A DNA stretch of 51,867 nt from Lentisphaerota bacterium. Lineage in GTDB: Bacteria > Verrucomicrobiota > Lentisphaeria > Victivallales > Victivallaceae. The DNA is taken from assembly GCA_015061495.1 (NCBI GenBank), contig SUWL01000011.1, positions 1-51,867 of the forward strand, read 5' to 3'. Positions 1-51,867 of the stretch are shown in pieces (position 1 is the stretch's first letter; the number at the start of each line of letters is the position of its first letter). The translations under genes were made by a program, and so were the position numbers. The notes under the pieces were generated by a model, which did no database searches, was not told the DNA's origin, and was given only the letters and a program-made list of their open reading frames with translations.

Positions 1-260
1 AGATACGGTGTCCGGCTTTTTCCGGCAAAATCAGCTGCGGCGGCCGTTATATCCGCAATCCCCCGGCTATCTGGAGATATAACATATTTCCGGCTCCCCG
101 CCGGTACAGTGCCGTCCAGAGAAAGACAGACGGCATCTTTTCTGCAGAAAGCGGCACCGGCATAGACCGTGTATTCCGGATCAACAGTTATTGATATGCC
201 GCTGCAGGTCGATATTATTGAGATGGCCGTTACTACTGCTGCCATGATCATTTTTTTCAT
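1..260 (-). CDS. Secreted protein of unknown function, 3' end outside the window
   Basis: An open frame runs on the minus strand from an ATG at 260 to the window edge, 86 codons without a stop. The first residues (MKKMIMAAVVTAI...) are two lysines followed by a hydrophobic stretch, a clear Sec signal peptide, so the product is probably exported. The visible mature part (SITVDPEYTVYAGAAFCRKD...) matches no family I recognise. Only a weak AGGA-like ribosome site lies upstream. Its start is 21 bases from an intergenic repeat copy (281-443). It has the same orientation as the operon upstream, but a 317-base gap separates it from the LacI gene, so it is probably transcribed separately. Confidence 0.55.
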   Translation of the reverse strand, partial: MKKMIMAAVVTAISIISTCSGISITVDPEYTVYAGAAFCRKDAVCLSLDGTVPAGSRKYVISPDSRGIADITAAAADFAGKSRTPY

Positions 261-280
261 ATTAAGAGTGGTAATCCTTT

Positions 281-443
281 TTGGTAATGTCCCAAATTTT
301 GTAAAACTCACATTCAAAAGTCGCTGCTTGCCGGGAAAAGCAAACATAAGAATATAGATTTGTCAACCACCCGATGACGGTCAGCACAACTCTGCACCGC
401 GCAGCGAAGACGGATGGTGTGATTTTTTACAACAAATGGCAAT
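281..443 (+). repeat. Intergenic repeat family R, copy 1 (fills most of the 261-577 gap)
   Basis: About 160 bases closely resemble 39123-39286 and more loosely 22568-22725. Shared blocks include TTGGTAATGTC, AATTTTGTAAAACT, TTTGTCAACCAC and a GAAGACGG box near the 3' end. No coding frame is conserved between copies. It sits between two minus-strand genes, directly upstream of the secreted protein start at 260. The rest of the gap (444-577) shows nothing I can name. Confidence 0.6.
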
Positions 444-577
444 AATTCCTTTTTTATAAATCCTGCAGATATCAACGGTGAAATCATCGCGGTTTCCGGC
501 AGGTTCCGGTTTCGCCGGCAAGTATCACCGTTATATTTCTTTACCCAGACACTCGGCAGTATCGTTTCATGACGTTT

Positions 578-1465
578 TCACCCGATGTCAACCAATGTCA
601 AATCTTTTTCCGTCAATTCGATTTCCCGTTGAATATTTGCCGGTTTGCGTCCAGCCATCAATTCGGAAAGTATTTCTATACAGTTTATACAACGCTCCTT
701 GTTGTGATTATTTAACACATAACCGGAAGAATTGAATATCTGTACCCCCGAATTGGCGATCATTACGATGCGGTGCGGTTCCACGCCATGCTCCCGGATC
801 AATTTCACCCGGTCCCGTTCACAGTCGACACCGATGAATATCGATGGATCACGGAAATCCTCTTCGGATAATCCGTGACCGGATCGGGTATGATAATTTT
901 TTATAGCGGTGCAATGCTGAGATTTCAATTTTTCTTCAAGATATTTTTTCAATTTTGAATTCTCGGTGGAAACGTACGGAATATTTTCGTTATCGTGCTT
1001 TCCCAACAGTACGAACGGCAGTTTGGTCTTGAATATCGCCTGACAGCATTCATCGACCAAATCGGGAATAAGGTTGCTGATAATACCGCCGATCAACCCG
1101 GAAGAACTCAATGCCGTCAGTCTTTTCTGCAATTCTGCCGGTTCCGTATATGATACCAGGATCATATCAAGACCGTACTTCGGCAGCAGAGTGGTGAAAT
1201 TGGAGATCATATCGCACCAGTAAGTACGGATATACCGTTCATCCTCCCACAGCCGGTGCAGACAGACCGCGATCAGCGGTATTTTGCCGGTACGGATCGC
1301 AGTGGCAAAGGTATTGCGGGAATACCCCATATCTTTGGCAAGCGCCCTTATCTTTTCACATAATTTGACCGACACCTTATTGCCGGGTCTGCCGTTAAGC
1401 ACCCGGGATACGGTTATTGAACTTACTCCCGCTTTTTCGGCGATTTCTTTGATCGTTACACCCAT
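578..1465 (-). CDS. LacI-family transcriptional regulator
   Basis: The N-terminus (TIKEIAEKAGVSSITVSRVLNG) is a classic LacI helix-turn-helix, followed by a hinge-like segment near residues 50-60. The remainder resembles the periplasmic-binding-type sensor domain (PFVLLGKHD, FIGVDCERD) but is short: 295 residues against about 330-340 for the family, with the usual middle part of the sensor poorly recognisable. The second ATG (1465) is preferred because AAAGG lies about 7 bases upstream of it and almost touches the first ATG. It is the last gene of a minus-strand run with the symporter, DUF4838 and sialidase genes. It is the obvious candidate to bind the palindrome at 8166-8179 that heads that run (inference). 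Confidence 0.88.
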   Translation of the reverse strand: MGVTIKEIAEKAGVSSITVSRVLNGRPGNKVSVKLCEKIRALAKDMGYSRNTFATAIRTGKIPLIAVCLHRLWEDERYIRTYWCDMISNFTTLLPKYGLDMILVSYTEPAELQKRLTALSSSGLIGGIISNLIPDLVDECCQAIFKTKLPFVLLGKHDNENIPYVSTENSKLKKYLEEKLKSQHCTAIKNYHTRSGHGLSEEDFRDPSIFIGVDCERDRVKLIREHGVEPHRIVMIANSGVQIFNSSGYVLNNHNKERCINCIEILSELMAGRKPANIQREIELTEKDLTLVDIG

Positions 1466-1550
1466 GATCATACCTTTGCTGTATATGCGTCATCCAATAC
1501 ATTTAATATAGCTTGTTTGCCGCAAAATTACAATCATTGATGGTTCAAAA

Positions 1551-3314
1551 TTATTCAGAGATGATATTGTCATTAACGGTGCTGAGGGTCAATCCCCGCC
1601 ATTTTTTCTCCGGCTGCACCGGGCAGAACCACAGCGCGATGAATGCGATAACGAATGATACCGGCATAAAGAATGCAAAACTGCAGTCCAGCGGCCGATC
1701 AGTGACAAAGTAACTGCTGTATGCCCACCAGATGAATAAGCGGAACGCAAATCCCAGGACAAACATCCCGGCAAAACCGGAAATTCTGGCAACGATTTTT
1801 TTCTTTATCACACACCAGGGAATGATCAGCAAAATGCCGATCACTGACGGCACGATCATATAGATGGCCGGCAGTTTGCCGCCCCATCCGAATCCGACGG
1901 ACGGATCAGCTTCCCAGAGATGTACTGCATTGCGGGAAAGGGTGTACCAGATATTCTGCGAAATCGCTTCTCCGGTGGCGAAAAAGGTATATGCCCAGAT
2001 CAGAGTCGAATTCGCCCGTTTGGAGATCACCGCAAAAAGATAAGCCGGCAGCGTACAGAATCCCAACAATCCAAAGATAGTCGCTACTTCAGTGGCACTT
2101 TGCTTGAGCCATTGACCTGCCACATTCAGAGCCAGGGCAAAGACGATCGCCACAACACCGATAATGATGGTTGCCCATTTGAGGATTTTCATCTCCTGCT
2201 GCGGCGTTGCCTTTTTATTGATGAATCTGACATGAAATTCTTTGAGCCATACCGCCGCCATCGAATTCATCCCGCTGTCCAGGGTACTCATGATCGCGGC
2301 GAGCATTGCCGCCATGAAAATTCCCGGCAGCGGCGTTCCCAGTTTAAGAGCAATGAAGCGGAAAAATGCGATATCTCCACCGTGAGCTGTGACTTCCGGA
2401 TCCGGATTTTGGGCAAAATAGCTGTAGATACAAAAACCGATAATGTACAGAATAGTTATATTCGTCACCCCCAGAGCGGTGCTGGTCAACTGGGATTTGA
2501 AACCGGTTTTCCAGTCTTTGGTGGAAAGAAGCCGTTGAATATTCAACTGGTCACTGCTGGCGCCTTCAATGCCACCCATGATCAGATTCCAGAGCAGCAG
2601 CCAGAATGTGAGCCGGACATACGGGGTGATCTCATAAAATTCCGCAGTGGCATACTGCGGTGCACCGTGACCGTTTTCCCATGCATAAACAACGCCCTGA
2701 ACGAGACCGCCGTCAATATTGTTGTTAAGTGAAATGACGATGGTGATCATGCCGCCTGCCATTACCACGAATTGTATTACATCTGTCCACACCACCGCTT
2801 TCATTCCGCCCATGACAGTATAGACGGCACCGATGATCCCGACCATCAGGATCGTCACCCAGCACGGCCAGTTGTACGCACCCTGAAATATTTTACTGGT
2901 GGTATACAGCACCATTCCGAGATACATGATCCGGGCATAAAATGCGCTCACTGCGACGATGGTACGCACGGTTTTGTCATAACGCCGTTCAAGATATTCA
3001 TAGGGGGTAAAGCTGCCGAGTTTGAAATAAAAACGGACAAACATCAGATAGAATATCGGTCCGGTAAATACCGAAAGCAGGGACAGGGAAAAGAGAGTCC
3101 AGCCCTGATTGTATATTTCACTGGGGATCTGCACCAGAGAAATGGAGGACAGCAAAGTCATGATCATTGACAGGCCGATCGGCAGCCAGTGCATATTTCT
3201 GCCGCCGAGCAGATACCCCTCGGTCGTTTCATCTTTATTGCTGAAAAAGAACCCGATACCTAATACGATCCCCATGTATAAGATGATGATTCCGTAATTT
3301 ATATAATTATCCAT
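1551..3314 (-). CDS. Sodium:solute symporter (SSS/SLC5 family)
   Basis: A 587-residue, strongly hydrophobic protein with about 13-14 membrane segments and family signatures such as YLLGGRNMHWLPIGLSM near the N-terminus and WTDVIQFVVMAGG in the middle. SSS transporters couple sodium entry to uptake of sugars, sialic acids or other small solutes across the inner membrane. The start at 3314 follows GGGAG-like bases. It lies 41 bases downstream of the DUF4838 gene and two genes from a sialidase-like protein, so a sugar or sugar acid released by those enzymes is the likely substrate. Sialic acid is possible but not shown by the sequence. The loop around residues 200-235 is longer than in many relatives. 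Confidence 0.9.
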   Translation of the reverse strand: MDNYINYGIIILYMGIVLGIGFFFSNKDETTEGYLLGGRNMHWLPIGLSMIMTLLSSISLVQIPSEIYNQGWTLFSLSLLSVFTGPIFYLMFVRFYFKLGSFTPYEYLERRYDKTVRTIVAVSAFYARIMYLGMVLYTTSKIFQGAYNWPCWVTILMVGIIGAVYTVMGGMKAVVWTDVIQFVVMAGGMITIVISLNNNIDGGLVQGVVYAWENGHGAPQYATAEFYEITPYVRLTFWLLLWNLIMGGIEGASSDQLNIQRLLSTKDWKTGFKSQLTSTALGVTNITILYIIGFCIYSYFAQNPDPEVTAHGGDIAFFRFIALKLGTPLPGIFMAAMLAAIMSTLDSGMNSMAAVWLKEFHVRFINKKATPQQEMKILKWATIIIGVVAIVFALALNVAGQWLKQSATEVATIFGLLGFCTLPAYLFAVISKRANSTLIWAYTFFATGEAISQNIWYTLSRNAVHLWEADPSVGFGWGGKLPAIYMIVPSVIGILLIIPWCVIKKKIVARISGFAGMFVLGFAFRLFIWWAYSSYFVTDRPLDCSFAFFMPVSFVIAFIALWFCPVQPEKKWRGLTLSTVNDNIISE

Positions 3315-3355
3315 TTCAACTCCCTTTTTTTTGTGGAATAATTATCTGTACAAGT

Positions 3356-5218
3356 TTATAACGCTCCGAGGTCACCGCTGCCGGCGGCCCGGAAAAGCTG
3401 TTCTCTGGCGGTGGACAGCCCCATCGCCGGGATCAGCGTCATGATATACTCGTAAACGTCAAAGCAGCTTTGCTCTTCGGGTTCATATTTACGCGCCCAA
3501 TTGAAAAGTTTTTCAGCGGCATTCACCGCTCCGTTGAAATCGCCCGACCAGAGTTTGGCGAGGGTATCGCAGAACAGGATCAATTCCTTATTGTGCAGTT
3601 CCAGCTGCCTCCATGATTTTCTTACGGCAGGGGAACTCTCCTGTTTGCCCTGTTCGACAGCAGTTTTTACTGAATCAGCGATCCTGGCGGCTTTTTTTTC
3701 TGCCAGTAATTGAGCGGCGGCTTTTTTTTCTGCACCGGAAACTTCACCCCGCAATATCTGTGCCGGGAAAAATTTTTCGACCTCCCGGAAATATTCCATT
3801 GCCGGAAGATAATTTTTTCCGTACGCCTGACGGAAGTACTCCTCTTCCACGGTTTCAAATACAGAAGAGTTGTCCCACAAGCCGCAAGCCATGGCATTCA
3901 TGCCCAAAGCATTGGGGAAAAATGCCCGTAAATTCATACAGTTCACCAGACCGGTAAAACCATTTTTGCCGAGAGATACGGCATCTGCATGGATGATTCT
4001 GGCAAGTGCTCTGGAACTGCGTTCTTTATGAACATCCCACATATAGTGATAATCAAAGACAAAGCAGGCTCCTGGAAATACTTTTTTCCATGCTTCGATA
4101 AAGGACAGATTATCCGCTCCGGAAACGGGGAACGGAGAAATATTCCGCAGAAATTCCGGAACTTTACCGGATGGCGATTCTGAAAACAGTGATGTCGTAT
4201 ATGTCCGGCTGACCGGACAGAAGTAGAGAATGAAATTCTCCGGATGATCAAATTTTGCTTTGACTGGCGGCCACAAGGTTTCATAATAGACCACAAAGGC
4301 TATTTTTCCCCGGAATCCGGCGGCACGCAGAGCTTTATCAGCCTCATTAAGCATGGTCACATACCAGTCCGACGGCCGCTGAACGATGCATTTTTCACAT
4401 TCACAATGATTATGATGATGATCCGAAAGCCAGACATGCAGTACATCGGCATCGGGATTTTCCTCTGCCCACTCCACGATGCGGCGTTTGAAACGTTCGC
4501 GTACTTCCGGGTTGCTGTAGCACAACTGGGTGTAGACATCCCGGCCGTGCCATTGTGAGCGTTTGCCGTTGATCAACGCATAATGCCGTTTCAGACCTTC
4601 GGGATCATCTGCCCAGGACTCCTCCAAAGCGCCATGACCTTTGCACTGAAACATCAATCCCCGTTTTGCCAATTCCGCTCTGGCGTCATCTTCCGCCCGG
4701 CGGACATCATCCCGGTCAAATTTTTCCGCATTGAGCAGCGGATTGCCGGAGTGGGAATACCAACGCTCGAAACTTAAAAAATTGTGGGTTTCCAGAAAGA
4801 GGGTATTGAGTTTGACCTTGGGCATCCAGTCGATGAAATCCAGCAGATTTTCCCGGGAATATGCCCCTTCGGCACAGCAGCCGCGGCACGGGGTATCTGC
4901 CTGTTCATAGAAGCGGATATATTCCCATTTTTCCGGCGGATCCGGGATCACTTCGCCGTCCCTGCCGGGACGCAGATAAGCGAAACCGAGTTTTTTCAGA
5001 AATGCGTAGCAGCCGAACAGCACCGAGCGGGGATTGCTGCCCTTGATCGCCCCGAAACCGGCGGGGAAATTCACATCGACGGCAAAACCGTCAGATTCAC
5101 TGTTATCGGCAGAAAGAGTAAGCTCGATATCCGGGGCATTGAGCAAAGAAAACGCCCGTTCCAGTTCGCGCGCCGCTAATTCCAGCGGCGGAGCCGGAGT
5201 CAAAACAGTAATATTCAT
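3356..5218 (-). CDS. DUF4838 (GH67-like) family protein, cytoplasmic form
   Basis: A 620-residue protein. Residues from about 50 resemble the N-terminal domain seen before GH67-like barrels (PRSVLFGCYAFLKKLGFAYLRPG). A barrel-like region follows, with the DUF4838 cysteine cluster HCECEKC. It resembles the product at 29535-31778 (FCECPEC) but has no signal peptide, so it may act inside the cell. The longer reading frame upstream would overlap the sialidase gene. ATG 5218 is preferred because the conserved domain begins there, although no strong ribosome site is visible. An 11-bp GC-rich hairpin (5263-5288) separates it from the sialidase gene. Glycoside hydrolysis is inferred from domain family and context. 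Confidence 0.8.
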   Translation of the reverse strand: MNITVLTPAPPLELAARELERAFSLLNAPDIELTLSADNSESDGFAVDVNFPAGFGAIKGSNPRSVLFGCYAFLKKLGFAYLRPGRDGEVIPDPPEKWEYIRFYEQADTPCRGCCAEGAYSRENLLDFIDWMPKVKLNTLFLETHNFLSFERWYSHSGNPLLNAEKFDRDDVRRAEDDARAELAKRGLMFQCKGHGALEESWADDPEGLKRHYALINGKRSQWHGRDVYTQLCYSNPEVRERFKRRIVEWAEENPDADVLHVWLSDHHHNHCECEKCIVQRPSDWYVTMLNEADKALRAAGFRGKIAFVVYYETLWPPVKAKFDHPENFILYFCPVSRTYTTSLFSESPSGKVPEFLRNISPFPVSGADNLSFIEAWKKVFPGACFVFDYHYMWDVHKERSSRALARIIHADAVSLGKNGFTGLVNCMNLRAFFPNALGMNAMACGLWDNSSVFETVEEEYFRQAYGKNYLPAMEYFREVEKFFPAQILRGEVSGAEKKAAAQLLAEKKAARIADSVKTAVEQGKQESSPAVRKSWRQLELHNKELILFCDTLAKLWSGDFNGAVNAAEKLFNWARKYEPEEQSCFDVYEYIMTLIPAMGLSTAREQLFRAAGSGDLGAL

Positions 5219-5262
5219 TTTTGTACTACTTGTGTTTGCAGTTGAAACTTTTTGGAGGAGGA

Positions 5263-5288
5263 CGGCGGCAGAATTTTTTCTGCCGCCG
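5263..5288 (-). other. Intercistronic hairpin
   Basis: Perfect inverted repeat CGGCGGCAGAA / TTCTGCCGCCG with a 4-base loop, between the sialidase-like and DUF4838 genes. In the transcribed direction it is followed by a C-rich stretch and not by a T run, so it looks like an mRNA-stability or partial read-through element and not a full intrinsic terminator. Confidence 0.6.
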
Positions 5289-5300
5289 CTGGCAGAAAAA

Positions 5301-6983
5301 TTACAGAGAGAAAGTCCAGCCGAGATAGCTGATATCCACGGTTCCGTAAACGGCATTGGAAAGGTCGCCGAATGACATTCCGGCGGCAGCATTGCCGACA
5401 TAGAGATTCATTTTGCCGGTGAATACACTTTTGTTGTCCAGCAGCAGTTCCACGCTCTGTTTATCGGCATCCAGGAGCACTTCATAGCGGTGGAATTCGC
5501 CGGTTTTCACGGTGTTTTTCACAGTGGCTCCGCGTTTTCCGGAAGATACCGTCGCATATCCCGGAGCAAACTGCAGCACGGAATTGTACGCTTTGCCGTC
5601 GGCGGAATTCAGTATTACCAGCATACATAATTGCGGTTTGTCCATGTCATTGTCATTGATCCGCATTTCAAAACCGATCTTCGCCTTGCGCACACCACTG
5701 GGAATATTCAGCAGCCGGTGATAAGGACGATTTTGGAAAGCCACCACTTTGCTGCGGGAACTCAAGCGCCAGACCGGATGGGGACGCTCGGGGATCTCCA
5801 CGATCGCCTGATAAGCCCGGTCGCCTTCGGGGGTATGCCAGTAATTGACATTTTGGGTCAACTTCAAGGCGTCCGGAGTTTTGCGGCATTCGGGTTTATA
5901 CATGGTCTGATAACCGTCTTTGATTTCTGCTGCAACGAAATTGCCTCTTTCGATCTTATAGACCGAAGCTACGATGCGGTTGAAGGTATCTTCATTGCGC
6001 TTTGAACCGAAACTGCTCATATCGTACAATACCATCAGTTTGCCCGGCTCGAGTTCTACGACGGAAGCATAACTTGATCCCGGACCGGAATATACCGGAA
6101 TCCGGTCAAAATTTTCACCGGTTCCGGAGAAATCCACGAGCATATAGACTCCGGGTCTGCCGGTTATTGCCACCAGAGTACCGTCAGAAAGACGCAGAAG
6201 TGACGGATTGACACTGCCGCCGTCGGTGACTTTGATCAATTTGCTCCAGGTTTTGCCGCCGTCGGTCGAGGTGCGCTTGTAAAGCGGCTTGTTATCGGAA
6301 CCGGAACGCATCATCACGATCACGGTACCGTCTTTGGTGGTTTCCACACACGGTTCGGAAGCACCTTCGGGGCGATCGCCCTCGGTACCGTCATCGACAA
6401 TGGATACCAGATTCCAGCTTTTTCCGTCATCTTTAGAGTCGATCAGTGCGACAAAAAGTCCTCTTTTGCCTTGGGCAGAACCGTAAATCGTACTGCGCAA
6501 AGTACCATCGGGGGCACGGCGGATGTCGCGATGGACTTTGGCGCGGAATGCGAAGGGAAATTCCAAAGTCGAATTGGTTCTTTCCAGCAGTTTGTCGGTC
6601 TTGACATCATGACGGGATGAACTTATCACTAATTTTTTGCTGAATTCAGAGCTTTTGCCGCGCAGAATGGTAACACTCTGCCCGTCCTTGTTGGCGATGG
6701 TGGCAAATCCGTAATACGCACGGCCTGGAGTCCAGGTTTTGCCGCCATCCCGGGAGATTTTGGGAACGGTCTTTTCATCGATACTGTGGATACCGATGCT
6801 GTGACTGATGCCGATCGTGTTTTCCGCGATCTTTTCTGCGTGGACAAAATTCAGATGTCTGGTATTGGAAACAACCATATTTTGTTCGACCGGAGTCAAT
6901 TTACCTCCGCGGGCAATAAATCCATCAGATGCTCCGGCGGTGAATACGGCCGCCAATGACAAGTACAGTAAATTTTTTTTCAT
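5301..6983 (-). CDS. Secreted BNR-repeat sialidase-like protein
   Basis: A 560-residue protein with a signal peptide (KKNLLYLSLAAVFTAGA). It has at least three Asp-box-like turns: SRDGGKTW at 77-84, SKDDGKSW near 180 and STDGGKTW near 240. These mark the six-bladed sialidase propeller fold. The C-terminal 150 residues look like a LamG/concanavalin-type beta-sandwich (VELLLDNKSVFTG). The N-terminal FRIP motif of classic sialidases is not seen, so the exact sugar released is uncertain. It sits 23 bases downstream of a prepilin gene and upstream of DUF4838 and symporter genes, which fits a system that trims host glycans outside and imports the product. Confidence 0.82.
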   Translation of the reverse strand: MKKNLLYLSLAAVFTAGASDGFIARGGKLTPVEQNMVVSNTRHLNFVHAEKIAENTIGISHSIGIHSIDEKTVPKISRDGGKTWTPGRAYYGFATIANKDGQSVTILRGKSSEFSKKLVISSSRHDVKTDKLLERTNSTLEFPFAFRAKVHRDIRRAPDGTLRSTIYGSAQGKRGLFVALIDSKDDGKSWNLVSIVDDGTEGDRPEGASEPCVETTKDGTVIVMMRSGSDNKPLYKRTSTDGGKTWSKLIKVTDGGSVNPSLLRLSDGTLVAITGRPGVYMLVDFSGTGENFDRIPVYSGPGSSYASVVELEPGKLMVLYDMSSFGSKRNEDTFNRIVASVYKIERGNFVAAEIKDGYQTMYKPECRKTPDALKLTQNVNYWHTPEGDRAYQAIVEIPERPHPVWRLSSRSKVVAFQNRPYHRLLNIPSGVRKAKIGFEMRINDNDMDKPQLCMLVILNSADGKAYNSVLQFAPGYATVSSGKRGATVKNTVKTGEFHRYEVLLDADKQSVELLLDNKSVFTGKMNLYVGNAAAGMSFGDLSNAVYGTVDISYLGWTFSL

Positions 6984-7006
6984 TTTTTTATGTTCCTGAA
7001 AAGTCG

Positions 7007-8011
<1,005 letters not shown>

Positions 8012-8165
8012 AATTTTCTTCCTTTCCGCGGAGTCATGCTCCTGCATTGTTAACTTGCTGCCGTATGTTTGCTGAATTATCCCAATTCAGATCTTCCTGA
8101 CTGCCGGGCCGCCAAACTGTTTCCTCTGAAAAGCGTAATCGGACGAAATCTCCCCCGAATATTGA

Positions 8166-8179
8166 GGACAACGTTGTCC
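8166..8179. promoter_or_regulatory. Perfect palindromic operator
   Basis: GGACAACGTTGTCC is a perfect 14-bp palindrome 11 bases downstream of the -10 box of the promoter at 8191-8219, so it would cover the first transcribed bases. Size and symmetry fit a LacI-type operator. The LacI gene at 578-1465 ends the same operon. No second copy was noticed in the window. Confidence 0.6.
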
Positions 8180-8190
8180 CTTGACGTTTT

Positions 8191-8219
8191 AAGATAGCAC
8201 GTAAAAAAACAAAAGTCAA
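8191..8219 (-). promoter_or_regulatory. Sigma-70-type promoter of the sialidase operon
   Basis: Reading the minus strand: TTGACT (8219-8214), a 17-base spacer, then TATCTT (8196-8191). It lies about 180 bases upstream of the prepilin start at 8011. Confidence 0.7.
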
Positions 8220-8690
8220 GGATGACAATCAAAAAAAATACAAATTTTTTTACAGTCAATTCATAGTGAATGTCCCAAATTTTGTGGACACAACTTGCAG
8301 TGAATTATTCTCCTGAAGATTTCTCATGCCCAAAGGATGAAAAAGTTCGTTAGTGCGATACCCCCATTTGATAGAGAGTTATAAAACAGCGTACAGGACT
8401 TTTCCTGCCGATTTTTCAGGCCTTTGAAAACAATTACTTTTTCTGTTGTTCCTGAAATTTTTTATATGTATCCATTATTTTGTTACAGCACTACTGTCCG
8501 GTAAAAATTACCGGACGATAGAGAAATAAGATTATAACTGTGGCTGATCAGGAGCAATGCCGTAATCGTGCCGTAAAAATGCCGTAATTTCTACTGCGAT
8601 GAGCGTGTTTTTGCAGTATTTTGCAGCATACAACAAAAAAACCTGCAAAAGTCATAACCTCTTGCAGTTCGATGTTTAATTTGGTACACC
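8220..8690. other. Gene-free stretch with a repeat fragment and 11-bp iterons
   Basis: No convincing gene is seen. 8268-8290 shares a short block (AATGTCCCAAATTTTGT) with repeat copy 1. TGCCGTAA occurs three times at an exact 11-base spacing (8558, 8569, 8580), which puts all three on the same face of the helix. The minus-strand frames here and up to 9187 are low-complexity translations of repeats. Confidence 0.55.
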
Positions 8691-8926
8691 AGGCGGGATT
8701 CGACGAGGCAAAGCGAAGTGAGCCGGAGCAACGCGACGGCAACCCGCCAAAAAAATCCCCCGGGTGCGAAACAGCCGAAAAAGAGTAAAAAATAAGAAAG
8801 CGGCGTGCAAGTTTACTTGCATAAGTTTCAGGCGGGATTCGACACGAGCGAAGCGAAGTGAGCCGGAGCAACGCGACGGCAACCCGCCAAAAAAATCCCT
8901 CGGGTGCGAAGCAACCGAAATATAGT

Positions 8927-8967
8927 AAAAAAAAGAAAACAGTCTGCAAACTTGTTTGCGAAGACTG
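8927..8967 (-). terminator. Copy of the tRNA terminator in a repeat unit
   Basis: The same hairpin and T run as at 9107-9147, 180 bases further on, in the next repeat unit. Confidence 0.6.
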
Positions 8968-9106
8968 CTTTTCGTTTTTTTACAGGGATTTTTGAAAGAT
9001 GGTACTTTTTGGCGGGATTCGACACGAGCGAAGCGAAGTGAGCCGGAGCAACGCGACGGCAACCCGCCAAAAAAATCCCTCGGGTGCGAAGCAGCCGAAA
9101 TATAGT

Positions 9107-9147
9107 AAAAAAAAGAAAACAGTCTGCAAACTTGTTTGCGAAGACTG
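9107..9147 (-). terminator. Intrinsic terminator of tRNA-Arg
   Basis: Stem CAGTCT-GCAAAC (9120-9131) pairs with GTTTGC-(GA)-AGACTG (9134-9147). In the minus direction it is followed by a T-rich run (complement of 9107-9119). It begins 33 bases after the tRNA 3' end. Confidence 0.75.
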
Positions 9148-9179
9148 CTTTTCGTTTTTTTACAGGGATTTTTGAAAGA

Positions 9180-9256
9180 TGGTACACCCGGCGGGATTCG
9201 AACCCACGACCTTCTACTCCGGAGGCAGACGCTCTATCCAGCTGAGCTACGGGTGC
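9180..9256 (-). tRNA. tRNA-Arg (anticodon CCG), CCA encoded
   Basis: A 77-nt cloverleaf on the minus strand: acceptor GCACCCG pairing with CGGGTGT (one G-T end pair), D arm GCTC/GAGC, anticodon stem TCTGC/GTAGA around loop CTCCGGA (anticodon CCG, reading CGG), and T arm GTGGG-TTCGAAT-CCCGC. CCA is encoded at 9182-9180. The gene's 3' portion is repeated three times downstream. Confidence 0.95.
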
Positions 9257-9376
9257 CCATGTCTATAATGCCTATAATATAGCACACCATTTCCATTTAG
9301 GCAAGCGATTCTGAAAAAAAAGACGAAAATCACTGAATTTTCAACTCTGCCGGTAATGCCTTTCTGCAATTTACTC

Positions 9377-9405
9377 TTGACAAAATCCCGGTTCAATGCT
9401 ATATT
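9377..9405 (+). promoter_or_regulatory. Promoter of the lipoprotein gene
   Basis: TTGACA (9377-9382), a 17-base spacer, TATATT (9400-9405). It lies 41 bases upstream of the start at 9446. Very close to the sigma-70 consensus. Confidence 0.75.
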
Positions 9406-9445
9406 TCCCCGTCATACGGTACACAATCTGAAAAGGATAAGCTCA

Positions 9446-10756
9446 ATGAAAAATTTTTCAGTGTTATTCATCCTGCTGCTTTTCTGCGGGTGTGTGAACT
9501 TTAACAACGGCATCGATTTTCAACAGGTCGACCTGCGGCAGGTGGTCACTTTTGAACCGTTTGTTTTTTCATCTGACGGTCATAAGATCGAATCTTTCGG
9601 TTCCCAGTGGGGCTATCCGGGATTCAACGGGGAACTGGATATCCGTTTCACGCTCAACGTCCCGGAAAACTACCGCTTCGATCCAGCCGGAGAGCCGCAC
9701 AAACATCTGGACAAAAACGGCGTGCTGCGGATCCGTCAGCGCATTCCGGTCATTCCTCCGGAAATTCTGGATAAAGACGAGGGCATCGACCTGTGTTTAC
9801 GGGTGCTTAATTCCGATATCGTGGTCTATTACGAGGGCAAAGTAAAGGGAAATTCTCCGTATATCGACTGTTGTTTCCTGCCGGACGGCACTCCTTTGCT
9901 CGATGAGGACATCCAATATTTTGCCGCCGCGAATCCAACTGCCGGAAAAGCGGAATTTCACCGTGCCATGCGCAAAAAATATGATTTCGACCCCACCCGT
10001 AAAGGCAACGGCAGAAAAGATTTTTGCGGCAATAAGCCGTATTATTACCTTGCCGACGGTACTCCGGTTTACGCTTATGATGTACAAGCCGCCTATTGGC
10101 TGACGGAGAAAAATGATGCGTTTTTTCAATATGTCCGGCAGATGAATCGCGGTAAAGCTGAACTCATCTGCAAAATATCTCCGTTACTGGCAAACCGCCG
10201 CGGACTGGAATTTCATCCGCCGGAGTTTCATCCGCTGATCACCACTGATCCGCCGGAATTTTTCGACTTCCGCTATCTTATTGACCGGCACTACCGGAAC
10301 ACGCTCTGGCACGATATCCCCGAAAAAGACGCTTATCATGAAATGAGCCGTGACGAATTTGAAACTCACTGGCAGAAAGCCTCAAAAGACAGCAATTACC
10401 GTTATCAGGCGGTAATCAGACATGTCCGGATACCGGAAGTGCCGGAAATCGTCAGACAACGGGGTTTTGCCGTCATCCATCCGACAGTTTATAATGGCAG
10501 GGTGCTGGTGGTTTTTTCCCGGCTCGGAGATGAGGGAAATGGATTTTATCAGACCGGAATGCCGCATGATCACACCGCTGCGGAAAAGTTTTTTGATGAC
10601 GATCCCCGGGCAACGGCACAAGATTTTTTGGATCACATCCACCGGAAAAAACGTTTCTCCATCCTTGCCGGATGGCTGTGGAAAATTTCGGATTCTCTGC
10701 CCTACTGCCGGCTCAACGGAGAACTTTTCTGTTACCGTTATCTGCAGCTGCATTGA
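9446..10756 (+). CDS. Putative lipoprotein of unknown function
   Basis: A 436-residue protein starting at ATG 9446, ten bases after AAGGA. A longer upstream frame exists but would begin before the promoter at 9377-9405. The N-terminus MKNFSVLFILLLFCGC is a signal peptide ending in a lipobox-like FCGC, so Cys16 may be lipidated. The rest is rich in aromatic and charged residues (YYLADGTPVYAYD, PPEFFDFRYLIDRHYRNTLWHDIPEKD) with no membrane segment. I do not recognise a family. It stands alone on the plus strand and converges with the AraC gene, whose end is 4 bases away. Confidence 0.75.
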   Translation: MKNFSVLFILLLFCGCVNFNNGIDFQQVDLRQVVTFEPFVFSSDGHKIESFGSQWGYPGFNGELDIRFTLNVPENYRFDPAGEPHKHLDKNGVLRIRQRIPVIPPEILDKDEGIDLCLRVLNSDIVVYYEGKVKGNSPYIDCCFLPDGTPLLDEDIQYFAAANPTAGKAEFHRAMRKKYDFDPTRKGNGRKDFCGNKPYYYLADGTPVYAYDVQAAYWLTEKNDAFFQYVRQMNRGKAELICKISPLLANRRGLEFHPPEFHPLITTDPPEFFDFRYLIDRHYRNTLWHDIPEKDAYHEMSRDEFETHWQKASKDSNYRYQAVIRHVRIPEVPEIVRQRGFAVIHPTVYNGRVLVVFSRLGDEGNGFYQTGMPHDHTAAEKFFDDDPRATAQDFLDHIHRKKRFSILAGWLWKISDSLPYCRLNGELFCYRYLQLH

Positions 10757-10760
10757 AATC

Positions 10761-11633
10761 TCAATGGCGGATATCCCGGACACCGATGCCGTAAAATTTG
10801 CGCAGATTGTAATTCAGCACCGAACTGGAGTTGAATCCGCAGCGCAAGGCGATCTCCCCTTGTGAAAGCGTACTGTTTTTCAACAATTCCAGCGCGTAAC
10901 GCAGCCTTATGGCGATCAGATAGCGGTGCGGTGAACTGTTGGTAAGCAGAGAGAAGTTACGGAAAAAACTCCTCCGGCTCAAGCCGAGGGATTTGGCGAT
11001 CTTGCCGAAATCCAGCTCTTTACTGTAGTTGGTTTCCATGATTTCCAACGCCGGTGCCGCCGGATTGGGGTTGGTATTTGCTCCCCGGTGCGCCGCCGGA
11101 AAACTGCGTTCCAATTCCGTGAGAAACATCATCAGTACCGCAATGCTGTAAAAGCGGTAACTGCTCTTTTTTTCCATATTTTCCCGTTCGATCTCCTGCA
11201 TATAGCCGGTGATCTTTTTCAATGTTTCCTCTGACAGATGCATCAGCGTGTGCGCCGGATAATCCCCGTTGAAAAGCACCGATGCCAATTCACTGCTGGC
11301 AAAATCCGCCAGCGGCAGCGGCAAACGTTTCGCCTTAAAAAGAATATTGATCAACTCCATATCCTTTATATCGGTATAACCGTGCGAATGACCCTCATGC
11401 ACCACGAATACATCTCCGCTGCTCAACGGGATCAATTCACCCTCGATCTGATGAATGGCACTGCCGCCGGTGATGATGACCAATTCGGTAAATTCATGTT
11501 TATGAACCGGATGCCAGGGCAGCGGCCCGGAATCCTGACGGACGATACGCAACGGCATGAAGTCATCTCCGAAATACTCCCTGGCGGTTACCGTAAATCC
11601 GAATTCAATTGCTTGGTTCTGGCTGCCATCCAT
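10761..11633 (-). CDS. AraC-family regulator with cupin sensor
   Basis: A 290-residue protein. The N-terminal half is a cupin-like sensor (HKHEFTELVIITGG, SGDVFVVHEGHSHGY). The last 100 residues are an AraC/XylS double helix-turn-helix (LDFGKIAKSLGLSRRSFFRNF; LSQGEIALRCGFNSSSVLNYNLRKFYG). The start at 11633 follows TGGAGAA. It is divergent from the glycosidase operon at 11823 and shares 189 bases of regulatory DNA with it. A TTTTGGCA-based direct repeat in that DNA (11706-11740) also occurs before the prepilin at 18242 and is a candidate binding site. Confidence 0.9.
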   Translation of the reverse strand: MDGSQNQAIEFGFTVTAREYFGDDFMPLRIVRQDSGPLPWHPVHKHEFTELVIITGGSAIHQIEGELIPLSSGDVFVVHEGHSHGYTDIKDMELINILFKAKRLPLPLADFASSELASVLFNGDYPAHTLMHLSEETLKKITGYMQEIERENMEKKSSYRFYSIAVLMMFLTELERSFPAAHRGANTNPNPAAPALEIMETNYSKELDFGKIAKSLGLSRRSFFRNFSLLTNSSPHRYLIAIRLRYALELLKNSTLSQGEIALRCGFNSSSVLNYNLRKFYGIGVRDIRH

Positions 11634-11705
11634 TTTTTATTCTCCAGCGGTTTGATATCAATCAATATACTGCCAATCAGAAAAGATGTCAAATAATCAA
11701 TTCCG

Positions 11706-11740
11706 TTTTTGGCACTTTTTAGTAAAAATTTGGCATTTTT
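11706..11740. promoter_or_regulatory. Candidate AraC binding site, copy 1
   Basis: Two TTTGGCA half-sites on the same strand about 21 bases apart, separated by an A/T tract (TTTTTAGTAAAAAT). The arrangement recurs at 18131-18165. It lies in the divergent region between the AraC gene and the operon at 11823, upstream of the -10 box TATACT at 11768-11773. Confidence 0.45.
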
Positions 11741-11763
11741 TATGTAGCAAAAGGCGGATTTTT

Positions 11764-11773
11764 GCAGTATACT
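11764..11773 (+). promoter_or_regulatory. -10 region of the 11823 operon
   Basis: GCAG-TATACT, about 50 bases before the start at 11823. There is no good -35 box, which suits an activator-dependent promoter. The TTTTGCAG-TATA form also occurs at 18188 and 23207. Confidence 0.5.
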
Positions 11774-11822
11774 ATGCACTGTACCAACTGAAAATCATCA
11801 CGATAGCACGGGAGAAATGTCT

Positions 11823-14078
11823 ATGAAAAAACAACTATTGCAACTGCTGACAACAGCACTGTTCTGTCTGACCGTCCGGGCGGCAGAAATCGCCGTTATC
11901 CACGATAACACCATCACCAGCATGCATGAAGAAGCGGCGATACTGGAAAAAAATATCGCCACTGACCGTTATAAAATCAGCGAACTGCCCGGACTTGTCC
12001 GCAAATTGCCTTCCTACCGGATGGTGATATTCGGCACGACGGCGAACTACCATGCCCGGATCGACTTCAAAAAATACCATGCTCAATTCCGGAACTTTCT
12101 CCGCGACGGCGGCATACTGCTGATCCTTGATGCCAACTATCCGGAAGTACTCGGTGCGACGATCGATCATCTGGCAGACAGTAAAAAACTCGTACACAAC
12201 TGGGGTTGTGGCAATATGGAAAACCTCGGCATGGTCACGCCGCTTGATCCTTATAAACAGACGCTTTTCACCTTTCCGGTCAAAGGCGGCAGTGATGAAT
12301 TCCCGCTGTGGCTGCGCGGCGGACATTTCGTCAAAATTTCCGCTCCGTGGCAGCCGGTCGCCAAATGCCGCTGCGGTCATACAGTCATTGCGGAACACTC
12401 TTACGGCAAAGGCAAAATCATCGTCACACCGCTTTTTGCACTCTTTTCAGCGGACGGCAAACGTTTTGTCGCTTCACTGGCACAAAATCTGCTTTTCCGG
12501 CAAAAGTGCGCAAAATCCGGAGTGGAAGTACGCGATTTCCACGTTGATTACCGCGCTGCCAAACCCCGTTTCACGCTGCAGCTGCGCAATATTTCCGGCA
12601 AAGAACTGGAAGTTGACGGCAGAATCATTTTCAGCGAAAACCTGCTGCCGATGCAGAATATCAAACGCCGCCTCGCTCCCGGTGCCATTGAAAAGATCGA
12701 TCTGGAACTGGCTTGCGCCCGCCCGGTAACCGCCGGGGTGGTTCTGCAGACTTTGCAGCTTGCATTCACCGGCAAATTCGCTCCGCCGGATCTCTCGCCG
12801 GTTTACCATCTGCCTGACCGGATCTTCCCCGCCCGTGCCAAAGAGTTCAACATCCCGGTCAAACACCGGCAGAAAGCGGCTTTTTCCGGGGCATATCTGC
12901 TGACTGACAATCAGCGTATCGCCGCAAAAATCAATAATGAACAGGCGACCTTGATCACCGTTGATCTCTCCTCCCTGCCCGCCGGCAAACACACCTTGCA
13001 GCCGGTTCTACTCACCAAAGAGGGCAAGGAACTCCTGCTACCGGAAAAAACCGTCACCGTCACCGGCAAAAATATGAAACTCGATGTCGATCCCCGGGGA
13101 AATCTGCTGCGGGACGGCAAACTTTTCTACCCGATGGTCTGGTACCATGTTTCCCTTGCCGCCGGGGTCACTCAAAAAAGCAAACTTGAGTGCCTGGACT
13201 TCACCGCCCGCTACGGATACAATACCGTATTCATCCTCTCCGACGGCAGAAAGGAAGACGATGAATTCATGCGCCTTGCCGCCGAAAAAAATATCGCGGT
13301 GATCTGTTCCAACCGGGGCGACCACATCATAAAAGAGAAAAAAGATCTCTGGAGCGCCGTGATCTCCTGGGGGTCGATCGACGAACCGGAACACTGGGGA
13401 CACACCCCGGAAGATGTCCGCAAAATGGCAGCCAGAAGTTTTGAACTCGATCCGCGCTGTCCGATATTTTCCAGTATGGAAACGATCCATACCCTGAAAC
13501 GTTATGCCGGAGTGACCGATATGTTCGCCACTCACGGCTATCCGGTAGGTGTCACCTCGCTGGATCTGGTTTCCCGAAAACTGCGGCTGCTGACCGATCT
13601 GGCACAGCAGTACATGTTTGTCCCCATCGGGACGGTACAATGCTTCGGCTATCCCGGACAGCCTGCCACCGGTTATACGGTCATGCCCACCCCTTCCCAG
13701 GTACGCAACATGACCTGGCAGGCACTGGCAGCCAATATCAAAGGGATCACCTGGTACACCTTTGCCGATGGCGGATTCAACCTGCCTGACCACAAGCCGC
13801 TTTATGAACTGATGAAAAAACTGCCCCGGGAAGTCCATCTGGCGATCCCCTTTATCCAGCATGGCAGCTATTCCCGTCCGTCAACCGGCGATAACAAGGT
13901 TTATGCCGCCCGCTGGATCAAAGGCGATGAGATCCTCGAAGTCTACATCAATACCGATACCCGTACCCGGAGCATAACCGTAAATCCCGTCCCCGGAGTC
14001 AAGCCGGTATTCGGTTCACGCCCGGTAATGAGCAGAATCACCCTCAAACCTGAAGAGGTCGTAATATGGAAAAAGTAA
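11823..14078 (+). CDS. Secreted glycosidase-like protein, barrel type
   Basis: A 751-residue protein with a signal peptide (KKQLLQLLTTALFCLTVRA). Residues 20-210 look like a class I glutamine-amidotransferase-like fold (FRNFLRDGGILLILDANYP). A beta-rich middle follows. The final 330 residues resemble a TIM-barrel hydrolase (LFYPMVWYHVSLA; SWGSIDEPEHWG with an Asp-Glu pair; FATHGYP; GITWYTFADGG). ATG 11823 has GGGAG at 8 bases, and the ATG two codons earlier would be too close to it. It heads the plus-strand operon and overlaps the next gene by 13 bases, indicating translational coupling. Catalysis and substrate are not established. Confidence 0.72.
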   Translation: MKKQLLQLLTTALFCLTVRAAEIAVIHDNTITSMHEEAAILEKNIATDRYKISELPGLVRKLPSYRMVIFGTTANYHARIDFKKYHAQFRNFLRDGGILLILDANYPEVLGATIDHLADSKKLVHNWGCGNMENLGMVTPLDPYKQTLFTFPVKGGSDEFPLWLRGGHFVKISAPWQPVAKCRCGHTVIAEHSYGKGKIIVTPLFALFSADGKRFVASLAQNLLFRQKCAKSGVEVRDFHVDYRAAKPRFTLQLRNISGKELEVDGRIIFSENLLPMQNIKRRLAPGAIEKIDLELACARPVTAGVVLQTLQLAFTGKFAPPDLSPVYHLPDRIFPARAKEFNIPVKHRQKAAFSGAYLLTDNQRIAAKINNEQATLITVDLSSLPAGKHTLQPVLLTKEGKELLLPEKTVTVTGKNMKLDVDPRGNLLRDGKLFYPMVWYHVSLAAGVTQKSKLECLDFTARYGYNTVFILSDGRKEDDEFMRLAAEKNIAVICSNRGDHIIKEKKDLWSAVISWGSIDEPEHWGHTPEDVRKMAARSFELDPRCPIFSSMETIHTLKRYAGVTDMFATHGYPVGVTSLDLVSRKLRLLTDLAQQYMFVPIGTVQCFGYPGQPATGYTVMPTPSQVRNMTWQALAANIKGITWYTFADGGFNLPDHKPLYELMKKLPREVHLAIPFIQHGSYSRPSTGDNKVYAARWIKGDEILEVYINTDTRTRSITVNPVPGVKPVFGSRPVMSRITLKPEEVVIWKK

Positions 14079-16357
14079 CTTGCCCGGCCGATTTCCCGGG
14101 ATCTGCGAAATGGATATTTCTTGATCCGGCACGCTATCCGGATTGCCAGAAGTGCCGCGTATCCTTTTTTGCCCCTCCGGTCAATGACCGGTGGACAGCG
14201 GCATTTTTTCAGAAGGAATTCACGCTTGCCGCTCCGAATGACAGTTTGACGCTGCTGATCGCCGCCGAATGTTGTTACCGTTTTTGGATAGACGGTCAAT
14301 ATTGCGGAGACGGCCCGGCGGAAACCGGCGGGGATTACAATTGCCAGGAGGTTCTGGAATGGGCATTTTACGACCGGATACCGCTGCCGGAACTTGCGCA
14401 AGGCAAACACACTTTGCTCATTGAAGTTGACAGCGGGCATGAGGTGCAGTACAACTATTCCGGCGGTCAGATGGCACTGAAATGCGCCGTTTTTTCCGGA
14501 AATGAACTGCTTTTTGCCAGTGACAGCTCCTGGCAGTGCCGCCGGGATGAAACGGCTTACGGACCGCGTTTTTACAGTTATCACGAAAAAGATCCGCAGA
14601 TTTCCTGGCATCCGCCGGTGGAAGTTCCGGAAAAACTGCTTGCCAACCGGCAGTATATTCTCTCTGAATTACCGCCTCTGGCAGAAAAAACCGTGCGTCC
14701 GGTAAAAATATTCGCCCCCTTTGAAGCGGAACGTCTGCTCGATGTCGATACTTTTCTTGCCGGTAAAACTCCCCTGACCGTCACCGCCGGGGAACCATTT
14801 ACCTTTTTCGCTGAATTTGCCGTGGAAGCAAGTGCCCAACTGGAAATCGACCTGCTCTGCCGCAGCGGCATCCGGTTGACCATGACTCCGCAGGAGATCC
14901 CCGGACGCGCCCCGGTGGAGCGGAATTGTCAGGAAAAAATCATCTCTCTGCCCCGGCATATCATCCACCGCTCCCGGGAGATCGCCGCGGTAAAATTCGT
15001 CAAATTCGAACTCGACTTCAGTATCATCGGGATGCCCGGATGCGAAAATATCCAATTTAATTCCATCCTCTCCCATGTGCGACACTTCCCGGTGCAGACA
15101 ACCGCATTCGATACCGATCATACGCCCTATATCCGTCTGCGGGAGAGCTGTGAAAACACCCTTAAAATGTGTATGCAGAGACTCCATATCGATTCTCCGG
15201 TCCACCTCGAAGGTCTCGGCTGTGTGGGCGATTACCGCTTTATGGCATTGCAGAGCTACTACCTTTTCGGCGAATACCGTCTCGCCCGGCAGGATCTGCG
15301 CCGCATCGCCCGGATGATAATCCACAATAACGGATCGCTCTTTCACGAAACGTTTGTTCTGCTTTACCTGCTGATGCTCCGGGATTACATCCTTTATTCC
15401 GGAGAAAGGGAAATTCTGGAATATCCGGAAATCACCGGTGCCGGGAAGTTGATCCTCAAACGTTTTGCCGCTATGAAAGGCAAAGAGGGCGTATTATCCA
15501 ATGCACCTAATTTCATGTTTGTGGACTGGGTATCATACCGCAACGAATCCCTGCACCACCCCAGTGCCGGATGCGGCATGGCGGTGATGACCGCATTTTA
15601 TCTGTTGGCACTGCAGGCGGCGGAAGAGATCGCTTCATTCTGCAATGACACGCAAAATCGTGAACTTATCCGGCAGGAAAAAACGACCGTTACTGCGAAA
15701 TTTCAGGAACTTTTCTACGACCGTCAGCGCAGGTGCTTTATCAACGGCATTGCCAGTATTTCCCAAAGTGAACCGCACAACTTCCTGCCGCCGGATGACC
15801 TTGAAAACCGCGAACCGGCAATAACTGCACACCCCTCGATCCTCGCCGCCGCCGCCGGGATCGTGCCGGAAGATATCCGGGAGGAACTGACGGAAAAATT
15901 GCTCTCTGCCGCAAAAAACCGGGAAATCCAACCCTATTTCACCAACTATCTGTTAGAGGGCATATTCAACGATATCGGGACATTTGACCGGCTTGCCCCG
16001 GAACTTTTTGAGCTGTATGTGAAACTGATGGAGTCGCATCCGGACTCCCTGCGGGAATCCTGGAACGGCGGTGACTACTGCCACGCCTGGAGCGGCGCAC
16101 CGGCGATCTGGTTCGGCAAGGCCCTGCTGGGCGTCCAGCCGGTAAAGCCGGGATTTGCCGGATTTCTGGTCAGACCGGTTCCCGGCAGATGCCGCCGCGC
16201 CGCCGGAGAGGTGGCAACTCCGGCTGGAAAAATCACCGTAAAATGGGAAATTTGCGGCACAAAAAGCAAACTTTTTGTCCGTTATCCCGGAAAATTGAAA
16301 TTCACGGCAGATACCAAATTGCTGCCGGATTGCGCAGTTGAAACTGAAACATTTTAA
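14066..16357 (+). CDS. Alpha-L-rhamnosidase-like protein (GH78-type)
   Basis: A 763-residue protein without a signal peptide. N-terminal beta-sandwich domains (AAECCYRFWIDGQYCGDGPAE) precede an (alpha/alpha)6 barrel. DSPVHLEGLGCVGDYRF aligns with the GH78 acid motif (DCPxRxExxGWxGD), keeping the Glu. LRESWNGGDYCHAWSGAPAIW aligns with the second conserved Glu region. A C-terminal sandwich closes the protein. The variant motif makes rhamnose specificity uncertain. It overlaps the preceding gene by 13 bases with GAGG just upstream. A distant relative lies at 41027-43201. Confidence 0.78.
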   Translation: MEKVTCPADFPGSAKWIFLDPARYPDCQKCRVSFFAPPVNDRWTAAFFQKEFTLAAPNDSLTLLIAAECCYRFWIDGQYCGDGPAETGGDYNCQEVLEWAFYDRIPLPELAQGKHTLLIEVDSGHEVQYNYSGGQMALKCAVFSGNELLFASDSSWQCRRDETAYGPRFYSYHEKDPQISWHPPVEVPEKLLANRQYILSELPPLAEKTVRPVKIFAPFEAERLLDVDTFLAGKTPLTVTAGEPFTFFAEFAVEASAQLEIDLLCRSGIRLTMTPQEIPGRAPVERNCQEKIISLPRHIIHRSREIAAVKFVKFELDFSIIGMPGCENIQFNSILSHVRHFPVQTTAFDTDHTPYIRLRESCENTLKMCMQRLHIDSPVHLEGLGCVGDYRFMALQSYYLFGEYRLARQDLRRIARMIIHNNGSLFHETFVLLYLLMLRDYILYSGEREILEYPEITGAGKLILKRFAAMKGKEGVLSNAPNFMFVDWVSYRNESLHHPSAGCGMAVMTAFYLLALQAAEEIASFCNDTQNRELIRQEKTTVTAKFQELFYDRQRRCFINGIASISQSEPHNFLPPDDLENREPAITAHPSILAAAAGIVPEDIREELTEKLLSAAKNREIQPYFTNYLLEGIFNDIGTFDRLAPELFELYVKLMESHPDSLRESWNGGDYCHAWSGAPAIWFGKALLGVQPVKPGFAGFLVRPVPGRCRRAAGEVATPAGKITVKWEICGTKSKLFVRYPGKLKFTADTKLLPDCAVETETF

Positions 16358-16382
16358 CCACTTTACAAGAAAGGGATATACC

Positions 16383-17354
16383 ATGAAAAAACTGTTTTCA
16401 ATCCTGACGGTATTGCTCTGGGCAGCGACCGTTTTCGCCGGACTTGCCCCGGGCAGAGATCCGGAAAAGCAGTCCGGTTATTACCGCCCGGACAAGGTCG
16501 CTTCTCCCGCCGAATTCCGGATCATCATGATCTGTTCGGATAACCCCAAAGCGGTCATGGAACACTTCCTGCTGATCGCTCCGGACGGCAAAGTTACCAT
16601 GATCGACGTCGGTGAATCACCGGCATGGCAGCAACTGGTGCGGACATTTGGCAAATACAACATCAAAAAGATCGATCAGATCATCCTTTCGCACCTGCAC
16701 AGTGACCACATCGGCGCATTGCCGGCGATCCTGCCGATGACCGAATTTGAATTCAAAGACATCTACTGGGAATTGCTCCCCCCGGAACACATGGATAATG
16801 AGGGCGAACTGGAAAAGAAAAACGATCAGATCCGCATCAGTCAGATCAAAGAGCGTGCCGCCGCACGCGGAGCAGTACTCCATCAGGTCAAAGAGGGGAT
16901 GGTCTTTGATCTCGGTTCGGGAGCGACCGGCACGGTGCTTCAGAGTGCGCCGCTGGAACTGGATAAAACCGGTCACAACAACAAAAGTCTGGTCATCAAG
17001 TTCCAGTATGGTGATTTCACCATGCTTTTCACCGGCGACCTCGCCACCGAAGCGCGTGCCAAACTGATGAAAAGCAATAAAGATATCAAAGCCGATGTGT
17101 TGAAAACCGCCCATCACGGCGGCGCATACGGCACCGATTCCCGTTTCGTCCAGAGAGTCGCGCCCAAGGTTGCCGTTTCCAGCATGCCGCAATGGCTCTC
17201 GGAAGATCCGCGCGGTCTGGATGTCGATGCCATCATCCAGGTCGAAGAGATCCCCCACTTCCGCAGCTGGGAATTCAATGAAACCTATGAAATGGTCATC
17301 GCCACCGACGGCAGTGATTTCTATATAACCCCATACGGCAAGGAGAATAAATAA
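16383..17354 (+). CDS. Secreted metallo-beta-lactamase-fold hydrolase (ComEC/Rec2-like domain)
   Basis: A 323-residue protein from ATG 16383, with AAGGGA upstream and a signal peptide (KKLFSILTVLLWAATVFAG). The metal-binding motif SHLHSDH is at residues 103-109. GDLATEA and TAHHGGAYGTD resemble the free-standing ComEC C-terminal hydrolase domain. Substrates of such exported relatives are mostly unknown; a phosphodiester or nucleic acid is possible. It follows the GH78-like gene by 25 bases and its stop overlaps the next ATG (TAATG), so it belongs to the same operon. Confidence 0.82.
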   Translation: MKKLFSILTVLLWAATVFAGLAPGRDPEKQSGYYRPDKVASPAEFRIIMICSDNPKAVMEHFLLIAPDGKVTMIDVGESPAWQQLVRTFGKYNIKKIDQIILSHLHSDHIGALPAILPMTEFEFKDIYWELLPPEHMDNEGELEKKNDQIRISQIKERAAARGAVLHQVKEGMVFDLGSGATGTVLQSAPLELDKTGHNNKSLVIKFQYGDFTMLFTGDLATEARAKLMKSNKDIKADVLKTAHHGGAYGTDSRFVQRVAPKVAVSSMPQWLSEDPRGLDVDAIIQVEEIPHFRSWEFNETYEMVIATDGSDFYITPYGKENK

Positions 17355-18100
17355 TGAAGCACCGATTCACATTTCCTGAACTGGTAATAATTTCCGGCAT
17401 TTCCCTGCTCGCAGCAGCGTTGCTGATCCCGACCCTCGGAGCGGCGGGCAAAAAGGCACGTACACTTGCCTGCACGGAAAAACAGCAAAATCTCTACAAA
17501 GGTTTCGCCGCATACTGCAGTGACAATGACAATCTTCTGCCCGACGGAGCGCAGCTTGACCGCCGCAGTAAAGATGGTTGGTGGAACAAACTTTATCCTT
17601 ACACCAGAGATAATCACCTCTCCCGCTGTCCGGATGCCGCTGATCCGGATAACGGCCCGGCGATCATCACCTTTTACACCGGCCCGGAAGGAAAATATCT
17701 CAAGTATGCCAAAGCCTCCATCGCTTACAACTCCCAGCTCGGCGCAGGCAATAACGGCGGTACGGTTTCTTCCAGCGGTCACGGACTCGGCTATCCCAAA
17801 CAAATCAAAAAAGTTACCGATCTGAATAAACCGCCCCTGCTGTTTGCCGATATCACAGCTCAAGTTTCCATCCTGCCGGGTGACAACCGTCAGGATCAGC
17901 TCAACGGTTCTTCTCCCGCCGCGCCGGGAACTTTTGCCGCCCGTCATCTGGGTAAAGGCAACATCATTTTTACCGACGGACATGCTGAAGCATTGAGCGG
18001 ACCGGAGTTGTGGCAAAAAGCGGAAACCGCTTACAACGCTTCGGCAAAGAGAACCGGAACAGCCTTTCCAGTAATGAACTATTTCCTCACCGGACAGTGA
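17354..18100 (+). CDS. Atypical prepilin-like H-X9-DG protein
   Basis: A 248-residue protein, translationally coupled to the preceding gene by TAATG. Its N-terminus is MKHRFTFPELVIISGISLLAAALLIPTLG: a short basic leader, Phe at the cleavage site and Glu at mature position 5 as in type IV pilins. However, the sequence has Pro at position 4 and no Gly or Ala before the cut, so processing may be poor or different. The C-terminus has HLGKGNIIFTDGH, the H-X9-DG motif. It resembles the protein of the next gene over the second half (STVSSSGH versus GTVSSSGHGLGYPKQIKK). Probably an envelope protein serving this glycan operon. Confidence 0.8.
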   Translation: MKHRFTFPELVIISGISLLAAALLIPTLGAAGKKARTLACTEKQQNLYKGFAAYCSDNDNLLPDGAQLDRRSKDGWWNKLYPYTRDNHLSRCPDAADPDNGPAIITFYTGPEGKYLKYAKASIAYNSQLGAGNNGGTVSSSGHGLGYPKQIKKVTDLNKPPLLFADITAQVSILPGDNRQDQLNGSSPAAPGTFAARHLGKGNIIFTDGHAEALSGPELWQKAETAYNASAKRTGTAFPVMNYFLTGQ

Positions 18101-18122
18101 GCTTGCGCGGCGCAAATGCGGC

Positions 18123-18147
18123 AAATGCCGATTTTGGCATTTTTTAT
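18123..18147 (+). terminator. Probable terminator of the 11823-18100 operon
   Basis: AAATGCC (18123-18129), a 6-base loop, GGCATTT (18136-18142), then T-rich bases. It starts 22 bases after the stop codon and overlaps the candidate AraC site. Confidence 0.55.
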
Positions 18148-18165
18148 TAAAAATTGGCACAAATT
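18131..18165. promoter_or_regulatory. Candidate AraC binding site, copy 2
   Basis: Same arrangement as 11706-11740 (TTTTGGCA, T/A tract, TTGGCA). It is located 27 bases before the TATAAT box of the prepilin gene at 18242. Confidence 0.45.
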
Positions 18166-18187
18166 TGCTGTCATTATAAAAAATTTT

Positions 18188-18197
18188 GCAGTATAAT
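18188..18197 (+). promoter_or_regulatory. -10 region of the prepilin gene at 18242
   Basis: GCAG-TATAAT, 45 bases before the start codon. The -35 region is poor, which fits control by the AraC site just upstream. Confidence 0.55.
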
Positions 18198-18241
18198 ATT
18201 AGACAGGACAACAACACCCCCTTATAAGAAAGGAATAAATC

Positions 18242-19045
18242 ATGTACAAAACACATCATTCATCCCGTTCCGGGATGAAGCCCATGGGCTTCACTCTGAT
18301 CGAACTGCTGGTCGTAATTGCCATTATTGCCATTCTGGCGGCGATCCTGCTGCCCGCTTTGAACAAAGCGCGTGAATCCGGCAGAAATGCCAGCTGCATC
18401 AGCAACCTCAACCAAAATGCGAAATTACTGCTCATGTATATGGGCGACAACGATGACTGCTTCCCTGATGGCGGTTTAGGACAGAATGTCGACACGATAA
18501 TTTACCAATGGTGGACACAGCTTTATTGGCGAGGCGGCAGTATGGAAATGGTCAACTGTCCATCTGCAGTTGCTCCCGCCAACGCCACGAAATGTACCTT
18601 TTATGACACTGCAGGCAATGCACTTACTGAAACTCCGAATGCTTTCATCGGCTTCAACGTTCAGTTGGGAGCAAGCAATGCCGGATCCACGGTCAGTTCC
18701 AGCGGACACTCCATCGGCGGCAACAGTTTTATCATCAAAAAAGCATCTCTGCTGAAAAAAGCCGCACCCGCATTTTTTGACACCAACAACAGATACGGCT
18801 TTATGCCCGGAGATAACACTGAAGCTGTATTGACCGGCAGCTTGCCGGTACCCACCGCAGCCAATGGCGGATTTTACTGGCGGCACAACGGCAAAGGAAA
18901 CATCGTATTTACCGATGGTCATACCGCCAGTTACACCGGTGTCGAATTGTGGGACACCGTCAAAAACAATGCGGCATCCGCCGCCGGCAAATCGGGTTAC
19001 GGTGCGACCTTCCCTGAATTGAACTGGTGGCTCAAAGGTCAATGA
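18242..19045 (+). CDS. Prepilin-type H-X9-DG protein (intact, no cassette)
   Basis: A 267-residue protein with AAAGGA before ATG 18242. The leader ([16 protein letters not shown]) ends in Gly, followed by [27 protein letters not shown], a textbook type IV prepilin signal. The C-terminus has [13 protein letters not shown] (H-X9-DG). Its FTLIELL codons (TTCACTCTGATCGAACTG) differ from those in the cassette-bearing genes, so it serves as the uninterrupted reference. It is separated from the preceding operon by a terminator and its own promoter, and is followed by a strong terminator. Confidence 0.92.
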
Positions 19046-19080
19046 GCCCCCGCTTGTGCTGAAACAACCGTAAAAACAAC

Positions 19081-19111
19081 CGGAATTTCCCCTGCGGAAA
19101 TTCCGTTTTTT
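19081..19111 (+). terminator. Intrinsic terminator after the prepilin gene
   Basis: CGGAATTTCC (19081-19090), 5-base loop, GGAAATTCCG (19096-19105), then six T. A second hairpin CGGCAGT/ACTGCCG follows at 19114-19135. Confidence 0.88.
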
Positions 19112-19232
19112 ATCGGCAGTGCTTTTTTACTGCCGGCAACACCATTATTTGCTGAAAAACAGATTTTTTGCCGGATAGTCATTGCAAATCCGGATTTTAC
19201 ATAGCAGATGGAATTTCAAGGAAGGAGAAAAG

Positions 19233-20549
19233 ATGTTGAAAAATTCATTTATCCTGCTGTCTGCAGCCATATTTCTGCAATTGCATGCCGTACAACTGCT
19301 TCACACCCCATACCTCACCCATGCCGGAGAAAATGAGGTAACAGTCAACTTTTCCAGTGATCTTCCGGCTGCTGCCGCCGTGGATTACCGTCCGGCAGGT
19401 ACCGAAAAATTCACCCGGGCGTATGAATTTTTCGGCGGACAGGTGAGAAATGACCTGACCAAACACACCGTCGTCCTGCCAAACCTCAAAGCTGACACCA
19501 TTTACGAATACCGCCCGGTAGTGATCCCGGAGATGCACCGGGAAAAAAATTCCGTTGCCGGAGATCTCCGTACTTTTCGGACTTTCGGCAAAAAGAACAT
19601 CCGGGTATTTTACACCAGCGACACCCAGGTATCCGGACAACAGCTCGGTACATTTCTGCAAATCATGATGGATAAAATGAATGCAAAAAACGCTGATCTT
19701 TTTATCCATGGGGGTGATATCCATGACCACCTCGACGACGCATATCCTGTTTTGATCGGAAGTTTCACTGAAGTGCTCAACCGGGGGCAAAAGCATTCCA
19801 TCCCGCTGCTCGTCCTGCGGGGCAACCACGAATACCGGGGCAAAGAATCGCTGGCTTATTTCCGTTACTTCGGCGGCAGAGAACAAAAAAGTTACGGGGC
19901 ATTCCGTATGGGAGAAATCTGCTTCATCTATCTGGATACCGGCGAAGACAAGGCCAGGTGGCAAAACAATCAATATTACGCCCGTACTTTTGACCGGATG
20001 CTGATCCCGGAACAGCGGAAATTTCTGAAAGAACTGGTAAAAAGCGACATATTCACATCTGCCCGGTTCAAAGTGGTGCTTACTCACGGCGTCCCCTTTG
20101 AAAACAACGGATACTGGGGCAAAGAACAGTATATGGTCGACACCATAAAAAAGATCGCCGGCGGTATCCTCTGCGGTAAAAATCCGCCGCACCGTGTCCA
20201 TTTGTGGATCGCCGCTCACACCCACCGTTATACGAGATCAGTACAGCCGGGAACCATGAGTATAAAAGCATTCAAAAACCTCTGGCACATGCCGACCGAT
20301 CCCGATGACCACCCTTTTGCCTATGTAATCAACAACGGTCCCGGAAAAGATTCCCCGGCGGCAAGACAATGTACCGGCATACTGCTGGATTTTGACGGCA
20401 GCAAACTTTACGTCAAAGCAATGGATTTGAACGGCAAAGTTTTTGATTACTTTTCAGTGGATGCATCCGGCAAAATTACTGAAATTTTTTCCATTCTGGA
20501 AAATTACACAGATATGAAGCCTCCTTACGCCGGAGCGCGGATCCAGTAA
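19233..20549 (+). CDS. Secreted metallophosphoesterase (purple acid phosphatase-like)
   Basis: A 438-residue protein from ATG 19233 with GAAGGAG 8 bases before. It has a signal peptide (LKNSFILLSAAIFLQLHA), then a fibronectin-like N-terminal domain (LLHTPYLTHAGENEVTVNF). The calcineurin-type core shows the metal motifs in order: FYTSDTQ, HGGDIHD, LRGNHEY, LTHGVP and AAHTHRY. Such enzymes hydrolyse phosphate esters in the envelope or outside the cell. It has no co-directional neighbour and converges on the ABC-F gene with a 4-base gap. Confidence 0.88.
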   Translation: MLKNSFILLSAAIFLQLHAVQLLHTPYLTHAGENEVTVNFSSDLPAAAAVDYRPAGTEKFTRAYEFFGGQVRNDLTKHTVVLPNLKADTIYEYRPVVIPEMHREKNSVAGDLRTFRTFGKKNIRVFYTSDTQVSGQQLGTFLQIMMDKMNAKNADLFIHGGDIHDHLDDAYPVLIGSFTEVLNRGQKHSIPLLVLRGNHEYRGKESLAYFRYFGGREQKSYGAFRMGEICFIYLDTGEDKARWQNNQYYARTFDRMLIPEQRKFLKELVKSDIFTSARFKVVLTHGVPFENNGYWGKEQYMVDTIKKIAGGILCGKNPPHRVHLWIAAHTHRYTRSVQPGTMSIKAFKNLWHMPTDPDDHPFAYVINNGPGKDSPAARQCTGILLDFDGSKLYVKAMDLNGKVFDYFSVDASGKITEIFSILENYTDMKPPYAGARIQ

Positions 20550-20553
20550 CAGC

Positions 20554-22434
20554 TCAATTAACTTTGGACAGCAGCTCTTCCCACCGCTCGTAAAGTTTGG
20601 CAGCGGCATTTCTGGCATCTGCCAGTTCCGCTTGCAATTCGGCGGTGCGGCTGCCGTTTTTGGCGTAAAAGTCCGGATCGGAAAAAAGGTTTTCCAATTC
20701 TGAAACTTTTTCTTCGGCACTCATAATGGCATCTTCCATACCGTCAAGTTCTTTCTGCTCTTTATAAGAGAGTTTTTTGGGTTTCTCTTTTACCGGAACA
20801 GGAGCCGCCGGAGCAGTTTTCACCGGAGCGGCGGCGGCGGAAACAGCAGCTTCCCTTTCGGAGCGTTTTTCCAGTGCGTAGTCGTAATCTCCGGGAGTGT
20901 AAAACAACTCCCCTTCCCCGGAAAAGGTCAGCACCCCGGTACAGATGCGGTTGAGAAAATAACGGTCATGACTCACTGCCAGAATACAGCCGGGGAAGTT
21001 GGCAAGCGCCTCTTCCAGCAGCCGCAAACTGGAAAGATCCAGATCGTTGGTCGGTTCGTCAAGCACCAGAAAATTTCCGCCGCACTTCAAAATTTTCGCC
21101 AGTGCCAGACGCGCCTTTTCCCCACCGGAAAGATACCTTATTTTGGTCTTTATCCGTTCATCTTCAAAAAGGAATCGTTTCAAATATGTCCACACCGTCA
21201 CCTTTTCTGTCCCCAGATAGACATGTTCCAATCCTTCACTGATCTCTTCGGCAACGGTTTTTTCCGGGTCCAGCACCATACGCGACTGGTCGATCAAATT
21301 GAACTGCACTGTGGAAGCAACTTCACACTTGCCGCTGTCCGGCAGGAGTTCTCCGGTGATGATTTTGACCAGTGTGGATTTGCCGATCCCGTTGGGACCG
21401 ACCAGCCCGATGCGGGCTCCGGGAGCAAATTCAAAGGAAAAGTCTTTGATGACCCGGCGTTCACCAAAGGACTTGGAAATATTTTTAAGCTCCACCGTCT
21501 TATTACCCAGCCGGGGCGGATACGGGATCAGCAGTTCCATATCCGCATCCCGCAGGGGTTTGGCAATGGCGGAGATCTCTTCAAAACGTTTGACTCTGCC
21601 CAAATTGCGTTTCAGACGGGCTTTGGGAGAGCGGCGCACCCAGTCGATTTCGGAACGCAGAAAACTCTGCCGTTTGGCTTCAAACATGTCCTCATGGTGT
21701 TCCCTTTCGGCTTTGGCTGCCAGAAAATCGGCGTAACTGCCTTGATATGAATAAAATTTACCGTGATCCAGTTCCACGATCCTCGTGGCGACCCGATCCA
21801 GAAAATAACGGTCGTGGGTAACAAACAGACACGCCGCCGAAGTGGAGTACAGAAACTCCTCGATCCACTCAATGGAATTGACATCCAGATGGTTGGTCGG
21901 TTCATCAAGCAGCAGCAGATCCGGGGAACTGATGATCGCCCGTGCCAATGCCACCCGCCGCTTTTCCCCACCGGAAAGGTGCGAACAGTTTGCCGATGCG
22001 ATCGCACTCAAATTGAGTTTTTCCAGAACGGTATTGAGTTTCACATCCGGCAGCCAGGCATCATGCATGGTGATCAGGTGTTCGATTTCGGCATGTTCAG
22101 GAGAGTTGACTGAAACGGTCTCATAACGGCGGTGAAGTTCATAAAAATACGCCAGTCCGTCCCGGACATTTTCAGCGATGGTCCGCTGATCGTCCAGCTG
22201 GAAATCCTGCGGCAATTCCGCACAGCGCAACTCTTTCTTACGGGTAAGTTTAGAAAATTCCCCGGGCAGTTCCGCTCCGGTAATGATCCGCAAAAGCGTC
22301 GATTTTCCGCAGCCGTTTCTGCCTACCAGCGCCACCTTTTCCCCGGTGGAAATGGAAAAACTGCCTTTATCATACAATATCTGACGGCCGACGGCAAGTG
22401 ACAGGTCTTCCGCGGCAAACAATACTTCAGCCAT
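20554..22434 (-). CDS. uup: ABC-F family ATPase, Uup-like
   Basis: A 626-residue protein with two ABC ATPase domains and no membrane segments. First domain: Walker A GRNGCGKST (38-46), signature LSGGEKRR, Walker B LLLLDEPTNHLD. Second domain: GPNGIGKST, LSGGEKAR, FLVLDEPTNDLD. The C-terminus (KLSYKEQKELDGMEDAI...) is the coiled-coil extension typical of Uup. ABC-F proteins act on the ribosome; Uup also affects precise excision of transposons. It is a stand-alone housekeeping gene. Confidence 0.88.
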   Translation of the reverse strand: MAEVLFAAEDLSLAVGRQILYDKGSFSISTGEKVALVGRNGCGKSTLLRIITGAELPGEFSKLTRKKELRCAELPQDFQLDDQRTIAENVRDGLAYFYELHRRYETVSVNSPEHAEIEHLITMHDAWLPDVKLNTVLEKLNLSAIASANCSHLSGGEKRRVALARAIISSPDLLLLDEPTNHLDVNSIEWIEEFLYSTSAACLFVTHDRYFLDRVATRIVELDHGKFYSYQGSYADFLAAKAEREHHEDMFEAKRQSFLRSEIDWVRRSPKARLKRNLGRVKRFEEISAIAKPLRDADMELLIPYPPRLGNKTVELKNISKSFGERRVIKDFSFEFAPGARIGLVGPNGIGKSTLVKIITGELLPDSGKCEVASTVQFNLIDQSRMVLDPEKTVAEEISEGLEHVYLGTEKVTVWTYLKRFLFEDERIKTKIRYLSGGEKARLALAKILKCGGNFLVLDEPTNDLDLSSLRLLEEALANFPGCILAVSHDRYFLNRICTGVLTFSGEGELFYTPGDYDYALEKRSEREAAVSAAAAPVKTAPAAPVPVKEKPKKLSYKEQKELDGMEDAIMSAEEKVSELENLFSDPDFYAKNGSRTAELQAELADARNAAAKLYERWEELLSKVN

Positions 22435-22567
22435 GATGATCCCTTTATGTTTTTATATAATTTATCACATTTAATGGAAAATTGCAATTGAAAAACTGCT
22501 CATTCAAGGTATATTATAATGACAGAGCGGTTGTTATAAATAAGGTAATTCCCGGGATTTCGTGAGG

Positions 22568-22725
22568 TTTGCATCCTTAAGCCGTTGATTGAGATGATCG
22601 CAACCGCAAAGATGTATCACCAACATCATGACAGCGGTTTGATCATACCGGCTTGTCACGGCGCAGTGAAATCAAGCCGGACGGATGCATTGCCGCACAA
22701 CGAATGGGACGATAACTGCCGGAAC
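22568..22725 (+). repeat. Intergenic repeat family R, copy 2 (fills the 22435-22752 gap)
   Basis: A diverged copy of the repeat seen at 281-443 and 39123-39286. It is recognisable by TTGCATCC..CCGTTGA, GATCGCAA, TCACGGCGCAGTGAAA and GGATGCATT. It ends just before the ribosome site of the AhpD-like gene, so it would form most of that gene's 5' leader. Confidence 0.55.
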
Positions 22726-22752
22726 AATGAAACAAATCAAGGAGGAAAAATC

Positions 22753-23139
22753 ATGGCATCTGTGAAACTTTACAATCAAACCGGCGATGAAAAAGCAAAA
22801 AACATCCAGAGCGCGATCGCAAAAAAATTCGGCAGAATCCCCGAAGTTTTTCAGGCGATGGGACGCAACGGCGACTTCCTTGAAGCCGTACTGAATACCG
22901 CCGAAGCCGCCGGTAAAGGACTTGACCCCAAAACCAAAGAACTCATCATCATCGCCATCAGTGCCGCCAACGGCTGCACCTACTGTCTGGATGCCCACCG
23001 TTCCGCCGCACTGGGCTTGGGCGTGACCGATGAAGAGATCACCGCCGCGATCGAAGTTGCCGCGTCGATTTCGCTTTTCAACGCCTTCAACAAAGGCATC
23101 GATCTGAATTCAGATTTGAAAACTCCCGTTAAAAATTGA
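22753..23139 (+). CDS. AhpD/carboxymuconolactone decarboxylase-like protein
   Basis: A 128-residue all-helical protein starting at ATG 22753 after AAGGAGG. CTYCLDAHRSAALGLG contains the CxxC...H motif of the AhpD family, in which the cysteine pair carries peroxidase or disulfide-relay activity. The upstream extension of the frame runs through a repeat and is rejected. It is followed by a strong terminator, so it is a single-gene unit. A role in oxidative-stress defence is inferred from the family. Confidence 0.85.
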   Translation: MASVKLYNQTGDEKAKNIQSAIAKKFGRIPEVFQAMGRNGDFLEAVLNTAEAAGKGLDPKTKELIIIAISAANGCTYCLDAHRSAALGLGVTDEEITAAIEVAASISLFNAFNKGIDLNSDLKTPVKN

Positions 23140-23150
23140 TCGCAGAGGCA

Positions 23151-23185
23151 ATTCCCCGGAAATGCATCATTTCCGGGGAATTTTT
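23151..23185 (+). terminator. Intrinsic terminator after the AhpD-like gene
   Basis: A 13-bp perfect stem, ATTCCCCGGAAAT (23151-23163) with ATTTCCGGGGAAT (23169-23181), 5-base loop and a T run. Confidence 0.88.
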
Positions 23186-23187
23186 AC

Positions 23188-23216
23188 TTGACAAGCAGGC
23201 ATTTTTGCAGTATTTT
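23188..23216 (+). promoter_or_regulatory. Promoter of the gene at 23256
   Basis: TTGACA (23188-23193), 17-base spacer ending TTTTGCAG, TATTTT (23211-23216), 40 bases before the start codon. Confidence 0.7.
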
Positions 23217-23255
23217 AACGGAAGTGTTATAAAACTTTTACTACCGGAGAGAAAA

Positions 23256-23870
23256 ATGTTTCCCCAACTTGCCAAATCCGCTGTTTTATCTGCCGCAATC
23301 CTCTTTGCCGCTGACATTTATGCCGGATGTGCCCCAAAGGTCATCCGCCGCACCAACGTCCGGGGATCAACCAAAACCACCGCCAACTTCCGGCTCTCCG
23401 CTTCCGGTACCAGACGGATCGACAACAACGATATCTCCGGGCAAATGAAACGTCTCGCCGACGATCTGGAGGATATCGACCGCAAATTGAGCCGGATCAA
23501 CAGCGAAAGCCGCACCGCCTTAAACCACCGTCAGGAACGTGAACGGGTTTCTCTGAAACTTATCCACATGATCCAGAACGAACTTATGGATTATAAACAC
23601 AATGACGGCAAACGGCGCAAAATGGCTCTGCTGCTCTTCAATGAATCAAAAATGCTCGCACAGACTGCCAAAAATATCAAAGGCTTCCCCATGCTCGACC
23701 GGATGACCGATTTCCAAAAGTTTCTGGATGACATCCGCTCCGGCAAGGAAAAATTCCGCGGCAAAATCCCCAGAAGCGATTCCGTTTTGCTCAAAGAGAT
23801 CCAGAAAGAACAACGCCGGCTGCTCGAAGAATATCACAAGCAGGAACAGAAAAACTTCCGTAAAAAATAA
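23256..23870 (+). CDS. Secreted coiled-coil protein of unknown function
   Basis: A 204-residue protein from ATG 23256 with GGAGAG 6 bases upstream. The first 28 residues are a signal peptide (KSAVLSAAILFAADIYAG); Cys30 follows shortly but the lipobox is poor. The rest is highly charged and helical, with heptad-like stretches (GQMKRLADDLEDIDRKLSRI; LKEIQKEQRRLLEEYHKQEQ), suggesting a periplasmic coiled coil. I do not recognise a family. It has its own promoter and converges on rpoN. Confidence 0.75.
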   Translation: MFPQLAKSAVLSAAILFAADIYAGCAPKVIRRTNVRGSTKTTANFRLSASGTRRIDNNDISGQMKRLADDLEDIDRKLSRINSESRTALNHRQERERVSLKLIHMIQNELMDYKHNDGKRRKMALLLFNESKMLAQTAKNIKGFPMLDRMTDFQKFLDDIRSGKEKFRGKIPRSDSVLLKEIQKEQRRLLEEYHKQEQKNFRKK

Positions 23871-23883
23871 CGGTCGTCCCGGA

Positions 23884-25302
23884 TCAGAAAAACTTTTTCC
23901 GCAGGGAAGATGAGGGAATATTGATCGCTTCCCGGTATTTGGCGACGGTTCTGCGGGCAACCGGAACGCCCCGGGATTTCAGCTCTCTGGCAATCGCATC
24001 ATCGGACAGCGGGCGGGCGGGATCTTCATCATTGATCAGCTGCCGGATCATCGCCTTGACCGCCTGACCGGAAACATCATCTCCATCGGCGGTGCTGTAT
24101 CCGGCGGCAAAAAAGTATTTCAGGGGAAACACCCCTTGCGGGGTATCCACGAACTTGTTATCCACTGCCCGGGAAACGGTGCTTTCACTGACATCCAATT
24201 CAGCGGCGGCGTTTTTCATGGTAAAACTTTTCAAGTGTTCCACGCCGTCATCCAGAAATCCACGCTGATATTTGATCAGCAATTCACCAAGCCGTACCAA
24301 AGTGCTTTCCCGGCGTTTCAGAGAGTTGACGACCTCTCGGGCACTGGCAAGTTTTTCGGAAACAAACTGCCGTTCCGCATCGGCAAGCAACGGATCATCA
24401 AGCAGCTTCTCATAAACCGGAGAAACTTTTATCCGCATATTGCAACTGTAGACCGGCACGACCCGGTATCCGGAATTGCCATCTTTTTCGATCACCAGAT
24501 CCGGGGTTATCACTCCGGCACCGCCCTCCTGTCTGCCGGGAGCAGGATTGAGCGACCGGAGGGTTTTGAGCATACTTTCCACCTCTGCCAAAGAGACGTG
24601 CAGTTTATCAGCCAGATGATCGAGGCGGTTGTTTTCCAGGTCGTCAATACCGATGGAGAGCAGCTGTTTAAGTTGCGCAGTGGATTTACCGAGCCTTTCG
24701 AGCTGGAGATTCAGGCATTCGGGCAGATCACGTGCCGCCACACCCGCCGGAGCGATTTGCTGAACGATCTTCAATGCCGATTCCATTTCCGGCATATCCA
24801 CACCGGCGACCATTGCCAGATCTGCCGTAGAAGTACTCAAATAACCGTCATCATCCAGAGCGCCGACGATTTCCAGGGCTGCCCTGGCGATATTTTCCGG
24901 CAGGGAAAGAACTGCCAGCTCTGCCAGCAAAGAACTTTTCAATGCCGGCGGCGGAGCAGAGATCTGACTGAAAAAATCCCGGCGGTCATCGTTTGCGTCC
25001 CCCGTTCCGGGCAGCGGCAGATCATCTGCCCATGATTCCGCAAGAACGCCGTTGTTTTCATAATCGTTCTCATCGTAGTTACCGCTGTCAACAGCAAGTT
25101 CCGCGTTGGCGGCGGGTAATTCAGCAGCGAGGTTCTCCTCGATTTCCAGCATGGGATTGGATTGCAGTTCGCTTTGCAGCCGGAGATCCAGATCAACTAC
25201 CGGCAGTGCCAGCATTTCCAGACTGCGCCGCTGATTGAGCGACAGCGAAGTATGCTGTTCAAGTTTGCCGGACAAACCGGCGGATAACTGCTGTTGGGTC
25301 AT
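23884..25302 (-). CDS. rpoN: RNA polymerase sigma-54 factor RpoN
   Basis: A 472-residue protein with the three parts of sigma-54. The N-terminal activator-interacting region has paired LxxxL motifs (LSLNQRRSLEMLALPVVDLDLRL). A core-binding region follows. The DNA-binding C-terminus has a helix-turn-helix and the RpoN box ARRTVAKYRE (about 449-458). It directs transcription from -24/-12 promoters that need enhancer-binding activators. No such activator is encoded in this window. Length is normal for the family. Confidence 0.95.
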   Translation of the reverse strand: MTQQQLSAGLSGKLEQHTSLSLNQRRSLEMLALPVVDLDLRLQSELQSNPMLEIEENLAAELPAANAELAVDSGNYDENDYENNGVLAESWADDLPLPGTGDANDDRRDFFSQISAPPPALKSSLLAELAVLSLPENIARAALEIVGALDDDGYLSTSTADLAMVAGVDMPEMESALKIVQQIAPAGVAARDLPECLNLQLERLGKSTAQLKQLLSIGIDDLENNRLDHLADKLHVSLAEVESMLKTLRSLNPAPGRQEGGAGVITPDLVIEKDGNSGYRVVPVYSCNMRIKVSPVYEKLLDDPLLADAERQFVSEKLASAREVVNSLKRRESTLVRLGELLIKYQRGFLDDGVEHLKSFTMKNAAAELDVSESTVSRAVDNKFVDTPQGVFPLKYFFAAGYSTADGDDVSGQAVKAMIRQLINDEDPARPLSDDAIARELKSRGVPVARRTVAKYREAINIPSSSLRKKFF

Positions 25303-25412
25303 CGTTTCAATACCTTATCGTGCATTTGGCAGATCCATGCCGCAATTTCTCTTACCCTGATTTAATTTAGTTGCAAAAAAAGATTTTTCAACCGCCGCAA
25401 ACAACAAAAAAA

Positions 25413-25445
25413 GAATTTTTGGGGAGTTTTGAAATTGCCCCGGAA
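25413..25445 (+). repeat. Direct repeat shared with the rpsT leader, copy 1
   Basis: 33 bases (GAATTTTTGGGGAGTTTTGA...) identical to 26638-26670 except at two positions. Here it lies just upstream of the promoter for the WalJ-like gene. Confidence 0.7.
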
Positions 25446-25462
25446 ATAATCGAAAAAAAAGG

Positions 25463-25491
25463 TTGACAAAAAAAGCTTGCGGCAGTATATT
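25463..25491 (+). promoter_or_regulatory. Promoter of the WalJ-like gene
   Basis: TTGACA (25463-25468), 17-base spacer ending GGCAG, TATATT (25486-25491). It lies 80 bases before the start at 25571. Confidence 0.75.
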
Positions 25492-25570
25492 TCCTGTCTG
25501 TCCGGAGCAACTGCCTGTTACGGGCGTTTCACGGTCAAAATTTCAACACTGAAAAGCGGGATTTTAAGAT

Positions 25571-26374
25571 ATGGAAGAAGCAGTTTTTTTGAGTTCACTT
25601 GGCAGCGGCAGCAGCGGCAATGCCTTTTTTCTGGAATGTGAAGCCGGTGCCATACTGGTGGATCAGGGTTTTTCCCGTAAAGAACTGCTCAACCGCATGA
25701 CCCAAGCCCAGTGTGATCCCCGCCGGATCTGCGGCGCACTGCTCACGCACGAACACAGTGACCACTCCGCCGGAGCCAGAGTATTTTGCGATACGCTGGA
25801 TATTCCGCTCTACGCCACACCCGAAACGGCAGCAAAACTTGCCGGAAACAAACAGCTGCCCAAAAAAGTCCGTACTTTTGAACCGGGAGCGAGGTTTGAA
25901 CTTGCCGGTTTTGAAGTCAACTCCTTTGCGCTGTCGCACGATGTGGATACGGTCGGATTCAAATTCATCCGCAACGACATACAAATCGCCATGGCAACCG
26001 ATCTGGGATGCGTCAGCGAAAATGTCAAGCGTTTTTTAAGAAACTGCACCGCGCTGGTCATTGAAAGCAATTACGACCGGGAAATGCTGATGAATTCCAG
26101 CCGGCGCCTGGAATTGAAACGGCGGATATTCGGCTTCCGGGGGCATCTGGGAAACCACGATACAGCGGAATTGCTCGGCGAAGTGCTGGGGGAAAATTCC
26201 GAATTGCTGCTCCTTGCCCATGTCAGCCGGGAGTGCAACGATTATGATCTGCTGGAAAAGTTGTGCGAAACAAGATTGCAGGAACTTGCCAGGCAGGATT
26301 GCCGTTTTGAAGTACTCCGGCAGGATCACCCGTCCGGAAAATTCGAGATCCGGAGCAAAAAGTTTTTGGCATGA
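25571..26374 (+). CDS. Metallo-beta-lactamase-fold hydrolase, WalJ/YycJ-like
   Basis: A 267-residue cytoplasmic protein. The N-terminus FLSSLGSGSSGNAFFLECEAGAILVDQGFS and the metal motif THEHSDH (59-65) are characteristic of the YycJ/WalJ branch, as are SHDVDTVGF, ATDLG, NYD and GNHDTAELLG. Relatives are implicated in DNA 5'-exonuclease or replication-linked functions, and no cell-wall partner (WalRK) is encoded here. It is transcribed from its own promoter, in front of the rpsT unit. Confidence 0.85.
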   Translation: MEEAVFLSSLGSGSSGNAFFLECEAGAILVDQGFSRKELLNRMTQAQCDPRRICGALLTHEHSDHSAGARVFCDTLDIPLYATPETAAKLAGNKQLPKKVRTFEPGARFELAGFEVNSFALSHDVDTVGFKFIRNDIQIAMATDLGCVSENVKRFLRNCTALVIESNYDREMLMNSSRRLELKRRIFGFRGHLGNHDTAELLGEVLGENSELLLLAHVSRECNDYDLLEKLCETRLQELARQDCRFEVLRQDHPSGKFEIRSKKFLA

Positions 26375-26431
26375 TTTCCGGAAAATGTCCCGATTTTCAC
26401 GACTTTTATCAAGTAAAAACGACTGATGGGC

Positions 26432-26459
26432 TTGCTTTTTGGAAAAAATGCGCTATATT
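26432..26459 (+). promoter_or_regulatory. Candidate rpsT promoter
   Basis: TTGCTT (26432-26437), 16-base spacer, TATATT (26454-26459). It leaves a 5' leader of about 220 bases before rpsT, which accounts for the gap at 26375-26688. Confidence 0.55.
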
Positions 26460-26637
26460 AATAGTCTGTTGCAGTTTGAAACAATTTTATATTTACATAA
26501 AGAGGCAGTTGCAAAAGTCATTCAAAAAGAGACTGAATATTCGGTGTCGGCGAGATTCAAGCGGCAGTTTGAGCGTGGTTGTTGGATAAATGACCGCCGG
26601 GAATGCCCCGCTTTAAGATCACAACAATGAATTTCGG

Positions 26638-26670
26638 GAATTTTTGGGGAGTTTTGAAATCGCCTCGGAA
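26638..26670 (+). repeat. Direct repeat shared with 25413-25445, copy 2, in the rpsT leader
   Basis: This 33-base block lies immediately upstream of the rpsT ribosome site. Because S20 genes are often autoregulated through their leaders, it may be part of a regulatory RNA structure; this is inference. Confidence 0.6.
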
Positions 26671-26688
26671 CAATGAAGGAAAAAAATC

Positions 26689-26946
26689 ATGGCGCATACC
26701 AAGTCTGCTATCAAACGTTTGGCTACCAGCAAAAAAGCCAACCTCCGCAACCGTGCCCGGGTCAGCGAACTGAAAACCATCGAGAAAAAATTGCGTGCCG
26801 CAGTTGCCGCCGGCGATGCCGCCGCCACCGAACTGGCAAAACAGTTTGCCAGCCGTCTGGATAAAGCGGTCAAAGCGGGAACCATCCACGCCAACCGTGC
26901 CGCCAACAAAAAATCCCAGGCGGACAAACTGCTTGCTGCCAAGTAA
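26689..26946 (+). CDS. rpsT: 30S ribosomal protein S20
   Basis: An 85-residue, lysine- and alanine-rich protein: MAHTKSAIKRLATSKKANLRNRARVSEL, the standard S20 start, ending in a long helix. It binds 16S rRNA early in small-subunit assembly. GAAGGAA precedes the ATG. It is a single-gene unit with a long leader and a strong terminator. Confidence 0.96.
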   Translation: MAHTKSAIKRLATSKKANLRNRARVSELKTIEKKLRAAVAAGDAAATELAKQFASRLDKAVKAGTIHANRAANKKSQADKLLAAK

Positions 26947-26970
26947 TCAGTTGTTCAGAGGAACACACAA

Positions 26971-27010
26971 AACTGCTGTTTGCCGATTTCCGGCGGACAG
27001 CAGTTTTTTT
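26971..27010 (+). terminator. Intrinsic terminator of rpsT
   Basis: AACTGCTGT (26971-26979) pairs with ACAGCAGTT (26997-27005), with an inner GCCG/CGGC pairing, followed by a run of T. Confidence 0.85.
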
Positions 27011-27065
27011 ATCGGCATATTTTGTGAGACAATTCCAAAATCTCCCACCGGTTCTTGAATGACCT

Positions 27066-28097
27066 TTATGCAAATGTCTGACCGCCGATAATCAATTCGG
27101 CAGGCAGTTTCACCATGAAACGCTTGCGGCTTTCTCCTCCGTCGCGGTATTCCAGCCATTTCAAAAATTCGTTACGGTACAATTCATAAGGCTGACGCAG
27201 CATCGCCAAACCCTGCATGGCAGACAACTCCTGACGGTAATCAAATACCAGCAGATAGTAATCCCTGCCCAGAATGATATTTTGAGATTCAGCCCAGATT
27301 ATCAAAGTCATCGCCAGTTCCACATTCAGCAGAAAGATCCCCCGCGGTGCCGTACCGGCAAAGACCTTTTGCACACATTTCACCGCACTGGCAGGCGAAT
27401 AATAGGTGTCGTGCGGTTCCAGAAATGCCCTGCCGGGCAGCAGAGTGATTCCACAATCGGTGCAAATTTCATAAAATGCAATGACCCTTTCCGCCTGATA
27501 AGGACGCATGGTCGTGGGCATCCTGCCGATAATGGCAATATCATCGCCCGCCATCTGCCGCAGCCAGTTTATGCCGGTACGGATACTTGCCCGGACATCG
27601 GTGCAAACCGCATCAAAGGTGTCATAGTCCCGGTTCAACAGCAGTTGCGGAATATTTTTCCGGCGCAAAATATCCATTTCCCGGAGATATTCGATATCGG
27701 GCAGCGGCCAGACCACCGCCCTGCCGCTGTAAGAAGCGGACATCAATTCAGTGGATGAGCGGGAGATATCCAGCAGCCGCCGGGGGATATCGCCGGGCTG
27801 TTCCGGCAGGAGCAATTCATGATTCTGCTCAAGATAGCTGTTGTTGAATGGATAGGCGACCAGTATTTCATCGACCGGACGGTTGGGAGCAACCGACACC
27901 AGCACCGTCCCGCTGCCCTGTTTACCGGCAAGATATCCTGCCCGGGTCAGATCATCGATCACACTTTCAATCGTGGTACGGGAACAGTGATAGTGGAGCA
28001 TCAGGCGGTTGCGGGAAGGGATGTTCCTGCCGAGCTGAAATCTGCCGGATTTGATCTGTTCGATCATATCTGCGGCAATGGCATCTTTTTTCTTCAT
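27066..28097 (-). CDS. GntR-type regulator with LacI-like sensor domain
   Basis: A 343-residue protein. Residues 1-70 form a GntR winged helix (DAIAADMIEQIKSGRFQLGRNIPSRNRLMLHYHCSRTTIESVIDDLTRAGYLAGKQGSGTVL). The rest resembles a periplasmic-binding-type sensor (IAIIGRMPTTMRPYQAERV; GIFLLNVELAMTLIIWAESQ). ATG 28097 is chosen because the conserved domain starts there; the longer frame adds a non-conserved hydrophobic piece. It is divergent from the prepilin-DUF4838 operon at 28419, whose promoter region has two sets of repeats suitable as operators. Confidence 0.88.
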   Translation of the reverse strand: MKKKDAIAADMIEQIKSGRFQLGRNIPSRNRLMLHYHCSRTTIESVIDDLTRAGYLAGKQGSGTVLVSVAPNRPVDEILVAYPFNNSYLEQNHELLLPEQPGDIPRRLLDISRSSTELMSASYSGRAVVWPLPDIEYLREMDILRRKNIPQLLLNRDYDTFDAVCTDVRASIRTGINWLRQMAGDDIAIIGRMPTTMRPYQAERVIAFYEICTDCGITLLPGRAFLEPHDTYYSPASAVKCVQKVFAGTAPRGIFLLNVELAMTLIIWAESQNIILGRDYYLLVFDYRQELSAMQGLAMLRQPYELYRNEFLKWLEYRDGGESRKRFMVKLPAELIIGGQTFA

Positions 28098-28222
28098 GGC
28101 AAATGTATTCTTTCGGGACAATATATTGATGACAGCTGATAATATACCTGCTCCGGGCGGCAGATGCAAGCTGCTGTACTGAAAATTCCCCAAAAAAAGA
28201 TACAAGCAGACAACTTTTTATA

Positions 28223-28256
28223 TTGAAAACCGCCGTACATGCTTGAAAACCGCCGT
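28223..28256. promoter_or_regulatory. Tandem operator-like direct repeat
   Basis: TTGAAAACCGCCGT occurs twice at an exact 20-base period (28223 and 28243), two helical turns, in the divergent region between the GntR gene and the prepilin gene. Candidate regulator binding site. Confidence 0.5.
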
Positions 28257-28367
28257 TTTCAATGCTAACTTTTAACTGCAACAAGCGATGTTGTAATAAA
28301 AATACCGCACTCCGAAAAACCGGGGACAAGCGGACAAGCTGTACAGAATTTGCCGATACTGCAAACA

Positions 28368-28398
28368 AAGAATTGTCCGCAAAAATGAGACAATTCTT
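28368..28398. promoter_or_regulatory. Inverted repeat before the prepilin gene
   Basis: AAGAATTGTC (28368-28377) and GACAATTCTT (28389-28398) form a perfect 10-bp inverted repeat with an 11-base spacer, ending 6 bases before the ribosome site. It could be an operator or an mRNA hairpin that limits translation. Confidence 0.55.
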
Positions 28399-28418
28399 AA
28401 AACAAGGAGGATGATTTT

Positions 28419-29510
28419 ATGAAAACAGCGACCGATGCAGATGTAAACCGCCGATCACCCAAACGTCTGTCACCCATAGAGATATCATCTCAAAGAAGTC
28501 CGCTTTTCTTAAAAAGGGAAGTGGGGTTTGGGGAGAGGGGAAAAACCTCTTTTCCCGTGAAAAGAAGTTTTTCCTCTCTTCCCAAGAGCGCATTTACTTT
28601 AATAGAATTGCTGGTGAGTAAAACTTGTCAAATATGTGTTTCGCCGTTGTATTATTTTCAAAAAAGTACTCCGCTTTTTTTGAAAGAGAAAGGGGGCGCG
28701 GGGGAAAGGGAAAACTTTTTTTCCCGTGAAAAAAAGTTTTCCTTGTCCCCCGCACACTCCCATTTCACTTTAATAGAATTGCTGGTAGTCATTGCTATCA
28801 TAGCGATATTGGCGGCGATTTTGCTTCCGGCGCTCAATTCTGCCCGGGAGCGCGGCAAAAGTTCGGGGTGTCTCAATAATCTCAAGCAGATGGGGTTGGG
28901 TACAGCCATGTATGCGGATGATTATGATGGTTCGGCGATGATGAAATTTGGTTACGATGGCGGAAACGATGATTTTCCCTCGTTTTTTCTGGCATTTGCA
29001 CTTGCCAAAGGCACTTTGCGCGGACCGAAAGCCGGCGGAACGAGAACTTTCGCACCTTATCTGGCATCTGCGGATGTGATCGTCTGCCCCGGAGCACCGT
29101 CGGATATCAACGATGAACTGGTTGACAAGCGCACCTCTGCCGGAGGCGCAAGTGGTTTTTACGGGGTGTATTTCCAGTTTGACACGGTTCCTTATGTAAA
29201 CAGCAATGATCATCCTGTCAAAGTTGGTGCGGACAATTACCGTTATGCATGGAACTTCAAACGGCTTCATCAATCTTCGGATGTGCCGCTTTATTTTGAA
29301 AGCTGGAACCACTCTAAAGGCCGTCAGCACTGCAATTTGAGCAACAGCGGCTACAATCTGCATTTCCGTCACAACCGTCAGACTAATATCATTTTTGCCG
29401 ATGGTCATGTCAGCGCGTTTACTCCGGAAGGATTCGTAAGCAAAATGAATGGTCCGGTAACGTTGTGGAAAGTTACTGTCGGCAATACCAAAATGGATAT
29501 TCAGAAATAA
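28419..29510 (+). CDS. Prepilin-type H-X9-DG protein with two tandem hairpin cassettes
   Basis: A 363-residue frame from ATG 28419 (AAGGAGG upstream). The first 117 residues are cassette-coded: cassette A2 ends in FTLIELLV, a short linker ([15 protein letters not shown]) follows, then cassette B1 ends in [27 protein letters not shown]. The real pilin helix is therefore more than 110 residues from the ATG, far too long for a normal leader. An in-frame GTG (28557) lies in cassette A, but no in-frame start is obvious in B. The C-terminus has [13 protein letters not shown] (H-X9-DG). It precedes the DUF4838 gene by 24 bases, so they are probably co-transcribed. Confidence 0.85.
28500..28615 (+). 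repeat. Hairpin cassette A, copy 2
   Basis: Hairpin arms 28530-28554 and 28559-28583 with loop CCGT. It ends with ACTTTAATAGAATTGCT-GGT. Same sequence as 7728-7843 apart from a few bases. In-frame GTG at 28557. Confidence 0.85.
28614..28636 (+). other. Candidate serine-recombinase attachment scar
   Basis: After the GT at 28614-28615 come 21 bases that match the inverted end of the recombinase element (51766-51746) at 15 of 21 positions, including AAACTTGT and AAAT, at the same distance from a GT. Likely a leftover half-site (inference). Confidence 0.45.
28671..28796 (+). repeat. Hairpin cassette B, copy 1
   Basis: Different arms from cassette A (GGGGGCGCGGGGGAAAGGG... pairing with CCTTGTCCCCCGCACACTCCC), but the same loop CCGT and the same coding end, ACTTTAATAGAATTGCT-GGT. 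It stays in frame. A truncated relative lies at 32098-32150. Confidence 0.82.
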
Positions 29511-29534
29511 CTTATGTTAAGGAGATCATAAAAA

Positions 29535-31778
29535 ATGCGTATGAGTTCATTTTTTGCTCTGCTTGGGGCGATATTTTTCAGCGTAAGCGCGGCTGCCGCC
29601 GACTATCTGATCCTGGTTTCTCCGCAGGCATCGGAAATGGAGAAAAATGCGGCTCAAGAGATGAAAAAATATGCCGGCAAATTACTGGGCAGGGAAATTC
29701 CGATCGTCAACCATGCCGGAGCAAAGGGCAAATACATCCGCATCGGCAGCACGGCTGAAGCCGCCGCCGTACTGCAGGTCGATTTTGCCAAATTCGGTGA
29801 CAGCGAATTGATCATCAAAAGTGTCGATGGCGACCTTTATTTAGCCGGAGGCAAAGCCCGCGGTTCATTGTATGCGGTCTACGAATATCTGGAACGCTTC
29901 TGCAATGTGCGTTTTCTCTCTCCGACCGAAGAATACATCCCCGCGCTTAAAGAACTGCCCGAAGCTGACTACCGCTTCGCCCCCCGGATCAAAGTCCGGC
30001 AGATCTCCCAGCGGATAAGCGGTGAAGAAGATCAGGCATTTGCCGCCAAACGCCGTTTGAACGGGATTTTGAATAAACCGGTACAGCTCTCTGCCAAATG
30101 GGGCGGTCAGGAACAGATTTTGGGTTGCCACACCTTTTTGCGCTTCTGCCCGCCGAAAAAAGAGGCACTGGCTGCCAATCCGGATTTCTATGCCATGATC
30201 AAAGGCAGACGTGTCCATGACGGACAGTTGTGTCTTTCCAATGAACGGCTCCGCCAGCACACGGTCAATTACATCCGCAAATGGCTGAAAGACAATCCGA
30301 CAGCGACCCGGGTTTCGGTTTCAATGAATGACTGCAACCGCTTCTGCGAATGTCCGGAATGCCGCAAGTTCCTGCAGAAACACAACGGCATAACTTCGGA
30401 TATTCTGCTGGACTTCGTCAATGATGTCGCAGGACGTCTGGAGAGTGAATTTCCGGAAATCGAATTTCTCACGCTGGCATATTTAACTGCCAGAAAACCG
30501 CCCAAAACCATCAAAGCCCGGAAAAATGTGGGGATCATGTACTGCACGATCGAAGCAGATGCCTCCAAACCGCTTGATCACAAGGTCAACCAAGTCATTC
30601 TGGAAGATTTGGCGAAATGGCGGGAAACTGGCGCAAAAATCTATCTTTACACCTATGTAATCAACGACAAATACTTTTTTCAGTGCCAGCCTAACTGGGA
30701 GGCATTCGACCGGGATATGCGCCGGATGTACGCCAATGGTGCGGAGTGGTATTTTGCGGAATATCACACCGACAAACCGGTATTCGGCAACTTTTATGAT
30801 CTGCGTTTCTATGTAATGAGCAGACTGCTGTGGAACCCGGACAAATCGCTGGACGAATTGATCGAAGAATTCTGCATTCCCTATTACGGTCCGGCGGCAA
30901 AAGATGTTATCAAAGCTGTAAAAATCCTGCGTCAGGCTCCCGCAGAAAATCCGCAAGTTTACGTCTGCAACTTTGCCAGTTCGGTTATCCGTTCACTGGG
31001 CAAAGATAATTTCCTTGCCGCCCGCAGTGCCATGCAGCAGGCAAGAAACACGGCGGCAAAGGCGGGAAAAGAGTATGCTTTCCGGGTGGAAAAAGCGGCG
31101 ATACCTTTTGACCTGACGGTGATGCACGACGGTTTTGATCTGTTGACCGGGGAACGGCCGGAAACACTGAAAGATTTTGATGTGGATGCGGTTCTGGAAA
31201 AAGACATCGCATTTTTGAAATCTGCCGGATACCTGCAGTACGGTCCGGAAAAAATCAGCACCTGGGATGAATTCAAGAAACGTGCCGTCCGTCTCGCCGG
31301 AAAAAATGACGGAACCATCCCCGAAGGTATCGCTCAAGCGACTGTCCCCGGTATGAAAATCTGGAGTGCCGCAGAGTTTCACCGTCCGCTCCGACGCGGC
31401 ATGAAGTTCGTTACGGATCAGAATGCTTACAACGCCCGCGCCGCCCAGCTTGTCGCCGATGGCAAACATATCTGGCGCATCGAATTGGAAAACGCCCTGC
31501 GCGGCAAATACCGCATTGCCGTTCTGGCCAAGATCGAATATCAGGGCACTCCAGCCAAATATGCATTGCGGGCCAGTGTGCTGGAATCCGGCTTCCGCTG
31601 GCGTGAATGGAACACCGGGATGCGGGCAAAAAGCCAGCCCGGAGCAGAGGGATATCAACTTTATGTTCTCGGACAATATACGTTCCACGGTTCATACGAT
31701 TTATTCATTCAACCGGAAAAAGACCCTGCCATCAGGAATTTGTATATCGACCGGGTAATATTGATTCCGGTGAAATAA
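29535..31778 (+). CDS. Secreted DUF4838 (GH67-like) protein
   Basis: A 747-residue protein with AAGGAGA upstream and a signal peptide (MSSFFALLGAIFFSVSAAAA). Residues 22-130 form an alpha-glucuronidase-type N-terminal domain (AAQEMKKYAGKLLGREIPI; ARGSLYAVYEYLERFCNVRFLSP). The DUF4838 barrel follows, with SMNDCNRFCECPECRKFL. The last 150 residues look like a carbohydrate-binding beta-sandwich. It is probably an extracellular or periplasmic glycosidase, but the substrate is unknown. It is co-directional with the prepilin gene and followed by a terminator. A cytoplasmic relative is at 3356-5218. Confidence 0.85.
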   Translation: MRMSSFFALLGAIFFSVSAAAADYLILVSPQASEMEKNAAQEMKKYAGKLLGREIPIVNHAGAKGKYIRIGSTAEAAAVLQVDFAKFGDSELIIKSVDGDLYLAGGKARGSLYAVYEYLERFCNVRFLSPTEEYIPALKELPEADYRFAPRIKVRQISQRISGEEDQAFAAKRRLNGILNKPVQLSAKWGGQEQILGCHTFLRFCPPKKEALAANPDFYAMIKGRRVHDGQLCLSNERLRQHTVNYIRKWLKDNPTATRVSVSMNDCNRFCECPECRKFLQKHNGITSDILLDFVNDVAGRLESEFPEIEFLTLAYLTARKPPKTIKARKNVGIMYCTIEADASKPLDHKVNQVILEDLAKWRETGAKIYLYTYVINDKYFFQCQPNWEAFDRDMRRMYANGAEWYFAEYHTDKPVFGNFYDLRFYVMSRLLWNPDKSLDELIEEFCIPYYGPAAKDVIKAVKILRQAPAENPQVYVCNFASSVIRSLGKDNFLAARSAMQQARNTAAKAGKEYAFRVEKAAIPFDLTVMHDGFDLLTGERPETLKDFDVDAVLEKDIAFLKSAGYLQYGPEKISTWDEFKKRAVRLAGKNDGTIPEGIAQATVPGMKIWSAAEFHRPLRRGMKFVTDQNAYNARAAQLVADGKHIWRIELENALRGKYRIAVLAKIEYQGTPAKYALRASVLESGFRWREWNTGMRAKSQPGAEGYQLYVLGQYTFHGSYDLFIQPEKDPAIRNLYIDRVILIPVK

Positions 31779-31796
31779 ATTCCGGTAAATTTACTG

Positions 31797-31834
31797 CGGG
31801 CAATATGTTCTATAGAGCATATTGTCCGTTTTTT
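31797..31834 (+). terminator. Intrinsic terminator after the DUF4838 gene
   Basis: CGGGCAATATG (31797-31807) pairs with CATATTGTCCG (31818-31828), followed by six T. Confidence 0.82.
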
Positions 31835-31924
31835 GCGATAAAACACTTGCAATTGAAGATTTTCCGTAATATATTAATGTCATGTTCCGGAAAACAACCA
31901 AAACAGGAGACTTTTGATTATGCA

Positions 31925-31992
31925 TTTACTTTCACTTGTGAAAGTAAACCGGTACCGGTTTACTTTCACTTGTGAAAGTAAACCGGTACCGG
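31925..31992 (+). repeat. 34-bp palindromic tandem repeat, two units, at a prepilin start
   Basis: Two identical 34-bp units (31925-31958, 31959-31992) plus seven bases of a third. Each unit holds an inverted repeat TTTACTTTCAC/GTGAAAGTAAA and the palindrome CCGGTACCGG. It begins five bases after an ATG (31920) that has an AGGAGA ribosome site. Because 34 is not a multiple of 3, each unit shifts the frame by one. Confidence 0.88.
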
Positions 31993-33198
31993 TTTACTTC
32001 GATTGCTCCGCAAGCAAATACTGTTGCCCAGGTCCGGCACTTTTTCGAGCAAAAATTTTTCCGCACGGCGGGGCATGATCTGTCATCCAAAAATATCCCG
32101 CTTTTTTTGAAAGAGAAAGGGGGCGCGGGGGAAAGGGAAAACTTTTTTTCTCGCCCGCTCGGCGGGTCGCGGAAAAACTCGCCCTTCCGTCTTCGTTTCA
32201 CTACGCCGCGACGAGTCGCTTCGCTGGGGCTCGGACAATATATATCCCGAAGAATACCGCTTTTCTTGAAAAGGGAAGTGGGGTTTGGGGAGAGGGGAAA
32301 AACCTCTTTTCCCGTGAAAAGAAGTTTTTCCCCTCTTCCCAAGAGCGCATTCACTTTAATAGAATTGCTCGTCGTTATTGCGATTATCGCGATATTGGCG
32401 GCGATACTGCTGCCGGCACTGAATAAGGCAAGTCAGGCAGGGCACAAAGCGACCTGTCTCAATAACCTGAAGCAGAACGGCATCGGCTGGATGCGCTACA
32501 CCGATGAAAATGACGGAGTGCCGATTCCCAGAAACATGAGCGGATCCGGATTCAATGACAGTTACAAAAAACAATTCCGCTGGTCGGAATACGGTACCCG
32601 CAACAATTACTTCGGAGAAAAAATCTATGTGGAAAACGGCCTTTCTCCCACAAGTAACACCGAAGGATGGTATTCGGAAACGCTGGTTTGCCCCTCTGCG
32701 GCAGGTGCCGGGGAAGATGTGCGCGTTTACGCTAATATCCCGATCAAACTCACCTATGCATACAATGCTTATATCAACATCAAGACCAAACTGGGTTCAA
32801 CCAACTATGACCGTTTCCGTTATCTGGGAAAAATCAAAGAGGTCACCAAGCCGAGCATCACGGTCGTAATGCTTGATGACTGGAGAAGATCCTTTACCAC
32901 CAAGGTCAGCTCCGGCTTGCGCAGCACCAATGCATTGTACGCTCCCACCATCTCCTCTGCCAGCGGAGTTGTCGGCGGGCTCTACAGCTGTTTCGGTGCG
33001 TATGGTGCACACAACAATATGGCAAATGTCCTCTATTTTGACGGACATGCGGAAAACACTGCCACATTCCAGTTGGTATCTTACGACTACAACTCTTACA
33101 ACACATTCGACACCTGGTACATGCCGTCAAGCAGTGCTGACCAGAAAAAAGGAGCATTGAAAACCGTTTCCCTCGACAATCCCGGAGTCATATATTAA
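31972..33198 (+). CDS. Prepilin-type H-X9-DG protein; start uncertain, possible phase-variable gene
   Basis: The frame is open from GTG 31972 (408 residues), but no ribosome site serves that codon. The natural ATG (31920, after AGGAGA) is one base out of frame because of the two 34-bp repeats; with one repeat unit it would read straight into this protein. A third option is the in-frame GTG at 32314 in cassette A3, which gives a standard-size prepilin of 294 residues (leader [12 protein letters not shown], then [13 protein letters not shown]). The region before the pilin helix contains segment L, a truncated cassette B, a GC-rich insert and cassette A3. The C-terminal part has [13 protein letters not shown] (H-X9-DG). 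The gene overlaps the convergent FAD oxidoreductase gene by 11 bases. Confidence 0.75.
32037..32150 (+). repeat. Segment L copy 2 followed by truncated cassette B
   Basis: 32037-32100 repeats segment L (see 7841-7904). 32098-32150 has the left arm of cassette B and stops at the loop, where a GC-rich sequence (32151-32256) takes over. The right arm is missing. Confidence 0.75.
32151..32256 (+). repeat. GC-rich insert related to intergenic repeat R
   Basis: On the minus strand 32207-32184 reads GGCGTAGTGAAACGAAGACGG..., matching 39236-39259 in repeat copy 3 at about 21 of 24 bases. It also contains TCGCTTCGCT as in the tRNA-linked repeats. It has broken into cassette B while keeping the frame open. 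Confidence 0.55.
32257..32372 (+). repeat. Hairpin cassette A, copy 3
   Basis: Arms 32287-32311 and 32316-32340, loop CCGT, GTG at 32314 in frame. It ends ACTTTAATAGAATTGCT-CGT, coding FTLIELLV. Confidence 0.85.
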
Positions 33199-35137
33199 AT
33201 TGCTGCTCCTCAATTGCCGCATAAGATTTGCGGTTGAGGTGCAGTGAATCGATGCAGCGCTGCAATTCCGGCGGGATCTGCTGAACCATATTGCCGTGGT
33301 AATCAAAGTCGATCCAGCAGTCTTCCGTTTCATTGCCCATGGTGCCGACCGGACGCATAAAGTGAAAAGCATCATGCTTGTTGAGCACCTTTTTACTGCC
33401 GCTTTCGCCGCGCATCAGGGTTTTCAACTCCTCAAGAAACCGCTGATACACTTCCCGGCAGCTGCAGTTATGTCTGACGCCGATTGCCGCCGCCATTCCG
33501 GCAACTTCGCCAAGCATCCCCAGAGTCCGCATCACCCGCACTGAAGAAAATGCAATATGGGTCATACTCAAACAACGGCCGGCAAGCAGCAGATTATTCA
33601 TATCTTTGGCATACATGCACCGGTACGGCACCGGATAAGGTGCCGGTAAAACCAGATGGTAGGCGCAGGATTGGAATGGTTCACCGAATTTGCGGATATT
33701 TTCCGGATCGGCGAAGTGCAGATCAATGCTCCAGGTAGCACAACCGGAGGCATCCGAATAGATGCGGGATGCCAGCAGATCGTTCTGGGTCAGGATGAGA
33801 TCGCCTTTGACCCGGTAACTCTCACGTTTGCCGCCGATGGCGGAAACCCATTCCAGATCCATGCATTCCCACTCTTTTTTTCGGGCGGAACGGTTTTTCA
33901 GAAACGACCAGTTGGCATAGCAGGTCATCAAGCCGTAATCGCGGATGTGTTCGATATCCATCACCTGATCCAGAAATTGTCCGGCTTCCCAATCCCAGCA
34001 GCAGTCAAAACGTTCCAGGGCGCGGCTTTCGTCAAATTCGATCCCCCAGTCGATATCCGGGAATTCCACTTTATGATCCGATTTGCGGGTCTCCCAGAGT
34101 ACGGAATGTCCCATCACCGTGCGTTCCGGATGTTCCGGAGCGAGAAATTCGCCGAATTCCTCCCGCCCTTCACTGCCGTACATCACTTCACATCCGCAGC
34201 TTCTGGCGACCAGCGCATCTCCGGTGGCATCGACAAAAAACCGTCCCCGGCGGCGGGTTTCCCTGCCGCTTCTCACGGAACGGGTGATCACCGCCGTGAT
34301 CTGCTGCGGATCATCCGGAGCGGTTTCCACTCCGATCACCGCTTCGTAAAAATGCAAATTGTTCTGTTTTTTGAAAAGTGCCGCTTTGCGGTCATCTTCA
34401 AAGAGTTCCCGATCCTTTTTCATCCCCGGCGAACCGCAGACCGGACTGATCATCCGGGCAATTTGCCCCAGAGCCGGATAGGGCGGCAAACCGGTTTCTC
34501 CGCCCGTCCACACCCGGATTTCCGAACTGCCGCACCCTCCGGCGACCGGACGATCCTGAAATACGATGGTTTTCAAATTTTCCCGCTCTGCCGCCAGTGC
34601 GGCACAGAGTCCGGCATATCCGCCGCCGCAGACGATCAGATCGTAAAATTCCGGATCATTTTCAATCACGGTATGGCACAATTCCCGGCGCAACCGCTGC
34701 AGTACTGCCGGATCATCCGGCGGCACATCTTGCGGATCATCGGTGATATATACCGCATCACATCTGCCGTCAAATCCGGTCAGATCGTGCAAAGATATCC
34801 GGTGTCTGCCTCCGGCAAGTTCCCGCACCCCGGCGAACTGCCACGCCCACGCCGCCCCATTGGTGCCAAGTTCTGCGGCAAATGCTTCGCCATTGACCAG
34901 CAATTGAAATTTTCCGGCGGAACTCCCCCGCTGCCAGACGGCACTCCAATCCCGGGTGCGGACAAAAAAGTGCCAATTCCCGACGTGAGGCAGTTCCACT
35001 GCCGTTTCCGCATCAGCGACCGGAATCCCCACTCCGTGAGCAAAGATCCAGAATGATCCCATCGCCTCCCGGCACTGGGTTTCCACCGTCCAGCCGCCCA
35101 AATCATCAAAGGTTTCACATTCAATAAAAATACGCAT
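33188..35137 (-). CDS. FAD-dependent oxidoreductase with N-terminal beta-sandwich extension
   Basis: A 649-residue protein. The flavin-binding Rossmann motif ([19 protein letters not shown]) does not begin until about residue 165. [18 protein letters not shown] and [38 protein letters not shown] are typical of the FAD_oxidored (PF12831-type) family. The first 160 residues look like a ligand- or carbohydrate-binding sandwich ([33 protein letters not shown]). It lacks a signal peptide. It is the last gene of an IclR-SDR-FAD operon (15-base gap to the SDR gene). Oxidation of a sugar-type alcohol is plausible but not shown. Confidence 0.82.
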
Positions 35138-35152
35138 TTGCCGCTCACAATT

Positions 35153-35875
35153 TTACATCGGACAGATATCCTGGATCACCGGCTGGATGACCACATCGGG
35201 GATCGCCAGATGGTCGGGAGTTTCCAGAACTTCTCTGACCAGCACGCCCAATTCTTCCGGTTTGGTACATTGGGCGGCAAGTTCCGGATTTTCCGAAGCT
35301 CCGGAAATATTGGCGGCATTGTTGAAATTGGTCTGCCCCCAGCTGGGAGTCAGGCAGGTTACCCGCACCCCGTGCGGACGCAATTCAGTGTAAAGCCCGT
35401 GGCTGAATTTCGCCAGCCCGGCTTTGGCTGCGGTATAAACGCTCCATGCGGGCCAGGCATAAAGAGCGCAGACACTGGAAATATTGATGATCGTACCGGA
35501 CTTCCGGTTTTCCATGATCCGCGCGGCCCGGGCACAACCGAGAATCGTACCGGTAAGATTGATGTTGATCGTGGAAATGATATCTTCATCTTTCTGCTGC
35601 GAAACCGGCACCAGAGCGCCTCCGGCTCCGGCATTGTTGATCAGTACGTCGATATCCCCGCCCATAGCGTCAAATACCCGATCCCAATCCGCCGGTTTGG
35701 TCACATCAGCGCAGACGGCGTGAACCGATAATTCCGCCGCAGTTTCCTGCAGTTTTTGCTCATTTCTGCCGGTGATCCACACTTCGGCTCCGGCTTTTGC
35801 CAGCACAGAAGCGATACCTTTGCCATAACCGGCAGATCCGCCGGTAACCAGAATTTTTTTACCTTTAAGTTCCAT
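35153..35875 (-). CDS. Short-chain dehydrogenase/reductase
   Basis: A 240-residue Rossmann protein. The NAD(P) motif TGGSAGYG is at 11-18, NNAGAGG follows, then catalytic ISSVCALYAWPAWSVYTAAKAG with Ser, Tyr and Lys in the right spacing. The family oxidises or reduces hydroxyl/keto groups of sugars and many other compounds. It lies between the IclR gene (25-base gap) and the FAD oxidoreductase gene, and probably forms a two-step oxidation pathway under IclR control. Confidence 0.92.
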   Translation of the reverse strand: MELKGKKILVTGGSAGYGKGIASVLAKAGAEVWITGRNEQKLQETAAELSVHAVCADVTKPADWDRVFDAMGGDIDVLINNAGAGGALVPVSQQKDEDIISTININLTGTILGCARAARIMENRKSGTIINISSVCALYAWPAWSVYTAAKAGLAKFSHGLYTELRPHGVRVTCLTPSWGQTNFNNAANISGASENPELAAQCTKPEELGVLVREVLETPDHLAIPDVVIQPVIQDICPM

Positions 35876-35900
35876 GTATCCATCCTTTCATTTTGGGTTT

Positions 35901-36668
35901 TCAACTAAAAATTTCCGCCGCCGCCGTCTGCAGCAGCGGAACTGCCGTGCGCATCTTCTCATCCGTAAGCCGGGATGCCGGACCGCTGATCCACAGTGCG
36001 GCTGCCACCCGTTTGCGGCGGTCAAACACCGGAACTGCCGCACAGCGGATATCCGCATCTTCTTCGCCGCAGTCAAATGCCGCTGAATCCCGGCGCACTT
36101 TTTGCAGTTCCTCCCGGAAACTTGCTGCATCAGTAATGGTCTTTGCCGTGAAACGGGTAAAACTGATCTGACTGATCAGCTCTTCCTGATCTTCCGGAGC
36201 GAGGTGCGAAATGATCGCCTTGGCCGGAGCTGCCGAGTGCAAAGGGAAATTATGACCGATCTCCAGAACCACTTTCACCGGATAACGGGATATTTCCTGA
36301 TGCAAAATCACCCCGTGTCCGCCGTGAATGATCCCCAGCAGTACCGTTTCACCGATCTGATCGCGCAATTTGCGCATGGGTCTTTCCGCGAAGGAGACCA
36401 GCGAAGTGCTGTCCAGCGCCTGAAATGCCATTTGGCAGAGTTTGCCGGTGATCCGGTAGCGGCCGTCACCATCTTTACGGATACAGCCGAATTCGCTCAA
36501 AGTATTCAGCATCCGGAAAAGGGTCGCCGGAGGAATCCCCGCCGAACCAAGTTCGCCGGGCAGAACTCCTGCCGGGGAAGCACTGATGAGTTCCAGCAGC
36601 CGCAATCCGCGGGCAAGTGCCGGAACGATATAGGGGTTTTCTCTGGTTTCGTCACTGACTTTTTTCAC
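35901..36668 (-). CDS. IclR-family transcriptional regulator
   Basis: A 255-residue protein. Residues 10-75 form a winged helix (ALARGLRLLELISASPAGVLPGELGSAGIPPATLFRMLNTLSEFGCI). The rest is the IclR effector domain (GETVLLGIIHGGHGVILHQE; FPLHSAAPAKAIISHL; DCGEEDADIRCAAVPVFDRRKRVAAALWISGPASRL). Its start faces the MATE gene across a short divergent region that contains a large palindrome (36715-36747), a likely autoregulatory site. Confidence 0.92.
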   Translation of the reverse strand: MKKVSDETRENPYIVPALARGLRLLELISASPAGVLPGELGSAGIPPATLFRMLNTLSEFGCIRKDGDGRYRITGKLCQMAFQALDSTSLVSFAERPMRKLRDQIGETVLLGIIHGGHGVILHQEISRYPVKVVLEIGHNFPLHSAAPAKAIISHLAPEDQEELISQISFTRFTAKTITDAASFREELQKVRRDSAAFDCGEEDADIRCAAVPVFDRRKRVAAALWISGPASRLTDEKMRTAVPLLQTAAAEIFS

Positions 36669-36714
36669 GATATCTTAAATTATTGTTATTATCTCATTTC
36701 ATCTGATGTTAATA

Positions 36715-36747
36715 TATCACTTGTGAAAATCTATTTCAATAGTGATA
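36715..36747. promoter_or_regulatory. Extended palindrome, candidate IclR operator
   Basis: TATCACT (36715-36721) and AGTGATA (36741-36747) flank an inner TGAAA/TTTCA pair, giving a nearly symmetric 33-bp site between the divergent IclR and MATE genes. Confidence 0.55.
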
Positions 36748-36849
36748 GAAAAAATATTTGTGAATTTATTCCCTGCCAGCGCTCCGGCTTGAAAAGTGCA
36801 GTCCATGGTGGTATATTATCCGGAATCATATAACTGCAACAGGGAAAAC

Positions 36850-38202
36850 ATGCACATGACCGGTAAATCCATGACCGAAGGAACTCCGTGGAAACACATT
36901 CTGAAGTTTTCACTGCCCATTCTGCTCGGCGCGGTGCTGCAGCAGTTGTACAATACGGTCGATACGATCATCGTGGGCAACTTTACCGGACAGGCGGCTC
37001 TGGCGGCAGTCGGCACGACCGGAACGATGCTCTTTTTCTTCCTTGCTGCCGCCATCGGTTTTTCAGCTGGCAACGGAGTGCTGACCTCACAACACTTCGG
37101 TGCCGGAGACTTTGAAAAAGTCCGCCGGGATGCCGCAAACGGGATACTTTTCATGCTGCTGCTCGGCGCGGTGACGACCGTTGCGGCTCTGCTGCTGTCC
37201 CGCAAGATATACACCGGTTTTATCGCAGTACCGCCGGAAATTCTGGATGATACGCTGCTTTATTTCCGCATCTATTCACTGGGGCTGATCTTTCAATTCG
37301 GCTACAATATTCTGGCGGCAGTACTGCGTTCAGTGGGGGACAGTGCGGCAACTTTTTACTTTTTGCTGCTGGCATCGATCCTCAATATCGTCCTGGATCT
37401 CTGGTTCGTCGCCGGATTGGATATGGGAGCTGCCGGAGCGGCGTGGGCAACCAATATTTCGCAGGCGGCATCCATGCTGGCGGCATGGATCTACATGCAC
37501 CGCAAATATCCGGTTTTCCGCTATAAAATGCGGGACTGGCAACTGGAATTTCCCATCGTCCGGGATACTTTCCGGATCGGTTGGCCCATTGCTCTGCAAA
37601 TGATGATCGTGGCAATGGGGATCTCATTCATCCAGCGGGCAGTGAACAGTTTCGGACAGACCATGACCGCCGCATTCACCGTAGGACACCGTATGGAAAT
37701 GTATCTGCATCTGCCCTGCAACGCTCTGATGACCACCATGGCGACATTCACCGGGCAGAATGCCGGTGCCAAACGGCTCGACCGGGTCAGACAGGGAGCT
37801 TTGCAGGGAGTATTGCTCTCGTTTGTCTGCACCCTTATTCCGGCAGCGGCGATCTGGCTGCTGTCCGGAGTGATCCCCAAAGCATTCGCTCTGGAAAGCA
37901 CTGCTTTTGAATACTGTGCCTCCTATCTCAATGCCATGGCATTCATCGTGGTGATCCTGTCGCTCTACGTCCCCTTATTCGGAGTATTTCAAGGCACCCG
38001 GCACGCACTGACACCGACCATCGTGGCACTGTGCGCCCTGACGCTCCGGGTGATCGTCACTTACCTTTTCAAGGACAGCGGATTTTTCGGTCACACGATC
38101 ATCTGGTGGAACGGCTTATTCGGCTTTGCCACCGGATGTACCATCACCTGGTGCTGTTATTTAAGTTTCCGCTGGCAGCGCAACGCTCTGGGGGATAACT
38201 GA
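36850..38202 (+). CDS. MATE-family efflux transporter
   Basis: A 450-residue protein with about 12 membrane segments. The family start (MTEGTPWKHILKFSLPILLGAVLQQLYNTVDTIIVGNFTG) and the repeated half (FRIGWPIALQMMIVAMGISFIQRAVNSFG) are recognisable. MATE proteins export drugs or metabolites in exchange for sodium or protons. ATG 36850 follows AGGGA; a second ATG two codons later is also possible. It is divergent from IclR and its stop abuts the convergent AraC gene. Confidence 0.9.
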   Translation: MHMTGKSMTEGTPWKHILKFSLPILLGAVLQQLYNTVDTIIVGNFTGQAALAAVGTTGTMLFFFLAAAIGFSAGNGVLTSQHFGAGDFEKVRRDAANGILFMLLLGAVTTVAALLLSRKIYTGFIAVPPEILDDTLLYFRIYSLGLIFQFGYNILAAVLRSVGDSAATFYFLLLASILNIVLDLWFVAGLDMGAAGAAWATNISQAASMLAAWIYMHRKYPVFRYKMRDWQLEFPIVRDTFRIGWPIALQMMIVAMGISFIQRAVNSFGQTMTAAFTVGHRMEMYLHLPCNALMTTMATFTGQNAGAKRLDRVRQGALQGVLLSFVCTLIPAAAIWLLSGVIPKAFALESTAFEYCASYLNAMAFIVVILSLYVPLFGVFQGTRHALTPTIVALCALTLRVIVTYLFKDSGFFGHTIIWWNGLFGFATGCTITWCCYLSFRWQRNALGDN

Positions 38203-39009
38203 TTATTTTTTCCGGTACTCCTCCGGAGATTGTCCGGTATGCTTGCGGACGACCTTGCTGAAGTATCCGGCGCTGCCGAATCCGGCAAGTTCGGCGATTT
38301 CCTTGATACTGCTGGATGTGCTTTTCAGCAGCAGCAGAGCATACTGCAGCCGGATCATATTCAAGTGTACCGCCGGAGTGATCTTCATCTTTTCCTTGAA
38401 GTGCTTATTCAACGTCGTCCGGTGCACCCCCAGCGAATCCGCGATCCGTTCGACGGTGACATCCGGATCACAAATATTCTCCCGGGCAGCGATCAGGAAC
38501 GCCGCCACCAGATCTTCTGCCGGTAAATGCTCATTGTTTCCGCCCATCCGGGCGATGATCTCGGCGGCTTTGGCAATGGCATAACGCTGATTGAAAGGCG
38601 TTTGACGGCGCACCAGAATTTCCAGTTCCATAAAAAGTTCCACCGGACAGCTGCCGCCATACAGCGGCTGCTGACCGAATCCGTAGGAGTTGATGAAATC
38701 GACCGCATGTTCCCCGTCAAAGGTGAACCAGTAATAGTGCCACGGCGAAACCGGATCGATACTGCGGTGATGGTGCAATTCACCGGGCAGATGGTAAAAG
38801 GTTTCCCCGGGATGCAGAATCACCTGCCGATCCGGCAAAATAAATTCTCCGGTTCCCTGCACGCACCAGAATATCTGGACAAATGGTTTGTCGTCTGCCA
38901 ATTCCTCCCATCCCGGCGCAGCTTCATTGTACCCGGCTGAACGCACGTGGATGGGCAGCGGCAAGTCCGGGATAACTGACAAATTGGGGCGACCGACGAT
39001 TTTTCTCAT
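38203..39009 (-). CDS. AraC-family regulator
   Basis: A 268-residue protein with a cupin-like sensor (FWCVQGTGEFILPDRQVILHPGETFYHLPGELHHH) and a C-terminal AraC double helix-turn-helix (TVERIADSLGVHRTTLNKHFKEKMKITP; SIKEIAELAGFGSAGYFSKVVRKHTGQSPEEYRKK). It is a single gene, divergent from the NagB-like gene at 39318, which it may control. Confidence 0.92.
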   Translation of the reverse strand: MRKIVGRPNLSVIPDLPLPIHVRSAGYNEAAPGWEELADDKPFVQIFWCVQGTGEFILPDRQVILHPGETFYHLPGELHHHRSIDPVSPWHYYWFTFDGEHAVDFINSYGFGQQPLYGGSCPVELFMELEILVRRQTPFNQRYAIAKAAEIIARMGGNNEHLPAEDLVAAFLIAARENICDPDVTVERIADSLGVHRTTLNKHFKEKMKITPAVHLNMIRLQYALLLLKSTSSSIKEIAELAGFGSAGYFSKVVRKHTGQSPEEYRKK

Positions 39010-39122
39010 AGAAAATACTTTTTCACCATTAATTCATCATATTTACCATTGCATACCGGTAAATATAGCACTATTTTACATAAAGCGCAAATTGTTTTAA
39101 CATAAAATCCATTGTTTTATTC

Positions 39123-39286
39123 ATTGGTAATGTCATGAATTTTGTAAAACTTGCATTCAAGATCCGTTGCTTGCGATAATCGCAAACATGATTTGTCAAC
39201 CACGCAATAACGGTTTTGACCGCACGGCTGGTCACGGCGCAGTGAAACGAAGACGGGTGGATGCATTACAACAAGACAATAACTAT
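39123..39286 (+). repeat. Intergenic repeat family R, copy 3 (fills most of the 39010-39317 gap)
   Basis: The best-preserved copy besides 281-443. It ends 31 bases before the NagB-like start and so would be part of its leader. The blocks CACGGCGCAGTGAAA and GGATGCATT are shared with copy 2. Confidence 0.6.
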
Positions 39287-39317
39287 TCATTGAACCAAAG
39301 ATGAAAGGATCAGAAAA

Positions 39318-40172
39318 ATGAATCGTAAAGAAGAAGTCCGTTACCTGCTCTCACTTACCACCGGAGAACTTATTGCCGCTTCCAAAGGTCAGTTGAAGTT
39401 GACCGCCACTCTGGACGAACTTTACGAGTACCTCGCCGAAGAGATGGTCGCAGAATTCCGCAAAGCCGCCGCCGGAAACAAAATCGTTAATTTCATCATG
39501 CCCGTCGGTCCCACCCAGCCCTATCGCATCATGGCGGAAAAGATCAACTTTGAGAGTATTCCGCTGAAAAATGTCCGTTTCTTCTTTATGGACGAATATG
39601 TGGATGATGAAAAGGATGAATTGATCCCGGAAAGCAGCCCTTTGAGTTTCCGCCGCCAGATCGGGCCGTTGTTTTTCGACCGGGTCCGTCCGGAACTGCT
39701 CATGCCAGCCGATCAGGTGATCTTCCCCCGTCCGGAGATCCTCGCCGATCTGCCCGGCATGATCGAAAGCACCGGCGGCATTGAAGTATGCTTCGGCGGC
39801 ATCGGCATCCACGGTCATGTCGCATTCAATGAACCTGCTCCCGGCGTGGCTGACACCGATCCGCGGATTTTGGATATCAATGAATTCACCCGCACCATCG
39901 ATGCGACCCGTCATAAAGGAGTCGGCGGCAACCTGGAAAATTTCCCCCGCCGCGCCATCACTCTTGGCATGAAACAGTGCCTTTCCGCCCGGAGAATGCT
40001 GCTTATGACCCGCAATGAATCTTCCGAATTTCTGTGGGCAAACACCATTATCCGTATCGCTGCTGCCGGACAGCCCGGAGATGACTATCCGGTGACCTAT
40101 TGCCGCCGTCACCCCAACTGCACCATCGTCAGTGATATTGCCACTGCCACTGCTCCCAAATTCAACATTTGA
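39318..40172 (+). CDS. NagB-like (glucosamine-6-phosphate deaminase family) protein with altered active site
   Basis: A 284-residue protein of the NagB/6-phosphogluconolactonase fold: MPVGPTQPYR (phosphate loop region), FFMDEYVD (Asp92), then GGIGIHGHVAFNEP at 160-173. In true deaminases this motif is GxGxDGHIAFNEP. Here the catalytic Asp is His165, while His167 and Glu172 remain. The deaminase chemistry is therefore doubtful, and a related sugar-phosphate reaction or a regulatory role is possible. AAAGGA precedes the start. It is followed after 8 bases by an amidohydrolase, so the two probably act on the same compound. Confidence 0.85.
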   Translation: MNRKEEVRYLLSLTTGELIAASKGQLKLTATLDELYEYLAEEMVAEFRKAAAGNKIVNFIMPVGPTQPYRIMAEKINFESIPLKNVRFFFMDEYVDDEKDELIPESSPLSFRRQIGPLFFDRVRPELLMPADQVIFPRPEILADLPGMIESTGGIEVCFGGIGIHGHVAFNEPAPGVADTDPRILDINEFTRTIDATRHKGVGGNLENFPRRAITLGMKQCLSARRMLLMTRNESSEFLWANTIIRIAAAGQPGDDYPVTYCRRHPNCTIVSDIATATAPKFNI

Positions 40173-40180
40173 GGCTGTTT

Positions 40181-41017
40181 GTGAAATACATTGATGCACA
40201 CGCCCATCTGGTACACAACCATCAGGGGTTTCATGAATTGGCAGATTCCGGGGAATTCGATGAGATCTGGCTGATGGATCTTAACGGTCTGACGCTCAAC
40301 GATCTTACTTTTGCCTCGACTCAAGAGGTGCTTGCCGCGGCTAAAGCTCATCCGCAGACAGTTTACGCATTCGGACACCTGGATTTTTCCCGATCCCCGG
40401 ATGAGATCGACCGGCTGCAGGAGATGGGCTTTACGGGGCTGAAACCCTACAAACCGCGCACCGGCTGGAACGATCAGCGGTACTATCCGTTTTATGAACG
40501 TGCGGAAAAACTCGGCATGCCCATTGTCTTTCACACGGGTATCGTCGCTTCCATCGGCAATGATCGCCTTAAGCGTAATCCGGAATACGGCTTCGGTCCG
40601 GAAGGCATGCGCCCATCGCATCTTGCCGGGATCGCCGAAGCATTCCCCAAACTGAAAATCCACGGCGGACATCTGGGATATCCGTGGCTGGAAGAAACCA
40701 TCCACAACCTCTACTTTTACCCCAATATCTGCCACGATATAAGCGGCTACCGCCACCCGGAACTGTTAGCTGAATTCGTCAGAAATCTTGACCGGATGAG
40801 CCATGACGGTACCGGCAGGGGGCTGCACGAAAAGGTGTTTTTTGCCACCGACCGATTTTACGGCGTACCGGAAGAAAATGCCCTGGCGTTGAAGTTCAAA
40901 GAGTTCTGGAAACTCTATTTCGAATTGATTTTCAGCATATATTGCCGCTGGGGTTCTCCGCAAGAGGCAGAAAAATTCTTCTCTGCCAATGCCCGCAAAT
41001 GGCGCAGCGGCAAATAA
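40181..41017 (+). CDS. Amidohydrolase-2 family TIM-barrel hydrolase
   Basis: A 278-residue protein starting with GTG 40181 (GAGG 8 bases before). The N-terminal metal motif YIDAHAHLVH (His7, His9), the mid-barrel FHTGI and KIHGGHLGYPW with further histidines, and FFATDRFYG with the final Asp fit the metal-dependent amidohydrolase-2 family. It converges on the GH78-like gene (9-base gap). Together with the NagB-like gene it may process an amino-sugar or lactone intermediate; this is inference. Confidence 0.82.
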   Translation: MKYIDAHAHLVHNHQGFHELADSGEFDEIWLMDLNGLTLNDLTFASTQEVLAAAKAHPQTVYAFGHLDFSRSPDEIDRLQEMGFTGLKPYKPRTGWNDQRYYPFYERAEKLGMPIVFHTGIVASIGNDRLKRNPEYGFGPEGMRPSHLAGIAEAFPKLKIHGGHLGYPWLEETIHNLYFYPNICHDISGYRHPELLAEFVRNLDRMSHDGTGRGLHEKVFFATDRFYGVPEENALALKFKEFWKLYFELIFSIYCRWGSPQEAEKFFSANARKWRSGK

Positions 41018-41026
41018 AAAGATGAT

Positions 41027-43201
41027 TTACCCGTTGGATGCGGCAAGTTTGACACCCGGCGGGAGGATCAGGGATTTTTTCAATTCGCTTCCGGAGTAAT
41101 CGAGATTTACTTCGATAATACCGTGAGGAGTCGGTACCGTTCCGGAGATCACCATTCCCGGTTCGACGTATGGTTCAAAAGCCACTTCGTCCCAGCGGGG
41201 GGCGATTTGGCGGATACCGAGCATCAGTTCTGAAAAAAACTTCATGGGGTGTGCGCTCCAGGCGTGGCACATACTGACATAGTGGAAATTTCTTTCGATA
41301 AAGTGTTCTGCGACAGTGCTCAATCCGGCATCTGCAAATTCCCCCCACCAGCGGCGGATGCAATCGATGATTTCAGCGGAATGCCCATATTTTTTCACCG
41401 CTTCAAAGACATAGTACATGAAATACGGTCCGGGCTGAACCGGATGGTCATGGGCGTTTTTCATCATCGGCAGCAGGATTTCATCCAGATATTGGCGGTG
41501 GCACTCCGGCTTGAGATCCAGAATGATCGCCATAGCTGCCGCATGGGGCGGAGGATCCTGCAGTTTGATACCTTTACGCAGTTTTGCTTCCAGCTCCCGG
41601 CAGCGTGCAAGCAGGGCAATATCTGCCGGTTCGCCGGAAATTTCTGCCAGAGCTGCTGCCATCCGCACTCCCCAGAGGATGATCATATTGTATGTTTCGA
41701 TCTTATCCAGAGTCGGACACCAATCGACAAAGAGCCAGTACCGCTGATCAAAAGGCACGCCGTCTGCCGGGGTGATATACTTCTCAAAATAGGAGATTAT
41801 CCCGGACGCAGTTGAACGCAGTTCCCGCCACAATTCCGGAGAACCGGTCTGCATATATTCCGCATGGAGCGTAACCAGATACATGGCGGAATAATCCGGC
41901 AGCACGCAGTTATGCGCACAGCCCGGAGCAACCCCGTAGGTCAAGCCTTCGGGAGTGGTCTGGCGCGCCATCGTCCGCAACCCCCGGCGCAAAAGAGCCG
42001 GATCATCATCCAGCCGGAAAGTATTCTGGCTCTGCACCAGTGCATCCCCCCACCACTGGGCATATTCCCGGGACGGACAGTCGATATAGGAATCCGCAAT
42101 ACAGCAGCGCTGGGTATGCACACACATATCCCGGATCTGCTGCAGCCGGGGGTCGGAAATATTGAATGTCCCCTTTTCTTCGATCGCGTACCGGCATTCG
42201 CGCACTGATACGCTGCACTTGAATTTACCTTTACCGCGGTTGAAAACGATCAGATACCGGAATCCCCAGGGCAAAGTCAACTCATGCTCACAGACCTTGC
42301 CGGATGCCGGATAAAGTCTGCCGCCGTAAGCGGTATGCAGTTCGCCGTCCGGACAGATCCGGGGGGTCATGCCGTCGAGTTTCTCAAAAACCAGAAAATC
42401 CATGGCATCGTCCGCTTCAAACCGGAATTGCAGCATTCCGACCACCTCTCTGCCGAAATCGTAGATCACACTGGTGGGATTTGCCACCGTTTCCGGTGTC
42501 CGGTAGACCGGTTTTTCCTGATGATAAGGGATAATCACGCTTCTGATTTCCCGCCATTGCGGATCAACCTCGCTGTCGCTGGCAGCGATGATTTCGGCAT
42601 CTTTGATGATCCGTTCTTCCAGCAGCGGTATCCCCCGTTCTTCAAAGTGGTTCCACGGCATTGCTCCGGCGATCCAGCCGCGGAAGTTCTGCCAACCGGA
42701 ATCATCGTAATCGATCTCCAGCCAGCTGTCATCGCTTTTGCTGCAGTCAAAAAACTCCTGAAAAGCGTACTGCACCGAACCTTTTGAGACATTGCGGATA
42801 TAACCGGGATCTTCGCTGATCATCCAGCTCTCATCACTGATCAGACCGGGAGCTTTAAAGATCACTGCGGACTGATGAGAATAACTGTACATGTAGTTGC
42901 TTCTGCCGAATTGATAACCGAGAATGGCGATAAGATTTTTGCCGGGTTTGAGATAAGCTGCCAGATCGATGCGATCAAACGTCCACCCGGGAGTGAAATC
43001 TCTTGCCGGACCGAAGTGGACAAATCTGCCGTTGACATAGAGTTTGTATTTGGCATCTGCCGAAATCATTGCCGGAAAGGTTTCCGGGACAGTTTCCAAT
43101 TCAAAGGTTTTCCGGAAACGCACCCGCCGGTCGACTTCATTACGTTCCGATTCCTGAAGCCACAACCAGCGTGCTTCTCCGAATTGCGTAGTTGTAAACA
43201 T
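41027..43201 (-). CDS. Alpha-L-rhamnosidase-like protein (GH78-type)
   Basis: A 724-residue protein without signal peptide. N-terminal sandwich domains (AKYKLYVNGRFVHFGPARDFTPGW; VIYDFGREVVGMLQFRF) precede the (alpha/alpha)6 barrel. DCPSREYAQWWGD is close to the GH78 motif. AEHFIERNFHYVSMCHAWSAHPMKFF covers the second conserved region, and a C-terminal sandwich follows. Its ATG overlaps the AraC stop (TAATG) with GGAGAA just before, so translation is coupled to the regulator. Confidence 0.85.
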   Translation of the reverse strand: MFTTTQFGEARWLWLQESERNEVDRRVRFRKTFELETVPETFPAMISADAKYKLYVNGRFVHFGPARDFTPGWTFDRIDLAAYLKPGKNLIAILGYQFGRSNYMYSYSHQSAVIFKAPGLISDESWMISEDPGYIRNVSKGSVQYAFQEFFDCSKSDDSWLEIDYDDSGWQNFRGWIAGAMPWNHFEERGIPLLEERIIKDAEIIAASDSEVDPQWREIRSVIIPYHQEKPVYRTPETVANPTSVIYDFGREVVGMLQFRFEADDAMDFLVFEKLDGMTPRICPDGELHTAYGGRLYPASGKVCEHELTLPWGFRYLIVFNRGKGKFKCSVSVRECRYAIEEKGTFNISDPRLQQIRDMCVHTQRCCIADSYIDCPSREYAQWWGDALVQSQNTFRLDDDPALLRRGLRTMARQTTPEGLTYGVAPGCAHNCVLPDYSAMYLVTLHAEYMQTGSPELWRELRSTASGIISYFEKYITPADGVPFDQRYWLFVDWCPTLDKIETYNMIILWGVRMAAALAEISGEPADIALLARCRELEAKLRKGIKLQDPPPHAAAMAIILDLKPECHRQYLDEILLPMMKNAHDHPVQPGPYFMYYVFEAVKKYGHSAEIIDCIRRWWGEFADAGLSTVAEHFIERNFHYVSMCHAWSAHPMKFFSELMLGIRQIAPRWDEVAFEPYVEPGMVISGTVPTPHGIIEVNLDYSGSELKKSLILPPGVKLAASNG

Positions 43202-44166
43202 TATTTTTCTCCTGATCCGTATTCAGATTTATAAACATCGTATTCGTGGATGATCCGTTCAGATTTCACCTCCGGAGTGCACTGCCATGAAGAGCTGATA
43301 TTAAGGATATTCTGCAACGAATCCCCCAGGTATTTGCGGCACATCCTGCCGAAGTAACTGCTGTCCCGCAAACCGGATTCTTTGGCGGCAACCGCGATGC
43401 TTTTACCGATAAAAATCAGCCGCAAAGCATTTTTCAGCCGCAGTCTGATCAGATAATGGATCGGCGAATAAGAACTGACATCTTTGAAACTGTGCCGGTA
43501 GGAACTCTCGCTCATCGACACATATCTTGCCAGTTCACGGATCGAAATATTATGTGTCAGATGCTTCTCCATGAACGAAATCGAACGGCTGATGCGGAAC
43601 GGCACTTTTTCATCGTCCGCCTCCGGAATGTCATCATTGCGCCGCCACCGCCACAATTCGATCAGCAGCATCTGCAGCTGGCAGATGATCATTTCCAGCC
43701 AGCCGGGCGGCTGCTGGTTAAACTCATCCTGCATGGCAAAGGCGATATCCATAATGTACTTCAAACCGTCACCTTTGAGCCGGAAAATTTCGGATCGCTT
43801 GCCGAAACAGGGAAACAACTCCTCAAAACCCGGCATACAATCTTTTTTCACCAGCAGATTTTCAAAAACATCCTTTGCCACCAGCACATTGAAGTACTTG
43901 GTGTTGCGCATATTGCCGTAGTTATGGATCGTCCCCGGAGCGTAGATGAAAAAAAATCCTGCCTGCAGTACCTGCATATCTTCCTCACCCTGATCCAGGG
44001 TAACACCGTCTGCCACGATCACCAGTTCGTAAAAATCTTCATGCAAATGACGGCTATCCCTTTCAAAAAAATTGAATGGTCGCATGAATCTGCACAAAAC
44101 CGGATAAGGGGTGTACCTTTCCAGTTTGAACTGCAATATTTTACCTGTTTCGGCATGCGCTGACAT
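43201..44166 (-). CDS. AraC-family regulator
   Basis: A 321-residue protein with a cupin sensor (LHEDFYELVIVADGVTLDQGEED; FFFIYAPGTIHNYG) and a C-terminal AraC domain (ISIRELARYVSMSESSYRHSFKDV; SIAVAAKESGLRDSSYFGRMCRKYLGDSLQNI). It lies in the minus-strand glycan cluster, 41 bases downstream of the 1327-residue protein and overlapping the GH78-like gene by one base. Confidence 0.92.
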   Translation of the reverse strand: MSAHAETGKILQFKLERYTPYPVLCRFMRPFNFFERDSRHLHEDFYELVIVADGVTLDQGEEDMQVLQAGFFFIYAPGTIHNYGNMRNTKYFNVLVAKDVFENLLVKKDCMPGFEELFPCFGKRSEIFRLKGDGLKYIMDIAFAMQDEFNQQPPGWLEMIICQLQMLLIELWRWRRNDDIPEADDEKVPFRISRSISFMEKHLTHNISIRELARYVSMSESSYRHSFKDVSSYSPIHYLIRLRLKNALRLIFIGKSIAVAAKESGLRDSSYFGRMCRKYLGDSLQNILNISSSWQCTPEVKSERIIHEYDVYKSEYGSGEK

Positions 44167-44207
44167 ATTCTGCTGCTTTTCCTGTTTTACTTAAAGTAAG
44201 TTCCCGC

Positions 44208-47200
44208 TCATTTTGCCAATTTTTTCTGCAGCACTTCCGCATCATTTCCGTAGTAGAAACACCGGGTCTCATGAAGTTCGGAATCATATTCAAACACGTC
44301 GGTATCGCGTTTGACGATTTTTCCGGTGAATATATCCAGCACGTCGGTTTTGCGGGGCAGCCGGATCACCTTTTTACCCGGATAGCGGGCGTGGAGCATC
44401 AGCAGCGAATCGTTGGCTTCAAACGGATCGCAGCTTTCAGTATACCGGAAGATCCCCGCCCGTTTCAACACCATGGAGATGAAATCCATATCCAGCTGCC
44501 ATACTCCGGAAAAGATGGTCAACGCTTGGCCGGTTTTCAGTGCCGCCGCCCCGGTCTGTCCTGTGGTGTATTTGCCGAGGATCTCCGCCTGCGGTGTGGT
44601 CACGGCAAACATCGGAGCGGCAATTGCCGCCGGAGTACCGGTGATCCTGCCGTCGGACATGGTGACTGCCGCCGGGATACCGGAATTGATAACGGCGAAA
44701 TCCATGCCGGTAAGTGCTTTCATATTAGCAGTGCTGCTCTCCAGTCCTTTGATATATCCCGGCGCATAAAGCCAGAGCAGTACGCAGTTGCGCTGCTGAA
44801 GTTTTTTGACCGCCGCCAGAAATTTATCATCGTATTTGTAGCAGTTGAGAAAGACGTAGAGTTTGTAATTGCCCGGATTGTCTGCGAGGTCTTCCGCCAG
44901 CAGTTGATCCACCGGCGCACCGGAACGGTTGAATCTGCCCTGATTGCCGACGAAAGTTTCGTAGGTCAGTATCGTACGGACCCGTTTGATTTTCTTCACC
45001 GTACCATCAGCGCGGTAACGTTGATCAATGATGCCGGATCTCGCCATTTTTCCGGCAAGTGAGGGCATGGATTTAATGGATTCTTCACTGACGACCAGAG
45101 CGATTTCCGCATTGCGGGAAGCATTGGTATCAAAGCAATGCTGCCCGACGGTTTTGAGCGTATTGATTGTCATGACCATTGAAGGGAAAGAGATTTCCGT
45201 TCCCTGAGTCAGCGGAAAGTTGTAAGTTGGCGTCAAACGGCAGATGGCAAGCGCATTGTTACGCCGGATCTGGGCGAGAGTCTGCTTTTCAGTGATCGTC
45301 TGATGTTGTGAGGTAACGACATAACCGTTATGGGTCCGGGTGTCATCTTCGCAGACGGGGATGATATTATTCATCTGCATTGAAGCAAAAGGTTTCATTT
45401 CACCGCAGGTATCACCCATATTGCGCAACGGATAGCTGTTCGGTGACATAATATAGTCAACAACTCCGGCATCCAGAACCTTTTTCAGCGCATAGTGGGC
45501 GCGGTACTGGGAATTACCGGTATGGTGCAGAGTCGATGAATAGCCGTAATAGGTGCCGATGACTTTATCTTTGCCGACGAGAGCTTTAGCTCTCTTTGCC
45601 AGATGCAGCATGAAATCCGCCGTCATATTGGAATCAAAATCATTGTAGGCTATCGCTTTGAGATGTTTTTTCTGATCCCAGAGCAGAGAATTTCCATCCC
45701 GTTCGTGGCGTTCTTTACCGGAAGGGATACCGGTATTCTGCAATTCCGGATATTTTTCTCTGACAAAAGCGGCATAGGCCTTTTTTGCCGCCGGCGAGAA
45801 ATCCAGAGCTTTGCCGCTTGCCGACTCCCATCCCAGCCACTCAGTGGTATAGCCGCCGACGATCCGGTAACCGATAATGCGGTTGGCATAAGGGGATTTT
45901 TCCAGATGGTTGATCACGGCAACCAGTTGTTTTTCAAAATCTTTCCGTGCCTTCTTTGAAGCCAGAGAATATCTGCCGCCGTTGACAACACCGCTTTCAT
46001 CGGCGCACATCTCTCCGGGATTTGCACTGCGCCAATCGGCGGGGAAGGCGCATTTGATCGTGAACATGAAGTATGCATCGGGGAAGTAATCTGCCATTTT
46101 TTGAGCTTTCATATCCAACCGGTCGGTATTGAGCTTATCACCTCCGAGCCACCAGGGGGATTCAAAGAGCAGAGTTATCACATTTACCTTGAATCCGTCA
46201 ATGTGCTGATATTTGTCGGGAATATTGAGCCATGCGGCGAAAAATGGTTTGCCGTTGAGCTGAAAAATCGGTTGACCGGAAGAATTTTTTACCACTTTGA
46301 AGCTGTTTTTCTGCGCAAATTTGGGATCGCACTGGATGCGGCGCACTTCAACGTCCAACCCGGAAAACGAATCGGATTGTGCGGAAAGAATATCTGCTTC
46401 CAGAGAGAGCCGGTATTTGCCGCTGTTGAAGTAAAGCGGAACGCGGCAGGTGAAATCCAGGGTCCAGACCCCGTCTTTACCGGGAATGAAATTCTCTTTG
46501 TTCAGGGTGATATTTTCCCGCCACTGATGATCTTTGTTGAAAAGCACTGCACCTTTGACGGGGTCAGCAGGGATATTGCCTTTGCAAACCATACGCACGC
46601 GGATCTTTTCTCCGGCAGTAACCACCTTTGGAGAGATATCCACACTGACGATTTGCTGCATATTACTGAAATAACGGTAGGGCAGATAAACTCCCCACGG
46701 CGGTCCCGGAGGCGGGGCACAATGCAGGATCCCCGCCCAGGCGGAATCATCAAAACCGTTTTTTTTCCAGCCGGCATACTCTTTGATATTACTTTTGAAT
46801 TGTTCGTCGGAGTTGATCCTTTCGCAGCTGCCATCGGCATACTGAACGTAAAGTTCGGCAATGACTCCGCCGTAAGTATTGGTATTGAAATAATGGATAC
46901 CCAGCACGTTTTCCCCTTCTTTGAGGAAACGGGTCACATCGTAAACCTGACAGCTGTGCCAATCATTGGCAAATCCGGCGGCTTCGCCGTTGATAAATGC
47001 TTCCGCACAATCGTCGGCAGTATACTGGAGAAAACCATGGACCGGCTTGGATTTCAAATTGAATTTCCGGCGCAAATAAAATTCGTGGTGGGTACCGCCC
47101 CGGACTTTATCCTCCGGCGACTTGATCATTTTGCCCTGAAAATAGTATTTCCCAAGCTGGACATTGCGGCTGCCGGAAGGCCAAATTTCGGATTTGAGCT

Positions 47201-48191
47201 TCGGCCATTCCGGGGCATCGAGCTTATCTGCCGGGGGGGCATTCAATTTTTTTTTTACGTCAACGCTGATATCGCGTTTCTCCAGAACAATCTCTCTGAT
47301 TTCGATTTTGCCGCCGGCGGAGTCAGTCGGATCAAAGCGAAAAGCTTTGATATCGCCGCCCTTGAGCCAGGAATCCATATTCTCCGGAGAAACGGAAACC
47401 GTGTGCCACTGACCGTCGGCAGTCAACGGAGCGATCCGGGCACGCCGGGAATCACTGTAACGTTCTTTATCATGTTTGAAGTACAACTGTCCCCAGCCTT
47501 TTCCGGTACCTTCGGCGCGGTAGGTGAATGTAAAGGTATTGTAGCATGCCGGATCGATTTCCAGTCCGACGATTTCGATATTGCAGTCTTTTTTGATCTC
47601 CGACAGTACGAGAATACCGTCAACGATCTCTTTTTTAGTGTGGTAGGAGTATTTCCAGCCGGCGAAATTATTATCCTTGTTCCAGACGATTCTGGCGGGG
47701 GGAGCCGGACGGGGCTCAAACTTGATCTCTTTGATTTCGATTTTGCCGCCGGCGGCATTGGTCGGGTCGAAACGCAGTGCGGTAATCATCCCGCCGGTAC
47801 GCCATGAAGTCAGATTTTTTGGAGCGACCTTTACCGTGTGCCACTGACCATCGGCGACCATCGGCGGTAATATCCAACTGCGCTTATCGGAAAATTTCTC
47901 TCCGGAATGGTTGAAATACAATTCGCCGCCGCGTTTGCCCGCCCCCTCAAAGGCCCGGTAGGTGTAGGAAAATATGGTGTATTTTTCCGGATCGATATTC
48001 ACTTTGAAGTTATTTATCCGGCAGTCAAAGCGGATCGCCGACAACCGGATCACACCGTCAACGACTTCTCCTTTGGCATTGGCAAAATACTTCCAATTGG
48101 CAAATTTGTTGCCGGCATTCCAGACGATGCTCTCGGCGCAGAGTGTCATCCCGGTCAGAAATACAGCGAACAGGGCAAAAACCTTTTTCAT
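44208..48191 (-). CDS. Large secreted multi-domain glycosidase-like protein (GH42-like core)
   Basis: A 1327-residue protein with a signal peptide (KKVFALFAVFLTGMTLCAES). Residues 22-155 and 167-305 are an internal duplication of a beta-sandwich, each with W..N/D..FA.WKY, VDG..LS and GKIEI(K/R)EI. A GH2-type sugar-binding domain follows (RRKFNLKSKPVHGFLQYTADDCAEAFINGEAAGF). Next comes a TIM-barrel region resembling GH42/GH14-type enzymes (PFFAAWLNIPDKY; FTIKCAFPADW; YRIVGGYTTEWLGWES) and a C-terminal amidotransferase-like region (NYKLYVFLNCYKYDDKFLAAVKKLQ). Probably a cell-surface or periplasmic beta-galactosidase-type enzyme; substrate unknown. Confidence 0.8.
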   Translation of the reverse strand: MKKVFALFAVFLTGMTLCAESIVWNAGNKFANWKYFANAKGEVVDGVIRLSAIRFDCRINNFKVNIDPEKYTIFSYTYRAFEGAGKRGGELYFNHSGEKFSDKRSWILPPMVADGQWHTVKVAPKNLTSWRTGGMITALRFDPTNAAGGKIEIKEIKFEPRPAPPARIVWNKDNNFAGWKYSYHTKKEIVDGILVLSEIKKDCNIEIVGLEIDPACYNTFTFTYRAEGTGKGWGQLYFKHDKERYSDSRRARIAPLTADGQWHTVSVSPENMDSWLKGGDIKAFRFDPTDSAGGKIEIREIVLEKRDISVDVKKKLNAPPADKLDAPEWPKLKSEIWPSGSRNVQLGKYYFQGKMIKSPEDKVRGGTHHEFYLRRKFNLKSKPVHGFLQYTADDCAEAFINGEAAGFANDWHSCQVYDVTRFLKEGENVLGIHYFNTNTYGGVIAELYVQYADGSCERINSDEQFKSNIKEYAGWKKNGFDDSAWAGILHCAPPPGPPWGVYLPYRYFSNMQQIVSVDISPKVVTAGEKIRVRMVCKGNIPADPVKGAVLFNKDHQWRENITLNKENFIPGKDGVWTLDFTCRVPLYFNSGKYRLSLEADILSAQSDSFSGLDVEVRRIQCDPKFAQKNSFKVVKNSSGQPIFQLNGKPFFAAWLNIPDKYQHIDGFKVNVITLLFESPWWLGGDKLNTDRLDMKAQKMADYFPDAYFMFTIKCAFPADWRSANPGEMCADESGVVNGGRYSLASKKARKDFEKQLVAVINHLEKSPYANRIIGYRIVGGYTTEWLGWESASGKALDFSPAAKKAYAAFVREKYPELQNTGIPSGKERHERDGNSLLWDQKKHLKAIAYNDFDSNMTADFMLHLAKRAKALVGKDKVIGTYYGYSSTLHHTGNSQYRAHYALKKVLDAGVVDYIMSPNSYPLRNMGDTCGEMKPFASMQMNNIIPVCEDDTRTHNGYVVTSQHQTITEKQTLAQIRRNNALAICRLTPTYNFPLTQGTEISFPSMVMTINTLKTVGQHCFDTNASRNAEIALVVSEESIKSMPSLAGKMARSGIIDQRYRADGTVKKIKRVRTILTYETFVGNQGRFNRSGAPVDQLLAEDLADNPGNYKLYVFLNCYKYDDKFLAAVKKLQQRNCVLLWLYAPGYIKGLESSTANMKALTGMDFAVINSGIPAAVTMSDGRITGTPAAIAAPMFAVTTPQAEILGKYTTGQTGAAALKTGQALTIFSGVWQLDMDFISMVLKRAGIFRYTESCDPFEANDSLLMLHARYPGKKVIRLPRKTDVLDIFTGKIVKRDTDVFEYDSELHETRCFYYGNDAEVLQKKLAK

Positions 48192-48359
48192 TGTTAAACC
48201 TCCTGTTAAAAAAATAGTTGTTGCAAGTTACCTAACTGCTGCATATTATACCATAAAAAACGGCAAATTACAATTGCTATCTGGCAAAAAAACAAACACA
48301 TTTCAGCAAAATCGTATTTATTCGTGCGTTTTTACCATTCTCATGAACCAGATACAAAC

Positions 48360-48383
48360 GGGGCAGGGAAATTACCCTGCCCC
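48360..48383 (-). terminator. Hairpin after the GH36 gene
   Basis: A 9-bp GC-rich stem, GGGGCAGGG/CCCTGCCCC, with a 6-base loop. It begins 26 bases after the stop codon in the minus direction. The following GTTTGT is a weak T tract, so termination may be incomplete. Confidence 0.6.
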
Positions 48384-48409
48384 GCAAACCGGAATCTCTT
48401 CTGCAACAG

Positions 48410-50191
48410 TTACGCCGTGAACTCCACATCTCCGGAAACCGGGACGTAAACCGCCGACAATCCGGCTTCAACGGTGAATTCTGCCACTTTATTCCCGCAG
48501 CAGTCACGGACGACCGCCGCGGCATCGACCGGCAGATTCACCAGCACTTCCGGAACACTGGAAGCATTGACCACGATCTCTTTGAAATCCGGCGCCAGTT
48601 TATCGCAAGGCACGCTCAAATTATTGACATAAACGGTACTGACCGCTTCTGCATCACTTTCACCGCGCAGCAGCGGATAATTCATATCCGGGAAAGATGG
48701 GTGGAACTTCCCCTTGACCAGTGCATCGAGGTGCTTTTTGTAGAAATCCAGCCGGTAGCGGATCATTGCCTGATGGTCGGCGGGGATCTCATTGAATTTC
48801 ACCGAAATCTGCGGCACGGAATAGAGTACCGCCAGCAGCTGTTTGGCAGCGGATTCGGCGGATTCCCGGTAATCCCAGCGCAGCATATCGCCGTGAACGG
48901 CTGTCATTCCGGAAGAAAGGCGCAGATCGGCGATCCGGATCCGGTTGGCGGTGATATCTCCCGGGCAATCCGCCGCCCGAAACATATTGCCGTATTTGCG
49001 GATGGCCGGTCCGATATATTTCTGCCGGAATTCGATGAGGATGTCCGGTTTGATCGCCTTGAGAGCTTCCATGATCCCGGTCATCAGCACGTCGGTGGCC
49101 TGGGAGATATTTTTGAAATCCCGTCCGGCATAATTTTCCGCGACCGCCGGATCTATCACATTTTCCGGCAGAGCCAGACGGTCGATGAAGTCCAGTTTGA
49201 ATCCGTCCAGATCCCAATCTTTCAGCGCTTTGCAGTAGAGGTCGATCAGAAATTGCCGCACTTCCGGGAAGCGGGGGTCGAGCACGGATGCCAGCATAAT
49301 ATCATTGGTATAGAGATATTTGCCTTTGAATTTCGCATAATTTCTGCTGTCATATCCCACGAACGGCACCGAATACCAGAGCATATATTTCATACCCAGA
49401 TCGTGGATGCGTTTCACATGCGCCGCCATATCTGCGGTACGGTTGGGAGCGACCTCCCAATCTCCGCAGCTGGCGTAGGTGCATTCACCGTCAACACTCT
49501 GCCAGCCGTCATCGACGATGACCAGCTCCATGCCCATTTTTTTGGCGATGGCACATTCGGCTTCGATTTCCGCATCGGTGATATCTTTGTGATAACTGTA
49601 CCAGGTGGAATACAGCGGAGCGAAACCGGCATCCGGAGTAACTGACGGAACATAGGCGGGATTTTTGCCCAGTTCAGCGAAAGCATCCTGCACCGCATCG
49701 CTGAAAAAGATCCGGCGGCGGTCAAAGCGCAAAGTTACCTGATAAAAGGTATTTTTCGGCTCCGGCATGGTGAAAAATTTCAGCCGGGTATTGATTTCAA
49801 AGGTGTGTTCTTTGACTCCGGAAGTCCAGATGATCCGCCGCAATGCATCATTGGCGGAACAGCACATTGCATTGCTGCCGTCCTGATTGATCAGGCAGAA
49901 TACCGGCGCACCGGAAGCAAGTTCGCTGATCACCGGAGTACCCCATTCCGGCAGCAGGGTTTTATCCAGATGCAGATTGACATTCCAGCGGGTGGCGATT
50001 TCGCCTTTGGGGATGCGGAATCCGACGGTCATCTGCGGGAACTCTGCTTCGACATCGTTTTTCAAAGTCAGGGTAAGCTCTTCGATATATTCGTCAACTT
50101 TGCGGACTTCATGGTTCAACTGCCATGAACCACCGTTTTCCCATTCAACAGTTGCCGAATAACCGCCCGGCAGCAAAACAGATTCAGTCAT
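48410..50191 (-). CDS. Alpha-galactosidase, GH36-type (clan GH-D)
   Basis: A 593-residue protein starting at ATG 50191 with AAAGGA 10 bases before; the longer frame upstream has no better signal. The clan GH-D barrel motifs appear in order: STWYSYHKDI, MELVIVDDGWQ, GMKYMLWYSVPFVG and WDLDGFKLDFID, whose Asp is the expected nucleophile. An N-terminal beta-sandwich and a C-terminal small sandwich complete it. There is no signal peptide, so it probably hydrolyses imported alpha-galactosides. It lies between the small secreted protein and the large GH42-like gene. Confidence 0.87.
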   Translation of the reverse strand: MTESVLLPGGYSATVEWENGGSWQLNHEVRKVDEYIEELTLTLKNDVEAEFPQMTVGFRIPKGEIATRWNVNLHLDKTLLPEWGTPVISELASGAPVFCLINQDGSNAMCCSANDALRRIIWTSGVKEHTFEINTRLKFFTMPEPKNTFYQVTLRFDRRRIFFSDAVQDAFAELGKNPAYVPSVTPDAGFAPLYSTWYSYHKDITDAEIEAECAIAKKMGMELVIVDDGWQSVDGECTYASCGDWEVAPNRTADMAAHVKRIHDLGMKYMLWYSVPFVGYDSRNYAKFKGKYLYTNDIMLASVLDPRFPEVRQFLIDLYCKALKDWDLDGFKLDFIDRLALPENVIDPAVAENYAGRDFKNISQATDVLMTGIMEALKAIKPDILIEFRQKYIGPAIRKYGNMFRAADCPGDITANRIRIADLRLSSGMTAVHGDMLRWDYRESAESAAKQLLAVLYSVPQISVKFNEIPADHQAMIRYRLDFYKKHLDALVKGKFHPSFPDMNYPLLRGESDAEAVSTVYVNNLSVPCDKLAPDFKEIVVNASSVPEVLVNLPVDAAAVVRDCCGNKVAEFTVEAGLSAVYVPVSGDVEFTA

Positions 50192-50320
50192 TTGGACAAT
50201 TCCTTTCTGTAAAATATGATTGCGTTTGCACTTAAAGTAGCACTGCAACCGGAAAAAATCAACCTGCCCACCGAGTTGTTGTATCGGATTTTGGCAGGTT
50301 CAAAAACCACCATCCGGTGA

Positions 50321-50947
50321 TTATTTATCCTGATATCTGGCGATGACCTTATCCACGGCTGCGGCAAATTTTTCCCAGTCGCGCATTTTACCTTTGTTGC
50401 GATCGACGGCACGTTTGATGGTCTGCAGGTCGCTTTTGATCTCGTCCTTTGAATAATGTTTCATCAGTTTGAGATAACCGTCAAACATCCGGCGGCTCAA
50501 AAAATAATCATTGCGACTGAGCAATGCCAGGGCTTTGATGCGCCATTCTGCAGGATCGTAATACTGCGGATAGGAAACCAGCATCCGGCTGTTGACAAAA
50601 TAGACCTTCGCATACTGCGGGTCTTTGATGACATCTTTGGCAAAACTGTTGAAGCGGGAAATACTGCAGACTGCCTGCGGCACCGCGTAAACGATATACC
50701 ATTCGTAGTAGCGGCTCTTTTCCTTGCGGGTGGCGACTGCCGCCATCCACTCTTTTTTGAAGGTCTGATAGTCGATATTGTCGGGATTTTTGCCGATCAT
50801 AGCGATCAATCCGGCGGCAATATACTTCTGTTCCACGCTTTTGCTGTTGATCGATGCTTCGATCTCTTTGGCGTTCTGACTGTTCCAGTTGATCGCCCAT
50901 GATGAACCGGCTGCCAGCAATGCACACAATACCAATAATTTTTTCAT
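50321..50947 (-). CDS. Small secreted protein of unknown function
   Basis: A 208-residue protein with a signal peptide (KKLLVLCALLAAGSSWA) followed by an all-helical, charged mature domain (VEQKYIAAGLIAMIGKNPDN; DEIKSDLQTIKRAVDRNKGKMRDWEKF). No family is recognised. It follows the broken prepilin gene by 30 bases and precedes the GH36 gene, so it belongs to the glycan cluster. GGAGG precedes its start. Confidence 0.78.
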   Translation of the reverse strand: MKKLLVLCALLAAGSSWAINWNSQNAKEIEASINSKSVEQKYIAAGLIAMIGKNPDNIDYQTFKKEWMAAVATRKEKSRYYEWYIVYAVPQAVCSISRFNSFAKDVIKDPQYAKVYFVNSRMLVSYPQYYDPAEWRIKALALLSRNDYFLSRRMFDGYLKLMKHYSKDEIKSDLQTIKRAVDRNKGKMRDWEKFAAAVDKVIARYQDK

Positions 50948-50977
50948 GATTTAACCTCCCGGTCTGTATTTCAGTTG

Positions 50978-51745
50978 TCAACGTTTGTTCGGATGGTAAT
51001 TGGGATTGAAAAGGTCGGGGTAGATAATATCATCTTTCGCCGCCACGTGTCCGTCGCCCCACAGGACATTCGCTCCGGAAGCATGGGTGCGGTATTCACC
51101 GTAACTGGAGGGATAATTGTTCTGATCAGTACAGGTCGTCGTATGACGGGAACCGTTGATCTTGAAGAAATTCAGCATCCCTTTGCGATAGTAGGCAGTG
51201 GCATTGTCAAAAACGACCGGCACTTCGGAAACAGAAAAATCCTGCAGTTTGGACATTTTGGGCAGTGCCGGCAGATCTTTGACCGGAATATTCAGTTCAT
51301 CTTTGGCGGTCTGAGCGGTGATCCCGAGGTGGACATTGTAACCGTAACTGAATGCGATCCTGCCGCCGCGTCCGCCGAGGTAATTCCCGGAGGCAACAAA
51401 ATCTTTGATCTCATCTCTGCCGACGGCACAGGAAAGAAAACTCATCGGAGTGGAATAGATATCTACAGTATCCGGCAGATAATCGATCTTATACGGGGTT
51501 GAACCCTCCTGCACACCGGGGATCCCGACTCCGGCAGCAGCCGACAGCAGCACTACCCAACTGTAAAAATTGCCATCAGCGCGGCTTGGCAGCAGAAATC
51601 CGTCAAAGTTGTCCTGATAAAATGCGTGCCATGCAGAGTGCTGTTTGAGGGTATTCACACATTCGGAACTTTTGGCTGAATTTCGCGCACTGTTCAATGC
51701 CGGCAGCAGAATCGCCGCCAGGATGGCTATTATCGCAATGACTAC
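50978..51745 (-). pseudogene. Prepilin-type H-X9-DG gene cut off at its signal by a recombinase element
   Basis: Reading the minus strand, the frame begins [30 protein letters not shown] and ends with a good H-X9-DG motif (HASGANVLWGDGH). The start codon, leader and FTLIELL are missing. Immediately upstream of the VV codons the sequence changes, and an in-frame TAA lies at 51760-51758. The missing 5' half is expected at the far end of the inserted element, outside the window. Excision would restore the gene, so it is interrupted and not decayed (inference). TTG 51697 could give a leaderless fragment. Confidence 0.8.
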
Positions 51746-51766
51746 AAATGAAACTTGTTAAATTAG
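51740..51766. mobile_element. Left junction of a serine-recombinase element in a prepilin gene
   Basis: To the left is prepilin coding DNA (GTAGTCATTGCG in the gene's sense). To the right is foreign sequence carrying AAACTTGTTAAAT (51751-51763), which also forms the -35 region of the recombinase promoter. The likely crossover is at GT (51745-51744), the same place where similarity between hairpin cassettes ends in the other prepilin genes. Confidence 0.6.
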
Positions 51767-51783
51767 GGTTTTGGTGTTATATT
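51755..51783 (+). promoter_or_regulatory. Promoter of the serine recombinase gene
   Basis: TTGTTA (51755-51760), 17-base spacer, TATATT (51778-51783), 36 bases before the ATG. The -35 box lies inside the element's end sequence. Confidence 0.6.
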
Positions 51784-51819
51784 ATGGTGGAATAAAAAAC
51801 GAAATTTGGAGGAAGATTT

Positions 51820-51867
51820 ATGAAAGCTCTGATTTATGCCCGTCAAAGCAGTGGTAAAGATGATCTG
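51820..51867 (+). CDS. Serine recombinase, N-terminus only
   Basis: Sixteen codons are visible from ATG 51820, with GGAGGA (51808-51813) at ideal distance: MKALIYARQSSGKDDL. The stretch YARQSS carries the catalytic serine and is the usual start of resolvase/invertase-type and large serine recombinases. Such enzymes cut both DNA strands with a 2-base stagger and integrate or excise DNA at specific sites. Being at the very end of an element and reading inward is typical for an integrase. Its size class cannot be seen because the gene runs off the window. Confidence 0.75.
   Translation, partial: MKALIYARQSSGKDDL

Follow-up and report, generated by a model that had tools for sequence, protein, structure and literature searches.

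Introduction

Shufflons, Hin-type switches, and integrons place a constant leader or promoter and alternative downstream parts beside a recombinase. Rickettsia palindromic elements (RPEs) are short hairpin repeats that are inserted in frame in coding genes, and they enter many unrelated genes. In comGC, codon 20 lies within the conserved prepilin motif. Pneumococcal prophages encoding the serine integrase Int2b integrate in comGC between nucleotides 58 and 59, which abolishes the function of the gene (PMC7600539). According to a large survey, competence genes are over-represented among the targets of serine recombinases, and one clade of these enzymes is multi-targeting (PMC10083194). Integration of serine integrases in genes, including one prepilin-type case (comGC), is thus known. 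A multi-copy prepilin attachment site, frame-keeping derivatives, and silent pilin arrays were not found among the titles and abstracts listed by searches of the open PMC set.

Here, we analysed a stretch of 51,867 nucleotides (the window), which is contig C35 of G000, an assembly of 2.67 Mb in 123 contigs with 89% completeness. We consider it highly probable, on sequence comparison, that the DNA of the prepilin signal is an attachment site with exchange at or near a GT dinucleotide, that full elements silence the pilins they enter, and that short derivatives enter the same site in frame.

Results

A cut prepilin gene adjoins the start of a recombinase gene at the window end

The right edge of the window holds the body of a minus-strand prepilin gene, beginning at the first Val codon (V1) of VVIAII, and, just beyond it, the start of a gene for a large serine recombinase (Table 1). 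The first-pass annotation had reported this junction, which proved real; its boundary at position 51740 did not hold, because that position falls inside the next codon and the GT core lies slightly further out. In the prepilin frame, a stop is present five codons upstream of V1 (upstream codons *QVSF). The prepilin fragment had no Pfam match at 0.001, and no relative of this pilin with an intact signal was found at E ≤ 1e-25 in the other 33 genomes of the genus set.

On the element side, ACTTGT constitutes half of a proposed inverted repeat, ACAAGT-N7-GT-N7-ACTTGT, and is overlapped by a stretch that, by eye, resembles a promoter consensus. There are 74 nt between the core GT and the recombinase ATG, and 16 codons of the recombinase are contained in the window before the contig ends; they are nearly identical to the recombinase start in L045, and the full-length relative is P0001. 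Elsewhere in the same genome, the 133-nt element end had no second copy (the best other match had E = 0.002 over 25 nt), nor did tblastn with P0001 give a recombinase match in G000 at E ≤ 1e-40. First-look query matching gave 86 prepilins in G000 and 275 in Victivallis vadensis, all of them candidates only. As part of the explanation given above, the window very likely ends in the attR, or right junction, of a mobile element with a gene for a large serine recombinase.

Table 1. Positions of the features discussed, in window coordinates unless a locus is named
Feature	Position	Strand	Basis
In-frame insert of 198 bp with another left-end type (GTAAGCAGTACTCGG...) within a prepilin signal, with a new FTLIELL at its end	7730..7927	minus	
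Uninterrupted prepilin signal, an example of an empty attachment site	18290..18330	plus	sequence
In-frame ACTTG-type insert of 171 bp (GTGAGTAAAACTTGTCAAATATG...) within a prepilin signal, with a new FTLIELL at its end	28614..28784	plus	
Prepilin 3' part, starting at V1 (GTA) in VVIAII and including the stop; lacks the 5' half and its FTLIELL	50978..51745	minus	sequence
Proposed crossover core GT (AC on the plus strand), boundary of host prepilin and element	51744..51745		junction comparison
Element end (P arm): 7-nt spacer AAATGAA and ACTTGT	51746..51758	plus	sequence, relatives, pattern test
Promoter-like stretch: TTGTTA (51755-51760), 17 nt, TATATT (51778-51783)	51755..51783	plus	by eye
GGAGGA, likely ribosome-binding site of the recombinase	51808..51813	plus	by eye
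First codons of the gene for the large serine recombinase (MKALIYARQSSGKDDL), cut by the contig end	51820..51867	plus	sequence; relatives L045, P0001
Possible cargo genes	L072 8793-9917, 10730-11866; L177 12028-17179		Pfam

The same junction recurs in related genomes

We searched for the element end in a genus set of 34 genomes and a family set of 78 genomes, most of which were assembled from metagenomes and are fragmented at these repeats. The element end was present in three of the 34 genus genomes. In the family set, the 151-nt query matched 10 of 78 genomes at E ≤ 3.2e-11, with 127-151 nt in common, and 12 at E ≤ 0.001. All ten (G000, G011, G025, G037, G056, G058, G071, G073, G074, and G075) displayed the element end abutting a prepilin body at the same codon, and the pilin sequence deeper in the body differed among them. 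The proposed arrangement, namely a prepilin gene cut at VVIAII, lacking its FTLIELL half and adjoined by a recombinase gene, was thereby confirmed. Matches in G020 and G027 and second matches in G011:C10 and G025:C113 were dropped, as they comprised a promoter-like match of 26-46 nt with no pilin junction.

Five of the contigs (the window and those of G011, G025, G058:C40, and G071:C129) stop about 122-139 nt past the core, as they might if the junction were a one-off broken prepilin gene or an assembly chimera at a contig end. Breaks at this distance are, however, also what an element with several flanks within the sample would produce. Moreover, the same junction is present in ten genomes and on at least 29 contigs overall, and in the cultured V. 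vadensis DSM 14823 (taken to be G075) it lies mid-contig in NZ_QEKH01000019.1, making an isolated lesion or artefact extremely improbable. For V. vadensis, the best relatives of the split pilin had 38-42% identity, too distant to call, with three of nine Victivallis genomes matched, its own included. The FTLIELL half was absent from the first 60 of the 111 kb of the V. vadensis contig, where only two intact prepilins were found.

Recombinases beside split prepilin signals belong to one clade

P0001, encoded in G074, is a complete protein of 560 amino acids with Resolvase, Recombinase, and zinc-ribbon domains (PF00239, E = 1e-09; PF07508, E = 2.8e-07; PF13408, E = 2.5e-06). Pfam gave no DUF4368 match for it, and no relatives in the PDB were found at 1e-3. 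Across 11 aligned recombinases, Y6, R8, Q9, S10, R103, and R106 were invariant, and these residues represent the catalytic Ser/Arg set. All three domains were also found in L080, in L179 (559 amino acids), and in L073, with the zinc ribbon below the cut-off in the last; L071 had Resolvase and Recombinase domains and no zinc-ribbon match. Thus, where it can be read in relatives, the gene at the junction is not an unrelated short fragment and encodes a full-length large serine recombinase.

A tblastn search with P0001 gave 15 matches in 12 of the 78 family genomes at E ≤ 1e-40, and inspection upstream of 12 matches revealed further junctions in G071:C14, G056:C6, and G056:C7. In G071:C14 the core codon is ATC and not GTN, so the core may not be strictly GT. 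We also scanned GTDB species contigs with the 11-sequence alignment; the best 80 of 189 confirmed stretches corresponded to 79 loci. The first 29 loci (L172-L200) were mostly labelled Lentisphaeria or Victivallales. Within this best 80 of 189, 20 of the 29 top loci (21 with L193 counted) had a split or leader-bearing prepilin signal no more than 1.8 kb from the recombinase start; the nine loci examined among the 50 lower-ranked ones had none. The nine top loci without a counted prepilin link were L185 (for which 168 nt of upstream sequence could be inspected), L188, L189, L190, L192, L193, L197, L199, and L200; among these, L189 has its split signal at 2.2 kb, and the prepilin found 1.4 kb from L193 carries a short insert.

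In total, at least 29 contigs carry recombinases of one clade beside split prepilin signals: 11 from element-end junctions and the upstream checks of tblastn matches, and 18 from the wider recombinase searches. The expectation that related genomes would have the same recombinase beside prepilin genes was accordingly borne out, and the same contigs support the earlier suggestion that many prepilin genes offer the element many homes. In a midpoint-rooted tree of 37 recombinases, with prepilin-linked labels assigned by hand from locus inspection, the 20 linked rows fell within one clade of 23 rows (support 90/81), whose unlabelled rows were L185, L188, and L189. The labels required three changes on this tree, compared with a mean of 12.6 after shuffling, and none of 500 shuffles was as low.

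Some loci stood apart. The recombinase of L079/L200 (G062:C59) begins at about 9290, where a yifB/comM-type frame (Walker A identified by eye) is cut; another recombinase branch may use this type of gene as its target. L174 lies on a contig binned as Clostridia, and its recombinase and prepilin junction are very near those of Victivallis, so that a binning error is probable. At L073 (G068:C128, 8767-9173), the recombinase is divergent from a start codon with a prepilin signal about 240 nt away; foreign sequence follows this signal, and ordinary-looking chromosomal genes lie on the other side. Among viral contigs, DNA patterns for the recombinase N terminus and for the junction each gave 0 matches, and P0001 gave two pattern stretches, neither of them confirmed.

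Far ends carry the missing prepilin half

From one arm (ACAAGT-N7-GT) and one insert in the window, we predicted that the far end of the element would read FTLIELL-GT-N7-ACTTG. This pattern had 174 matches in 30 of the 78 family genomes, compared with nine for the reversed pattern; V. vadensis (G075) accounted for 16 of the matches. A stricter version had 89 matches in 14 of 387 phylum genomes, all in the same order, and its control had none. Three matches, L081 (G037:C31), L088 (G058:C54), and L107 (G071:C77), were identified as large-element far ends, each joined to a prepilin 5' half that begins with ATG; L108 (G073:C20) is probably a fourth, cut by the contig end. L113, also considered as a large far end, was rejected: here a short insert runs directly into a pilin body, and the signal has been partly lost.

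One locus, L179 (Lentisphaeria RGIG9948), has the VVIAII half, the recombinase, and the FTLIELL half on a single contig. Its element contains only the recombinase, with 1,838 bp between the two cores; the two ends have six bases in common, GTGGTT, and joining the flanks restores an open prepilin frame. The matching 5' half that the first-pass annotation had sought at the far end therefore exists in these loci. Both attP-type arms were seen around a shared dinucleotide and the predicted far-end motif was recovered, and from these sequences we infer that the core dinucleotide GT is common to attP and attB. Together with the same-codon junctions in all ten genomes, the two ends of L179 and its restored frame uphold the proposal that the conserved DNA of the pilin signal is the chromosomal attachment site, with crossover at or near the GT.

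The four large-element far ends read TGT-TAA, with a stop codon, and the short inserts described below read TGT-CAA or have another sense codon, as expected if inserts are kept translatable. A more general rule, that large-element ends always read TGTTAA, was dropped, as the recombinase ends of L069, L176, and L177 read TGTCAA.

Short inserts at the same codon keep the prepilin frame

Short inserts that keep the gene readable, and the possible pilin switch discussed later, had not been foreseen in the first-pass annotation. Inserts of the main type start with GT-N7-ACTTG like the far end and finish with a fresh FTLIELL before the GT-VIAII of the host gene. We read 90 pattern regions: four (L083, L084, L099, and L106) were chance pattern matches outside a prepilin signal, a few were large far ends, and the remaining readable ones were inserts. 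Under a strict motif there were 85 distinct left junctions, the window included, and a right end lay within 900 nt in 63 of them; 62 of these 63 inserts had a length that is a multiple of three and no stop. Five more, all in frame and stop-free, were found among the regions that the strict motif had missed. Overall, 67 of 68 inserts were in frame without a stop, and 17 of the 18 distinct lengths were multiples of three; the exception, L105 (G068), is 182 bp long and brings its own ATG. Lengths were mostly 168-234 nt, within a range of 147-654 bp. For 22 junctions no right end was seen: the contig stops within 330 nt in 19 of them, and the other three are L081, L107, and L113.

Stacks of two or more inserts were found at L091, L123, L149, L279, L295, and L299. 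Left ends of a non-ACTTG type were present in four of the 68 inserts (that of the window at 7730-7927, L091, L123, and L149). Other left-end types were also noted at L272, L279, and L299, at L123 and L149, and at L309 and L334 (VKRSHLCCDRVYGKEEG..., V[TS].AQQNC..., and VTSQLCRDFFKRF...); this variety suggests several element families using the same codon. In the window, a near-identical leader stands ahead of several prepilins (32258-32370, and before 28614). For the leader at 32350, no upstream split signal was found, and it is probably an older insert whose left part has been lost.

The left end of the insert, searched without its prepilin part, had 65 matches in G000, G008, G016, and G024, none in G075, and none in the control. 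A prepilin motif stands in front of 58 of the 65. Five of the other seven were inspected: four lay in decayed prepilin signals, and one was cut by a contig end. The decayed signals read FPLIELP, FTLIELP, FPLIKLP, and LFTPL, and such changes suggest that the first signal has become dispensable. Comparison of related pilins revealed occupied and empty sites: a pilin of G008:C3 has a 234-bp insert that is missing from G020:C50 (66% identity over about 117 amino acids) and G013:C322 (60%), and its relative in G016:C147 (65%) holds a different insert. A third insert type is present in G016:C79, whose relative in G008:C17 has 73% identity.

The right ends of the inserts bear on how they spread. They have no P arm there and end in a prepilin 5' half instead, an arrangement that standard attP x attB integration leaves unexplained and that needs either a permissive TndX-like recombinase or gene conversion. 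The inserts could accordingly be leader cassettes spread by homologous recombination or gene conversion, or RPE-like repeats with another mover, in either case with no part for the serine recombinase. The FTLIELL of the insert offers homology to every target, copies are stacked, and the single copy that was folded (28614..28784) forms a strong hairpin (z = -6.4 against shuffles), all of which fits such a spread. In addition, some FTLIELL bases at the right end differ between copies of one insert in G008, so limited gene conversion is possible. The inserts of V. vadensis and Victivallis (L109 and L110) resemble known far ends only near the core: the G058 far end agrees with them at 22 and 25 of the first 50 positions, and the G071 and G037 far ends agree with eight inserts at 23-30 of 50 positions and at 13-18 of the first 20 nt.

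The left ends argue against this account. G008 has 20 nearly constant copies of the 234-bp insert, with flanking bases that vary outside the GT: mean diversity is 0.27 before the GT and 0.06 after it at the left end, and 0.03 before and 0.19 after it at the right end. Since conversion tracts should normally extend into the flanking bases, a left boundary exactly at the GT, with varied bases directly before it, is not what gene conversion predicts. Four inserts also agree with the G058 far end at 42-45 of their first 50 positions; for the window copy and the G008 type, the figures are 39 and 26. Spread independent of the serine recombinase is thus a serious possibility, though one to which we assign the smaller part of the probability, and we favor derivation of the inserts from the recombinase element.

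Inverted pilin copies flank the recombinase at three loci

At L180, L183, and L184, a leaderless pilin pointing left is followed by the recombinase and by an FTLIELL leader fused to a pilin pointing right. The pilin copies within these loci are identical at 70-72 of 72 nt from the GT on and at 10-20 of 40 before it; over the pilins, identity is 75% for the L180 pair and 54-55% for L183. L184, which is the same locus as L072, has a promoter-like stretch before the leader, seen by eye and at that locus only, and further leaderless pilins at 3.8 and 5.7 kb with genes for a Fic protein and a YhcG-type nuclease between them. All three loci thus display the anatomy of an invertible switch, namely a recombinase segment, inverted sites, and two alternative fusions. 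With sites placed in inverted orientation, flipping of the segment between them could change which pilin is fused to the leader, and the loci may represent a pilin switch, a suggestion drawn from this anatomy.

The inverted order also raises the question of whether the recombinase is mainly a resident pilin-switching enzyme, with the mobile copies as escapees. The inverted state of the same locus was not seen at L180, L183, or L184, and both L179 and the ten attR cases have the appearance of simple insertions, which makes a primarily resident role unlikely; insertion of a mobile element remains our preferred reading of those cases. More broadly, the signal codons may form a genome-wide recombination hub in Victivallaceae, at which a clade of large serine recombinases would join any leader half (FTLIELL-GT) with element ends or with any body half (GT-VIAII). 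The products would be selfish insertions, frame-keeping leader inserts that stack as older signals decay, and an integron-like or invertible locus where a single leader is connected successively to silent whole-pilin cassettes bearing Fic/YhcG-type cargo. We offer this wider proposal only tentatively.

Genes for Fic, YhcG/DUF1016 nuclease, and HepT-like proteins and for an ISL3 transposase were observed beside recombinases or pilin bodies and are possible cargo. An integrase at one end together with att junctions, a feature of the ICE type, was found. In V. vadensis, the recombinase frame, of only 299 amino acids, is directly followed by a gene for a coupling protein (PF12696, E = 8.4e-14); about 19 kb further along, a TraG-type P-loop ATPase is encoded (PF19044, E = 2.4e-08). 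Pfam detected no relaxase among the eight proteins scanned, which represent a part of the element, and in L173 and L177 the scanned frames that follow the recombinase matched no conjugation family.

Discussion

In the mechanism that we propose, the recombinase would use the DNA of the prepilin cleavage and methylation motif as its attachment site, with strand exchange at the GT of the first Val codon or close to it, and with ACAAGT-N7-GT-N7-ACTTGT or a variant as the site of the element itself. Since each genome has many prepilin genes, the element would have many equivalent homes. A full element parts the signal from the pilin body and would thereby silence the pilin; its excision would restore it. 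The short derivatives, composed of one element end and their own in-frame FTLIELL, would be inserted at the same GT to give a longer, readable prepilin. The recombinase would catalyse insertion of the element and move the short inserts in trans. That the element moves at all is something we infer from comparison of sequences.

One conserved protein motif, repeated across the genes of one genome, would then serve as a landing site. If this is true, it accounts for part of the odd, long prepilin leaders in Lentisphaerota, provides a possible new route to pilin variation, and points to recombinases with a defined, repeated, protein-coding target. The idea is directly testable in the cultured V. 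vadensis DSM 14823, which has both the junction and many far-end pattern matches.

Among known systems, integration of Int2b in comGC resembles the present case in that a serine recombinase acts inside the 5' part of a prepilin-type gene (PMC7600539). That system, however, concerns a phage and one fixed gene, and the consulted parts of the report mention no target family, short inserts, gene-keeping leaders, or silent arrays (PMC7600539). The TndX/TnpX-like multi-targeting clade, as far as the consulted parts of the survey describe it, has many attB sites per genome and a dinucleotide core, as here (PMC10083194). Unlike in that clade, the many sites here are one protein motif in a paralogous family, and P0001 lacks a DUF4368 match. 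Like RPEs, the inserts place a hairpin-forming sequence inside a coding gene without breaking its frame (67 of 68; z of -6.4 for the one copy folded). In contrast to RPEs as described, they occupy one codon of one gene family, with 58 of 65 left ends behind a prepilin motif and not in many unrelated genes, and have an end in common with a recombinase element. They also differ from MITEs, in that one end is common to an autonomous element (42-45 of 50 nt for four inserts, G058:C54) and the other is a prepilin 5' half, so that both ends are not shared. Finally, the possible switch loci compare with shufflons, Hin-type switches, and integrons at the level of anatomy. The enzyme here is a large serine recombinase and not Rci, Hin, or IntI, the recombinases scanned having serine-recombinase domains in place of the tyrosine integrase IntI of integrons, and the part exchanged would be the whole mature pilin and not its tip.
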